Source of the DNA: Phytophthora sp. 'mugwort'
Lineage: Eukaryota > Oomycota > Peronosporomycetes > Peronosporales > Peronosporaceae
Length of the DNA stretch: 64,000 bases
Assembly: GCA_033558025.1 (NCBI GenBank)
Contig: JAUCEF010000014.1
Coordinates: 2,046,001 to 2,110,000 of the forward strand
Reading direction: 5' to 3'
Below are positions 1 to 64,000 of this stretch, piece after piece. The notes beneath the pieces were generated by a model. It was not told the DNA's origin, searched no databases, and worked only from the letters and a program-made list of their open reading frames with translations. The position numbers and the translations under genes are program-made. Within the stretch, counting starts at the first letter, position 1. Each line of letters begins with the position of its first letter.

Positions 1-1016
1 ACCAAACTTGAGTCGAGCTACTAGCACTGGCAGCAGTGAAAGTGGGTCAATGGGCGCTACACTCCACACCGGAAATGCTAATTGTCGGTGACGTGCTGGC
101 CGACGCGTCAGGACCCGCGGTGGACCGCCAGGTGTATGTCTCGTCAACCATCGTAGCGTCGCACCACAACGGGCTCAGGCTGGACGACGACATCTGGGCA
201 ACCGGGATTCGCATTTGTACTACGTACGGAGGAGTAGATATGGCACCTTAGAAAGCTGACATGGTGTCAACACTGCACAGCCTGACGTACTTTGATAGAG
301 GCTTGGTCTTTACCTGGAGTGGACGGCGACTAGTGATAGATACTCAGGAGATCCAAGGGACCCTCAGTCGACAATTCATCAGCGAGGAAGCGCCAGATAT
401 GGCTCGTTTCGAAGTGAATGAATTGCGTTTTTGACGCTGAAAACGCTTCGTCTCAACGACAGTGACGGCCAAGTGACGAACCCCAACACTCACTTCCGGC
501 TGCTCAGCCAACTCGGCAGACAACTGAAGGACATAGTCCCCTGGACCTGGTCGACGAGAGGAGATCTGCGCGTCACAGCTTTAACTAGACAGTTCAACGG
601 GGGCGTACTGCGCCAAATCGGTCGTCTCATGCAGCTACTGGTGCTCAACTTCCCGCAATTATTGCTGTGAGGGAAGCACACGGGGAGAATCCGGTATGCC
701 ACGAAGACGGACAGTCAGGAACACATCACGTGCTCCTTAATTGCAACTGGGCGCATTGTCAGACATGCTGGCGGGGAGGACGTGTCACTGACGGCTGTCC
801 AGGTCACGATGCACCAAGAACTGGAGACGCATATGCAACGGGTACTGGGCGACAAGGCGTCGTGGCGAACGTTCATCCGCACCCACGGCTGGCACGAATG
901 GTATGCTTGTGAGCAGGGCGCTGACGACTGCCAGCCACCAGAACACACTACAAAATAATGCTCACTAAGAGGACTCGAGCCAACGGAACGGCAATTACTA
1001 ACAAGGCGCCGGCGAA

Positions 1017-1508
1017 GTGGAAGCGCCTCCACAAAAACGCGGCAACTGGACTGCAGCTTTAAAGTGGAGCAGACTGTGCAGAATCGTGGGGTTGATTCCA
1101 TGGGGAGAACAATTATTGTTTCGAGTGAGGTACCATGCGCTCTCCGTCTACAATCCTATCTCGGCTGGGCTTCACTGCCCTCATGTGGAATGCGCACGGC
1201 ATGGCCGAGTGTGCCTACACCATGTGTTTTGGATATGCCCCGCCGCAGGTAGGTTACGAGCCATGTTGATCTCACGATGGACGGCAGCTGGGCTCCGACT
1301 TACCACATACGAGGAGGCAATTTTCTCTTTTTCTCTGGATCATACTCCCAAAGCCATCATGGCGGCGACCGGAAGGGTAATTGCTGACTACGCGGACGAA
1401 GAAAGTGGAGAACTGGGCGACATCATTGAGCGGATCACTGCGCAATGTTGGAGTATCGGAGCAGCTATACCTCCATGCAGTGTGGAGGTGGAGGGTAGCA
1501 CACTTTGA
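1017..1508 (+). pseudogene. zf-RVT (reverse transcriptase zinc-binding) fragment of element A
   Basis: The frame translates to about 160 residues with a Cys/His cluster of the form HVEC..C..HHVFWICPAA, which is the typical zinc-binding module found C-terminal to reverse transcriptases of LINE-type elements. In such proteins it lies after the RT thumb and before RNase H, and an RNase H-like frame does begin just downstream. There is no credible start codon or upstream RT in the same frame, so it is a remnant and not a gene. Confidence 0.6.
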
Positions 1509-1929
1509 TGAACACAATGACGTGTCTCAAGGATATCAAGAAGCAGCCTTTGCAGCACGACTGCGCAGCGGACACGCGAGGATAACTCAGGACGCTGCCA
1601 TGCACAGGGACAGAGCGAGATTGGGGAAGATTGGACGGATCATTTGCGCGATACTAGGTGACCACGGGCTAGGAGCGCCGTCGACGCCTGTATACACGGC
1701 CACGTGCTATTTGGTGTTTTACGATGGCGGCATCAAAGGGCCATCACTGCCAGGGACCAGCGGGGCGGTGGTCGTCAGAGCGCACATAGTATCTGGACAC
1801 TGCCAGGTGCAATACCCTAGCAGGACAAATTACCCGGGCAGGGTGGAGGTAAGCCAGCATGCAATGCAGCTGGGCTTCTTAGGACTGAGAGTGCGTAACA
1901 CGGCAGAAGAACCAGGGCGAAAAGATTGA
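1381..1929 (+). pseudogene. RNase H-like fragment of element A
   Basis: From about 1,690 this frame reads YLVFYDGGIKG followed by a Gly/Ala/Val strand (SGAVVVR). This is the first strand and first catalytic Asp of an RNase H1 fold, as used by RNase H-bearing non-LTR elements to degrade the RNA template. The next conserved piece (VADAVGFVTWKTHP, near 1,955-1,995) continues in another frame, which points to a frameshift around 1,930. The remaining acidic residues cannot be placed with certainty. The 5' portion of the frame overlaps the zinc-knuckle frame and is probably not coding. Confidence 0.5.
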
Positions 1930-2848
1930 AAACACATACTGGACGACGCGTTGGGTGGCAGACGCCGTTGGCTTCGTCACTTGGAAGACGCACCCGAGCG
2001 AGATAAACAAGACGGCGCATGCGCTGATGCAGATGGTGATAGCCACAGGTCACAGGAATGGAACGCCAGCGAAAACCCAAACGGTGGCGTGCAATGGGCA
2101 GCCATCACGAACAAAGCAGCAGGCGACGTGAAATATTGGCGAGAAGAACACGCCGATGACCCGGAAAGGACTCTGTGGAGCACAGTGTAACCATCCGGGA
2201 AGCGGCACTCACCTGTGCCTAGCACGAACAAGGGCGCAGATCTGCTGATAGCACTACTGACATGAGCGGGTATGGACATTAGGTGGCGTTAGCGGTAGTT
2301 AAATGGCATTAATGTACCTCACTTCAAAACAAAAAACAAAAGAAGGGGCTGAACGGCCATAGTTAGACCTAGGTGCCTCGCAGGAACTTTGGAACCCAGA
2401 TCATTGGGACGGAAGCATTATCGAGCTAAAGGAACGATTAACTGGAATGACAATCCCGCACGACTTGCAATTGGAAATCTACGGTATTCTCGAGAAAGAA
2501 TAGCCAGCCAGGTATGCGGAACTCTAGCGTTTATGGTAACCACGGTATCCCAGTTATCGACAGCAGAACAGGACCAGGTGCTAAAAATAGACCTCTCCGT
2601 TGACAACAACCCGGATAATTACAAAATACTTCAGATTTATTAAATCCTACGCGATCAGGGCGCACCAACAGCCTAGGCCGCCAAGAAATGCACGGAGTCG
2701 GACTCGGCTTACGAACTCCAGTGATGGCAGCTGGCAAAGCCTGCAACTGGCCTTACTCTCTCCGAGAAGTACACGCAAACTCAAGCCAAAGGCACAGAAG
2801 CGAGCGCACTCGACAATTCCAGCAGAAGGGGAACAGATCTGACAAATC

Positions 2849-3660
2849 ATGAGGACCAAAAACGATCAGCAGTATACAGAAGGGGTAGAAGCAATGCGGG
2901 ATACGGATGATTCGGATCGGAAAGCAGACCTCAGGATCACGCGGATGCCTGGCCTGAGTTATGGCAAAAGCAAGAAGCACATTGGCCGACATCAGCGCAA
3001 GCAGCGTTCCCAGTCGAACGCAGTAGCACGGAAGAATGGATACAGACAGCACAGCCAGAGCCAACAAAACGCATTCACATGGTGCAGCGATTCCCGTTTC
3101 CAGAGGAATTATTAGTCATGCTCAACGAGAAAGTATTGGAAACCTGGACGGCGGTTGGCGCCGAGGGTGTTTCCACGCAAGGTTAGTGGAATATCGCAGC
3201 AAGACAAAAGACAAGCTCACGCAGAAATGGATATGGCGCAGATGAAGTATTAAAACTTTGTGATGTCGGCAACAAACTCCGTATAGCTCAACATCTCATT
3301 TGTGCGGTAATATACGAGAGAGATATTCGAGTACTCACCGGTCAAGAAGACAATAACGAAAACGGAGCGCTAACTCGCTTACTGAGACATCTCAAAGCAG
3401 ACAGATACCGAGAAGCCTAAGCTACAACCAAACACAGTAGATTGGTTCGCAGTAGCGCGTTTTTCTCCGTGACATTCGAACATGGAGAAGCAGGGCGCGC
3501 GCGTCAGAACTAAGGGCAGCCAGGGGCAGCCTGCTGAGACTTCGATACGATATCAAGCGGAAGTAACAGCAGACGCCTATGGGCGCCATCACTATCTGCG
3601 GATGGACCAACCAGCAGAAATGGAACAGAAGATTGAGTGGAGTTATGAGAGGCACCGAAC
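2849..3660 (+). pseudogene. Unassigned 5' hydrophilic frames of element B
   Basis: Several overlapping + strand frames (2,849-3,115, 3,036-3,245, 3,482-3,754) encode Lys/Arg/Gln-rich, low-hydrophobicity peptides with no motif I recognise. Their place upstream of endonuclease and RT pieces is where a LINE ORF1 RNA-binding protein would lie, but no zinc knuckle or coiled coil is evident. They could equally be decayed non-coding leader sequence. Confidence 0.25.
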
Positions 3661-3689
3661 AATAGAAATTCAGAACCTAGGCGGCTTCA

Positions 3690-4475
3690 GAGCTGAGACG
3701 CGGAATAAATGGTTAGCAGCTTGGCGAAGAACGCCCGCGGCTGCGGTGTCTTAATTGGGTAAGGCACTGATCGTTTTCCTTTCTTTGCTGGTTGGGCCTG
3801 TGCGTCCTTCCGAAGATGCAGCCTTACTCGTAGGTGATCTGATGGCATTGGTGGTTCCTCAATTGATACCCACTGAACGTTCGCCGTCCAAGATTGTGGT
3901 ACGTAGAATCTGTCCAATCTGCTTGCTGTTTCAGGTCCCCAGTACGTGAAAAAGTCTGTTGGGTCCGGGTCCTCGTTCTCTTCCTCGACATGGTCCATGA
4001 GAGTGCGTGCATCTTCCCGATTTAGATGTTGGACTAGTTCCTGTAGCGCTGCACTCTCCGGCCTCCCTTTTCTTCTGTCTCCAATTCTATCGATCGGTGG
4101 GCTTTGTACACTGTTAAAGTCCCCGGTGAATATGATCTCACTCGTCTGCCACGGCCACTGCTGCAAAAGAGTGAAGAAGCTCTCTCTGTCGTTGTGATTG
4201 TTTGATGCATAGATATTTACTATTCTCCAGTCTCCCAACGCCAATGCAATCATCCTGTTCGTCCAATCCTCCATTCTCCAGGGTATTACTGACTCTGCTA
4301 TAGCTGGGTTCAGTAGGATCGCTATTCCCCCTGTTTTACTCTCATCAATACTCCAGTAGGATAAATCTGGCCCATTCTGCTGAAGCTGTCTTCCCCACAA
4401 TCTCTTCCACGTTGCTGCAAGCTTGGTAGCCTCCTCTATATTGCTAACATGCGTCTCTTGGACGAGCCATGTTAA
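3690..4475 (-). pseudogene. APE-type endonuclease (EEP) domain, inverted within element B
   Basis: On the - strand this segment encodes a nearly complete endonuclease/exonuclease/phosphatase domain, the enzyme that nicks target DNA for LINE integration. Reading from about 4,475 downward it shows VQETHV (catalytic Glu), VNIYASNN, FTGDFNS (the GDFN motif), SRLDRFYVP and MPSDH (the terminal SDH catalytic motif). The frame is open for at least 237 codons (4,400-3,687). The RT of the same element lies immediately downstream on the + strand, so this block is flipped relative to its normal place. The + strand linker resumes at about 4,480. Confidence 0.75.
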
Positions 4476-4484
4476 TGGCCGCCG

Positions 4485-5433
4485 ATGCGGGTACAGGAGG
4501 AGTTACTGGAATTACTGATGAACACGGAAGTGGGTAAGCAGGTTACAGCAGCGACATGGGATCATACAGTAAAGCAGTGCGTGGCCTGCATCAGGATGAT
4601 AAAGAAACGGGATAAACAAAGACGGAATGCGGTTAGTAGGAAGATTCAGGCACAGAACAGAGTGCGACTATTGACGCGAAAACAGTTACTGGATCTCCGG
4701 GTTGAGGAAGCTAGAGAGGAACACTTAGTGAGAATGGGGCAGCGACCTGAACGAACAATGGAGTAGCTCAGATGGAAATTTAAGAGAGTATATAACTGGG
4801 AGCGAGATCAGACGATCACGGCCATTCGCGAGGTCAGCGGGGCAGCGTTTCACAGGGAAATGACGACAGCCGACCGATTGGCATCGGAATGGAAGCCGAT
4901 CCTAGGCGAAGTGCATAATATTACCCCAATAGAATTGCTGGAGACTGAATTCGACAAATTTGTGCATATACCAGGTAGCAGACTTCTCACGGCAGCAGAC
5001 ATTGAACAGCTCATGCGAGAAATATCACCAGATGAGGTAATCCAGGCCATAATGCCCTAAGCCGGCAAAAAGCGGCAGGCGCGGACGGTCTCAATAATGA
5101 TTCTTACAAGATGTCCAGGCGGTATTGGTTCCAGCAATGATGGCGATCGGAAACGAGCTGTTACAGGAAGGCGAACCACCTAAGTCACTCTTAGAAGGAT
5201 TAATTATCCCGCTGAGAAAGAAAGGAGATTCGGATGGCGCGATGGACTACAGCCCTATCGCCCTATTACAAACAGAATACAAGGTGTTCACAAAAATCAT
5301 AGTGCGAGCGCAAAAGGTCATGAGAAAACCATTTGGAGATTCGCAGCAAGGATTCATGCACGGAAGACAGATGCTTAAAACACTGCTGATGATGTTGGCT
5401 CTATTCGCCACAGCACACGCAGAACACGACTAG
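4485..5433 (+). pseudogene. Linker and N-terminal reverse transcriptase fragment of element B
   Basis: A basic 93-codon frame (4,485-4,766, rich in Arg/Lys/Glu) is followed by broken frames to 5,433. The 5,125-5,433 frame has the RT 'fingers' wording typical of LINE elements: LLEGLIIPLRKKGDS, then YSPIALLQTEYKVFTKI and QQGFMHGRQM. These correspond to the conserved P-K-G-D, RPI-L-YK and Q-FM-GR segments. In-frame stops (for example after 5,058) separate the pieces. It is non-functional and continues into the RT core below. Confidence 0.7.
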
Positions 5434-5830
5434 CAGCAACGCTGAGTAGAGTAATTTTGCTCTTGGACTTTCGAAAAGCGTATGATATGGTGGCTAGGGA
5501 ATTTTTATTCGTGGCACTTCAACGACTTGGATTCTCTCTGGAATTCGTTGATATGATACGCAAATTGCACGACGGCACCACAGCACAATTTGTAGCAACG
5601 GAGAACTCTCTGATCCACTGGTAGTGATTTCTGGTATTCGGCAAGGATGTCCGCTAGCACCGTTACTCTTTATACTAGCAGCGGAAAAAAAATACTAGCA
5701 TTGGCAATTCAACAAGATAAGATCATCAAAGGGCTACCAGTACCGGGTAGTAAAGACAAAGAACACAAATTCTCAGCATTTGTATAGACGACTCAAGTTT
5801 TTTTTTTGCAGGAGGCGCAGCAGCTTCCCA
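5434..5830 (+). pseudogene. Reverse transcriptase palm fragment of element B
   Basis: Reading across frames, the sequence around 5,460-5,500 gives [11 protein letters not shown], which is RT motif A with the first catalytic Asp. Around 5,635-5,690 it gives [18 protein letters not shown] (motif B). Near 5,780 it gives a broken form of the FVDDS active-site motif C, where a stop and frame change fall in the motif. The region also carries a T-run at about 5,798. The enzyme would be inactive. Order and spacing match a LINE RT. Confidence 0.7.
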
Positions 5831-6704
5831 GAGTGATGGGCATCGTGGAGCGATTTGGACGATTATCGGGCTTACAAGTCCAACCATCAAAAAGCAAGAT
5901 CATTTTCCTGAACACGGCAGTGAACACGACAGCATTTCACGGAATACCAGTACGACGGCACGGAACTTAGGTCATGCGGTGGGCACTGAAGAGCTTACGG
6001 ATGTGATTTGGGCAACGAGGATTCGGAATGTCCAAAGGAGACTGACTAGCTACAGCGACTAAAGTCGCCACTAGCGTAAAGAACAGAGTTTTAATTCTCG
6101 ACGTGATAATGCTGCCAGCAGTATTATTTACTGCAGCAGTCTTTGACCTACCACAATGGGCAGAGCAGCAGCTCCGGAATCTTCAGAAGCTTTTTGTGTG
6201 GCAGCAATCCACTAGTACGGAGGCAAGCCGCAACAAAATCAACCCAGCCCTCTTATACACTCCAAACAGGCCGGGGTATCGGGCTGGCATCAATACTAAT
6301 AGCGTGCAAAACGCAAAGGAAGAAGCAGGCCATTCTATGGCTCACTCAACGCAAGGATCGGTATCTCACAGCCTGACAGGCATGGGTTCAACGAGGAACG
6401 ACGCAGGACTGGACAACAGGAGTTTCACCGCGCCAAGAGAAAATTAAACAGCTCCCCAAACACCCGGAAACACTTTTCAGCAAATGGTAGGATCCTGGTT
6501 AACACCGACAATGTCCAAACCAGAAGGACAAAAGCAGCAATATGAGCGGGAGCTCGACAGGATGTCAGCTGATGCAGTCAGCTGGACGACACAACAGGAA
6601 TGGGTCATGGAGCTTGCGCGACCACTCCAATCCAACCCAGGAAATGACTCCAGAGGAGGAAATGTTCTGACCCACATATCAGTGGGCTGACAATCCTTGG
6701 ATAG

Positions 6705-7415
6705 TTGATCAGCAAGGCGGAGTTTTGTCCTCATCGAAATATGATAAGATTCAGTCCTGCTCTATTGCGGAACTACAATTGTTGCGAACGGGAGATCGAA
6801 GGAACACAAAATTTGGTTATTCCGAAGGCCGGCGACACCATGCATCAACAAGCACAGTTAAGAAGATGGGGGATAGCGATACTATTAAGTGCACCAAGAA
6901 TTGGAATTGGTGAGGGACTGCAAGTACGGAATGAACTTAAGCTGAGGCATCCTACGCAACTGGAAATTGCCTACGTCTGGGAATTTAACACAGTGGGTAG
7001 GATCAGAGCCACCATAGTGAATTCAGACCCTGTACAGCTAAGCATCATGTTGGAGCAAGAGAACAATGGAGTTCATTGGAAGATAGCAAAGAACAATATT
7101 GACGACCCCAGTACGGGAGCAGACTGCCACAAACTCCGAAAGTTCCAAGATCTGGGCAATATCGTATTCTATGCGCATCCGGACATACATGGGTTCCCAC
7201 GGACAGTGCCTGAGTCCATCGCGAACAAACATATTCTTCCAGCACTGAAGAAACAACCATATCGAAGATACAAAGGCTCAGGCTTAACACTTACAAGACT
7301 ATTGGAGTCACTCAGCAAATCAGCACGCGATAGTGAATGGCAATCTGCAGCTTTACATCAGACGCCAACAAAAGTTTGGGCCTCAAAGAACGAGTTAACG
7401 GAGTACCAAGTTTGA
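6705..7415 (+). pseudogene. Long open segment between RT and zinc knuckle of element B
   Basis: This is the longest open frame of element B (236 codons). I do not recognise a domain in it. It lies between the RT palm and the zf-RVT knuckle, the place of the RT thumb/connection region in LINE ORF2 proteins, and is probably part of the same ancient polyprotein. The residues are mixed and globular-looking, with no membrane segments. Confidence 0.4.
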
Positions 7416-7485
7416 GTGGGATATAGAGTGGCGATGAGGCAATTGAACTCTATCATTCTGGTCGAGAACGAGACAATAGCTTCCG

Positions 7486-7791
7486 CAAGCTACATTGTTG
7501 CCAGGGAGTAAAAGAGACAATGGAACACATATTTTGGAACTGCCCCTGCCCCCAAGCGTGTTGGCAGAAGCTCATATGCCATGGACCGGGGAACGATGGG
7601 AGCTCGGAAGATTGCAAGGCTTCTTAGCCAGCGGCGCGAGCAGAACCTCACCGCAAATATTAAAAGTGATCACGGAACAGTTCACCAGGGAACACCCCGA
7701 TTCGGCGGATTCATATACAGTCATCTGGAAGCGGATCTGGTACATTCTCAGTAGCACATGTATAACCAGCTTATGGATTCAACGGAACTGA
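7486..7791 (+). pseudogene. zf-RVT fragment of element B
   Basis: Just upstream of and overlapping this frame, the sequence near 7,490-7,580 encodes ETMEHIFWNCPCPQACW, the core of the zinc-binding module found after LINE reverse transcriptases. It parallels HHVFWICPAA in element A at 1,200. The listed frame itself is the shifted reading, so a frameshift lies near the start. Downstream frames to about 8,030 are broken and no RNase H domain is evident. Confidence 0.5.
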
Positions 7792-8096
7792 GTCACATTC
7801 AACCAAAAGGCAGTGACAGTCGAAGGTAGCGTAATGGAATATTGGGACTCCAGCATGCGGCAGCTACGAGCTGTGGCTAAACGAGAGTATCGAACAGCAG
7901 AAACAAAATACAGGAGCAACGTCTAATGCTATGGCAACAAAAGATAGCCAGACAACCTCGAGAGCCGTCACTCAAGGGGACAAGCCCCATACAAACACCG
8001 AACCGAGGAACCGGCGTTATTAACCAGGCTTAAGATCTACCAGACATCTTGCCATCCATAATGGTTAAATAGACTAGTCTGATCTCTCTATTTCTA

Positions 8097-8360
8097 ACAT
8101 GTGTGCCAGCAGTTGTCATCGAACTCATGTCGGCTACCGACAGGATCGAAGACTTGCAGGCGAAGGTGACTAAGTTTATAAATGCTGGTATCCGTGAAGT
8201 TGTTATTGTTGACACCAGACATGATCGCGTGTGGATCTACAATCGAAACCAGCAGCCGTATTTTTACTCATTGGCTCCGATTGAGTTCGACTCATGGCCA
8301 GGATTTACGCTTGATTGTATTGCCATACGAGACGCACGGACACAAGCTGGATTAACGTAA
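8097..8360 (+). pseudogene. Uma2-family (PF05685-like) nuclease fragment, copy 1
   Basis: The peptide reads VVIELMSATDRIEDLQAKV followed by a Gly-containing helix (INAGIREVVIVDT) and then RVWIYNRNQQP. This is the pattern of the Uma2 PD-(D/E)XK fold: the V-V-E-hydrophobic-S strand, a Lys-containing helix (LQAKVTKF), the AGVxEyWlvD strand and the final beta strand. The family is mainly bacterial. An upstream stop (near 8,096) leaves no N-terminal third, so this is a fragment. A second, about 90% similar copy lies at 53,515-53,700 on the - strand, shortened by a 1-nt deletion and disrupted by a 4-nt insertion. Family assignment is by motif reading only. Confidence 0.55.
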
Positions 8361-8898
8361 CACAAAGTGATGGCCACATACGCAAGATGCAATGTAGAAC
8401 GAGTCCGCATAAACTCTACAATGTCTTAAACTTTGATCTCTCTCGGCTCCAGCACGTATTCGCACCAGCCGATGGAGCACCCGTCATCTCTCCACAGGAA
8501 TAAATGGTGACGTCGTCCCCCGCGGCTTCGTCTTCGGATCAGGAACGGCAAGAAACAGCAATCACAACCAGATTCTACCGCAGGTCCTTCCTTTCCTCTA
8601 CCGGTAGCCACGCAGTACAACTTCATCAGCATCCGTCCAGCTTCCGAGTCGCCCCCGAACACCCTATCAGCAACAGCAACAGCAAGCAAAACCACCAGCC
8701 CTGCCGCCTCCGTACCAATTCCCGCTCTTCCTTGCCTCCATCGTCAGGGTGTATGAAACACTTCCAGTATGGCACACTATCCATTATTACTATGCAAAGT
8801 TTTGTTGAAGTGGTCGCGTCGTTTCGCGCGCGGTAAACGTCGCAGAACCAGACGTCGGAAGAAAAAACATGGCTACAATATCGCATACAAACCCCAAG
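8361..8898. other. Intergenic region upstream of the formin
   Basis: There is no supportable gene here. Overlapping frames on both strands are open by chance (Ser/Arg-rich). The stretch at 8,640-8,690 has a CAGCAA-type simple-sequence bias. It carries whatever promoter drives the formin gene that starts at 8,921. Confidence 0.5.
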
Positions 8899-8915
8899 TC
8901 ATTTTTTGTCATTTT
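8899..8915 (+). promoter_or_regulatory. Possible oomycete initiator (Inr-like) sites for the formin
   Basis: Two TCATTTT matches to the oomycete initiator core (YCAYTYY) occur in tandem, 6-22 bp before the formin ATG at 8,921. They would imply a very short 5' leader, which is common in oomycetes. This is a short degenerate motif, so chance occurrence is quite possible. Confidence 0.3.
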
Positions 8916-8920
8916 CCGCA

Positions 8921-11900
8921 ATGGAGTCTCTGCGCCGCCTCACGAGTTCCGTGTTCGATGCGGGACCCGCGCGCCTCGTGCGCCGCGCGAGCATGGGAGA
9001 CGTGAGACCTCCAGACGCTCGCTCTCTGGAACTTACCTTCATGACGGAGCGGCTCGTGGTCGTCGGCGCGCCCTGTGACGCCCCCACGGACAAGAAGCGC
9101 AACGTGGTGAATGCAGACGAGCTGGCGCAATACCTGGACGCGCAGCACCGCGGGCGCTTCCTTCTCTTCAACCTCAACGCACTAGACGACGTCCAATCAG
9201 CTGAGGCTCAAGATGGACGCCATCTCCTCACTCTTGGCGGCTGGCGTGCATCCCTGGATGACACGGACAACGCCTCGTCCGTGGCCGACAAACTACACGA
9301 GCAGATGCTCGAGTTCAACTGGGAACGCGACGGCATGAAGGCACACACCCCACCATTTGACCTAATCTTTCGCATCTGCTACGCGCTGGACGCGTGGCTA
9401 TCGCTGGACCCGCAGAACGTGGCGCTTATTAACTGCCAGACGGGTAAGACTCGCAGCGGCGTCGTGGTGGCCTGCTACCTGCTGTTCGCAAGGCTCGCGG
9501 ATGATCCGACGGACGCTTTTGTGGAGTTCTACAGGAAGCGCTGGGACATGAAGTCGCTCACGCCGCAGGCATTGAGGAAGAAGACGCCGCCATCCATCCA
9601 GAGGTTTTTGTCGGGCTTCCACGAGCTGCTGGAGAAGCACAACCCCCCGAACGACAAGCCACTGCTGCTCAAAGCCGTGATCTTCAGACAACTGCCGGTG
9701 GAGCTGCAGCCTTGCGTGCAGATATGGGACGACTACAAGCTGGTCTTTTGTACGGACGGCGCCCTGAGTGGAGAAGCTCCCGTGCTGGATTGGAATGAAG
9801 AAGACGGATTCTTCGCCATTTTGTGGGAGAATGGAGTCGAGTTGGATGGCGGGTTCTCGATTTTGTGCTCGTTTGGAGAAGAGTACGACAATGCCGACGA
9901 GGTGGACGCTTCATCAAGAGTGTTGTTTAGATATGCAGACTCGACACTGTTTCTCATGCCTGGCTTGGTGACGCTCAACAAATACGACTTGGACTTGATG
10001 AAACAATATGAACATGGATTCGATGAGGACCAGTTTTCAGTGGATCTGGTGCTGCATGAACATAGCGCCAAGAAGCCTCGGAACCCCGTGAAAATGGATT
10101 ATACAGGGAACAACGCAGTGCGCCAAGGGCTGATAGAGATCACCAAGCACCACGTCGTGTTGCCGGACCCAGCCATGCACTCGAACTTTATTCGCATGGG
10201 ATTCTGTGAAACCCCAACGACATTTGCATTGCAATGCTCTCAGAACGCACCGAACGTGGCGCTTGATTTATTGCATTCCAAGGGATTGTCGGCTTGTTTT
10301 GCTCTGGAAGCAGCAGAGATAGCGGTCAAAAAGGAGGAAGAAACAAGTGTCAAGGCAATTAAGCAGAACGTGGACCCTTTTACTGGAAACTACCACCAAC
10401 GAGCAGAGCATCGACAAACGACAGCAGAAATTGTGGCTATGCAGTCTCAGCGCTCACGGTATTCAATCCCTACAGCTGTGGACTCGTCAATGTGTGATAC
10501 ATGCAGAGAAGACGACTACATGATGCGACCGCAGATCGTCCAGTGTGCAGGTCGATGTGGAAAATACTATCATACAACATGTGTGGGGCTTCGGAAGATT
10601 CCATTTGGATTGACGACGATGAGTGATCGTACCAATCATGCTGTCTATGTCAAGAAGTTTTTCAGTGCGTGGGAATGCGATGCTTGCGCCCCAAAGGCCA
10701 CGCTCTCGACCGCTGTCGTACCCGGTGGGGAGATTCCGTCCAACATGAAGTTAGTGCCTGCTTCTTGGGTTCGTGGTGATCCTGGTGCTGGGTCTATTAA
10801 CTCACAAGATATTAGAGATACAGCTAACGCGAGAGATTCATCCTGTACCACTACGACCCGTGGTAGTCTCTCCGTCACCGTGAGTGGAGATACTCACTCG
10901 GTTATCGAGGAAAATGCTCCAGAAGAATTCAATCAGCTTAAAGTGTTTCTAGCGTCAAATGGATTATCGATTGAAGATCTTATGAAAGCAGCGACGAGTC
11001 CAGACACAACAAGTACTTCATTGGCTATTTCACTAGCAAATACTCTGGCATCCACAAACTCCGCTGCTAAGACTTTGTCTGGGTTATCTAAACAGGATAC
11101 GAAGTCTGCACTGCTCGAGATTGCAACGGAGTCGACTGACGCGAGTGAGACATCGACTGGAAGCATGGAGGACAGCAAATATACGTTGATGCTGAAACGT
11201 GGTGTTCCATGGGGGGCGGCTCAAAGCTGCATGCGGAAGGACGGTGTGGATCCCTCGACTTTGAAGCCCCTTCCTCCAAGCGAAGGCACCCCAGGTGATG
11301 CCAATAGTGCGAATGAGGTGCCTATCGTTGAGAAAACCCGATTAAAGGACATGGAACAGTATGCCAGCTACTTCCGAATGCTGCGAATGGGATGTCCGAA
11401 AGAAGCTGTGAAACAGAAACTAACCATGGACGGGCTTGATCCAATCATTTTGGACCTGGGTCCCGATGCAATTTATGAAGACGTGAAGGACCGCATCACT
11501 GCTACACAAACAGTGTCAAAGCTTCAAGATGATATTAAATGCGTGGGCCCACCTCCAAATGACAACGTGAACGATTCTGCGTCGGAAGTTTTGCTGAAAG
11601 ATCACGAAGTATACGCTAAATATTTCAAGATGCTCAAGATGGGTCTACCTGAAGGTGCTGTTCGCCAGAAAATGAAGGCAGATGAAGTTGATGAGCGCGT
11701 TTTGGACCTTGGGGGTGACGTATCTTTCTTAAAACTGCCCAAACCGGATGACAAGAAAGAACCCGCTGCTCCAGTGAATGATGTGAAAATTAAGGATGAT
11801 CCGAAATATGCCAAATATTTCAAGATGATGCAGATGGGTTTGCCTGAAGGTGCTGTCAGGCAAAAGATGAACGTGGATGGGGTGGACCAACGAGTTTTGG

Positions 11901-13857
11901 ATCTCGGTGGAGATGCAATGGTGTCACAGCTGTCCAGGTCTGCTGATGGGAGTGCTGTTAAACTACAGGATGATCCAATGTTCGCCAAATACTTCAAGAT
12001 GCTGAAGATGGGACTTCCGAAGGGAGCAGTACGCCAGAAGATGAAGACTGAAGGTGTTGACGACCGTGCTCTGGATCTTGGTGGTGATGCGTTGGTCTCG
12101 GAGTTGAGTGCCCCGAAGAATGACATGAAGCTTCAGGATGACCCAATCTACTCGAAGTATTTTAAAATGTTGAAAATGGGACTACCTGAAGGTGCGGTCA
12201 GGCAAAAGATGGTGACGGAGAGTGTTAATCCGCGTGCATTGGAGCTCGGGCCTGACGCAACAATTTCTCAGTTGTCTGCTGGTGCGGAGGCTAAAGCAGC
12301 GATGAAGGCTGCAGTCGTGAAGCCCAAGCGTGCGCGTAAGAAGCTGCACTGGCAACCCATTTCTGAAGATCGATTAAGCAATGTGAACCAACAGACGATT
12401 TGGGAAGACGAAGATGATGACGTTGATTTCGACGTGGATATGGATGAACTCGAGGCGTTATTCTTCGCCAATCAGAACACGGGTGGTGCAAAGAAGAACT
12501 CTTCACGTGGTCAAAGTAAGGCTCTGAAGCGCAAACAGGCTGTGACGCTGATTGACGGGAAACGCGCAATGAATGCCGCCATTTCGTTAGCCCGAGTCAA
12601 GCTTTCTTACAGCGAAATTGCCCAGGCAGTGATGAAATTTAACCTAAGTGGACTGACGATCGAGCAACTCGTTGGAATTAATGAGTTTCTTCCTACTTCG
12701 GAGGAGGCAGCGCTGGTTTTGGGCTTCACCGGAGATAAGGAGATGCTGGGCGAGGTACATTCTTGAATTGTGTTTAGCAGGTGTCTTTTTTGCGCTAACA
12801 TTGTTGATATATTGTGGTCGTATGAATCAGGCCGAGAAATTTATTCTTGAGATTGCAAAGGTGAAGCGATACGGGCCTCGAATGGAGTGTTTGGTGTATA
12901 AACTTTCCTTCTCATCACGCAGCGCCGAGCTCGCTGCGTCCTTAGCACATTTGCAAAAAGCAGGCGAAGAAGTGAGGGGTAGCCGACTACTGAAGATCTT
13001 GCTGGCCATGGTGCTTAAGCTGGGTAATACACTGAATGGAAGCGGTGAGGAGAATGGGATCAAGGGCTTCACTGTCGACTCGCTGTTGCGTCTGGGGCAC
13101 ACGAAGGCAGTCAACCAGAAGACGACGGTGCTGCACTATTTAGTCCGGATCGTGAAGAAAAATCATCCTCAGGTACTTGACTTCCAGGTGGAGCTTCGAA
13201 GTGTTCCATTGGCGGCACGTGAATCTTTCGAGACAGTCGACGAAGAGTATAAGAAGTTGGAGAAGGGGTTGACAAGTCTCAATAATGAACTGGGAATTCT
13301 AGAAAAGGTTTGTTAAAGTCATGCTATGATACGAGCCAACTTTTTATACTAACTTACCCGGTTCGGCTATGTGTTTCGAGTAGCAAGCAGTCGAGAGCGT
13401 AGGGCTGGAAGTGACCATCAAGGCGATGCAGACTGCTGCGTCTGAAATTGAAACTCAAATGAAGACACTCGCAGACAGGATAACACAAGCAAGAGAGGAG
13501 GTTTCAAGTGTGCTCGACTACTTTGGCGAAGATCCAAAGCGAAACCCGACGGGGTTCTTCACCACGCTTGCATCTTTTTGCTCGGTATGTTTGTTGTCGC
13601 ATCGAAGCATATTGTATGTGGATGTAAAACTAACGTTGATCTGGTCTTGTGAACTCCGGTAGATGTTCCAACGTGCTCGTAATGAGGTGGACGCTGCCGA
13701 CGAAGCTGCACAACGGGCGGAGCGTGTGAAGATGCGTCGCTCGAACTCCCTGAGACCACCAGCGAAGACGAACAACGGAGCAATTTTCAAGTCGCGACCG
13801 ATTCTAGAGCGTTCTCAGACCACAGTTGAAAAACCGCGGGAAGCCGACGGTAACTAA
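8921..13857 (+). CDS. Formin with PTEN-like, PHD-finger, repeat and FH2 domains
   Basis: Four exons give a predicted 1,568-residue actin-nucleating formin: 8,921-12,754, 12,831-13,307, 13,384-13,584 and 13,663-13,857. All three introns are 76-78 bp, GT-AG and phase 0. The N-terminus is a PTEN-like phosphatase/C2 module; the active-site loop NCQTGKTRSG (Cys about 172) keeps the CX5R signature, although the usual preceding His is Asn. A PHD-type zinc finger follows at about 525-585 (CDTC...CAGRC..YYHTTC...WECDAC). Residues about 750-1,120 hold six tandem repeats of the type KYFKMLKMGLPEGAVRQKM, resembling the CCDC53/WASH-subunit motif. The FH2 domain starts with KKLHW (about 1,136) and continues with GNTLNG in exon 2. 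No proline-rich FH1 is seen, so profilin recruitment is unclear. A further 3' exon (donor at 13,850, acceptor near 13,934) is possible. It converges on the kinesin gene. Confidence 0.9.
11170..12290 (+). repeat. Six tandem CCDC53-like repeats inside the formin gene
   Basis: Six imperfect repeats of about 50-70 codons lie between the PHD finger and the FH2 domain. The core of each is K/QYxxYFKMLKMGxPxGAVxQKM followed by a short GVD-x-LDLGGD tail. The last four are most alike, suggesting recent tandem duplication; the first (near 11,179) is the most diverged. The motif resembles the conserved segment of the WASH-complex subunit CCDC53 and of some other FH2 proteins, where it may bind actin-regulatory partners. 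The - strand frame 11,602-12,126 is a by-product of this repeat. Confidence 0.8.
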
Positions 13858-14183
13858 CTAAAGCTACTACCAAATTTGTTCTCGTGCTGGTCATATTATA
13901 CGTAACGTTACTGTGAGGAATGTTTCTCACCAGGACATCCGCGGGTGTCGTATCGTCTTTATCTGAAATGGTTCGTTGATGTAAGAATTGCTCATCGCCA
14001 TCCAATCGACTTCGCCTTCATGCGCTTGCTAGGAGTTGCGACCCTCCTCGCTGGTGTCGGGGCCGACACAGGTCGGTTCGAAGCGAGGACCCGCACTGCT
14101 CCTCCAATAGGGCTACAAAATAAAGAGAAAAAATAATTAGATCATTGCAGTGTATGATAAAAAAAGGAAGGAATACGCAAAGC
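13858..14183. other. Shared 3' region of convergent formin and kinesin genes
   Basis: This 326 bp gap separates the formin stop from the kinesin stop. It contains an AATAAA hexamer (14,119-14,124) in an A-rich run that could serve as the formin polyadenylation signal. A + strand open frame (13,945-14,136) could be a further formin exon, since GT at 13,850 and AG before 13,935 would join it in phase; I judge this less likely than termination at 13,857. Confidence 0.5.
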
Positions 14184-16519
14184 TTACATCCGAGGTGCAG
14201 CCGGGGGATTGAGTTCCCGAGAGGGCAGCGAAGAAGACGAAGTCCCGAGAGTTGCTAACGACAGATCGAATGAGACTTGCTTCGACACTATCTTGCTCTT
14301 GTCTGTCCCATCCACCGTCAGTTCAAGAAGGTTTTCTTGGTTGCCACGTTGTTTCTTGAGGATGCTGGTCACAAGCAGATCCAGATGTTAATTGTCAACC
14401 AGGAGAGTGATCAGACTCGTGCGTACCTGCGAACTTTTTCAGAAGCTGACGATCTCTTCCTCTTGACTTGAGTCCGTTTAGGAGCCTCAGCTCTTTCATC
14501 TAGAGCCGACAGACTCAGTCGTCTCGAGAAATTGGTCGGAGGGGAAATTCCACTTGGTTTGCCATTGCTCGTCGTCCTGATCTCTGCAGTTTCGGGCGAA
14601 GATTCGTTGCCACGTAAAATATTTTCCGCGACGTTTTCAATGCCATTAAGGCCTTGAGCATTGGCAAGTTTCTCTCTGTTCACGCATTCCACACAGCACC
14701 GAGACTAGTTAGCCACCTGCATCAAACGAAATGGCAAGCATCGACCGCCTCAACACGCCGATCTGCTTACTTCCGAGCGTATAAACTCCACCTTCGCGAA
14801 GAGATTGGCGGTGGGAATTCTGGCGGTGACGGAGTCCTCATCTGCTGTAAAATTCTCCTGGCCTCATCGCCCTTCGACCTGCGCCGATGCTCTTCCTGGC
14901 GATACTCTTCCAGCCGCTTTTCATACTTCTTGCGCAGCTCCAGCTCCGCTGTCAGCTTGTCTTGAAGAGCCTGAATCTGGGAAACCTGGTTGGCCACCTG
15001 TAGACACAAAAATGAGTACACATCAGTATGACAAGCTGAGCTAGGATAGACGACCGTGCCAGACCCGTACCACTCCGTTAAGTCGAGTGATCTCCGCACG
15101 CTCAGTGCGACGCGACTTGCCCATTTGAATATGACTCACACGCGACGCAAACTTGAGCGAGTTGATGGTCTCGTTCACGTCGGCGCTTCTGGGGCTCACG
15201 TGCACAAGAAGAAGTGTGCGGTTTGCACTACCACTCAGTGAGTCCTGCAGCAGATGCGTAAGCTTCGAGTTCCGGAACGGGATGTGCTTCTCCTTGGCCA
15301 GCAACGCCGACAGAACGTCACCCACAGCTGCGAGCGACTTGTTAATGTGCTGCGATTCCCGCACGGTAAGTGTCGGGGTGTCTGCCGTCTTCGAAAGTCG
15401 TTCCGAGCCTGCCAAGTCCACAAGAGCCAACCTGCCTGTATCAGCTTCACCGTTTGCCTTGCTCGTACGTCGAATATCAATCATCAAGACGGTGTGGGAG
15501 CGATTGCTGTGGTCATTCTTTATCGCCGTGCGACTGGTTTTACTCCGAGTAATGGCGTCATATAGCTCCTTGGCACTCGGCACAGTGACTATCTCAACGT
15601 TCTTCAAGTAGACGCCATTCTCGCCATGTCGGATCTCCAGTGTCGACGGCGCGTTGCTCAGTTGATTGCCGCACATGCTGGTAGCGCCAACGTGGCATCC
15701 CATGCTCGAACCTGACGGCGAGCCCCTGTCCACTGAACCTGTAGCTGTAGAAGGTGTAGAGCCTGTGCTTGAAGTGTTACCACTGGGCTGAGCTAGCAGA
15801 TCGTAGACTTCTTCATTGTAGATTTCCACCATCTGCACGCTCACGTAGAAGTCATAGACGTGTTGCTGTTGTGCTGCCGAGGCGTAGATGAGCTCAGCTG
15901 CTCTGTAATAGAGTCCTTTGTCGCCTTCCGTGCCCTGCATCGTGTGAGTTTTGCCAGCGCCCGTCTGGCCGTAGGCGAACACGCAAGCGTGGTGGCCCGC
16001 AACGGCCGAGCGCACGAGGGGCGCCACCTCCTTGAAGACCGTGAGCTGCGAGTGTTGTTCGTGGAAGACCCTAGAGAACGAGAAGCTCTTGTAGAGGGCG
16101 CCATCCACAGGCGAGAAAACACTCAGCTCCTGGGTTGACTCGACCTGCACGCGTTTGCGACGTCGATCCGGGCTCGTACCCTCGCTCTCCTCGCCGCTGG
16201 AGCCCGTGGCGGCCACCGGCATAGGACGCACGCGGCACAGCACGCGGATGTTGCCCTGTAGCTCGGCCAGACGCGTCTCCAGCTGTCCGCGGGCCGCGCG
16301 TTCGTGGGCCAAAGCGTCGGTCGACGCGCGCTCCCGCTGCCTGCCGCGCTCCAGCGCAGAGACGAGCTCAGCGCCCAAGACGCCGAAGTCACGGCCGCAC
16401 AGGCGGAAGGACGTGGCTACGTCGCGCTTGAGCGCCAAGAGGCTGGCACGTAGCTGGGACGCCAGCTCGCGCGTCGACGCCGGCGGCGCGGACGCTGCTC
16501 CGACGTCGTTGTCGGCCAT
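14184..16519 (-). CDS. Kinesin-14-like motor protein
   Basis: Four exons read on the - strand give about 701 residues: 16,519-15,071, 14,997-14,771, 14,675-14,427 and 14,364-14,184, with GT-AG introns of 62-95 bp. A short N-terminal helical region (about 1-87) leads through ELQGNIRVLCRVRP, the neck/motor junction wording of minus-end-directed kinesin-14s. Motor motifs are present: P-loop YGQTGAGKT (about 182-190), switch I NDHSNRSH, switch II DLAGSE and HINKSL. A roughly 50-residue Ser/Thr/Gly-rich insertion follows DLLAQPSGN within the motor. Behind the motor come a charged coiled coil (ALQDKLTAELELRKKYEKRL) and a basic Ser-rich tail. The motor is therefore central, unlike classic C-terminal kinesin-14s. 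ATG at 16,519 is the first in frame. The role would be microtubule sliding or minus-end transport. Confidence 0.88.
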
Positions 16520-17330
16520 GGTCTTACTTTGAGTATGGGGATCGGCACTGTTTGAACCTGGTTCAGGCGCGAAATGGAGCGCGCCAAAATATTTATTTTT
16601 GGTAAGAATCGGATATAAGTTTGTAGAGGTTGGAAGTGATTTCAGGGAATTGGAATTAAAATTGAAATGTGTCTATCAAGTGTCGCGTAGGAACACACGC
16701 GAATATTACGTCTGTCAGTGCTTGCCACCCACAAGACACGCTTTTGTCCACTTGGACTCGGCGGATATGGGGTGAAGTTTCGACCTGAAGGCCTTGACTC
16801 TGCCTTACACCGGGTTGGTAAGTGGCCCTGTGCGCCTTGACTCGTCGATAAGTCAGCCAAGCACTCCAACATCCCTAGCCACGAGCAAAGACTAACTGCT
16901 ATCATGGAGGCACACTTCTTGCAACCTCGCTGGTGATCAGAAAAAAGGGAAGGGGACGGTCCTGGACTTTTCAGCCGGTAGCGAGGCTTTCCTTAGCACT
17001 CCTGGGTCGGACGAACTCGTCATCGGCACTCGGCTCGAGACGCTTCTTCTTCGTCTCTTGGCGCTGCCGGGTGGATGAACACGGCACACATTCAACTAGC
17101 CGTCGTGTCCACCGACAGGCATCATTCTGGCGATCGAGCAGGACCAAACGCTGCGAACCCTTACCGCAGCCGGACTTGAATCTTGTGCGATCGGGAAAAA
17201 AACGGTTCTGTTTGTTGCGCATGAAGGCGATTATCTCTTAATCTACAATTTCCTTTTCATACAAAATATCTAATGTGAACTTGTCCGTTATGTAATCGCC
17301 GAGATCTCGGCGACTGCTCTCGACAGATGG
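16520..17330. other. Intergenic region upstream of the kinesin
   Basis: Apart from the possible kinesin promoter I see no gene. Open frames on both strands lack recognisable motifs and are not conserved in style with neighbouring genes. The transition into retroelement debris occurs somewhere after about 17,240. Confidence 0.45.
16571..16577 (-). promoter_or_regulatory. Possible Inr-like site for the kinesin gene
   Basis: On the - strand CCATTTC matches the oomycete initiator core YCAYTYY, 52 bp upstream of the kinesin ATG. It is embedded in a GGCGCG...CGCGCC inverted context. The motif is short, so support is weak. Confidence 0.3.
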
Positions 17331-18526
17331 CTGTCCGGATAGCCATTCGGACACGACTAGTGGTGGTTGTCCGTTGCCGACGTCTTCTAGCACACACTGT
17401 TCCGTGTGGGACACGTCCATGGTATTATTTGACCAATCCGCGTCCGGTTGGACATTAACCTTCACCCTCTCCACAGGGGGTCACGACAATCGAATCGTTA
17501 ACGGCGGTAACGAGGGTGGCCACATTCTGGGGCCATTCCCGACAGCTCAACTGCCCCCCCCCCCTCCCTCCCAACGCATCGCGAACCGAGCGTCATGGCG
17601 TCTGTCCGTTGCTGTGTTCATGGGCTCGTGATATGGTCCTTCTTATGGACATTACAACGGTATTAACTCGTCGGTACGTTTGACCGCAACAACACTGGTC
17701 TCTTTGTACGACATCTTATGTCGGTTTGATGTTTCTGTATCGGTCTTGTTTCAGAGCACGATCGAAGCTCCGGTCGTGTGTCCCGCCAGTGCTGCTTTCC
17801 CTGTTCTGGATAGAGATTTGTCTGCTAGGCTTCTGGTCATCACCCGGGCTTGATGGTGACTCGGTGGTTCGTCACGACGCGTCTTGTCATAGATGATCCA
17901 CTTGGATGTAGTTTGACGTTCCAGTGCTCACGCAGGCGTCGACCTTTGTATCTGCTAACTCGCCGTCGGCTTTGATGACAGCCACGCCGAGGGCACCTTC
18001 GTCTGTGCCCAACTCTGACAAGGTTGTCCCGACAGAGGATCCTGGTCTGACACCATATCATGCCATCACTTCTGCTGGCTCGCCATCACCGGTAAGTCAT
18101 GTCCACTTATCATCTTGTACAACCAATATCAGATGATCATCAAAAATTCGTTCATCCTTCCAGCATCTGGAGCACTTGCTTGCCCCTCGTTTGTCTGACA
18201 TTAGGGGACAATATTGCATGGCTTGCTGATGGATGCGACAAAGGAAATATCCAAAAGTCTAACCGTGATTTTCGGTGCGCATTTCGTTGAGACTGTTTGG
18301 TGTCTTGCCCAGCTGATACTAACCCGCCGTAGCGGGGGAAAAAAACGAAACTTTGTTTATTCCCGATCTCATTGCCGAAATTCGCTAGCCTGAACATCCG
18401 CGGGGCTTCGCTGAAGAACCCGGGAACCTCCGAGCTTCTGGTCACGATGGCTGGTGCGGACAAGTTCGCAGCTGAACGTTCAGCCATGGCTTTCGAGATG
18501 AAGCTCGAGACGGTTGAGTTGTTGTC

Positions 18527-19015
18527 GTGCAAGCCCGCGCTGAAATTGTGGAGCTCACTCGTCTCTGGAAAGCATCAGAAAGCCATCATATCACCAGCGA
18601 CAAGTTTCATTTTGCGTGTCTACCTGAGTCTGGAGAGCGACAAGCTCTCCAGACTCAGGTAGACACGCAAAATAAAACCACGGCTAAACTCACTGGACTC
18701 CTGAATGCTGCCGACGCCTCACGCGATGCTTTGGCGCACAAGGTCAAGCGTGGCTGGCAATTCTTCAAGAAGGACTTGACAGTATGTGCGAAGCGAATCA
18801 GCATCCTCCATCGTCATCTCACAGGCAAGGGAGATGCTGCAGCCGACCGAATGCAACGTGCTCTCCTGTTGGACATGAAGTTCGTCGTGGAACATACACT
18901 TCGGGCTAGCAGGGTCCTTCGGCAGTTCGTTAAAGGTCGCAATTTGGACTCCGACTTGTTGCTGATTATGTCCATGCTACGTTCCATCATAAACTTCGTC
19001 TCATCATCTCCTTGA
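18527..19015 (+). pseudogene. Coiled-coil gag-like fragment
   Basis: The frame gives about 160 residues, helical throughout, with heptad-like spacing (for example TTAKLTGLLNAADASRDAL and FFKKDLTVCAKRISILHRHL). Its style resembles the coiled-coil start of the - strand gag-like ORF at 38,472. A 30-nt perfect inverted repeat (18,609-18,673) sits inside it, which would be unusual in a functional coding region. No catalytic motif is present. Confidence 0.4.
18609..18673. repeat. Perfect 30-nt inverted repeat (hairpin)
   Basis: The arms 18,609-18,638 and 18,644-18,673 are exact reverse complements, separated by the 5-nt loop GACAA. The stem begins ATTTTGCGTGTCTACC. It lies inside a coiled-coil frame of retroelement origin. 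Confidence 0.9.
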
Positions 19016-21463
19016 CTGTGGTGTTGTAGGCGATGCCTCGGGGAGCTTGACATTGGCTTGCTAGACCTGGATCCACAAGCGACTGAAATTACGTAAGATC
19101 TTGTTATGGATATGGACCCATCCACGTTAGCTAAGGCACAAAAAATCGAACTGCCTCATCAAGTGCATCGTCTACGCGACACTCCACCAATTGAAGTCGC
19201 CCCTGCGACTACTAACTACGCCACCGTCTCGTCGGGGATGGTTCAGGAACACAACCGAGTTACCAGATTTGCCATTGAGGTTTGTGGTACAGTGAATTCG
19301 GAAACGAGAGTTGCTCTGGCGTATTTGGAATCTTTAACAAGGTCTCCCCCTCCACAACCGTCACCTCTTGGGAAACGGTCTCTAGCGTCAAACAGCATTC
19401 AGCTGGTCACGCAAGATCAGGAAAGCTCGCTCAGGTCACCATTCAAGAAAAGGAATGAACCCCAATCAGTGAAGTTCCGGTCCAAGGCCTCCGTCGTCTT
19501 TTACATCAAGATCTGAATCATCACTGAAGCCGAGGTCTGCGTCTAGATGTTTGACGTTATAATGGAGAAGAGAAGAAAAACGGTTCGTTGACAGCTGCCG
19601 AGTTGGAGGCCTTTGAGCAAGGAACTGACACGCGACTGAGGTAGATCTCCATCGCGTCCTTCCATGCCAGCACTAGACCCACGACCATTAAGGATCAATG
19701 GCAAGGCTGTATGCCCATACGTTACAGTTCTGGGTCATATGACGGTGGCCCTTGGGCCCAATCCGAACAGCGCCACGTTACCGAAGAACTCGCTCCCATA
19801 GCTATAGGGTAGCAACCGCTGACACGTCCATCGTCCAAGGATTTAGAGTTTGCCAACGTGTTCGCGGAGCGTGGTTTTCCGACTTCGGATGTTCGGATAT
19901 GCTGCTTTCGCATCCTCAATTTTCATGACACCTCTCCCTATTCCAGGAGATCTTGCCACTACAAATTCAGTCAAAGGGGTCAAGCATTCGCCGATTGTGT
20001 CGGTCCCAAGCACCCATATCAAGCCTTCCACGGGAAGCTCCCTCACCGCGCTTTTCTGTTTATTGTGAAACCATTTATGCTGGATGTGCATGTCTTGATT
20101 CGTGGAACCAAAGTTGCCCGTAACGTCGAAATTCAGCGCCAAGCATATGATCATAAATACGAGAGCTCGGAGAGTGACGACGTGTGAAGTTCATTGCGGG
20201 AGCGTAGTCACTGCCCTCCAAGTTTCGCTGCAAAAGATGCGCTGGAAACACCAGTAGGGGGGGGGACTCAGTGGGGACACATCTCTCGTTTAGGCTGCTT
20301 GAACGGCCTGGCACCAATATCTCCAAGCACGAAATAAGCGTGCTGATACCCTAGGAACAAATTTACGCAGTTGTGGAAGTGGGTCTGGAAGTGATGTGTT
20401 CAGAAGGACAAGCAGTCTCAAGCGTTGCCGGCCGAGTTCTTATTTGAGCCGTCGGGTGCCCCTGTTTTCGTTTGAGGTATTGTCGTGGGTTCCTGCCACC
20501 GACGATTCGTATAGTGCAGTGTGGCAGTTCTGGATACGGAGCAGTAACTGTTGGGTCGACTTTTTTCGTCTGAGCACCCCTACAACACCACTTTCGTTCC
20601 AAGTACCGCTTCCTCGAATTGTCCATATCTCGGAGAACGATTAAGAACGATGTCGTCAAGGATGTGAAGATGTATTTCGGACCGGACTGACAAGAATATC
20701 TCATCTGCGTGGTACTAGCGAATCGAGGCTTGACAGCGCGCTGGAACTGGCGGGGCATCGGCTGCATCTGTTATCGAGCGTTCCGCCGACTAAGACTAAG
20801 ACTCAGTGATGGCCGGCATAGTATCGGCTTGTTGCGGCAATGCAGTTGGCGTGCTTCGAGTCCATATCCGCTCGTAAATCCCTCTTATATCGAGATTCCG
20901 TTCACAGCTCAAATGTTATATGTAGTTGCTGCGGTAGCCGTTTTCGTCTGCGCTCTTGGGCTGCATTGCCCCAAGTACAGGTCATCCATTTGGCAATGAT
21001 GATTACCTAGACTTCATCAGCGACCTGGCCAATTTGCGATCGGCGTTCGCTGTGTCGGCGTAGTCGCAGCCATTCCGTCACAGGTGAGGTTGGAGATTGG
21101 TTCCCATGTAGGTTCATCCTGGGCATCCCACTGATCATGAACCCACACACGAGTCACCCTGCCCTCGTAGACATGTGCATCCGGCCATCGAGGATTGCTT
21201 CACTTCGCTTTCTGCTGCAAGTCGGTCCGGCTCCCAACTGTCTTCCGGTTGGAGTTCCCCGTCAAAATAAAAACGTTAACCTTCGGTCACTGCTTGTGCC
21301 AGCTTAGCCTTCGGTCTGTCCCCCTACTTGCTCACTGCCTTTAGTCGCGGTGCATGCACCACGGGATAGAATGAAAACGATAGCCACATCGGTCGGGCAA
21401 TTCCAACTCGTACGCGTAGTCCTCGATTTCCGCTTAACTCAGAAGGTCCGTCTACCGATGCTT

Positions 21464-23121
21464 TAGCTTCTTGGTCAAAGACGCCCGAGCGCCAGGGAGA
21501 CCAGGCTCACCCAAGAGGACGAAGAGAAACCTCGTTCTCCGGTCAAGAACTTGACGCTTGCTGAGGCAACTGCCCGCGTCAAGGCTGCTAAGGCTGCAGC
21601 AACCTCGGAAGTCAGCAGTAAGCGTCGGGCTACTTTCCTGTCTCCAATCCGTGTAGGGTATGGGGCCATCACGTTTACGAACAAGGATCTCTTCAGCTCT
21701 TCTCCCGACGAGGAGGCAGAGGGCCAAGTCGACCGAGAGATCTCCAACGATCTCGACGGCCAGCAGTCGGAGTACCAGGCTGCCCGTCATAAGGGAGTGC
21801 GGGCCCCGGCGACCCGGTCGCCTGTGAAGTATTCTTCACCTGTCCATGGGGGACCACCTTACCTCTCGGGTACTTCCCTCCTGATGAGTCCTACGGAGCC
21901 GACGCCTACATAGGTCAGCTCCAGCCGCCTCGCGTGCTTGTTGGCGGGCGCTCTTCTCAGGGCGCTTATGAGCGCCACCTGGTGGCCAAGCAGCCACTGT
22001 TGCAAAATGTGAGCATCGCTCGGTGCGTGCTCCTGGCACCGCACAACATCCCGCTCAAGGGGGCCACGAGCCGGCGAAAGAAGTCAGATCTCCGGTCGGG
22101 ACTGCGATCTGTGTGGGACTATCCAGACGTGATGCCCCAATACTGTTGCTCTTTCCAAGAGGCCGAAGCCGTCTTTGGAAGTCGGTAGCTACGCGCTGCT
22201 CACAAGGACAACTCGAGGTTCCGGCAGGATCTCACCCTGGAGGCCATCCTTGATCTTCGAGATCTGCGTATTGAGTTTGCCCATGTGGTAGGCAAACGGC
22301 AGATCTCTCGAGAACTGCAGAAATATTCCGCTTCTAGCGCTCATGATTAGAGCGGGTATGGTCTTGGCTCTACGACCACGCCCCGTTCGGGCAAGAAAGC
22401 CCGAGCTATTTACGAAGCCCCCGCTGATTCTGTTCCCAGATCGCGACAACCTTCGGACAGTCAGCCTGGAGCCGTTCGTACGGCTCCCAGGAGCATTCAG
22501 CTTCCGAGTACCCCCTCCACTTCACGCGGAGCTGGCTCTTCCCGTGAACGCGCCGCTTCTGGAGCGCACGCTCCACGTGGTAGTGGGTCTCCCCATTACG
22601 ATCGAGGAGAGCGGGTAGTGCCCTCGAACGAGTACGCGTATGAGGCGCCACCCCTCCGGTCCAGCTCAGGACCTGGTGTGCCGCCTTTGGCTCCACCTCG
22701 GGTCGTTGAAGACGCCACTCTTCGTTGTCGAGTCCGTGCGCTTGGACTTGGTGTGGGCGGGGCTTCCGCCGCTCTGGCCGCGAGCGCTGGGGTCCTTGGG
22801 CCGATTCGTGACGACATTAATCGTCTGGTCGATGACTTGTCGCCCCTTGAAGGACGGGTCGACCGTCGTACAAATGACGTGGATGAGATCTTCCAACGTC
22901 TCGATGCCTTTTGGGCGTCCATGGACCGAGTCCAACAGGAGTTGTCTCTCATCCGGGACCTCCTGCGGCCTGAGTCCCAGGCGGGAGTACCTCCTGCGTA
23001 CTCCCAGCCGTATCAGTATGGTTCATACTCGGCGTATGCAGCCGGTGTTCCTTGGTATGGAGCCCCTTCCGCGGTCCCGCAAGGGACTTGGGTTTCTGGG
23101 CCTGGGCGCGCAGAGAGATGA
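21464..23121 (+). pseudogene. Long ORF antisense to the 3' end of the - strand gypsy element
   Basis: A protein-like + strand reading frame runs about 550 codons, broken by one frame change near 21,830 and in-frame TAG codons near 22,186 and 22,348. The parts are a Pro/Ser-rich start (KPRSPVKNLTLAEATARVKA), a segment reading YFPPDESYGADAYIGQLQPP, a helical segment (LTLEAILDLRDLRIEFAHVV), a Ser/Gly/Arg-rich stretch, a coiled coil (IRDDINRLVDDLSPLEGRVD) and a Tyr-rich tail. From 22,351 to 23,121 it is uninterrupted. It overlaps, on the opposite strand, the chromodomain (22,406-22,696) and the integrase-chromodomain linker. A similar antisense ORF occurs in the second chromovirus (59,243-60,713). 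No known domain recognised. Confidence 0.5.
22406..22696 (-). pseudogene. Chromodomain of element G1
   Basis: The - strand frame reads HYHVERALQKRR, then QLRVKWRGYSEAECSWEPYE and a helix (CPKVVAIWEQ). These are the aromatic-cage Tyr and Trp positions and the helix of a chromodomain, which directs chromovirus integration towards modified histones. It is separated from the integrase by a roughly 460 bp linker, in which the sense frame is broken and the antisense frame is open. Confidence 0.8.
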
Positions 23122-23159
23122 GTCGCAGCCTCGCTTTGAGGAGCTGGGGCTTGTGAGCC

Positions 23160-24260
23160 CTGTGGATAATGGTACCGCTTCAGACGGCCCGCGTAGAACG
23201 TCGGGTGGATGGTCATCGACTTAGGCAGGTCATAGTACATGCTGCACCATGCCTGGCCAGGACCGCGGAGGTTCCAATGAAGCGGTGCTTCAGCTTGCTG
23301 CTGCCAACAGAACTTACCGTGGCGAGTGGTAAGTTCCTATTGTCTAGTATGACTAATTCACCCACTTTAGATACGTTTATGTTTCCTCTTCCTTGTCTGT
23401 CTGAGTACTCCTTTTGTTTGTCCTGTGCCGCTGTCATGGCATCACGGACACGGATGATTACGTTCAGTCTGGTGTCTATAAAGACTCCACTTGTTTCCGC
23501 AAGGAAACAGGTCTCATATCCGAGCCCTGGGAGGAAAGTGCTTTCGAGCCACTCCCCCACTTAGAACGGAAGACGGAGTGCTGCCTCGCAAGTGAGCGGC
23601 ACCCGTGGATGGCGTAAACCATTCAGATAGAACGCGGTATACCCGGTCGAGTGCGTGAACCGCAGTAGTTGAGTGCAAACTCAACTACTGGCAGGCGTTC
23701 TGACCAAGTGCGAGGAGCCTCCGCACAGACACTGCGTAAAGTGTCCTCAAGCACTCGGTTGACACGCTCCGTCTGCCCATTCGTCTGAGGATGATCGGCA
23801 GTGGACATGTGCAGCCTCATTCCAAGTAGTTGGAACAGCGCTCGCTAGAATGCAGCGGTAAACCGCGGGTCACGAATGGAGACGATTGTCTCCGGCAGAC
23901 AATGATGACGGAAAACGCCATCCAGGAACAACTTCGCAGCCTGTTCTCCGGTCTCTGTGTCTTCGACCGGAGCAAGACGCACCATCTTGCTCAGGCGGCA
24001 CAAAAACACCAAGGTGCCGGTGTTTCCGTGGCTGTTGGCCTGAAGTCCAAAAATGAAGTCAAGACTCATCGACTTCCAGCCGTCTGCTGGAACGGCGAGG
24101 CTCTGCAAAGGAGAAGAGACACGCCCGGCGGGTTTTACCCGTTGACATGTTTCACATGTCTTCACGTATTGTGCGACCCACTTGTACATGTAGGTCCTCC
24201 AAAAGTACTGAGCGACCGACTGGAATGTGTTCTCGCGGCCAAGTGACCGCTGGACGGCGC
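23160..24260 (-). pseudogene. Integrase of element G1
   Basis: Pieces in order on the - strand: the zinc-binding end KTCETCQRVKPAGRV (24,160), the core start SLDFIFGL (first Asp), VSIRDPRF (second Asp, 23,870), HPQTNGQTERVNRVLEDTL (third acidic residue, 23,780), and the C-terminal HPTFYAGRLKRYHYP (about 23,200). The catalytic D-D-E set is present, but stops and frameshifts separate the blocks, so the enzyme is inactive. The sequence is close in wording to the integrase of element G2 (57.9-59.3 kb). Confidence 0.8.
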
Positions 24261-25585
24261 ATTGTGCGCCTCATGTAGGATTTCAAACTTGAGATCCTCG
24301 TCGTTTGGTACGACTACCCTTGGGGGTTCATGGGGCTCCACTCGATAGTAGAACAGGACATCGGCCCACTCGTGTCGATGGGGCCGGGCTCTCTGACGTG
24401 GTGTGATCCATTCGGCCTTGGCTTTCATGCCAGAGGCCAGGAAACGCACCAGAGGTGCCAGGGCTTCATCGCCCCGATACGCCATGCGTATCTGATCGTA
24501 CAGATCCGTCGTGGCACGTCTTATGAGCGCCAGCGCATAGTCCGGCCTGCCTGACAACGCATCGGCAAGCACGTTGAGCTTGTCAGGCTTGTACTCGACG
24601 CGGAAGTTGTATTCCGAGAAGAAATACAGCCACCTCGCCATCCGTTGGGACAAATGGGGCGAATTCGTCGCCGTCCGTAAGGATGTGTGGTCTGTGTAGA
24701 TCACAAAGGACTGGGAGCCCAGGCGGTGCACCCGGAACTTGACAAGGGCGTACTTCATGGCAAGGAGGTCCTTGTCATGAACGGGGTAGTTCCGTTCGGC
24801 AGCCTTGATTTGCCTGGAATGAAACGAGATCACTCGTTCACATCCTGCTGCATCGTGCTGCAGTAATGCACACCCGATTGCATAATCGAATGCATCACAG
24901 ACGACGCTGAACGGCTTCGTCTTGTCCGGCAGTGCCAGGATAGGCGCCTTCTGAAGGTTTGCCTTGACATTGTCAAAGGCGTCTTGGTGCTCACGCCCCC
25001 AGTGCCAGTCGGTATCCTTCTTTAGAAGATCCGACAAGGGTCTAGCCATACCCGCGAACCCTTCGCTTTACTTATGGAGGTAGTTGGCCAAGACCAACCA
25101 CTTCCTCAGGTGCTTCTGGGACCTTAACGTTTGCCAAGCCGAAATGGCATTGACCTTCTCCGGAAAGGCTCGAACGCCAACGTTGCTAACGAAGCAAACG
25201 ATAACTTTGGGATCTCTTGCGCCGCGAAGACGCACTTGTTGATGTTAGTATAGAGCTTGTTCGCTCTCATGACCTCCAATCTCATGACCTCCAACACTCG
25301 ACGGAGGTGCTCCCAATGCACCCCCATAGCTGTCTTGCCTCCCTCGGTACGGCTATGGACGAAGATGTCGTCGAAGTACGACTGTGCGTACGCACGAAGT
25401 GGTCTAAGCAACTGCGTGATCAGGAGATTGAACGATGCCGGGGCATTAGACAGGCCCTGTGATATCACAAGCCACTCCCAGAGCATACCGCTCGGGGTGC
25501 TCACTGCGGTGAGCGGGATATCGCTTTCGCGCATCAGGATCTGGTAGTATCTGTCTATCGGATCAGGGCGCTGTATAACTCGCAC
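24162..25585 (-). pseudogene. Reverse transcriptase and RNase H of element G1
   Basis: The frame 25,585-25,124 holds the RT palm with FNLLITQLLRPL and the active site YFDDIFVHS (YFDD in place of the common YLDD). After a gap with a frame change, 25,049-24,162 holds the connection and RNase H: FSVVCDAFDYAIGCALLQHD (first Asp), RNYPVHDKDLLA (Glu region), VIYTDHTSLR (Asp) and ADALSGRPDY (last Asp). A 15-nt tandem duplication (CTCATGACCTCCAAT type, near 25,267-25,295) adds residues after the RT core. The spacing is typical of Ty3/gypsy pol. Confidence 0.8.
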
Positions 25586-25661
25586 ACGGCCATATTATTT
25601 AACAAACAGCCTTTTTTCCCGGGTAGGTGTCTGGGACGGCATCGTTGCGCTGCCCAGCTTA

Positions 25662-27228
25662 TTAAAAGCATGAACCAGACCCCACTTCCCGTTCGGCTTC
25701 CGAACGCAAAAGGTTGGCGTCGAGTGCAGCGATTTCGATTCCGCGAGATGCCTGCCTTGGCCTTTGCGGCGAAGAAGGCATCATGAACTCGCACTGCTCT
25801 CGAGGCAGTGGCCTTTGTCTGATGACACTATACTTTGTGCCCGGCGCGAGATCAATCTCATGCCTGATCCCACGATCCGGTGGGAATTGAGACGGTGGAT
25901 CCTTGAACACCACGTCCTCGAACGCCTTCATTAAAGGATACACTGGATCCTTCGGGCTCTTGAAAATTTCAGAAACCAAGCGCGAGGCACGCTGGGAGGA
26001 GAATGCCTCCAGGACGCCCTCATTCATAACCGAGGAGGAATTCAATTCCTCTGGAGTGGACTCTTGCTTCAAGAGTGCCACCTCCGCGATTTCTCCTGCC
26101 TTCAGGTCGGCTAGGAAGTCTGCAGGTGTCAACTCATCGAGGTTCAGGAGCTCTGACACCTCTGGCAGCGGACCTAGCTGGATGCCGCCTGCCTTGACCC
26201 GATGACCGGTCTCGCCGTCGAGGATGTGATAACACCCTTCCATGGCCGCGTCGGAAGAGCCCGGGCCCTGGGTTCCGAGTCGCTTGAAGCGACTCCAGTC
26301 TGAAATGACTTCAGACGCGACTTGCGGTGTCGATTATGTAGACCACGGCGACCGTGACGTGGTACGACGTTACCCACGTCTGTGGACGTCTCAATGACGA
26401 CGTCCAAAGCCTCTAGGGCTTCGTGTGGAATATGGTTGAAGTGCATTTCCCACTTCTTCTCTAATTAAGGTCTGGGCGACCTGGTGTAGAACAAGGTTAC
26501 CCAAACCGGAAGCGCCTCGCGCGCCTTCCTCGTCAGTTTCTGTCTGGGTGACTCGGTGTGGAACATGGTTTACCGCACACACACAGGAAGCGCCTCGCTC
26601 GTCTTCCTCGCCAGTTTCAGTCTGGGTGACTTGATGTGGACCTAGGTTACCCACCTGGTCGGCGCTGCCACCCGGCACCGCCACTCTTGAAGCCTTGGCC
26701 GCCGATCTAGATTCCGGCGGGGGCCGAGGGATATCCTGTAAGGACTGTCGCACTCGACCAGGTGCAGCTCTGCTGTCACCGCTTGTAGGGAGTCGCTCAA
26801 TATGTCGGTGGCTACCAAAACTTCACTGGATGCTCTTGCATCCCGGCGCCCCTTTCGGACACCCCAGTTCCTGGCAGAGGTGGGAACATGACGCACCAAT
26901 GCTTTGCCAGTAACTACGGGTCGGCTGGCCCCGATGGCTTTGTTTCGCCAATCGATCCATGGCTCATGTTTCTCGAGCCAGGGTATGCCCAGGATCAAGT
27001 CATACTTGTCCATCTTTAGGACAGTAATATGCTCCATGCTGTCAAGTCCTCGAACTTCACAGCTAGATCCACATGAATCTTGGGAAAGGGAATCACCGTT
27101 CCGTCGGCCAATTGTACCGACACTGTCTCGTTGTCTTTGCTTTCTCCTAAAGCATCGTCCAACTTGTTGCTGTTCTCCGCAACTGTCTGGCGGCGTGCGA
27201 AGTGCTTCGACGCCTCGGAGTCTATCAA
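25662..27228 (-). pseudogene. Protease and RT N-terminal region of element G1
   Basis: At 27,228 downward the frame reads MIDSEASKHFARRQTV, a retropepsin active site in which the expected D-S-G-A has become D-S-E-A, so the protease would be dead. YDLILGIPWLEKHEPWIDW (about 27,000) is the conserved flank after the protease in oomycete gypsy elements. Further on, FPPDRGIRHEIDLAPGTKY and YSVIRQRPLPREQ (about 25,850) mark the start of RT. Stops break the frames at 26,640-26,240. Confidence 0.7.
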
Positions 27229-27362
27229 GACTCGGAAGGAATGGGTATATCCCCGTACATTTACGTGTACTACTAACAGCCCACCGCGGCCCTTCTTCGA
27301 TTCGAGAATGCGAAGCCGCTCAGGGGGCTAAGTCTCCATGGTGCGCGCCACCCGTGCACCGC

Positions 27363-28040
27363 TCATGAAGGCTTATATCTTCCCCAGTAGCCCCCTATTG
27401 GTGTCAGACGTTCCCCTGTCCATGGGGTCGCGGCCTTTGCTAGCGACCCTTGAGCACGACGGGCTTGGGATGGAAACGTTTTCGTTGCCCCTACTCTTAG
27501 GCCGTCCATGAACACCGTCACCTTGATGTGTTCATGGAGTGGGTTTCCCACCAGGGATGCGGTGACTTCGCGCATCTCCTGGATGTACTCGTGCAGCTCA
27601 CGTCTTCCTGTTTACATGACAGGAAGCGTGTCCGCTGGCGGTACTCATTGGTCGCCGTGAGGAACGCGGCTCTAAGCTGTTCACACAGCTGAGCCCAGGA
27701 TGCGAAGCATCCAGGCGTTGTCACTTCCCGCGTATACGCCCAACCATTAGCACGCCGCGCAAGGTTGGAGAGGGTGAAAGCCACTCGGAGGACCTCCGAA
27801 GAGATGAGAGCCGCATCCGTGTGAGCTCTACTTCTCGCATCCGAAGGGAAGGTTTTCACCATCCTTCCCTTCAGCGGCTTGGGGTAGACCGGTTCGGCTC
27901 TGCGGCCAGAATCTGCAGGTTGCTCCGAACATGTTCGACGAGCCCCCGCTCGTACATATCGCGGTCTCGCGTTCGATCTGCTCAGCTTGCGTTGACGACG
28001 CCAAGCTTTGCAAGGCATCCATATCAAAGATGCCAGTCAT
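27363..28040 (-). pseudogene. Gag (capsid) remnant of element G1
   Basis: Two overlapping frames cover a retrotransposon gag-type capsid: the helical segment FTLSNLARRANGWAYTREVT, then CFASWAQLCEQLRAAFLTAT and YRQRTRFLSCKQ, the conserved W...F...F...Y pattern of Retrotrans_gag domains, and YIQEMREVTASLVGNPLHEH after a frame change near 27,570. A start at 28,040 (MTGIFDMDALQSLA) is plausible, about 120 bp inside the LTR boundary. Confidence 0.65.
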
Positions 28041-28163
28041 CTAGCGAACGGACTCAAACTTTGAGCCGTTCAGATAAGGAAACTCATTCCGGTCCATGTT
28101 TTGGGGACCAGATGTTTCAGGTAGTACCCGCGTAGGCGTGGATTGACTACACGTGCTACCAAG

Positions 28164-28526
28164 TGTGATGGGGCACACAACACCTTGTGCACAGGAAGTG
28201 TGACTTCCAAAGAGTATACAAACGCTCAGTGAACGGCAGTCCACTAGGCCCTGCCCTGTGGGACTGTTACCAAAATTAGGTAGATTTAAGACTGAATATA
28301 TAGGTGACCCCTTTTAATGCGACTACATATTAACTATTAGTCACCTATAAAGTACCCTAGATGTTATCCTATTGAGTGGCTCTGAGGTCTTTGTACCATA
28401 TATGTGGTACCTATCCATGACGTCAATACCGTTTGACGTCATAGTGCTGTTGGCTACATCACCTAGTGTACTTGGGTACACCTGCTCTGAAGAGTGCCAA
28501 GTCACCCTTCATGTAACCCCGTTACA
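28164..28526 (-). repeat. LTR of element G1 (5' end, - strand)
   Basis: Read on the - strand the LTR begins TGTAACGGGGTTACATGAAG (28,526) and ends in CATCACA (28,164), giving TG...CA ends and a length of about 363 bp. Its first about 130 bp match the LTR at 57,011-57,165 at roughly 85-90% by eye. It contains two exact TGACGTCA palindromes (28,418-28,425 and 28,434-28,441). The following sequence (CTTGGTAGCACGTG) is where a primer-binding site would lie. Confidence 0.7.
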
Positions 28527-28629
28527 TTATGCTTCTTGGCTATCGGGCGCTCGAAGCCTCCAGGTTTTGGACTATAGACAGCTTCTCTCCGCAGTGAACT
28601 TAAACTTCATCGTCACGACTCGCAATTGA

Positions 28630-29150
28630 CAATGAAAGGTGAAAAGCTGCTCCCTGAGCTCGACCGGCGTCGTCACTGAGGTTGGTGCTGAAATGGCAAT
28701 TGATTTATGCAAACTCCGGTCTGAAAATTCTGATAAATATTATCAAAGGTGGGGTACTGAAAGAGAGTGGGGCACTATCGGATGCCACCACTCAGACGCC
28801 ATATTTTGAGTGGTAGGTGGGTGGGGCATTACTAAAGGGATGGGCACAAGCTCAGGGTTTTCAGTACAACGGAGGCCTTCTCCAAGTGTCAATTTGAGCT
28901 GCCAAAAGTTCCAGATCACACACCTCGCGTTTTGGAGCTGGAGATCCAGCCATGTGTTCTGTCTGATCAACCGCGTACAAAGTATAAGGCGAGACACTTA
29001 ACGCATTGGTTGTGGTTGACTGGAAATCTAGTATCTCATGTGCAAACAAGCCGCAACAAAAATACCTCTTGGCCTCACTTATGACCGCTCGGCATGCATT
29101 AGTGGCTATGAGGCCTTTACGGTGAAATCGCACAGCGGTCTGAATGTCGC
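28630..29150 (-). other. Unrecognised - strand coding-like fragment
   Basis: Frames at 29,133-28,861 and 28,997-28,743 together read like one frame-shifted protein (for example LYAVDQTEHMAGSPAPKREV continuing to VPIPLVMPHPPTTQNMASEW). No domain is recognised. It lies between the G1 LTR and a dispersed repeat, so it may be a captured gene piece or transposon debris. Confidence 0.3.
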
Positions 29151-29157
29151 GAGTTGG

Positions 29158-29690
29158 CCTGTTGGGGGAAGGACGACAGTCGTTATAGGGCTAGTAAGTA
29201 TTGGAGCGGTAGGTATTAAAGACTAACAATCCAATACAAGATATGTAAAGGAAATTAGACTAAAGCTTTAACATGTAAATTCACGACTGACCCTAGTCCT
29301 CGTTGGTCTCAAGTACCTCGCAGACGTCCTTGCACGCACTCAGCCCTTCAACACTCGCTTACCCTTTCGTACCTCCTTGAACTTGCTAGAGGACACGGAT
29401 TCATAATCCCCGCCTTCCGATAACCCGGCCTCCCTTGAATCGCCCTCTTGGCATCCATCCTAGGCCTTCGATACCTTCCTTAGCTCCCACTGTCAGCAAG
29501 CGTTACGTGGATCGGCAACCACGAGGATCAGGTCGGTCCACACACGGCTAAGCCCTCCAGCCGATACGACTCGGACCGTCCCACACCTCATGGGCCTGGG
29601 CCGCCGCCTCGTCCTCGTCCTCGCCACGTCCCCGTCCCAGACGGTAGCCACTGTGACCGACAATTCCACTCGGGACATCCTCCCCGACTA
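29158..29690 (+). repeat. Dispersed repeat, copy 1 (direct repeat with 40,928-41,420)
   Basis: The stretch begins TGTTGGGGGAAGG and includes AACAATCCAATACAAGATAT and a long identical block around CACGACTGACCCTA. The same order recurs at 40,928-41,420 in the same orientation. The TGTT...start is LTR-like, but a clean CA end is not seen. The copies may be LTRs of one nested element or two independent insertions. Confidence 0.65.
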
Positions 29691-29699
29691 CCGCTCGGC

Positions 29700-30760
29700 G
29701 CCCTCGTTGACCCGCCGCTGCTTGCCGGCTAGCCTCTTTGCACCGGTTTGCTTCTTCAATCTGGCTGGCTGGGCTTTATTTCTTAGCTTAGGGTTCTCGT
29801 GATGCAAATCTAAGGGGCCACTCAATGTGGGTACGCAAACTCAGGGCGTGTACAGAGTACCGTCATCCATCCGACAGAACGCTTCACTTAACCGTTCTAC
29901 ATCCCTCCAAGTCACCCTTCCACGCCGAGTAACCGTCTTAAGCCACCCGCACGGGACCGTGACCGTCGGACACCCGCGCGTACCCTTAGTCAAGACTGAA
30001 ATAGGCCCGCTGCCACGAGCGCGAAACACGCTTACACGGCCTCCCGCATTATCCGTGACACCTTTTGGCGAGAGCCTTCCGAGAAGTCTCCAAACATCCA
30101 AGTGATATAAAATGCACTCATTTTCCACCAACAGTTCCGCTCTTGAGCTTCACTTTGATAACCGTTTCGTTCCATTTTCTACGAGCTCAAAGCCAACATA
30201 TCCCACTCGACACTTACACCATCAACAAGTCTTCATCGCCGCGTCGTCGTTTGCATCGGACATGCGGGCTCGTCGTCTCAACGCAAGCAGGCGCATCTTC
30301 GGCGTTCCGCTTCGTCGAAGGCGGCCACCATCGACTCATGTTAGCGGGTATCACTAGCGACCGTACCAGCCAGAAGGTCTCGTAAATTTGCACCTAATAC
30401 AAGGTACTTGATATCACGGTTGACCTTTCTCTTCACAACCACTTCTAGCGGAGGGGAGTCCATTCCTGTGATAACCGTGTCATCCCTTCCAACCGGCACC
30501 GTTCCACGAAGCTCGAGGCAGGTAGGTCGGACTCTTCCTAGGGACCTTCACCGACCGCTTCGTCCAGGTTCACGCCTTCAGGCACTACATCCATGTACGA
30601 TCGAGTCCATCGACCTCTGAAACGTTTCAACCCGGTTCACATCGACCGACACCGTCCGGTTCGACTTTGTCATGGACACGGTCGCGGACCGTGCCAGGAG
30701 AACGCTACTTTCGTCCGGGCTTCACCCCTCTTGGCTCGGAAGAATTGATACACCCAGACC
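29700..30760. other. Unannotated repeat-like stretch
   Basis: Short open frames on both strands are Ser/Arg/Pro-rich, without recognisable motifs. Given an integrase remnant at 30.8 kb and a repeat at 29.2 kb, this is probably decayed retroelement sequence, but I cannot place any domain in it. Confidence 0.35.
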
Positions 30761-30767
30761 GGATACC

Positions 30768-31444
30768 CTATTTCGAAGTGCACTTCCTGCTGCTTACTGA
30801 GCCTCTGCTCATGCCTGTGTTGCGCTGCCGTTCCACCAGCATCCGGGCGTCCTTCAGCGACCGAAGCAAATCATGGCTATACTTCGCCACTTCATTACTC
30901 TTGCACTGCTTCCCCATATTGAGGAATGCCACTTCGAGACGTAGGACGGGATCAAGCCCGTAAAGCGAGAAGAACGGGGTGTCTACTATGGCTTCGTGGT
31001 ACACCGTCCTATAAGCAGATTGAACCTGCGGCAGGTAGACGTCCAATCCGTCTGCGCCCGCTAGCATGCACCCGTAACATTCCAATAAGCGTGCCATTAA
31101 ACAGTTCCACCAATCCTTGCGTCTGCGGATGGTAGGCAGCCCGTACAATGTTTCTTTAATGGCCGGCCGAGATCCCATCTGGATCTGATCAAGATGTTTG
31201 GGCGACCAATACAACGGTAGCCCATTGCCCTCAGCAGCAATACCGTATCTTCCACGAGTTGTTTGATACTGGTGCTGTTCAACGGTTGAGTGAGCTCCGG
31301 GCCTAAAATCGGCCATTTTGCTTGAGCCATGGCCACTGGTGCGAACATCGTCATCCACTTAGACTGGGACCTCATCGCCTCGCCGAGTCGCGCCAACACC
31401 TTGTTCGTACTCGGCGTGTCGGTGTGACGTGTTGCTCTTGGCAC
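30768..31444 (-). pseudogene. Integrase C-terminal remnant of a further LTR element
   Basis: On the - strand, across one frameshift (about 31,100), the sequence reads HPQTQGLVELFNGTLIGML (integrase block with the catalytic Glu position) and then YLPQVQSAYRTVYHEAIVDT and PFFSLYGLDPVLRLEVAFL. This is the standard end of an integrase core domain. The family wording differs from elements G1 and G2, so it is a separate element. No RT was found nearby on this strand. Confidence 0.65.
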
Positions 31445-31892
31445 TAGGGGTGGACGTTCCCTTGCGCAACACCGTGATCTTCATCGTCCACATCATCGTC
31501 GAGTTCAGCGGCGTGGTTACGCTCAACTGGGCGAAGATTTCCCATCCGGCTCACTTGGTGCGATATCTCGTCGAGCCCCGCATGCAACTCGGCTGTCGTC
31601 TTCACATACTAGACTTCCGCCTTCACTTCATACGCTTCATCACTCCCTCCTTCATCCTCTTGGTCTTCAGTCTCGTCTTCTTCAAACCGAACACTTTCGA
31701 CGATTTCCGCCGTCAGGTCAGCGATCAGCTCGCCAGCTGAGTTCGACCCCGCAAGGGGTGAATCGGCGGCGGTCGCTGGGCAGGCTCTGCGTGACGTCGA
31801 CATTTCCCCTGACCATCCTGCTCAGTACTTGAAATTTGGTTAATTTGGCACCTGCGAAAACAAGCACACCCTGTTCACGGGTCGCGTTATCA
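31445..31892 (-). other. Acidic low-complexity stretch next to the inverted LTR-like repeat
   Basis: The only sizeable frame (31,609-31,803) encodes an acidic peptide (EDETEDQEDEGGSDEAYEV). I cannot assign it. It is bounded on the right by the inverted repeat at 31,893. Confidence 0.3.
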
Positions 31893-32455
31893 CTTGTGGT
31901 ATTGCCGCACACACAAATTCGTCATACGTGGTTACTTAGGCAAGAATCACAACAATAGCCGAGCTAGTCGGCCCTTGTTGGCCTGCGCTGGGTTGTCCCT
32001 AGCGTTCGGCCCTTCCGGGACAGTGGTGGCTCGCTTCCGCCGAGACCAAGTGCCCCAAGCCAGTCAATACACGAGGTCAGCTGAGCTGACTGTCTCTGGC
32101 TTAGATATCCGTGTCCTCCGCTAAAGGGCGGACGACAGCGCGTAAGCGCTGTGACGGGTCGCCGAGAGCAAAGGCTTCTCGGCTAGAAGTGTTACGGTAC
32201 CCGGGCTGTACGGCGTACCGGCCCGCCGAGTTCGGCAGGACTTGTTCCTTTGCGGTTGGCGAGACACGCCCTTCCACGGGTCGACCTACTTCTCTTGGCT
32301 CTACTAGTCAACACCCTACATGCTATGCCTCTCGGGTGTCAACGGTAACCATAATCCAGCACGTGCAGGGACTTATCGGATAGTGTATACTTGTCTTGGA
32401 CTTGGGAAAAGTTCCTCTGTTAATATTTTATCTCCCGACCCCCAAGGAGCTCCTC
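31893..32455 (+). repeat. LTR-like repeat, + orientation (inverted partner at 40,240-40,812)
   Basis: The stretch starts TGTGGTATTGCCGCACAC and ends near CCCCAAGGAGCTCCTCCTAA. The whole length recurs in reverse complement at 40,240-40,812 with an estimated 85-90% identity. Both copies translate to the same spurious peptides, which confirms the match. The arms bracket about 7.8 kb of nested retroelement sequence. Confidence 0.75.
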
Positions 32456-32569
32456 CTAATGTTATCTATGTCATGTAATTCATCCAGTCGGGTAGCCGAA
32501 TTGTTAGCTGACTTCGTACTGAGCGATCAGTACCGTGGTTGCGTACTTAAGTTCGATGCGTGAGCCACT

Positions 32570-33178
32570 TCATCTGGCGTCCACTACACCATACCGGCTC
32601 GGCCGTGGCTTCACGGTTCTTAGGCACCAACTCGGCTCTTTCGATGGCAGCTTTGCTGCGCGGACTCGCAGGCTTCCCGGATGGATGGCACGCTGCTGCT
32701 CAGTGAGCTGTGAAGAAGACGGCAGCGACTCGTGCTCGTCCTCCGATAACTCGTAGTCCACCTCGTGGGAGACATATTCAGGAAGCGGGCTTTCTGGGGC
32801 CACCGGCACGTCCTGTATGGGATCCGTAGGCATCTTGCCCTTGGCCTCCACGTCAGCGACGGGCGTCACTGCGAGAGGCTTGGACGGGGCCACCTCATCA
32901 GGCGCATCGACGCACAGGTCCTTGGTCATATCCTTCTTCGGGTACGTGGTTGCCTCCGGTGCGCTGGTCGGCGGGACCGCTTTGGTGGACGACGTGCTCG
33001 GCGGGGCCGCTTCGGCTGACGGAGTGATCGACGGGCGCTTTGGCAGACGGCGTACTCGCCGGAGCCAAGCTCTTCTCGGACGCAGGAGTCTTCGCCTTCT
33101 TGGCGGACGTAGCCTTGCTAGGCAAGACCTCGTCTGGAAGAACCCACCAACTGTTGAACCCGGCGGAAGAACCACCAA
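32570..33178 (-). pseudogene. Gag-like Pro/Ala-rich and acidic fragment
   Basis: This is a 202-codon - strand frame. Its first half is Pro/Ala/Thr/Lys-rich and its second half acidic (YVSHEVDYELSEDEHESLPS), ending in a basic patch. The composition suits a retroelement gag or nucleocapsid-adjacent region and not an enzyme. It may be the distal part of the - strand gag-like ORFs at 38.9-35.2 kb, split by the + strand pol block between them. That reconstruction is inference. Confidence 0.4.
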
Positions 33179-33199
33179 GGTCGGCTATACGAATACAGA

Positions 33200-35050
33200 A
33201 ATCAACTGGAGACGACACGACCATCCTACCAAATGTAGAAGAGGTTGGAACTGAGTTTGAGTCACCACAGCCGAGTTCATTAGGACCGAGTAGAAGGATA
33301 ACTCAAATACCAGCTGAAAAGAATCGCGTACCCATGCAACCGACATTGTTCCAGTAATGATGCAAGCGGAACGGCAACGATGCATATCAAGAGCTCAAGA
33401 TGAAGCATTGAAGTGGGCTGACTTGAAAGCATTACTTCGAGAAGAGCTCGATGGGCTCACCCACCGTCGTACTCAGCGGGTAAGCAAAATAGCCGACAAT
33501 TTCGTACTCAGTGAAGATGGTCTGCTGTACTATCAGGGTCAGAGACAGCGAGCAGTTGAGTCCGACGACGGAGACCTCAAGCTGAGACTGTGATACCAAC
33601 AACGATGGTTGACGAAGTACTCCATAACTGCCAGAATTCGATAGAAGGAGGTCACCAGGGAATTGTACGGACCTTTCATCGGGTGAAAGTTGAGTTCTAT
33701 TGGGTGGGGTTATATGATGATGCACTCAAACACGTCAAGATATATGAAGATTGCAGCACGAGTAAAACGTGTAAAACGTGCTGCAATCTTCACATGTCTG
33801 GACGTGTTTGAGTGCATCATCATATAACCCCACCCAATAGAACTCAGCTTCAAGGCCCAGCTAAGGGGCTATTCACCAGGCAATGTTGTATCCGAACACC
33901 CATTTCAACTGGTATCAATGGATTTCGTAATTCCGTTACCGAAGACTCACCACAGCGGTAATGTTTTTCCAAGCCCATTTTTGTGATAGCAAAAGCTATG
34001 AGTGACGCGGGAGCATTGGAAGTGGCGGAAATTTTCGAAAAGTGTGTATTTTGGAGGTTCGATGCTCCATCGTTAGTCCGTCACGATAGAGATCCCCGCT
34101 TCATGAACGAAATTTCCAAACGTTCGCTGAGTTGATGCAGTCACGGTCTAGAGCAACGCTGAGTTACCGGCCTCAAGCTATCCGCCAACAAGAACGTTCA
34201 GCAAGACGATGATCCAGACTATCCGTGTATATGTAGAAGACCCGCTGCAAGCCGACTGGGACGACATAGCTGAAAGAATGGTCCATGCCATAAACAACTC
34301 ATGCGATACAATTCGACCTGAAACACCCTTCTACTTGGTGCATGAATGGGATGCCCAGTCCACGCTTAAAGCAATGACATTTACTGTCAAAACTGACACA
34401 GCCAACTCAGCTGATGTTGTTCAATGGCGTAGAGAATCAACCGTCAACGGAAAATCGCACTACGACTCGCTAAGGAATATCAGATAGCCGAGCGGACTCG
34501 GCGAGCCGAAGCACATAATGCACGGCTTGGTAAAAAGGAACACGAGACCATCCCGAACTCAGGTAACTCATCCAGGTTGGGAGAAAATGTATTAGCCGAA
34601 TCGGTGGAGAACCAGAAGTCCTTGTTCAACGAAGGAGACCAAGACTGGTTGTTCATAGAACGGGTCAAAACTGGTTTGAAAAAGAAGCTAGCCCATAAGT
34701 GACACGGACCGTTCCAAATGAAGAAGAAGGTTGAAGAGTTTGCATACGAACTGAAGCTTGCCGACAAGACTGGGTATCGCTCTATGAGGAACTCCTTCCA
34801 GAAGATAGCTGGGAAGTTGATGATAGTGCCGACAAATATAAAATAGAAGCGATTCTGGATGACGATATGCCGTTATCAACTACCACCAATAGAGTTCAGC
34901 GGCTGTTCAAGGTCAAATGGGTCGGCTACGCCGAGCCAACATGGGAACCAATCTCGAATTTGTCATGTGGAGGTTTATTGTTTGAATACTTACGGCAAAA
35001 GAAACGAGAGAATCATCTGCTGATGATGCAAGTGGCAGACGAAAAATAGC
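33200..35050 (+). mobile_element. Ty3/gypsy pol 3' half, + strand (element G3): integrase and chromodomain
   Basis: Pieces in order: RNase H-IN junction (MMQAERQRCISRAQDEALKW), a transcript-reading segment VLSEDGLLYYQGQ, the H2C2 zinc domain (EVLHNCQNSIEGGHQG, EFYWVGLYDD), the core start (QLVSMDFVIPLPKT), VRHDRDPRFMNE (second Asp), LSYRPQA with QQERS (third block), VYVEDPLQADWDDIAERMV, and a chromodomain at about 34,850-34,990 (VQRLFKVKWVGYAEPTWEP). Frameshifts, stops and a 75-nt hairpin insertion at 33,690-33,847 disable it. RT and RNase H are missing. Confidence 0.75.
33690..33847. repeat. Long inverted repeat (about 70-75 nt arms) inside integrase
   Basis: The segment from TTGAGTTCTATTGGGTGGGG to GATTGCAGCACG is followed, after a loop of about 16 nt (AGTAAAACGTGTAAAA), by a near-perfect reverse complement ending CCCCACCCAATAGAACTCAG. 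It duplicates part of the integrase zinc-domain coding sequence in inverted orientation. Confidence 0.85.
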
Positions 35051-35199
35051 AGTACGGGACTACAAGTTGACCACCACCGGGTGACCAGGATTCAGGCCTG
35101 GTGGGATGGAACAAAACTACTGAAGCCATTGTATGATTGTATATGAATGAAATGTAGTCGTGGGGACCCAGCTGAGACGTCATAACTACTACTCGAAAA

Positions 35200-38100
35200 T
35201 CAACTCAGTAAAGTGCCTGGAGATTGGACTAACTGAATGTGAGAACCACTAAAGTGAACACCTACAAGGTCTCGAATATAACCAGGGCTTCGCGAATGGC
35301 AGGAGTCGGCGCAGAGGTGACAGAGTGGATGGAGTCGGCTCGTTTGGATCGATATCCTCTTCCACGTGTGATTGGACGTACTCGGAATCGAACTCGGCAG
35401 GGGCAAACACCGGAAATTCAGGATGTAGCGGTTGGAAACACTGGTTGTAAGGATGGAATGACGGCGAGCACAACAACCATGCGCGACACAGCTCGGCACG
35501 GTCAGCTTCAGCAACACTCGCCCTCCAGTCCGCGCTTGCTGGAAACCAGGCCATATTAGTCGTCGTCGCAAATGGGGCAAATGGATCGAAAAATAGTTCG
35601 GAATCCGGAGTCGGCGCGGGTCCAGCTGAGTCGTGCCCGGTAACAACGCTGTGCAGAGCTTGATATGATTCTCTGAGAATATAACGAAGGCTCTCCGCAC
35701 GACGCTTTCGGTCCTTTTGCTATATTTGAACCACAATTCGAGAATCAGCCCAAGCGCGTTGAGTGGGATCCCAGGATGCAAATCTGGATGTAAACCCAAA
35801 CTAACACTCGAATCCACTATCCGGTTCAGACGCTCCCATAGAGCGATAAAATACCGGATCCAATCAATCTCCCCCTCCCCCGTAATTTGCGCCAACATTG
35901 AGCGATGATCTCCACTGGTGAAGCCGGCTGATATCTGGATCCCCGTACTCGAGCCATCAGAGATGAAGACATGAAGAAAGGCTAGGAGCTTCGACATCAA
36001 GCGGCAACAGGGATGCTGAGGAGATTGAGGATTTTTTCCCAACAGCGAGCGGATCCAGGATGGAAGAATAGAGGATACATCCATGTCTTCACTTGCTCTG
36101 TCACCCTTTTGTCGCGGGCTGCCGCTTGAGCAGCCCCCCCCCGCGTCCTCAGCTGAGTAATCCGTAACGTCAAGGGTCCAGAAGATGAAGAATCACTCTC
36201 GATTTGGCTGGATTTGCTTGAGACAGTTGAAACCGAACTGGGCGATCGATGCCTTCTTCCGACCTTTTCGTTTGGATGTTAACGGTTTGGTGGAAGTCAA
36301 CTTAGCAGATGATGTGTTCAAAGATGCCGACCCTATAGGAGTCGGCTTCTTCGTTGACGATACTCCTGATACCAGACTCTTGGAAGTTGACTTCTTGGAA
36401 GCTAACTTCTTGAACGCAGAATTCTTAGCCACCATAGGAGAGAGAGCTGAGTTCGTAGCAGCTGGAGCCACCGGAGCTGACTTTTGAGATGCCGACCCGT
36501 GAGAGGCTGACTTCGACAGTGCCGGGTTCGTAGTAGCTGACTGGAGAGACGCCACCTTTGGAGATGTTGAGTCATTGGAAGCAGAAATGGACCCGGGTGA
36601 AGAAAGATCAGCATGCCTTGCAGTCCGGGGAGCAGTTGGAAAAGACGAGAGCAGAACTACATTACTAGCGGAGTCACCTCGAAACCGTTTGGGAGCTGGT
36701 TAAGAAGGCGATTGACGCAGACGCTTGCCAGCTCCCTGTGCTGGCGAAAGAGAAATGGACGGAAGATCCGAAGTTTGTGGAGGAAGCACCAATGACGATT
36801 GGCGTGATATGGACGGAGTAACTGGAAGGTTCTTCTCTTCCTTGCTTGCGTCAGCATCCTCACTGTTATCGTCATCGGACGCGAATATCGCGATGAAGAG
36901 GTTCTTTGGGGACCACGGAGGTCGGCGGATCTCTTCCTGCTCGGCATCAGGAGAGTTGACCTCGAGAGGGAGAGATGTTGATGTACCAGATTCAGCCACA
37001 TCTTGGGAATCGGGAGTTCCAGCCGACTTGACCTTCACGGGACCCAGAGCTACGACGTTAGACGTCTCGAATGTTCATGTTGGACTCGGCTAATAGCCCT
37101 GGCAGTGACTGATAATGCAGCTCGAGACGAACGACGCAAAGGAGATGGGACAGCAACCTTCGGTTTTATCGAGCTGGAGATAGATTTCCTCGCTTTCGGC
37201 TTGGAATGAATAACCCTGGTCTTCCCGGAGCCGTGCCGAAATTATTCCGGCCGAGTTAGATGAAGTGGGAAATCGGGACTCAGCTACCGAAGTAACAAGT
37301 CGTGCCGATGGTGCAGGAGACTCATAATACATCGGCGGCGTAACAGGGACCACCGAGCTCAGCGAAGCCAGCGCAACAGCAGCGGACGTTGTGCTCGATA
37401 ATTCGGTCGAACCTGACGCAGAGCCAGACGTTGTCAACGGAAGACTGATCAACCCAGGAACGAAAGGGAGAGTCACCGGAATGAGGTGGCCCCGACGATA
37501 GCGACTCTCTGGAACTCGATGTGGTTAATCCGTAGGTGTGGAAGTCGGCTTTAGAACTGTTTAACTTGACTCGGGGAGGAGGAGACAGATCCGGAACAGC
37601 TTGGGCTGCGGAACTCGACTGCCCAACAGGCCCACTTGAACTCGACTGCCCAACAGAACCACTTGAACTCGGCTGCCCTACAGACCACTTGACCGAGCAG
37701 AAATTTGCAATGTAATCTCACGAGGCTCATCTGACTGCACCAGTGCAATCTCAGGCCAGCGGGCTTCGAGAAGTCGGCATAAACGGGCGTTCAAGCTGCG
37801 ATCTCGAGAGGTCAGACCAGGAGCGTCAAAGCCGGCAGCTGCAGCCATCGCCACCTCTGGATCTGCCGCGGAAATGGGACCGTGATGACGGATGAGGTTC
37901 TTGAGGCGAGTAATCGCACGCTTTGGCTCCGCAATCGTCTTGCGTGCCAACCGAAGATTTAGCTTGTCGCTACCAGAAGTCATTAAACTTGCTGCCTCTT
38001 GAAGACGATGAAAATAATTGTCTGATAAAGCCTTCAAGGCGTTGTAAGACACCGTACGTTCTGTGAGCGGATGGGTTAGGAGTTGACAATCCCTGTTCCG

Positions 38101-38921
38101 ACCCTCGATCATGCGATGGAGCCCGTCCACATTTTCTTGGATGGCGTCAATATGACAATTCTCTAGCCGGGTTGACTCCCTCTTCTCCATTTCCAGTCGA
38201 TAGATGGTGGAGCGGTAGGAAGTCAGCAGAATAGTATTCATGCTGGATGATTGTTTCCATTTGTCCTGCTCACGAACCACTGCAGCCAATTCGGCTTCTA
38301 CCCGAGCAGTCGACGCCAAAGCTGACTCCAGTCTCCTGTTTAGAGCACCATTTTCACGATGCAGCCGAGTTACATCATGCCGGAGCTGAGCTAATTCTTC
38401 GGAAGAACTCGGTTGAGGGGAAGAGCCGGCTTGGATCAATGACAACATCTCAGTCGGAGAACGAGCAGCCAAAAGATCTCTTCGGTGACGCCAGTCACCA
38501 GGAAGCGGAGGTCAGAGAATTGTATAAGCCATTAGCCGAGTCCGCTCGAGTTCTTCGGCCGAGGGAATACGTTCACGGTCTTGAATAGCATCCAGAGCTC
38601 AGCTAGATCAGTTGGCCGCTGAAATGAGTCGTCAACTGAATTCTAGAGACCAGCAGAAGAAGATCCCGCCGATTCCAGTGTGCCAGCCGAAGTCTCTTGG
38701 TTGTGAGATTGAAACCCGAGCTGAAGCGGTGAAAACTCGGCTGAGGGAAGTGGAGGAATCCCAGTTTCCATTAGTCCGTCCGGACGGAATCCTGGCAGCG
38801 GAGTTGCATGTGGTGGACTCGTGGGGGCCGGCGACGGACGTGGAGAGTAAATGTCACTATCCATGGAGGACATATCTGGAGAATGTTGAGACCCTTGTGG
38901 GTCACTGACCAGGGAATCCAA
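35200..38921 (-). pseudogene. Gag-like polyprotein debris on the - strand
   Basis: A set of - strand frames runs from 38,921 to 35,200. The start at 38,472 is a clear coiled coil over 264 codons (LRHDVTRLHRENGALNRRLE, then LARKTIAEPKRAITRLKNLI). Middle frames are Ser/Thr/Pro/Lys-rich (36,193-36,555). The last frame (36,084-35,200) contains a helical block (YFIALWERLNRIVDSSVSLG and LNALGLILELWFKYSKRTE). Its direction and position follow the inverted LTR and leader module at 40.8-39.2 kb, fitting LTR-leader-gag of one - strand element. No pol follows. Several stops make it non-functional. Confidence 0.5.
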
Positions 38922-39239
38922 GCTCGGCGGAATAGGCTTCTACGCTGGGTCTTCATCTGAATGCTGGTATGGAGGAGAAGACTCGGGGAGAGAAAACCCG
39001 AGTCGTCACCGTCTCGAACCCGAAGGATAGACTTGGGCATTAAGCGCGAGGAACTGGTCGTGAGCGAGGGTCCGTCGGTTGTTCTCTCAGCGACGTTGAA
39101 TCCAGCGATACTGCCTCGAAGAAATCGTCACGATCCACTGGCTTATCAAGGAGGCGAGCTCCAGGAAACCATGGACCAGCGGCGATAGTGATAGAAGACG
39201 CCCTCTCAGTTGAGCTACCGGGAGAAGCTCAGAGATGAT

Positions 39240-40238
39240 CGAGCAGGTTCACCCTGTAAGCAAAAGGGATGGATGAATATCTCCGAATCGGAAGTCGACT
39301 GAGAGGCGTGCTCACCAGTGGCGATGGGGCCGATCGATATTCGCTGATCGGTATACATGTTCCGACATCCTCGATCTGTCAGATGGTATTCATGTTCTGA
39401 CCTACGTGATCTGGCAGATCGGGCCGATCGATGTTGGTAGAACGACATACGCGTTCGGGCACCCGCGATCTGGCAGATCGGGATTCGATCAGCAATCATC
39501 ATTAGGGATGTGCAAGAGTGAAGACGGTACGTGTTGAGCGGTTGAAGAAGGGCAAGATTCAGGAGATTCAGGTGGTAGAGATCATGCTCAGGATGGGAAA
39601 AAATAAGACCAGAAAAGGATAAACAACAATCAGACTCGAATTTGCATTGGACAACTTAGGCGGTTTTCAAATACCGTGGGATGGGAACTACGTTGGCCCC
39701 CCAAGGTGTCGACCAGTCCAAGGTAGCAGATCTAGTGTCGTGGTGAGCGGATCGTATATTGCCCCCCCCCCACGCTAGCGAACTTCTGCTTAAGCGCATA
39801 CCTCGATCGATCGGCATTCAATGCTTGGCCGACGATCGGTTCGACTCTCAACTTGCAAGAGCCCACTAAAGGAAGCGGCAAGCAACTCAAAAAAAGGAAA
39901 GGAACAACGCCACATGGCGATTTCGGCCTCGGATCAAGTACAGGCCCCCGATCGAAGGTCGGCTACCTCAGCTCGGGACTAATAACGGCAGCAGAGCGAA
40001 GACTTCCGCGCTGCTCCACGTCCCCACATGCCACCAGAACGTTCACGACTTTACATCGCTGCATCCTTCGGAGTCCCAAGAGAGTAGATCCAGCCCACCG
40101 ACGGGTACAGAAGGTGAGACTAAGTTCAGCCGATTCACAGATTATCGGAGAACCCCCTCCGTTAGTCGGTGTGTGGGCGCAGTTGGTAAGCGGATCGGAT
40201 CTTAATCATATTTTGACCAATCCCGCTACACCACAACA
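39240..40238 (-). repeat. Leader-like module, copy 1 (also at 60,741-61,580)
   Basis: Read on the - strand from 40,238 this about 1 kb stretch begins TGTGGTGTAGCGGGATTGGT, includes CGGGACTCCGAAGG-type and CGATCGGGGGCCTG blocks, and ends in GATCTGCCAGATCG-rich sequence. The same order occurs on the + strand from 60,741. It abuts the end of the LTR-like repeat, so it could be the untranslated leader of that element family. A C-run (about 39,763-39,772) interrupts it. Confidence 0.7.
40168..40233 (+). other. tRNA-like sequence at the LTR/leader junction
   Basis: The 66 nt from GGTGTGTGGGCGCAGTTGGT to CCCGCTACACCA resembles a tRNA. It has an A-box-like TGGGCGCAGTTGG, a degenerate B-box (TTTTGACCAATCCC), partly complementary ends (GGTGTG with CTACACC) and a terminal CCA. 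On the - strand it starts TGGTGTAGCGGGATT immediately after the LTR-like repeat, where a tRNA primer-binding site belongs. A second copy is at 60,745-60,810 on the - strand. It could be a full-length tRNA copy in place of an 18-nt site, or a SINE head. Confidence 0.45.
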
Positions 40239-40239
40239 A

Positions 40240-40812
40240 TAGAGGAGTCCCTTGGGGGCTCCCAGGAGATAAAATACTACCAGAGTAACTTTCCCAAGCC
40301 CAAGAAGTGAAGTGTACACTATCCGGTAAGTCCCTGCACGTGCTGGGTTATGGCTACCACTGACACCCGAGAGGCATAGCATGTAGGGTGTTGACTGGTA
40401 GAGCCAAGAGAAGTAGGTCGACCCGTGGAAGGGCGTGTCTCGCCAACCGCAAAGGAACAAGTCCTGCCGAACTCGGCGGGCCGGTACGCCGTACAGCCCG
40501 GGTACCGTAACACTTCTAGCCGAGAAGCCTTTGCTCTCGGCGACCCGTCACAGCGCTTACGCGCTGTCGTCCGCCCTTTAGCGGAGGACACGGATATCTA
40601 AGCCAGAGACAGTCAGCTCAGCTGACCTCGTGTATTGACTGGCTTGGGGCACTTGGTCTCGGCGGAAGCGAGACACTACTGTCCCGGAAGGGCCGAACCG
40701 CTAGGGACAACCCAGCGCAGGCCAACAAGGGCCGACTAGCTCGGCTATTGTTGTTATTCTTGCCTAAGTAACCACGTATGATGATTTTGTGTGTGCTGCA
40801 ATACCACAAACA
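40240..40812 (-). repeat. LTR-like repeat, - orientation (inverted partner of 31,893-32,455)
   Basis: On the - strand the sequence begins TGTGGTATTGCAGCACAC at 40,802 and ends near GGGACTCCTCTATTGTTG at 40,238. It is collinear with the copy at 31,893-32,455. Here it is directly followed by the tRNA-like/leader module, which supports an LTR reading for this copy. The + copy lacks that module at its end. Confidence 0.75.
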
Positions 40813-40927
40813 CTTCCTGTGTGCAAGGTGTTGTGTACCCCGTCACACAAACCCTCTTGCTCTGTACTCGAACTTGCCCACGACGAAGTCCGTACCCTGT
40901 TTCTTCCACACGTGTCGGGAGCCGGCC

Positions 40928-41420
40928 TGTTGGGGGACGGGCACGATCGTATAGGTCTAATGAGTACTGGACGGTAGATATTATAGACTGAACAATCCAA
41001 TACAAGATATGTAAAGGAAATTAGTCTAAATCTTTGACAGGTAAGTTCACGACTGACCCTATTTCCTCGTTGTCTCAGATACCTCGCAGACGTCTTCGCA
41101 CGCACTCAGCCCTTCGACATTCACCTTACCTTTCGTACCTCCTTGAACTTGCTTGAGGGTACCGGATTCACCCCGCCTCCCTTTATCCGCCCTCTTGCCA
41201 TCCGTCCTAGGACTTCGATATACTCCTTAGCTTCCACTGTCAGCAAGCGTTCCGGGAATCAGAACCCCGAGGATCAGCCACGCACGACTAAGCCCTCCAG
41301 CCGATACGACTCGGACCGTCCCACACCACATGGACCTAGACCGCCGCCTCGTCCTCGTCGCGGTCCCCGTTCCAGACGGTAGCCACAGTGACCGACAATT
41401 CCACTCTGGGCATAAACCTC
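40928..41420 (+). repeat. Dispersed repeat, copy 2 (direct repeat with 29,158-29,690)
   Basis: It begins TGTTGGGGGACGGG and carries the same blocks as copy 1 (AACAATCCAATACAAGATAT, CACGACTGACCCTA, CGATACGACTCGGACCGTCC). Several small indels separate the two. A - strand frame here (41,274-41,504) is Arg/Gly-rich and could be part of a gag, but is not assignable. Confidence 0.65.
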
Positions 41421-41439
41421 TCCAACATGGCATGGCATC

Positions 41440-42590
41440 GATGAAGAAGACTGACTACTAGCACTGCGTGAAGAGGCAATTGACGATTTAAGGGATCGGA
41501 ACATGTAAGAGCACGTGAATACGAATAGCCAGATAAAATATACGTGTTTGCACGTTTTTAAAATCGTTAAAATTACATTTTGAAAAATACCCGCTTCAGG
41601 ACCCTATTCTTAAACAATTGACATTTAAATATCAAAGTACCCGTTTCGATAAACTCGATTTTTGGTAAGTTACAAGAATTTTGTTGCGGCCAAGCATAAG
41701 TCTTTAATCTATGAACTTCGAACTTCACTATAGCTTACCGGCCGGACCTACAACATGCATTACTTTTCATCACTTTTGGCAAAACGTTTAAGCTACTCAC
41801 CAATTGGCTGCGCCCCTTCCAGCCAACCACTCGCACGTCCTGGGTTGCAAGTCGTTAGTCCGACAATCTGAAAGCGCAAATGCACAGACGTCCTAACAGC
41901 AAAAGAGTCCGTCGTGAAAATCAGATTGTCTATTAGAGCTTATCACTGCGTAAGATATCTGTTAGTGGAAATCCTGTCTTCTAGCATAACTGGATCGTTC
42001 ACCTCCTCGCTTTTCGTTCTGCATACTCGCGGTCACCCCACTAGGTCATGTCGTCTGTCGGAGATGTGCTGCAGCGGTGCCTCTTGGTATGCGATAAACA
42101 GTCTAATCCGGTAGGTTTGCGTCGTGTTGAAGGAGATATCGCTAGGAAAATGACTTGGCCAATAAATTCGCCGCTGCAAAAGATTGTAGGATTTTTTTCC
42201 AATCAGAGCAGAGGCTGTCTGCCGCCGAGCCTGAATTGTTCTGCTCCCACTGTATTAATAAGTACGGGAATGGGATTTTTCAATACTTTTTTATATAGCG
42301 ATGGAAATACGTGAATCGAAAATAAGGCTGGCGGCTGACTCCAGGGCCCAGACTTCTCCTCGTTGCAAGTCAACCAGCACATTTCATCGGGCTTTTATGC
42401 GTAATTGCTATCGAGTCATCCTCACGTCGAGCTGCAATGATTACTATTGTGGGTATCAAGTTATCATTCGTACCCACTACATCCTCACATACGTCACATA
42501 TACAGTACAGTACCACTTTTCTATTGCTGGATTATTATAAGCAATCGAGGGTACCATTTCGATTACGCTGCTAACTTTAGTTTTGACAGC
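41440..42590. other. AT-richer intergenic stretch upstream of the glucosyltransferase gene
   Basis: No gene or transposon domain is recognised. Base composition is visibly more AT-rich than in the flanks, and short frames are random-looking. The last about 150 bp before 42,591 presumably contain the promoter; TCATTCG at 42,464 is a near match to the oomycete initiator, but not a full one. Confidence 0.4.
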
Positions 42591-45500
42591 ATGAGGGACT
42601 TTTTTCCATTCACCAATTCACATTCAACTTCCTCGACCGCTCTGACAATGCATCGAACTGTCCCAATCGAGAGCGACGACGTCCTATCTCCTAAAACAAG
42701 GTCCTTCGCGAGTGGCAAGTTCCGTCAGATCCATAACGCCATCCAGGCCCTTCAAAGACCTGATGGCCACATCCAACTGGACTTCCCAGCCGAAGACGCC
42801 ATTGACTTGCAGACACTCGACTCTCCAATACAAGAGCAAGACACGACCAGTGAGAAACTGAGAGTCCAAAGCGATGACAACCAACTCGTCTCCGTGCCGC
42901 CATTGATGAGCGTCTGCATCCTCATTGTAGGTACACGAGGCGACGTTCAACCGTTCTTGGCCATCGCAAAGAGACTGCAACAGGACGGCCATCGTGTACG
43001 TCTGGCAACCCACGCAGTGTACAGAGACTTCGTTATGAGTCACGGTGTCGAGTTCTACCCGCTCGGAGGAGACCCGAAGGAGCTTGCGGCGTACATGGTC
43101 AAGACTGGGGGCCACCTCATCCCAACCAAGATCGAGATGCTGACAAAGGACGTCCCGCGGAACAGAGAAATGATCCATGAAATTGTCTTCTCCACGTGGC
43201 CCGCCGTATCCGAAGCAGACCCTGACGGTGGAGGCCCAGGGGTCCCAGGACCTCCATTTCGAGCCCAGGCCATAATTGCTAACCCTGTCTCGTATGGACA
43301 TATTCACGTGGCTGAACGTCTCGGTGTGCCGCTCCACATCATGTTCCCACAGCCATGGGTGCCCACAATGGCATTCCCACATCCATTGTCAAATCTGGCA
43401 TACACTGGGAAATGGCAAAAGAGGAATTATCTTTCCTACAAATTAGTTGATCTCATCATGTGGCACGGCACGGAAGGAATGATCAATGAGTTTCGAACCG
43501 AAGTACTCAAGCTGCGTCCGATTCGTAATGGCGACCTTGGGTCTGAGTTGCTTTTGGATCTCAATATCCCCCACGCTTTCATGTGGAGTCCGAAGCTCGT
43601 GTCGAAACCAGCAGATTGGGGGGATCTATACGACGTCATCGGTACAGTTAGTCTAAAGGAGGCTGCATCCGTCTACACACCGTCACCAGAGCTTGAAGCG
43701 TTTCTTGGAGACGACGGAGGCCCCATTTTCGTCGGGTTTGGCTCCATGATACTAACAAACCCTCTCGCAACCACCACAATGATCATTGAAGCAGCCAAGC
43801 AGGCCAACGTTCGTGTCCTGATCCAATCGAGCTGGAGTGACATGGCTGGCGATATTGAAATCCCTACCAACGTCTTCTTTCTCGGTAACTGTCCACACGA
43901 TTGGCTTATGCCAAGAGTATCTGCCGTTGTTCATCACGGCGGTGCTGGTACTACTGCAGCTGGGCTACTTGCTGGCAAACCAACTTTCATTGTGCCATTT
44001 TTCGGAGATCAGCCGTTCTGGGGTCAAGCTGTTCTCAGTGCTCGAGTAGGTGTATCGCCTTGCCCCATTGCTCAACTCACGACCGAAATACTACGCAAAG
44101 CTTTCGTGGATTTAGCGAGCCCCGAGCTACGGGATCGAGCTGAAGCGATGCAACGTGTGATGCAGCAAGAAAATGGTGCAGAAGAGGCCGTACGCAGCTT
44201 CTATCGTCACCTCCCAACACAAGAAATGTGGTGCGACTTGGATCACCAGCGTATTGCTTCGCACTGGAGTGTCCACGACCGAATCAAGCTCTGCGACCGA
44301 TGTGCCTTTGTGATTAGAGAGCGTCTAGGCAAAAAAACTCAGAAGCTGTTGCGATACAATGCCGTCGATTACTCTGCTCGTGGTCCAAGCTCATTACTGA
44401 CAGGAGTAGGCACCGGTGTCATCGTTTTCGTGCACGAACTGACTGGAGCGTTTACAGGAGTGTTGATCCAACCTGCCAAAGGTTTAATGAAAGGAGGTAT
44501 CATTGGTGTCATCAAAGGAACAGTGGCAGGAGTGTACTATTTGTTGGTACGACCTGTGCATGGTGCGCTGCTTCTCGCCGACCGCGCGGCTACAGGGAGC
44601 AAAAACGCGAATCGGGAAGAAGGACATCGTAAACTCAACAGTGTATTCGACCGCCATCTCATGGCAGCTCTAGGAGCGGAAGATGGTCTGGTCGACTCGT
44701 TCTGCTTGGCAGTGGGGCCGAATGCTGTTGATATCGTCATTTTCCCGCGACAAAAAGACCGAAAGAAGATGCTCAAGCACTTGCGACACAATGTAAAGCG
44801 CCGCTATCGTGTGCAGTATGAGGCCTTATTAAGAGTTGAAAGGTCTGAGAAGCTCGCACTCCAAAAGGAAAGCGCCTTGTTTTCTGCTTGTAAAGAGTCC
44901 CTGAGTCGATACAGCCAGCAACAGGACGCTACTCCAACGCAAGCCTTTCCTAGCAATGACATTGCACTTGTAGATGTGGACGCTTTATCTACCGCTGTTG
45001 AATGTATTGACATGGATACAAACAAAGGAGCGCCCATCATCACGCTAAAGTCGGCACAACTTACATCAACGGGCGTTGTGGAGATGGCGTTGACAGTTCC
45101 AGATGAATATACCGATGTAGTGGAGCCACCAACAATTGCTGAATGGGAAAGATACTCTAGCAGCCAACACCAATTATCGGGGAAGACCGAGACACCTGTT
45201 CCAGTTATGAATATGTGTCTCGCTGCCATCGGCACGTGGAATAACGGAGTGAAGCAGTTTGTAGCCATTGGGATCAAGTTGAAGGAACAGGGACATCGAG
45301 TACGCGTTGCAGCTAATGAACGTTTTCGCACCGAGATCAAGTTGCGCGGGCTGGAATTCTATCCACTTGCTGGGGCGCCGGAGAGTGTGCAGGATTTCGC
45401 CAAGTTTGTGTACGAAAGCCAAAATGCAGCCCGCGCGACAGTCCCTGGGCGGCATGGGACCGGCGCTATTCAAGCCTTCAAGGAGCTCATTTACTCACTT

Positions 45501-47132
45501 TGGCCTGCTGCATATGGCTCAGATCCTCATGGTGGTGGCTTGAATATCCCTGGTAAACACTTTCGTGCAGACTCACTTTTGTGGCATCCACTGCTACTTG
45601 GTCACGTTCACGTAGCAGAACGACTCGGGATTCCACTACAATGCGCGAGTTTGGAGCCACTTTCGCCGACCTACGCCTTCCCTCATCCTCTGAGCTCTAT
45701 CGCTGGTCTTGAACCGACAATCAGGACGTTGTGCCATAGCAACTTGCTGACGTATGGCGTCGTTGACACAATGCTCTGGCACGGCGGCGTGGCAGAGGTG
45801 ATGACCCAGTTTCGAGCGTTCATTGGTCTCAATAAACGTTGCGATTATCCTGACCCACTCGTGAGATGGGAAGTCCCTCACATTTACCTCTGGAACCCTG
45901 CACTTCTGCCGAAACCCTTGGACTGGGGAGTGGAGCAGTCAGTCGTCGGACATGTGACGCTCGGCAATACTGACGGTCTCAGTAAACGGACACGCAAGAA
46001 GCGAGAAAAAGAGAGCAAACGGTTCAAATGGCCGATCGAACTCACTGAGTTCGCCTTCCAGACGTCAACCCAACCAGTCATTTACTTTGGTGTCTCTACC
46101 CGGACGATGACAGCCGATGATTTAGACGAGTTGGTGCGAAAGATTGAAGCTGCTGCTTCTACGCCCGAGCTCCAAGTCCGCGTCATCTTCCAGACTCGTG
46201 AAGTTGGCGACACAAAGTTAGCACGTTATCAGTCTGCCAATGTGCTCCAGATTCCAAGTGACTTATCCTACACACGCCTCTTTCAAGAACAAGCAATATC
46301 TGCAGTGATTCACTGGGGAGAATCCGATATCACTGCGGAAGCTCTCAGTGCTGGCAAACCTGTGGGTATTTGTGGTACACACTCGTCACAGCACTTTACG
46401 GCGTGCGTGTGCAAGCAAGCTCAGGTGGGGAACGCATTGACAGACTGGAAAACCTGCTCAGTGGAATCTTTAGTTTCGAACTTCAGAGATCTCCTTCAGC
46501 CTGAGATCCGAGAGAAAGCGCGGGCTTTAGCCGCCACTTTCGACCGAGAGCAACCAGTACGAGATGCAGTTGAGGCCTTTTACGCGAACTTGCCGATAGA
46601 GGCGATGCGGTGCGACGTGGACCCTAGCAAGGTCGCGCGAGTGTTTGATCCACACCACAAGCTCAAACTGTCGCTTGAGGCGTACGTTGCTATCCAGCCT
46701 CGTCGTGATGATAGCAAGGGCTTTGAACCGTACAAGCCTCTTCGATATGGTGGGAACCGTCCTCCGACATTTTCCATTCGTGACAAGCGAAGAAAAGTGT
46801 CACGCGTTGCCAAACCTGTTCGCCAATACGATGCCGTCCGCTTGACGATGAATATGTTCGAGATTAAAGAGAGTGATCACGGTCGAACGTCAAGTAGCTC
46901 TTCAGCAGAGTCGACACTATCCAGTCCTGTTACCACCCCAGCGCAGATTGCGATGTTCTGGTCTTCCGCTCAAGAGGAAGCAGCTGTGCGTAAGGCCACA
47001 GAAGCAGCCTACGATCGACTTGTCAAGAATCCAAAGCACAAGACCAAGCGCGAAGCAGTGAAGCGCTTCTTGGGGGTGGGGAGTGAGGCGAGACGTCGTG
47101 AAGAAGAGCTGCAATACATCTCGGTGGTATAG
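42591..47132 (+). CDS. Tandem sterol/UDP-glucosyltransferase-like protein
   Basis: Single-exon gene of 1,513 codons from the ATG at 42,591 (a second in-frame ATG at 42,648 is possible). The first unit (residues about 105-560) is a GT1/GT28-fold sterol 3-beta-glucosyltransferase like UGT80/Atg26: N-terminal ILIVGTRGDVQPFLAIAKRL, substrate region MFPQPWVPTMAFPHP, and the donor-sugar site VVHHGGAGTTAAGLLAGKPT with FFGDQPFWG. A Gly/hydrophobic spacer follows (about 600-670), with the GVIKGTVAGVYYLLVRPVHG pattern seen in lipid-transfer proteins such as VPS13. The second unit (about 870-1,330) keeps the fold wording (LAAIGTWNNGVKQFVAIGIK; VHVAERLGIPLQCAS) but has lost the donor site (IHWGESDITAEALSAGKPVG; no GDQ-W). 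It is probably a pseudoenzyme half. The C-terminal tail is basic and Ser-rich. The predicted role is glucosylation of membrane sterols or related lipids. Confidence 0.9.
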   Translation: MRDFFPFTNSHSTSSTALTMHRTVPIESDDVLSPKTRSFASGKFRQIHNAIQALQRPDGHIQLDFPAEDAIDLQTLDSPIQEQDTTSEKLRVQSDDNQLVSVPPLMSVCILIVGTRGDVQPFLAIAKRLQQDGHRVRLATHAVYRDFVMSHGVEFYPLGGDPKELAAYMVKTGGHLIPTKIEMLTKDVPRNREMIHEIVFSTWPAVSEADPDGGGPGVPGPPFRAQAIIANPVSYGHIHVAERLGVPLHIMFPQPWVPTMAFPHPLSNLAYTGKWQKRNYLSYKLVDLIMWHGTEGMINEFRTEVLKLRPIRNGDLGSELLLDLNIPHAFMWSPKLVSKPADWGDLYDVIGTVSLKEAASVYTPSPELEAFLGDDGGPIFVGFGSMILTNPLATTTMIIEAAKQANVRVLIQSSWSDMAGDIEIPTNVFFLGNCPHDWLMPRVSAVVHHGGAGTTAAGLLAGKPTFIVPFFGDQPFWGQAVLSARVGVSPCPIAQLTTEILRKAFVDLASPELRDRAEAMQRVMQQENGAEEAVRSFYRHLPTQEMWCDLDHQRIASHWSVHDRIKLCDRCAFVIRERLGKKTQKLLRYNAVDYSARGPSSLLTGVGTGVIVFVHELTGAFTGVLIQPAKGLMKGGIIGVIKGTVAGVYYLLVRPVHGALLLADRAATGSKNANREEGHRKLNSVFDRHLMAALGAEDGLVDSFCLAVGPNAVDIVIFPRQKDRKKMLKHLRHNVKRRYRVQYEALLRVERSEKLALQKESALFSACKESLSRYSQQQDATPTQAFPSNDIALVDVDALSTAVECIDMDTNKGAPIITLKSAQLTSTGVVEMALTVPDEYTDVVEPPTIAEWERYSSSQHQLSGKTETPVPVMNMCLAAIGTWNNGVKQFVAIGIKLKEQGHRVRVAANERFRTEIKLRGLEFYPLAGAPESVQDFAKFVYESQNAARATVPGRHGTGAIQAFKELIYSLWPAAYGSDPHGGGLNIPGKHFRADSLLWHPLLLGHVHVAERLGIPLQCASLEPLSPTYAFPHPLSSIAGLEPTIRTLCHSNLLTYGVVDTMLWHGGVAEVMTQFRAFIGLNKRCDYPDPLVRWEVPHIYLWNPALLPKPLDWGVEQSVVGHVTLGNTDGLSKRTRKKREKESKRFKWPIELTEFAFQTSTQPVIYFGVSTRTMTADDLDELVRKIEAAASTPELQVRVIFQTREVGDTKLARYQSANVLQIPSDLSYTRLFQEQAISAVIHWGESDITAEALSAGKPVGICGTHSSQHFTACVCKQAQVGNALTDWKTCSVESLVSNFRDLLQPEIREKARALAATFDREQPVRDAVEAFYANLPIEAMRCDVDPSKVARVFDPHHKLKLSLEAYVAIQPRRDDSKGFEPYKPLRYGGNRPPTFSIRDKRRKVSRVAKPVRQYDAVRLTMNMFEIKESDHGRTSSSSSAESTLSSPVTTPAQIAMFWSSAQEEAAVRKATEAAYDRLVKNPKHKTKREAVKRFLGVGSEARRREEELQYISVV

Positions 47133-47271
47133 GAAATAAGTTGTACACTGTATATTAGAGTTTGTCGATCATCGAAATGGCTACCTAGTTGGTGTACACC
47201 ACTCCATTACGTACTTAATGTGTGTGATCCTGCTTCGTGGCAACGTCTCAGACCGACCTTCAATCGTCATC

Positions 47272-48895
47272 ATGGCGTCGTCGTGGGTATCGAAGCTCAA
47301 GGGGCTGGACGCGTACCCGAAGACGATCGAGGAGTTCAAGGTGCGCACGTTACAGGGCGGACTCTTCTCGCTGCTGGCCTTCGCATGTATCTCGTTGTTG
47401 CTGGCGTCGGAGCTGCGTTTCTACTTGGCGACGGACACGGTGGACAAGATGACGGTGGACGGCGGCCGCAACTCGCTCGTGTCCATCAACTTCGACCTCG
47501 AGTTCCCGCGCATGCCCTGCTCCGTCGTGGCTGTCGAGTCCGCGGACATGGCTGGCAACGCACAGCACGACATTGTGCACAACATTGAGAAGATCCCGCT
47601 GGATCGACAGGGCCAAGCGCTGACCGAGGGCATGAGCGATGTCATTGGCGGTGCGCTTACTAACAACACGGACCTGCACGGGGAGACGGACAAGTGCGTG
47701 TGCAGAAGCAGAAGCAGGTGGACGGGGAGATTGGATAGAAGACTGACACTGCCGCTGCTGTTGTTCTGACTGACAGACCCGCATGCGGAAGCTGTTACGC
47801 TGCTGGAGAGCCCGGGGAGTGCTGCAACACGTGCGAGGCGGTGAAGACTGCGTACGCACGCAGGAGTTGGATGATGCCGAGTCTGCACACGATCGCGCAG
47901 TGCCAGGAGATGGAGATCGAGAAGGTGCTGCGCGGAGAGGTGAACGAAGGATGCCGCATCAAGGGCGCGCTTGTCGTGTCCAAGGTAAGGTTTTGACGTG
48001 GAAGAAGGTGGCTGATGATGACAAGTGTTGACAGTTAATGTTTCTCGCGTTTAGGTTGCCGGTCGGTTGTACTTTGCTCCGTCCAAGTTCTTCCGCTCGG
48101 GATACTTGTCGGCGCAGGATCTGGTGGACGCCACCTTCAAAGTGTTTGACACATCGCACATCATTCGCTCGCTATCTTTTGGTGAATTGTACCCTGTAAG
48201 ATCTGCGGCTGGTTGCTCGCTGCTGTAAGGTTGAGGATTGAGACTCGACTAATGGTTGACACAATGTATTTCTCTTCCAAACAGGACATGAAGAATCCGC
48301 TGGACAATCGTCAAAAGGAGGTCCCCAACGAGTCTACTCGTGGCTCATTCCAGTACTTCCTTAAGGTACATACTTGATAGTGATGGTTTCAGTTGAGACT
48401 TGTAGTAGCGTTAATATTTTTCTGTTGCTTCATTGCACACTATCAGGTGGTGCCGACGGAGTACACGTTCCTGTCTGCGAGCCGCATCATTACGAATCAA
48501 TTCTCCGCCACGGAGCACTTCCGTCCGCTCACTCCAGTGGGCGATAAGGGTCTCCCCAGTACGTACTGACATCATGACTTTTGGTGACGAAGACTGACCA
48601 TTTTTATCGTTGTATGGATTTGCAGTGGTCTCGTTTAGCTACACGTTTTCGCCTATCATGTTCCGCATTGAACAATACCGCGTGGGCTTCCTTCAGTTCC
48701 TTACGAGCGTCTGCGCTATTGTGGGTGGCGTCTTTACGGTGCGTACTTGCGATGCTTTACCAATCTGAACCTCTTTCTGTCACCGAGCTGACTTGATCTC
48801 GCGTACGTATCTGTTTTTGTTTATAGATTCTTGGTATCATGGACTCTCTCGCGTTTGGATTGCTAAACAAGACGAGCAGCACGACGCTGTTGTAA
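47272..48895 (+). CDS. ERGIC3/Erv46-like cargo receptor
   Basis: Seven exons join to about 381 residues: 47,272-47,693, 47,777-47,984, 48,055-48,195, 48,285-48,365, 48,447-48,558, 48,626-48,738 and 48,827-48,895. The introns are 67-89 bp with GT-AG ends. The protein starts LKGLDAYPKTIEEFKVRTLQ, followed by a transmembrane helix (LFSLLAFACISLLLASELRF); it has the luminal Cys motif CGSCYAAGEPGECCNTC, GCRIKGALVVSKVAGRLYFA, and a second transmembrane segment near the end (VGFLQFLTSVCAIVGGVFTI). This is the domain plan of Erv46/ERGIC3, which cycles between ER and Golgi in COPII/COPI vesicles. Length equals the family norm (about 380). ATG 139 bp after the upstream gene's stop. Confidence 0.9.
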
Positions 48896-49018
48896 GTAGT
48901 TTCTGGCTAAATTCAATGTGGACGTGAGCTTTTCTCGCCTCATTATTTATGGATGGCTCTTTCGAGTTCGAAGCGTTGGTGGATGTATCCCCCTCTATAT
49001 TGGTAGCTGCCGATAGCT

Positions 49019-50624
49019 ATGATGCATGGGACGCCATTACTAGCCCCGGAGCTGTGGAATTTGTCTGTTGTGATCTTGCTATGTGCACTCATGGGGTGGA
49101 TAGTGCGGCTCGTACGCCTGATGTTACTGTACCTCGAATCCCGCTTCTCTCTCCAGCAGAATGCTGTAAGTTTAAACTAATTCCATAAACCTCTTGTTGC
49201 TTCTTGCTCACATACCTGCATGCTATTGAACCCAGGTTATCCACTTAGAAAAACTAGGACCAAGGTACTGACGTATGAGGTTCACAACTCTGCGGTTAAG
49301 CAACTAACTTTCTTGACATTACCATCGCAGCTTGCAGGTGCTTCGCCATGCATCCATGTGGCACTTTCAGCAGCTCTTACGCACGCAGCTTCAGGGTGTT
49401 GCAACAACAATGAAGCGTGTACGAGTTCCTTTCGAGATCATCTCGTCGTCCGTGAGGCTCGTCGAGACACTCGACGAACAGCACCAACCACGGATGCATT
49501 TATCTATTGAGGTCAAGTCCGCAACGAAATGCGCAGTGCAAGTGTTTTGGCATGTCAAGACCAGCGCGCTCGAAGGCGCGTGCCAAATTCCTATTACCCC
49601 AAGAGTGAACTGGCCAATAAAACGAAGGCATCGACTAGTCAATGCTGTTCTCCCTGTCCGCACTGCTATCAATGCTGTGCGCTCACTACCAGGCAAGGTT
49701 TACAACATGGACATGGCGAAAACACCTCACGAGTTATTAGATGACGACATTAACAAGGACAACGGCGATGATGAAGTCATACGAAGTTCATCGCAAGCTC
49801 GCCTCTGCTTGGCTCGTCTCTTCGTAGGAGCCAACTCGTTCCAATCGTGCTCAGTAATGGAAAGGTACGAGTTGTTGCTTCCTTAGCTTTGGATATTGCG
49901 TAGCTCACATGTATTTAATCTGCTTCCAGAAGAAAAGACGGTGGTGATGATGAGTACGTGACATCTATACCAAGTGAGCTGCTCGCCGCTCCATGCCCAG
50001 AAGAAATGATCCAGTCGTGTATCGTGGCAACTGATTGTGAGAATGAAGACGTAACAGAGTCGCCAGGTGACTCGAGCAACAACAACTCGCGATACGCCTG
50101 CGTGATCGCCATCGGCTCGACCGACTTGCTCGACAAGGTAGAAAGACCCAAATCTCCGGGGCTCAGACTTCCAAAAAGGCTGTCAACGGGGACAGACCAC
50201 CCAGAAGACGAGGACGAAGGCGAGGTTCTCTGTCAGTGCGTAGCGATTGACTTCCTCCCGACGCGAGCTAAGCAAAGTCGCGCTCCGGTGATCGTCAAAA
50301 AGCTCCACTTCACTGCCACCAACGTCTTCAGTTCTCAGGTTCGCACGAGTTGCCTCACCGTATTGCCCCCCCCCCCCTCTCCCTCTCTAACTCGATCGTC
50401 GATGACTGTAGGCAATCTTCGGTCGATCGGGTAGCGAATGCGTCATCTGCTTAGAGCGTCCTCAGGCCGCCATCCTGCTGCCGTGTCGCCACTTCTGCGT
50501 ATGCCACGCGTGCCTCGAGGAGATTGACCAGTGCCCGATCTGCCGCGCCAAGTTCTCCACCTACGCCTGCTACCAGGCCGACCCCGAGCTGCCTGGCGCC
50601 CATATCCAGCTTCAAGTCACGTAG
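49019..50624 (+). CDS. MGRN1-like RING E3 ubiquitin ligase with N-terminal membrane anchor
   Basis: Five exons give about 443 residues: 49,019-49,165, 49,236-49,264 (29 bp micro-exon), 49,331-49,864, 49,930-50,338 and 50,412-50,624; phases are consistent throughout. Exon 1 encodes a hydrophobic segment (LWNLSVVILLCALMGWIVRL), a likely membrane anchor. The middle resembles the beta-rich adaptor region of mahogunin/LOG2-type ligases (HLSIEVKSATKCAVQVFWHV; VIVKKLHFTATNVFSSQ). The last exon is a C3HC4 RING: CVICLERPQAAILLPCRHFC, VCHACLEEIDQCPICRAKF. It likely ubiquitinates membrane or secretory-pathway proteins. It begins 123 bp after the ERGIC3 stop and ends 103 bp before the GPCR-PIPK start. 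The micro-exon and the start codon are the least certain parts. Confidence 0.82.
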
Positions 50625-50727
50625 TAAATTAGTTGCCTCAAGACCCGCGCCCTATCTCACTACTAAAAATAACTACCAGCAACTCCGTCTTAAGTACGAT
50701 CTCAGTTCCTTCCTTACGTTAAGGCAA

Positions 50728-52941
50728 ATGGGAGCGTACGAGGCGTTGACGGTGGCGCAGAGCGCGCAGCTGTATCTACTGGTGGGGGCGCTGGGGCTCG
50801 TGGTGTATCTATTGCTGGTGCTTTCTTTCTTCCTCGTGCCCAACATCAAGGCCCAACATCCGGCGGCCAACCTCGTCGTGTGGCACGCGGGCTGCGGCCT
50901 TGTCACGTCTGCAGGTTTCGTTGTGGCCTTCGTTCTCCAGCGACGGGACGTGACGCCACAGGATGACGCGCTCATCTACTGGCAGTGCTCGCTATTGGGC
51001 CCATTGAACCAATTCTTTTTACTTGCGGGTGTTTGCTGGTACCTCATGCTCTCGATGGACCTGCTCGTGGCTCTCGTGAACCCCTGGATGGGCTACAGCT
51101 GCAAGTCCTGGGCCTACCACACCATCGTGTGGACAGTGAGCGCTGTGTCGGCGCTGCTACTGCATCAACTCAACCTCTTTGGCCTCTCTCCGCTCAACGT
51201 CTGCTGGGTCAAGCGTACCAAGGACCCGATGCAGCTAAACACGGCCAACTGGGTCTTCCTCTTCGCTATCGTGGGTACCATCTGCGTGCTGTCGTTTGCT
51301 GTGTTGCTGTTTGCGAGCTTCCGCTTCGTACGACGTCAACTGGACGTCACGTATCGCGCCAAGCGCCGCAACTTGATCCAGTACTACCGCTACCTGTTAA
51401 TATTTGCCGGTCATTGGGCAGCATGCGGCGCGCTCTATTACGCCGCATACCGCCAGCAGTTTGACGGCAAGATGGCCAAACATTTTGAGCTCGCATTTGC
51501 GCTGGTCTTTGGATCGTACCCCGTGCTGCTGCTCATCGTCTGGGTGCTTAACACGGACCTATACCAGAACTTTTCGAGCGAAAACAATCTCTCCAAGTCG
51601 GAGCGAGGAGCAGGGAACTCGAGGAGCACCGAGCATTTCAGTGCTGCGCTGCGTAAAGACCTGATGCGATACACGACTGCGGGGATCCGCTGCAGCATCG
51701 GTGAGTCTCCCTCAGACAGTTTACGTTCACCATTGCTAAGTCTCGCACGGGACCGTTTTGGCTCGCTTGATCGCACTGCTGCGCTGTCTTTTTTGCAAAT
51801 GGAAGAAGGAGGGTCTGCGGGTCTGTACCACGAAAAGAAGCGCTTGGCGACTACAGTGTACAATGGCGAATATCGGTACTATGAGAAGTTAGGCTTCACC
51901 GACTACGCACCCAAAGTGTTCCAGAACATCCGCGAGATCTGTGGCATTGACAATGAAATGTACGAGCAATCATTCGCTGATACCCTCCTGGAGCGTGCGT
52001 CTGAGGGCAAGTCGGGAATGCTGTTCTACTTTACTAGTGACCGCAGGTACCTGGTGAAGACCATGACGAAGAAAGAGCATTCGTTCCTGCTCGAGGTGCT
52101 TCCACTGTTCCATCAGTATATTCTAAAGCAGCCCAACTCGCTCTTGTGCCGCTTCCTTGGCTGTCACTCGATGCAACTTCCCGTTGGCTGGAACAAAATG
52201 TTTTTTGTCGTGATGGAAAATATCTTTCCGGATGGTCCAGTCGACGAACGTTATGATTTGAAAGGAATCTTCCACCAGTCAAACTATAGGTATCAAGACG
52301 GTATTCCAACACCAATGTCAAGTAACTGGAGCCGAAGTGGCAGAGAAGAAGAAAGGGGCGTGCATGTTCATCTGGACGAAGATGAAGCAATGTCGAGCGA
52401 GAGCCAAAGTGGAGACAGTGAATTGGGACAAGTTACAGAGAAGCAGCCACTTTTACGTCGTGGTAGTTCGCGTCCTTCCCTCCGATATGATAACGATTTT
52501 GTCAGTCGTCGCGCCTCGCTTCGAGTGAATCCAACGACCCGTGCGAACCTTCTCGCGCAAGTCACAAGTGATTGCGGATTTCTCCAGGAGCTGGGGATTA
52601 TGGACTACAGCTGTCTGCTCGGTATCCGGCATTACAATCGGCGCATTGAACCTGAAATTCTGGACAATCTGGCGCACAATGCTGTCGTGGCGGCAGACCA
52701 GTCGACTGTCTACTATCTTGGGTTTGTCGACATTTTGCAGCACTACAACTTCGGGTGGAAGATGCAGCACTGCTTGCTGGCGGCGGTCGTTGACAAGCGA
52801 CAAATTACGGCACTTCCGCCCGCAGAGTATGCGCTGCGATTTTTGAACTTTATCCACGAGTATTTGCTGCGAGATCCGGACGGATCACACGTTCGCTCGT
52901 ACGGGAGCATTGGTTATTCACCTTCCAGCTTCATTCGCTGA
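50728..52941 (+). CDS. GPCR-phosphatidylinositol phosphate kinase fusion (GK)
   Basis: Intronless, 737 residues. The N-terminal half (about 1-300) has seven hydrophobic helices, from LYLLVGALGLVVYLLLVLSF to FALVFGSYPVLLLIVWVLNT, like Dictyostelium RpkA and the oomycete GK family. A linker with RYTTAGIR precedes the PIPK catalytic domain (about 375-735): YEKLGFTDYAPKVFQNIREI, the ATP-binding Lys in RYLVKTMTKKE, ERYDLKGIF (DLKG motif), IMDYSCLLGIRHY (catalytic MDYSxLxG) and VDILQHYNFGWKMQHCLLA. A Ser/acidic insert lies between DLKG and MDYS. The protein would couple a surface or endomembrane signal to PI(4)P/PI(4,5)P2 production. The upstream in-frame extension to 50,524 overlaps the RING exon and is rejected. 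This fusion is the best lineage marker in the window. Confidence 0.93.
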   Translation: MGAYEALTVAQSAQLYLLVGALGLVVYLLLVLSFFLVPNIKAQHPAANLVVWHAGCGLVTSAGFVVAFVLQRRDVTPQDDALIYWQCSLLGPLNQFFLLAGVCWYLMLSMDLLVALVNPWMGYSCKSWAYHTIVWTVSAVSALLLHQLNLFGLSPLNVCWVKRTKDPMQLNTANWVFLFAIVGTICVLSFAVLLFASFRFVRRQLDVTYRAKRRNLIQYYRYLLIFAGHWAACGALYYAAYRQQFDGKMAKHFELAFALVFGSYPVLLLIVWVLNTDLYQNFSSENNLSKSERGAGNSRSTEHFSAALRKDLMRYTTAGIRCSIGESPSDSLRSPLLSLARDRFGSLDRTAALSFLQMEEGGSAGLYHEKKRLATTVYNGEYRYYEKLGFTDYAPKVFQNIREICGIDNEMYEQSFADTLLERASEGKSGMLFYFTSDRRYLVKTMTKKEHSFLLEVLPLFHQYILKQPNSLLCRFLGCHSMQLPVGWNKMFFVVMENIFPDGPVDERYDLKGIFHQSNYRYQDGIPTPMSSNWSRSGREEERGVHVHLDEDEAMSSESQSGDSELGQVTEKQPLLRRGSSRPSLRYDNDFVSRRASLRVNPTTRANLLAQVTSDCGFLQELGIMDYSCLLGIRHYNRRIEPEILDNLAHNAVVAADQSTVYYLGFVDILQHYNFGWKMQHCLLAAVVDKRQITALPPAEYALRFLNFIHEYLLRDPDGSHVRSYGSIGYSPSSFIR

Positions 52942-53057
52942 ATAGCTCCTCTCTAGCATCAAGGTAGGAGCAACAAGCAACTATTAATGTGAAGTGTACA
53001 CACATCTAATGCCAGGAAGGAGAGAGTAGATAGACAAGCATTTAAGACCCAGCTGAA

Positions 53058-53440
53058 ATGCAGAACGACAGCTTGGACGTCGAGTTACAGCGCACCCTCA
53101 ACGATCTGTGCACAGACCTCTTCGCTACTTCCGCGTTGGACGACTGCAACGCTATCTTGCGGTCGCTTGCGCTGCTTACCGATACATTTGCCCACGCTTA
53201 GACCCTCCTCGCCCGACTGTTCTCTCGGCACGAAGACAATCAAGATCGAGCGCGGTTTGCCACTGTCGAAGTTGTCGACGCTGACGACCAACTTTTTCTA
53301 CAAGAAAGAAACAGCTCGTAGTGCGGTAGCCTTATTGGCGGCGTTGGCGAACGATAACCCGCGGACCAGCGGCGCATTCATTCCAAACCTAAAACTCGAC
53401 GTTGACTCCAGCAAAGGCGGAGCAGTGCTCGAGCAGCTGG
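53058..53440 (+). pseudogene. Broken gene of unknown function after the GPCR-PIPK
   Basis: An ATG at 53,058 opens a 48-codon frame (MQNDSLDVELQRTLNDLCTD) that stops at a TAG after FAHA. The same frame then continues with coding-like sequence (FATVEVVDADDQLFLQERNS), while another frame nearby reads TNFFYKKETARSAVALLAAL. This looks like one small gene damaged by a nonsense change and a frameshift. It sits 116 bp after the GPCR-PIPK stop, in the same direction as the cluster, and abuts the Uma2-like insertion. No domain is recognised. An unspotted intron is an alternative. Confidence 0.4.
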
Positions 53441-53514
53441 GAGTCATTTGTACGCGCTCATCGTTCCAGCCACGATGCGTTCTGGTTGAAAGATTTGGGA
53501 ATAATTGCGACAAT

Positions 53515-53700
53515 GAGTCAAAGTGCGGCTGCTGGTTTCGATTGTACAGTAGATCCACACGCGATCACGTCTGGTGTCGATAATAGCACCTTCTCGGGTA
53601 CCAGCGTTTATAAACTTGGTCACCTTCGCCTGCAAGTCTTCGACCTGTCGGTAGCCGACATGAGTTCGATGACAAGTGCTGACACACGTAGAAGATCGCC
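53515..53700 (-). pseudogene. Uma2-family nuclease fragment, copy 2
   Basis: On the - strand the sequence GTCATCGAACTCATGTCGGC continues as in copy 1 at 8,097-8,360, at about 90% identity by eye. Relative to copy 1 it has a 1-nt deletion after ACCGACAGG (shifting the frame before EDLQAKVTKF) and a 4-nt insertion (TGTA) before AATCGAAACCAGCAGCCG. Homology ends just after GACTCATTG, at about 53,515. It is thus a shorter and more damaged copy. Confidence 0.55.
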
Positions 53701-53759
53701 TTGTTTTTCTTTTCGGAAGAGAGACGATATCATGTCCCCTCATCAACGTAGGATATGTC

Positions 53760-54220
53760 AAGCACGCAACGAGACGAGATGACGGCTTGTTGAATTGGTA
53801 GCCTAAGCGGCAATCGCCGACCTTTGCTTTAATCATGGGTGCCGATATCCAGCCCCGTGACTTAGCTTGAGCACTATAGAGGACATGGATATCAATTACT
53901 GTAGGATAAGAGTATCATTGACGGATACCCCAACCCTCTATTTAATTCTACGGCGATTTGGACCAATTGCGAAGAGGCATATGAAGGAGTGTAAATTAAA
54001 TAATATTGTTTTGTCCAATCAGAACTATGTAGGAATAGGGTCAGTTAATGCCAACTTTTTTCAGGAATTCTCCGGAATTTCGGAAACATGTCAAATAAGT
54101 TCCAATACAGTACCAAATACAAGCCCTTTATTACAGGATAAGTGAACTCTGTTCCGATGAAACTCCAACTTCACCGGTGCAAAATAGAATGTGGTGGGAG
54201 TAAGCGCTCATTCTAGCTTA
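53760..54220. other. AT-rich gap before the Crypton-like remnant
   Basis: No supportable gene. The stretch is noticeably AT-rich between 53,880 and 54,180, with short chance frames only. Confidence 0.4.
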
Positions 54221-54221
54221 G

Positions 54222-56010
54222 GTGGCCAAGATGCGTAGGGTAGCACGCGGGCTTGACACCCCAGCCGGGACTATGGGGCAAGAACTGTCTGCTGAGAAAT
54301 TCTTTGACGAGTTTTTTTCATCGGCTGGGTTGAGCTCAACGGCCCTAGATAACGTGCATACATCGCTCGCTTTAGAAGCAATCCTTACCATGCAGAATCT
54401 TTACTCTTTACTAACCGCTTTTACGATTTTCTGCCGACCAAGAAAAGCACGAGGACTCCAGCTGCCGATGGTTTGCTATCTAAATCAACTGTACTCGGAT
54501 ACTTTTCGCAAGTACTGAATATGTTGCGCGAGCGCTACCCAAGTTCCCTCTCCGACTCGAGCGTGCAGGAAAATTCGAGACAAAATGGCAAACGCGATTG
54601 AAGAGCGCAACTTCGCGCAAATGTACAAACGAATGATGCACTTGGGTGTACTCTTACGGATTTATGCATGCTAGTAGAGCATCTAGTCACTAATGCAGAC
54701 GTGGCTACGGGACGAAAGTCTTTGCACGATTCAGCTCTACTGGTAATGATGTGGCACACATTCGGGCGCTATCGACACGTGCTTCGCTCGAAAACAGCAG
54801 CTATCCTGCTCGGCATTCGGCGAGCTGTTCCTGCACATTGCTCGCATAAAAACATCAGTCGTTCAAGGGCTATCCATTTACAAGTCCCCCACGGTGGCAG
54901 GGATGCATGCTCCACGCATTCGGTATGCTCTTCGTGCTATGATGAGCCCTCCGAACACCTCTTCCCGCTCGTGCCACGTCATGCCGTGTCGGATCTGCCG
55001 GGCGGGATGACGTACACCAAGGAAGAGGCTGTCATATACTGGGAGAGCCTAGACAACGACAAAGAAGCGATAGCTAACCGCGCTGAAACGTGAAAGAAAG
55101 CATCGCGGGTTACCGAAGTTATCAGAGATACACGGAAAGAGATGTCGCCCACGATGCGTCAGGGCGTCACCCCAAATATGGCGAGCCACTCTTTGCGCTG
55201 TGGATCTGCCGCGTACGCCAATGCTTCGCCCAAATTGTCAACCCAGTGGATCTCCACGCGTGTGGCTTGGATGCTGGAGTCTCTTACGAAAGCTTTCGCC
55301 TATATAGGAACAACAACGCGTGCGGATCAAAGTGTTGGCAAAGTGCTGGCAAGTGCTAGCGGAGTACGAGGCTCCAGACTTACCCGTGGTTACGCCAACT
55401 ATCGGCGATCTGCAGCAGAGGCTGTCCGTCGCGGAATTCGGCCAACTGGTAACCCTGCGGAACAAACTGTATCGGCACGTCCTGGGCTCACCAGAACCTC
55501 GTTTCAATGTCCCTGAAGAGGTCGCTAATGCCACCTTCGCTGCGCTGCTCATGCATATGGAAATCGTGTTGGAAGTTGCAAACAACATCACCTCCAAGCC
55601 ATACCACGTACCTCGTTACCTGTATGAATTGAATAGAGGTATCACTGCCACAAACTCGCGCCTCGGCTGCAGGATCACCACCGCAACGTACTGCGAAAGG
55701 GTCGCTATCTTGCTGCACGATGGCACACCCTCAACCATGCCCTGTCAGCGGTGCGGCCACTGGAGGCGACACGCTGCTCGCATCAGCTTGGAGAGTATCT
55801 TGGGCCAGCTCACTATGATCAGCGACAGACTTGGCCGCGTGGAAGATGCTGTAGCGGGCTTATCCAGCTGCTCCGCTACTTTACGTCAGCTCGAATGGAG
55901 AACGTCGCTAGCGCTGACGCGTCGAGTCTGTCGATTACTGCTTCTGTTTCTGCACCTGCAACCGCAATGACACTCGCTGGATCTGTGATAAACTGGTACA
56001 TTAACTACAT
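54222..56010 (+). mobile_element. Crypton-like tyrosine-recombinase element remnant
   Basis: The + strand carries broken pieces of one protein across all three frames. The N-terminal part includes LSKSTVLGYFSQVLNMLRER and LGCTLTDLCMLVEHLVTNAD. The middle part resembles a catalytic core (ALLVMMWHTFGRAIDTCFAR). At 55,142-55,340 the frame reads MASHSLRCGSAAYANASPK and ending FAYIGTTTRADQSVGKVLA, matching the HxxR box and the region holding the Tyr nucleophile of tyrosine recombinases. The frames at 55,320-55,970 are helical and may be the element's C-terminal domain. Multiple frameshifts and stops show it is dead. A host gene is less likely. Confidence 0.5.
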
Positions 56011-56406
56011 ATGGGAAACAGTATAGGGGAAGAAAGAGCAAAAAAAAAACGAGCGGATGCAAAAGCAGAAGTCAACGTTATGCAAGTACTTTACCAAGCG
56101 CCGATACAAATACCTGCTCAACCTGAACGATTCGAAGAAGAGGCCCATCAAGCCTGGAAGCACGCACTCTGGGCCTTGGCAATCGCGATGAACAGCACCG
56201 CAAACGCGCGTTTGCACGCCTTCGATGGCAGGAAGCCGACCACCAAGGCGTCTTCCTTGCGCAAGCAGTGGCGGCAGCTGCAAACGTCTCATCCAGATGC
56301 GTATCGCTCACTTGGTGCCCAATACATTGCACGGAGGTCAGTCGGATGCAAAGCTGACGCATGTGTACCTCCATCACACCTGTGGTCCGCTTCAGTTCTT
56401 GCATAA
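56011..56406 (+). pseudogene. Unassigned basic/helical ORF after the recombinase remnant
   Basis: This is a 131-codon frame with a Lys-rich start (KKKRADAKAEV), helical middle (FEEEAHQAWKHALWALAIAM) and a basic end. I recognise no domain. It may belong to the Crypton-like element or be the debris of a small gene. It ends just before the tRNA-like sequence. Confidence 0.3.
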
Positions 56407-56540
56407 TACACATACCGTCGTATCCTCGCACACCCACAGCGCAGAGCAGTGCACAGAACGCAGCAGACAGCACACAAAACATCTAAACGCAGAAAACACA
56501 CAGCAGAAATACCACATAAACAATCAAGGTTGTACGAATT

Positions 56541-56611
56541 TGCCCCCCGGCTGGAGTCGAACCAGCGGCCTGGAGGTGTAGCCTCCTGTCTACCGCTGAG
56601 ACACGGGGGCA
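56541..56611 (-). tRNA. tRNA-like gene or pseudogene, anticodon unclear
   Basis: On the - strand, 71 nt fold like a tRNA. The acceptor strands GCCCCCG and CGGGGGGC pair with one extra G. The D-arm is GTCT...AGAC with an A-box-like TGTCTCAGCGG. The T-arm GCTGG-TTCGACT-CCAGC is perfect and gives an exact B-box GGTTCGACTCC. The anticodon arm is only 15 nt (GGAGG-CTACA-CCTCC), two short of the canonical 17. A 4-bp stem with a 7-nt loop would put TAC (Val) in the anticodon but lacks U33. It is therefore probably a decayed tRNA or tRNA-derived sequence, or there is a local sequence error. Confidence 0.55.
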
Positions 56612-56913
56612 TGGCGGGTGAGTCGTGGTTGGTGAGGCTTACGGACACAACTCGTTGAGTCGCCGCTCTCGTTTGTGTCGTTCGGGCTGAAATAGGCTGA
56701 ATGAGAGAAAATCAGAGCTATCGCAACAAACGGATGGCTTTGAATACAGTTAGTTTAAGTGCATACTCAATTCTTCTAAATGTGAGTGTCCCTTCACTGC
56801 GTGAGATACCCGTCCGGAGTGAATACTGAATTTGGATTGGCACCCTTTTTATATTGGATGTCAGTCCGAACGCATGGCAGCTTCTGGATTCCGGTCCGGA
56901 AATTGCCATTTAC

Positions 56914-57010
56914 TGTAACGGGTTACATGAAGAGTGCCAAGTCACTCTTCGAGTGAAAGCCTTTCACTTGCCCTAGATGGTCGATAAACCCGAACCTAAG
57001 TGGGGGCGGA
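56914..57010 (+). repeat. LTR-start-like segment with inverted hairpin spacer
   Basis: The segment starts TGTAACGGGTTACATGAAGA, as the LTRs do, but its hairpin reads GAAGAGTG-CCAAGT-CACTCTTC where the true LTR has GAAGAGTG-ACTTGG-CACTCTTC. After about 60 bp it ends in a purine-rich run (AAGTGGGGGCGGA) directly before the LTR at 57,011, where a polypurine tract would lie. Confidence 0.5.
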
Positions 57011-57165
57011 TGTAACGGGGTTTCATGAAGAGTGACTTGGCACTCTTCAGAGCAAGTGTACCCAAGTACACGAAGTGATGTAGCCAAACATCACTATGAC
57101 GTCAACGATAATGCACTGACGTCATGGATTTACGTCAGTGGCTGGGCCTCGCGAACTAACTTCAT
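57011..57165 (+). repeat. Truncated LTR of the G1/G2 gypsy family
   Basis: It begins TGTAACGGGGTTTCATGAAG and matches the first about 130 bp of the G1 LTR (28,526 downward on the - strand). It holds TGACGTCA at 57,097-57,104 and 57,117-57,124. It breaks off and is joined directly to mid-pol sequence at about 57,171, so most of the LTR, the leader, gag and RT have been deleted. Confidence 0.7.
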
Positions 57166-57233
57166 AAATACATGAAGGATTACGCCGGCTGGATTCAGCC
57201 GCTGTCATCGTTGCTCAAGAAGACGCCACATGG

Positions 57234-57956
57234 TTGTGGTGTTCTGACCACCAAAAGGCCTTCGACTCCGTGAAGGCGAGCCTGTCCGAAACTCCGATTC
57301 TCATGCTTCCGGACGACTCGAAGCCCTTTCATTTGGTATGTGACGCAAGTGATTTCGCTATTGGTTGTGCCCTCATGAATTCCGAGGATGAGAGCTGCGA
57401 ACGCGTCGTGAGCTTCCAGTCACGACAGATGAAACCGGCTGAGAAGAATTATCCCGTTCACGACTAGGAGCTCCTCGCCATACGCTACGCTCTAATCAAA
57501 TTTAGGGTGCATCTGCTCGGCGAGCAGATGTTCGCAATCTACACGGACCACCCTTCACTGCGGGCTGCAGTCAAGAGCCCGCATCTGTCGCAACGCATGG
57601 CTCGTTGGCTTCTGTTTTTCGCCGAATACAATTTCGTCGTTCACTACAAGCCCGGCAAGAACAACATTCATGCCGACGCGCTGTCCCACCGTCCGGATTA
57701 TGATCCACGACGTGATTTTGGTCACCAAGCACTTGATGACGACGCCGAAGACGAGGACTACGCTCTCTGTGCTGAGATTGGAGTCAACACGACGATATCA
57801 GTTCCGACCTGCTTGCTTCGCGAGCAGATCGTCGCGGCATATGCTGATGATTCGTTCTACGCGAATATCATTGCAACACCTCCGCAATCCAGCAACTGCG
57901 ACTGCCAAAGCCCTTACTGGCCCGACCCGCGCTCCCATCAAGCGGTACCAGCTTGA
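57234..57956 (+). pseudogene. RNase H and connection of element G2
   Basis: Conserved blocks: HLVCDASDFAIGCALMNSED (first Asp), CERVVSFQSRQMKPAEKNY, PVHD-stop-ELLAIRYALIKF, FAIYTDHPSLRAAVKS and NNIHADALSHRPDYD (last Asp). A single in-frame stop separates the two halves. The final codons diverge into an AT/acidic linker before the integrase zinc domain. Confidence 0.8.
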
Positions 57957-59290
57957 CGGTCCGCTCCTGTCATACACGATGGATACTTTCGATTGTCCGT
58001 GTGTCGTCATGCCAGCGGATGACGACCTTCGTGCCCGTCTCGTGCATGAGTATCACGTCGGAGGTCATCTCAGTCGCGAGAAGATATTCGGCGCACTGCC
58101 GCGTGATTACTTCTGGCCGCGCATGTACAAGTGGATTCGCAAATGGGTACGGTCCTCCGAAACGTGTCAGCGCGTAAAGCCGGCACCGTCGTCGCAAGCT
58201 CCGCTGCATCCGTTGCCAATTGCAACGGAAGCGTGGAAGTCCGTCAGCATGGACTTCATCTTTGGGCTTCCTGCGGATGACCAAGACCGCACGGGCGTCT
58301 TGGTCCTCGTCGGCCGCTTCAGCAAAATGGTTCACTTCGCTCCCGTCGCGGCTCAAAGAGACCGCGACGATTTTCCTGGACACGATAATTCGGCACCATG
58401 GGCTGCCGGAATCCATCGTTTCCGACCGTGACCCGCGTTTCACGTCGGCCTTTTGAACCGGCTGTTCGAACGCCTTGGTACCCGGTTGTTAAAGTCCACG
58501 GCGGCCCATCCGGAGACGGATGGGCAAACGGAACGCCTGAATCGAGTTCTCGAAGATGTTTTGCAAAGTTATGCGACTTCATTCGCGTCGTGGTCGTCGT
58601 TCCTACAACTCGCAGAATTCGCTATCGGTTCACGCGTTAACAGTGTTGACGTCACGCTCGTAAGCAACGCGCGGCACCCGCGCGTTCCCGCAGTTCTGCT
58701 CTGAACTCGGCCGCTGATACTACGGGCTCCACTCTTGGTGGGGGGGGACCTGGCGGTGTGTCAGTTATGGAACCGTCACTCGTGGTCATTGAGGCCAAAG
58801 AACCTGACGGCGCGTCGGCAATGCGGCCGACGCTCAACGTGTCAGCTTCTGCAATAACTCTATCATGTTCCGCCCGTGTCTCCCGTGTCCAACCTCTCAC
58901 CAAAGAGTTGGTTCACCAATTGATTCCGTCGCGGTAACAAATTATATGTTGCATCACCAGACCGTCACGCGATACGTGCGTGACGCGCTGTATGCAGCAG
59001 TCGACAAGCATAAAGAAAATGCAGATCGTCGAGGTCAGAAGAACATGCACAACTTCCGACAAGGCGAACGCATCTTATTGTCTACTGCGAGCATTTAAGC
59101 AGCCTCGGTCACGAACTTGGGTGCAAACAAGTTAGCATCAAGATTTATTGGACCATTCAAGATTATCAAGGTTATAGGCGATGCCTACACCTGGACATCC
59201 CTACTGCGATGCGGCTGCATCCGACGTTCTACGTCGGTCGTCTCAAGCTGTACCATCCCGCGGCAATCTCGGACGTTCAACCGCCGACGC
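57950..59290 (+). pseudogene. Integrase of element G2
   Basis: Zinc-binding H2C2 domain: VHEYHVGGHLSREKIFG and SSETCQRVKPAPSSQAP. Catalytic core: VSMDFIFGLPADDQDR (Asp), IIRHHGLPESIVSDRDPRFT (Asp), HPETDGQTERLNRVLEDVL (Glu). C-terminal domain: RRGQKNMHNFRQGERILLST, SRFIGPFKIIKVIGDAYT and HPTFYVGRLKLYHPA. The blocks fall in different frames. A G-run at about 58,740 lies in the Gly-rich segment after the core. Confidence 0.8.
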
Positions 59291-60713
59291 CGGTTCATAC
59301 TCAGAGAGTCCGAGCCGACGGCGCTGTCGTCGACTCAAGCCGATTCCCTGCTGCGCGCGCACCGACTCGTTCTGCTGCGGTCGTCCAAACGCCTCGGTCT
59401 CCAGACCGAACAGCCGCTCGACAAGAGCCTGCTGCTCGCGCCGAGGCCTCTCCGCAGCAGACGTTGCCGCGTTCGCGTCTCGCGAGCGCTTTTTCGCCAT
59501 CAAACGAGCGTCCCGCAACTCGTTCGTCATCTGCTCGGCCTCAGCTTGAAGCAAGCGATACTGCTCAGCGGTCATCATGCCCTCAGGAGGCGCGCCGCCG
59601 GTCTCAGTTGCCGGCGCCCGTCCGTCGTGATGTCCGCCACCGCTGATATACTCGTCGGGCGCTCGGAGATGGGTGGCCGAGTGTATTGTTGATCACGATA
59701 CTCGAAAGGCGCAGACGCCGGGTGGCGGCGCGAGCTCTGCGCCGACACGGCCGGAGAAACATTATCGCGTCCGCTGGCTCGGTTATTCGCTAGCGCAGGA
59801 TACGTGGGAACCGAGGCGCCGCCTTCTCGAGGATGTTCCGGATGTGGTAGCGTACTACGAGTCCACGCTGACACATTTGTCCGCGTGCGTGAGCCTCCCA
59901 CACTCGATCCAACATCTCGCGAACGGCTGCGGCTCCGAATGTGCTGTCGGGTCCGCGTCCGGTAGCCACGCGCACTTGGCTCTCGGTCATGCTGCCAGTC
60001 ACGATCCCGCGAGCGTCCGCGAGATCGAGCGGACGCATCCCAGCTACGATAATAGTGGATATATATGTCATGCGGCTATGGCTATGCCCACGACGCGGTG
60101 GGCTGCGAGTGCGGCTGCGCTCGCAGCGAGCCGTGCTACGCCGTTCCGTCGCCTGCCGAAGCTGGTGCACGACTACTCGTAGCAACCAATCCAACGCCGC
60201 TCGTGACCCGCCAGCGGCCACTGAAGCACCTGCTCTTCCCACTCCGCTCGGGTTGGCCGGCGTACGTGGATGCAATGGAAGCACCCCTCACGAAGGTGCA
60301 CATAGCACAAGCGCCACGAGTCCGCCGACATCATGCAAACGCGACTCCGCAGGTCGCCAATAGAGTGTTCCCCATGTGTCATCTCACGCGCTTCGAGCCA
60401 TGACGTGAAAGATTCCCTTCACGTCGCGCCGCATCCAGCGCCTGATGAAGGCACACCAGGAGCGTTGCGGGGAGTCGTGTGAGAAGGCGTGGCTCGTCGC
60501 CTTGCTCTTTGTTGCGCGGTACCGTCGAAAGTACTGCTTAATCTCATCTAACGGCTCTGGCTCATCAGCGCCCTCGAGGCTGTACAACCGCCACGGCTTT
60601 AAGTCGGCGTCCATTACGTGAGGAACGGGACCAGTCTTGTCGCCGGCTCCAGGCGTGTCGTCGTAGTCGTCGACTTCAAACGTGTCGCGAGGTCTTGACA
60701 TGATTGTTGTCAC
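59243..60713 (-). pseudogene. Long ORF antisense to the 3' end of element G2
   Basis: On the - strand a protein-like reading runs about 490 codons in several frames. It starts at an ATG near 60,700 (MSRPRDTFEVDDYDDTPGAG, then DEIKQYFRRYRATKSKATSH) and continues WRLCYVHLREGCFHCIHVRR, MRPLDLADARGIVTGSMTES and GPDSTFGAAAVREMLDRVWE. After the part opposite the chromodomain it reads APDEYISGGGHHDGRAPATE and a coiled coil (TAEQYRLLQAEAEQMTNELR). It ends opposite the GRLK motif of integrase. This is the same arrangement as the + strand ORF opposite G1, including a P-x-x-EY motif, a Gly/Pro-rich stretch, then a coiled coil. It is degraded by frameshifts. No known domain recognised. Confidence 0.5.
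59680..59880 (+). pseudogene. Chromodomain of element G2
   Basis: The frame reads ECIVDHDTRKAQTPGGGASS, then KHYRVRWLGYSLAQDTWEPR and a helix (LLEDVPDVVAYYEST). The aromatic residues and the WEP turn are intact, so the fold is recognisable. The Gly/Ala/Ser insertion after DHDTRKA is longer than in G1. Confidence 0.8.
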
Positions 60714-60740
60714 GCTTGTTCGGCAATGTGGTTGCCGAGC

Positions 60741-61580
60741 AGTGTGGTGTAGCGGGATCGGTCAAAATATGATTAAAGCCCGATCCGCTTACCAACTGCG
60801 CCCACACACCGACTAACGGAGCGGGTTATCCGATGATCCGTGATCAGCTGAACTTGGTCTCACTTTATGTACCCGTCAGTGGGCTGGATCTGCTCTCTTG
60901 GGACTCGAAGGATGCAGCAATGTAAAGCCTTGAACGTCCTGGCGGGCGTGGGGACGTGGAGCAGCACGGAAGCCTTCGCTCTGCTGCCGTTATTGGTTCC
61001 GATCTGAGGTAGTCGACCTTCGATCGGGGGCCTGGACTTGATGCGAGGCCGAGGTTGCCGTGTGGCGTTGTTCCTTTCTTTTCCTTGAGTTGCTTGTGCT
61101 TCCTTAAGCGGGATCTTGCGAGTTAAGAGTCGAGGCGCGAGTCGGCCAAGCACGGAATGCCGACCGCTCGAGGTATGCGCTTGAGTAGAAGTTCTCTAGC
61201 GTGGGGGAGGGTCGGCCAGTATCCGATCCGATCCTCTCACCGCGACGCTTGATCTGCTACCTTGGGCTAGTTGATACTTCGGAGGGCCAATGAGATCCCT
61301 TCCAGCGGCACTTAAAAACGCCTAAGTAGTCCATGTAAATTCGAGTCTGATTGTTATTTATCCTTTTCTGGTCCTATTTTCCCATCCTGAACCCTATCCT
61401 GTACCACCTGAATCTCCTGAACCTCGTCTTTCTTGAACCACTCAACACGTACCGCCTTCGCGCTTGCACATCCCTGAGGATGATTGCTGATCGAATCTCG
61501 ATCTGCCAGATCGTGGATGTCCGAACGCGTATGTCGGTCTGACAGATCAAGGATGTCGGAACCTGTATGCCGATCGGCAA
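60741..61580 (+). repeat. Leader-like module, copy 2 (also at 39,240-40,238)
   Basis: Starts TGTGGTGTAGCGGGATCGGT and is collinear with the - strand copy at 40,238-39,240. It includes the tRNA-like stretch (60,745-60,810, - strand sense), the CTCTCTTGGGACTCGAAGGA block, and the final GATCTGCCAGATCG motifs. Unlike copy 1 there is no recognisable LTR before it. It runs on into a tandem repeat. Confidence 0.7.
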
Positions 61581-61619
61581 ATACCGACCGACCCGATCCG
61601 CTTGATCTCGACCGCAAGA

Positions 61620-62060
61620 TAGATCCGATCTACCCGATCTCTGACGGCGGGTTGTCGGCCGACCTGTGGACGCCGGATCAGCCCGATCCTCCGAACCTTG
61701 AACAACTGGTCGGCCGATCTTCCCACCTGTATCGCCGGATCGACCCGATCTGCCAGATCCCGCGGTCGATCGGTCCGATCTCGACTGCAAGATCGATGTG
61801 ATCTGCCCGATCTCGGACGGCGCGGAGTAGGCCGATCTGTAACCGCCGGATCGGCCTGATCCTTCGAGCCTTGAATACCAGATCGCCCGGATTTGTTAAC
61901 CTTGACTGCCGGATCGGCCCGATCTGCCAGATCACATTATCGATCGGCTCGGTTTCCACTGCAAGATCGATCCGACCTGCCTGATCTCGGACGGCGAGGT
62001 GTAGGCCGATCGGTGGACGTCGGAGCAGCCCGATCTGCCAACCCGCGGACCCCAGATCCG
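61620..62060. repeat. About 173-bp tandem repeat, GATC-rich, 2.5 copies
   Basis: Anchor blocks GATCTC(T/G)GACGGCG recur at 61,637, 61,809 and 61,983, giving periods of 172 and 174 bp. Each full unit also contains CGCCGGATCG(A/G)CC and CCCGATCTGCCAGATC, and ends ACTGCAAGATCGAT. The third unit breaks off at about 62,045. Open frames across it on both strands are products of the repeat and not genes. Confidence 0.8.
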
Positions 62061-62061
62061 C

Positions 62062-62587
62062 ACGATCGGGGTCCGACCGAGGTCAAACAGGGGTTAGATC
62101 CGGTGTCACCGCTTGCTAGTCCTGATCTCTTGCATCCCCCTCGATCCGAGTTCCGAATATCCATCCGAACACCGATTGATAGGGTTATCACAGTATAACA
62201 GATCTGTGTTGGGTGATAGCCCGACCCTGGTTTCCTTTCTCGTCGTCGAAGCATCCCCTTGTACCCCAGATTAAGTCGAACGTCGCCCCGCCTTTACCTC
62301 GTATCTCGATCCGGCTCGATCGCCCCCTCTCTTCACAGCTGGGGCCGCCTTTCTCACCGATCTGGCCAGTCCTTTGGGATCTGATATTCTTGATTGACGC
62401 TTCTCCACAGCAGTATCATCGTTGGTTGACGCTTCTCCATAGCAGTTTCGTCGCTCCAATGGGATGATGTGTGGTGACTTCTGAGTGAGATTCGCGTATC
62501 GGCGCATCCACTTACTGCGCGTTGCAGGAACGGTATGTTACGGTACGCGCTTACAATACGGTAAGCGCAACTTAAAGAGGGGGGTGA
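62062..62587. other. Gap ending in a polypurine tract
   Basis: No gene recognised. The last bases (AAAGAGGGGGGTGA, 62,574-62,587) form a polypurine run immediately before TGTAACGGACC, the arrangement of a polypurine tract and 3' LTR. Confidence 0.4.
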
Positions 62588-62815
62588 TGTAACGGACCAT
62601 CCTGTTACATAACTAAATAGGTTATTACATATTACACAAGTAGGCAGACATCCTCCAGATTGGCTGATAAGTAGGGAGCCAGACCCATCACAGCCAATCA
62701 GGAGTCGATCCACATGAGCAGAAGGTCGGGCCATTTTGCCCCGGACTTAAAAAAAACAGTTGAATTTACGTGTTTATTAACACGCTTCCTACAGCTAATA
62801 ATGTAAGCTAAATAA
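62588..62815 (+). repeat. LTR-like start with terminal palindrome
   Basis: Begins TGTAACGGACCATCCTGTTACA, a near-palindrome (TGTAAC...GTTACA) shared in form with the LTR starts at 28,526 and 57,011. The following sequence differs from those LTRs, so it is another family. The right end is not clear; a T/A-rich run with AAAAAAAACAG occurs near 62,750. Confidence 0.45.
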
Positions 62816-63870
62816 TGGTTGACCTCGTCCCGTTACACCAACTGGACCTTAGATATTCAGAATCCGTTCGTGAACGAACAGCCCGATACCATCGAGGAGG
62901 TGCTGCTGCCTGCCCCATTCATACCAGAGGAGGGGGAGGTAATGAGATCTCCGGCGAGCGCTCCGGCTGCTGCAAGCATCGACTCGGCCATCGAAACTTG
63001 TGAAGGCGTGGAACATGCTGCGATTGAGCATGTAGTCCAACTTATTTAACCGAAGGATTGTATGGACATGGAACTGAGCAACTCCGATGACGACGTGCTC
63101 TCCTGCGGCTATCGACGGCTTCAGCCACATGAGATACGAATTCCGAGAAATGATCACACCGGAGAGGTCTTCGACGTGTACATGGCAGTCGACGCCGCCG
63201 CAGCTACCGGATCCGCCAGCATGCCGCCCAATCACCAAAGCGGGGTAATTGCTAGACCTGGTGAGGCCTACAACCCCACAATTGTTTGGGATATTTTGGT
63301 CGTCCTGGATCGGATATGAGAAGCATTACGAAGCATACCTCGTGCAATGGTGTCATAAGGAGAAACTACTCTGCACCGCGTGGGTGTGGGCGACTACTCT
63401 TATGAAGATGGCTTGTCAAAGGAGATGTTGCGTATTGACCTGTGGAAAGGCAAGTACCATCACCGCACCTACGCCGAGTTTGACAAGAAATTCCCGTAAA
63501 CATATACGGCATTTGCGGACAGCAAATGTTTCTTCGAGGCAATGAGGATTGCGTGTCTTGTCGTCGGTAATACCGATCTTGTGCCGCTATCTATCATCAA
63601 GGTGTTTGAAGAAAAAAAAAGGTAGTGGGACGGCAGCCGTGGGTGTGTCAAAGGAAGGAATGTCGAACGAAGACATCAAGTCCTTCCTGCACTTCTTACG
63701 GAGCGGCAGCCCCACTCGCCTGCAACGTGTTTGCAATGAACATGGCAGCAAGTCGATCATCGGGTTGGAGGCCCTTGATAATCACGATAGGTAGGGTGTT
63801 TATGTTGTGGGGACTTCAAGCAAGCGCAGAATCAAACATTGCTTCGTTTTAAATAAGGATCGTACTGCAG
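62815..63870 (+). pseudogene. Chromodomain-like and OTU-protease-like coding debris
   Basis: Frames in series on the + strand encode an acidic N-terminal piece (PFIPEEGEVMRSPASAPA; MDMELSNSDDDVLSCGYRRL), a chromodomain-like stretch (GYEKHYEAYLVQWCHKEKLL), LRIDLWKGKYHHRTYAEFDK, and then ADSKCFFEAMRIACLVVGNT, which fits the D-x-x-C box of OTU-type cysteine proteases. DIKSFLHFLRSGSPTRLQRV follows. At least three frame changes and an A-run slip (about 63,612-63,621) break it. It reads like a gene carried by a large mobile element. The His of an OTU triad would lie beyond the broken end and is not seen. The call is by motif only. Confidence 0.4.
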
Positions 63871-64000
63871 TAAACGCAAGAGTCCAGGAATGTACATTTA
63901 CAAGAAATCTGTCGTACAGATTTTTGTCCTCGATTCCAACACGGCGGTCATATAATAACCTGTGCTATTTATAATATGAAATCTTGGAGGTCACATGAAG

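What the first reader, a model, noticed from the sequence alone, without database searches (positions are those of the whole stretch)
59243..60713. Second chromovirus (G2) has the same antisense arrangement
Element G2, on the opposite strand and 35 kb away, also carries a roughly 1.5 kb antisense reading. It ends opposite the GRLK motif of integrase, with a P-x-x-EY motif, a Gly/Pro-rich stretch and a coiled coil in the same order as in G1. Two divergent copies with the same layout make chance much less likely. The ORF starts in a sensible ATG context with an acidic N-terminus, so it could be a true gene of the element (an accessory or gag-like protein).
Basis: partly seen in the sequence, partly recalled or inferred. 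Interest (0 to 1): 0.75.

Follow-up and report, generated by a model that had tools for sequence, protein, structure and literature searches.

The report
Antisense gene opposite retrotransposon chromodomain
The window holds a decayed copy of a gene that a jumping element of water moulds carries backwards, on the strand opposite its own integrase and chromodomain; better-preserved copies and relatives in Phytophthora and Peronospora show that the backward gene makes a conserved protein of unknown function.

Summary
The antisense reading is real but broken: in the window (59243-60701, minus strand) it is split over three frames. It is a decayed copy of a true gene. The same genome (unnamed, 86 Mb) has relatives (66-68% DNA identity where they align) in which 2 of 4 copies keep it as one open frame of 431 codons, ending beside the integrase GRLK codons and running opposite the linker, chromodomain and sense tail. 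A profile search finds 85 proteins, in ten named Phytophthora and three Peronospora species and unnamed sources. Six-frame substitution counts show a see-saw: the antisense frame is constrained over its N-domain and coiled coil, the sense frame over the chromodomain, where the antisense protein is an unconstrained RS/Pro-rich linker. Shuffles that keep the sense protein never open the antisense frame (0 of 5000). The protein has a helical N-domain with four conserved cysteines, an RS-rich stretch and a long coiled coil; no significant Pfam or fold match. Likely role, inferred: nuclear regulatory accessory protein. Known kind: antisense extra ORFs of plant Retand/Grande elements and HBZ; new are host group, overlap with pol, and protein family.

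The parts
59243..60701 (-). decayed antisense gene of element G2 (ATG 60699-60701, stop 59243-59245), split over three frames
60176..60701 (-). antisense part coding the conserved N-terminal helical domain (in two overlapping open pieces)
   Evidence: (6e-44 and 1e-41)
59578..60075 (-). antisense part coding the RS/Pro-rich low-complexity linker, opposite the chromodomain
   Evidence: 4e-8; layout
59246..59578 (-). antisense part coding the coiled coil and C-terminal tail, opposite the sense linker
   Evidence: (1e-23 for 59246-59692)
59679..59861 (+). sense chromodomain of G2 (Pfam PF00385, 4.9e-9)
59236..59247 (+). GRLK codons at the end of the sense integrase C-terminal domain
   Evidence: read directly
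58018..58182 (+). sense integrase H2C2 zinc-binding domain of G2 (PF17921)
57513..57629 (+). sense RNase H remnant of G2 (PF17917)
60744..62440 (.). nested insertion absent from 10 of 13 other copies, in which both flanking blocks are adjacent (the other 3 do not show both blocks)
62441..62838 (.). 3' end of element G2, probably its 3' LTR, displaced by the nested insertion
   Evidence: shared end in related copies; LTR status inferred
22351..23118 (+). antisense open stretch of element G1 (separate protein family, same layout)
22430..22582 (-). sense chromodomain of element G1 (PF00385, 2.1e-11)

Best explanation
G2 is a decayed copy of a chromodomain-bearing Ty3/Gypsy retrotransposon of an oomycete. 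This lineage carries a second, antisense gene opposite the end of pol. Shown by sequence: the gene begins a short way inside the 3' LTR, runs back over the sense C-terminal tail, chromodomain and linker, and stops beside the integrase GRLK motif. It encodes about 430 residues: a helical N-domain with four conserved Cys, an RS-rich disordered stretch and a long coiled coil (fold predicted). It has been kept by purifying selection, and homologues occur in Phytophthora and Peronospora. The two overlapping genes share the DNA by a see-saw: each strand's folded domain lies opposite the other strand's disordered linker. Inferred: a transcript started in or near the 3' LTR makes the protein. The protein forms oligomers through the coiled coil, goes to the nucleus and binds nucleic acid through its RS-rich stretch. 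There it regulates the element, for example the balance, export or splicing of its RNA or its LTR transcription, as HBZ and Rev-type proteins do for retroviruses.
For: Open 431-codon antisense frame with no stop in 2 of 4 copies of a related own-genome family; a third has one stop and the fourth a frame break. 67 matches in 34 own-genome places; 27 of 34 have a chromodomain match within 1.5 kb, and in all 27 one lies on the opposite strand (one search scored 150 of 152 candidates, so counts are lower bounds). 85 proteins in a profile search, in 10 named Phytophthora and 3 Peronospora species and unnamed sources. 12 of the 86 G2-type proteins retrieved run into the other antisense frame opposite the chromodomain, so the arrangement holds in P. 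fragariae, rubi, sojae, megakarya and idaei. dN/dS in the antisense frame 0.16-0.32 in the single-coding part (7 copies), 0.40-0.55 (6) and 0.35-0.47 (5) in overlapping parts, each against one reference copy. Pooled six-frame pN/pS: antisense frame 0.46, 0.60, 2.63, 0.71 along its length; pol frame 1.38, 1.07, 0.33, 1.09. Sense-protein-preserving shuffles: 8.2 stops expected in this antisense frame, 0 observed, 0 of 5000 as low. Domain layout from the model; conserved Cys in 30/31, 31/31, 27/31 and 30/31 sequences; 55% R+S in residues 181-240.
Against: No transcript or peptide evidence was available. A canonical oomycete initiator lies 17 nt before the ATG only in the related family, not near the ATG of the six G2 copies scanned. 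No domain or fold match supports any particular biochemical function. Seven of 34 antisense places have no chromodomain match nearby and nine chromodomain places no antisense match. Copies share ancestry, so the selection figures are not independent. Nuclear location, nucleic-acid binding and regulation are inferred from composition and analogy only.
Confidence: 0.55

Rival explanations
1. Shadow ORF: the antisense frame is open and looks conserved only because the sense pol strand is conserved and GC-rich.
For: The stretch lies opposite pol sequence, and another antisense frame opposite the chromodomain does look conserved for just that reason (frame a2).
Against: The antisense frame is most constrained where the sense frame is not (pN/pS 0.46 against 1.38; 0.71 against 1.09) and least where the sense frame is (2.63 against 0.33). 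The first 104 codons lie beyond the sense stop. 0 of 5000 sense-preserving shuffles are open.
Confidence: 0.02
2. The protein is a structural or packaging partner (a second Gag or nucleocapsid-like protein) made from the antisense strand.
For: A helical domain followed by an Arg-rich disordered stretch and an oligomerising coil resembles a capsid/nucleocapsid order.
Against: The related element has its own sense Gag-like region with a CCHC motif (by eye) and a protease; no gag Pfam hit and no capsid fold match for the antisense protein (a missing fold match does not exclude it).
Confidence: 0.15
3. The protein acts on the integration step, for example by binding or masking the chromodomain or integrase that its own strand overlaps.
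For: The gene lies with a chromodomain on the opposite strand in 27 of 34 own-genome places; long coiled coil.
Against: No direct evidence; overlap in DNA does not imply interaction of the proteins.
Confidence: 0.13
4. The antisense RNA, not the protein, is what matters (double-stranded RNA, small RNAs).
For: In P. infestans small RNAs map to both strands of two abundant Gypsy elements (passages of PMC3522703).
Against: Selection is on the amino-acid sequence, which an RNA-only role does not explain.
Confidence: 0.04
5. A host gene transduced by the element, with a host-like function, rather than a regulator of the element.
For: Extra ORFs of retroelements can arise by gene capture (passages of PMC7264820).
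Against: All 27 placed copies with a chromodomain nearby keep the antisense orientation; the family is found in many species; the genomic context of the homologues in other species could not be seen, so a host homologue is not excluded.
Confidence: 0.08

Closest known systems
Antisense additional ORFs (aORF-3R) of plant Tat-type Ty3/Gypsy elements: Retand (TRP28 domain), maize Grande gene23, RIRE2
   Same: Antisense gene between integrase and 3' LTR, conserved across species, function unknown; Grande protein nuclear (passages of PMC11963269 and PMC7264820).
   Different: There the ORFs are described in a 2.9-6.6 kb region between pol and the LTR (Retand) and mostly carry TRP28; here the gene overlaps the tail, chromodomain and linker of pol by about 1 kb, has no TRP28 or other significant Pfam hit, and the element has a chromodomain and an oomycete host.
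HTLV-1 HBZ and related retroviral antisense proteins
   Same: Antisense, starting near the 3' LTR, overlapping sense genes, with a C-terminal coiled coil; HBZ is nuclear and important in the virus life cycle (passage; rest recalled).
   Different: No bZIP hit here; unrelated sequence; expression not shown.
Chronos chromodomain Gypsy elements of oomycetes
   Same: Oomycete Ty3/Gypsy with a captured chromodomain (passages of PMC5348765).
   Different: Chronos carries an extra plant/archaeal-type RNase H; none was found in the pol pieces searched. The word antisense does not occur in that paper's main text.
Antisense protein family of element G1 (window 22351-23118; 150 scored own-genome matches of 496 candidates; homologues in Phytophthora and Aphanomyces)
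   Same: Same position, same reading register against the sense frame, same order: N-part, Pro-rich stretch opposite the chromodomain, coiled coil opposite the linker (by eye).
   Different: No detectable sequence homology.

Membership tests
Ty3/Gypsy LTR retrotransposon | protease, RT, RNase H and integrase in Gypsy order, two LTRs and a short target-site duplication | tested here: met
   Related element: protease, RVT_1, RNase H, H2C2, rve, SH3, Chromo; 284-bp LTRs 97.9% identical and a 5-bp duplication read from the flanks. G2 itself keeps only remnants.
Chromodomain-bearing Gypsy element | chromodomain after integrase | tested here: met
   PF00385 in G2, related element and G1.
Chromovirus clade in the strict sense | RT phylogeny inside the chromovirus clade | not tested
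   No reference RT set was used; other stramenopile chromodomain Gypsy elements fall outside the clade (passage of PMC12477816).
Chronos | additional plant/archaeal-type RNase H | tested here: not met
   Only the Gypsy RT_RNaseH models hit in the pieces of the related element that were searched; G2's own pol is too incomplete to test.
Plant antisense aORF (Retand/Grande) proteins | TRP28 (PF04195) domain | tested here: not met
   Pfam scans of seven (some fragments) and of six proteins gave no such hit.
HBZ-like bZIP proteins | bZIP domain | tested here: not met
Gag proteins | Gag capsid domain or CCHC knuckle in the antisense protein | tested here: inconclusive
   No Pfam hit and no Foldseek match, but a missing fold match does not exclude it.

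The most novel reading that the evidence does not exclude
Oomycete chromodomain Gypsy elements as a class carry a protein gene embedded antisense in the 3' end of pol. It is used by at least two lineages with unrelated or extremely diverged proteins that took up the same site, the same reading register and the same layout. The chromodomain and its flanking linkers would then be a recurrent bed for antisense genes, and the proteins a convergent class of regulators like HBZ.
Probability: 0.35. Interest if true: 0.85.

Novelty: new variant of a known kind. Interest (0 to 1): 0.7.

Why it matters
Antisense accessory genes are known in a few retroviruses and in some plant elements whose extra ORF is described after pol. 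Here a conserved antisense gene shares about 1 kb of DNA with pol itself, including the chromodomain, in a third major group of hosts. The see-saw of constraint is a clear natural example of how two strands can both be coding. If the protein regulates the element, it extends HBZ-like antisense control to LTR retrotransposons of oomycetes, whose genomes can be largely made of such elements. It also suggests that many 'hypothetical proteins' of Phytophthora and Peronospora are retroelement genes.

Tried and rejected

Rows left out: one search used 7 of 14 G2 copies for the N-part and 5 for the C-part, those with long tblastn pieces; searches used 10 of 14 copies, the four partial ones left out; one search was given 14 copies and 13 gave matches. 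The protein searches scored only the candidates sharing most words where there were too many (7995, 7991). The structure alignment took 63 of 86 G2-type proteins. A first shuffle counted the gene's own stop as one stop; one search repeats it without that stop.

Full report
What was checked. The window is a stretch of contig C14 of an unnamed 86.26-Mb genome. All named homologues of the antisense protein are oomycete, so the host is very probably an oomycete of the Phytophthora/Peronospora group (inference). Around 57.2-60.2 kb on the plus strand lie remnants of a Ty3/Gypsy pol gene: RNase H, the integrase zinc domain and a chromodomain. Directly from the sequence, it starts at an ATG (60699-60701) and stops at 59243-59245, opposite the GRLK codons (59236-59247), but in between it changes frame and meets stops. 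A nested insertion, absent from 10 of 13 other copies (the other three do not show both flanks), separates its start from the element's 3' end.

Better copies in the same genome. A DNA search gave 25 matches: the window itself, 13 other places at 85-89% identity, four more distant ones at 66-68% over the parts that align, and a short one at 70%; some places gave more than one match. The four distant copies (L015-L018) were fetched. Two of the four have the whole reading as one open frame of 431 codons; the third has one stop and the fourth a frame break. One element of this group has 284-bp LTRs that are 97.9% identical, flanked by a 5-bp duplication read from the printed ends. Its antisense ATG lies about 127 bp inside the 3' LTR (from coordinates). 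In it the sense frame runs through integrase, linker, chromodomain and a tail, and overlaps the antisense frame by about 980 bp. The antisense protein's residues 1-104 lie beyond the sense stop, about 105-215 opposite the tail, 215-304 opposite the chromodomain region, and the coiled coil opposite the linker.

Distribution. The open antisense protein has 67 matches, which I group into 34 places of the genome. In 27 of 34 a chromodomain match lies within 1.5 kb, and in all 27 one lies on the opposite strand; two of these are an inverted pair, so they also see a same-strand neighbour. Seven antisense places have no chromodomain match nearby and nine chromodomain places no antisense match (counts are lower bounds). 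In other organisms a first search found 21 proteins and a profile search 85: Phytophthora fragariae, rubi, infestans, sojae, megakarya, idaei, ramorum, capsici, nicotianae and fragariaefolia, Peronospora destructor, matthiolae and farinosa, and some unnamed sources. Those with a name are hypothetical, unnamed or uncharacterised; a few also bear odd automatic names. Twelve of the 86 G2-type proteins retrieved run into the other antisense frame opposite the chromodomain (none of the 24 G1-type ones did). This shows that the arrangement holds in P. fragariae, rubi, sojae, megakarya and idaei.

Is it a gene or a shadow? Three tests. First, Nei-Gojobori dN/dS in the antisense frame between one open copy of the distant group and G2 copies is 0.16-0.32 in the single-coding part (7 copies), 0.40-0.55 in the overlap after it (6 copies) and 0.35-0.47 in the C-part (5 copies). 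Second, changes by codon position along the gene, pooled over 10 of 14 G2 copies, are antisense-like in residues 1-180 and 316-432, even in 181-225, and sense-like in 226-315. In all six frames, pN/pS is 0.46, 0.60, 2.63 and 0.71 for the antisense frame and 1.38, 1.07, 0.33 and 1.09 for the pol frame in residues 1-104, 105-180, 226-315 and 316-431. In the sense frame, dN/dS where dS is finite is 0.09-0.44 for the chromodomain, 0.37-0.88 for the linker and 0.29-1.51 for the tail (13 of 14 copies gave matches, some values undefined because dS is saturated). So each strand is constrained where the other is free. Third, shuffling synonymous codons over the 326-codon overlap while keeping the sense protein gives 8.2 stops on average in this antisense frame, against 0 seen, and 0 of 5000 shuffles reach 0. 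The antisense frame with the fewest expected stops is another one (6.0). Limits: shuffles do not keep dinucleotides, and the copies share ancestry, so they are not independent.

The protein. AlphaFold2 on the P. fragariae homologue with 63 sequences gives a helical N-domain (about residues 27-180, ten-residue blocks of pLDDT 55-93), a disordered middle (184-315 below 50) and one long helix (325-384, blocks 78-97); overall pTM is only 0.36. Four cysteines in the N-domain are conserved (30/31, 31/31, 27/31 and 30/31), so a zinc site is possible (inference). Residues 181-240 of the related copy are 55% Arg+Ser. Pfam, NCBIfam and PDB sequence searches give nothing significant; the weak rows are mostly coiled-coil models. 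Fold searches give nothing, which does not prove a new fold.

How it most likely works. Inferred, not shown: transcription from in or near the 3' LTR, a nuclear RS-type nucleic-acid-binding oligomer, and regulation of the element. The related family has an oomycete initiator 17 nt before the ATG (motif form in passages of PMC3599244), but none of six G2 copies scanned has one within 300 nt. Gag is not missing from the element: the related copy has a sense Gag-like region with a CCHC motif, interrupted by a stop in that copy (by eye), and a protease.

G1 against G2. They do not, as far as can be seen: no profile hit above threshold in the G1 region, BLASTP E 5.4, profile comparison probability 0.2% and 0.3%. 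Yet G1 also has an antisense protein family opposite its chromodomain, with 150 scored own-genome matches out of 496 candidates and 24 homologues in Phytophthora and Aphanomyces. It is in the same reading register against the sense frame (worked out by hand from coordinates; one in three by chance). Selection on it could not be shown from 10 own-genome copies. Two lineages with one layout and unalignable proteins is the most interesting open point.

What is known. Antisense ORFs after pol are described for plant Retand, Grande and RIRE2 elements. In Retand they mostly encode TRP28 and lie in a 2.9-6.6 kb region between pol and the LTR (passages of PMC11963269; of PMC7264820). HBZ is the retroviral parallel. 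The 2017 paper on oomycete elements with chromodomains does not use the word antisense in its main text (PMC5348765, passages). Papers on bdelloid rotifer and Ectocarpus elements describe other extra genes (passages of PMC5408684, and PMC12477816). Seven searches of the open library found no description of this gene. Of the papers I saw search listings, and passages of seven; none was read in full.

Verdict. A real, decayed antisense gene; new variant of a known kind; function unknown but testable. My probability that it is a gene is about 0.95; the 0.55 given for the best explanation is for gene and regulatory mechanism together.

Noticed in passing
window 60744-62440: Nested 1.7-kb insertion inside element G2; parts of it recur inverted at 39439-40235, so it is itself probably a repeat such as a solo LTR. 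It contains three degenerate tandem copies of 160 nt (61552-62058).
   Followed up: partly
window 22351-23118 and L027-L037: G1-type antisense protein family is very abundant in the genome (150 matches scored of 496 candidates), with a homologue 46% identical over 93% of the query annotated in Aphanomyces stellatus, a distant oomycete; horizontal transfer or contamination is possible.
   Followed up: partly
proteins P0028, P0036, P0040-P0044 (Phytophthora cactorum and palmivora): G1-type antisense proteins carry the database name 'ATP-binding cassette (ABC) Superfamily' although they match this retroelement family; probably a propagated misannotation.
   Followed up: no
window 32004-32397 and 40305-40698: A 394-nt inverted pair 97% complementary, about 7.9 kb apart, continued by a second pair (31894-32019 and 40684-40809): another repeat arrangement in the window.
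   Followed up: no
C7:1841001-1842399 of G000: Two antisense/chromodomain fragments in inverted orientation about 0.7 kb apart.
   Followed up: no
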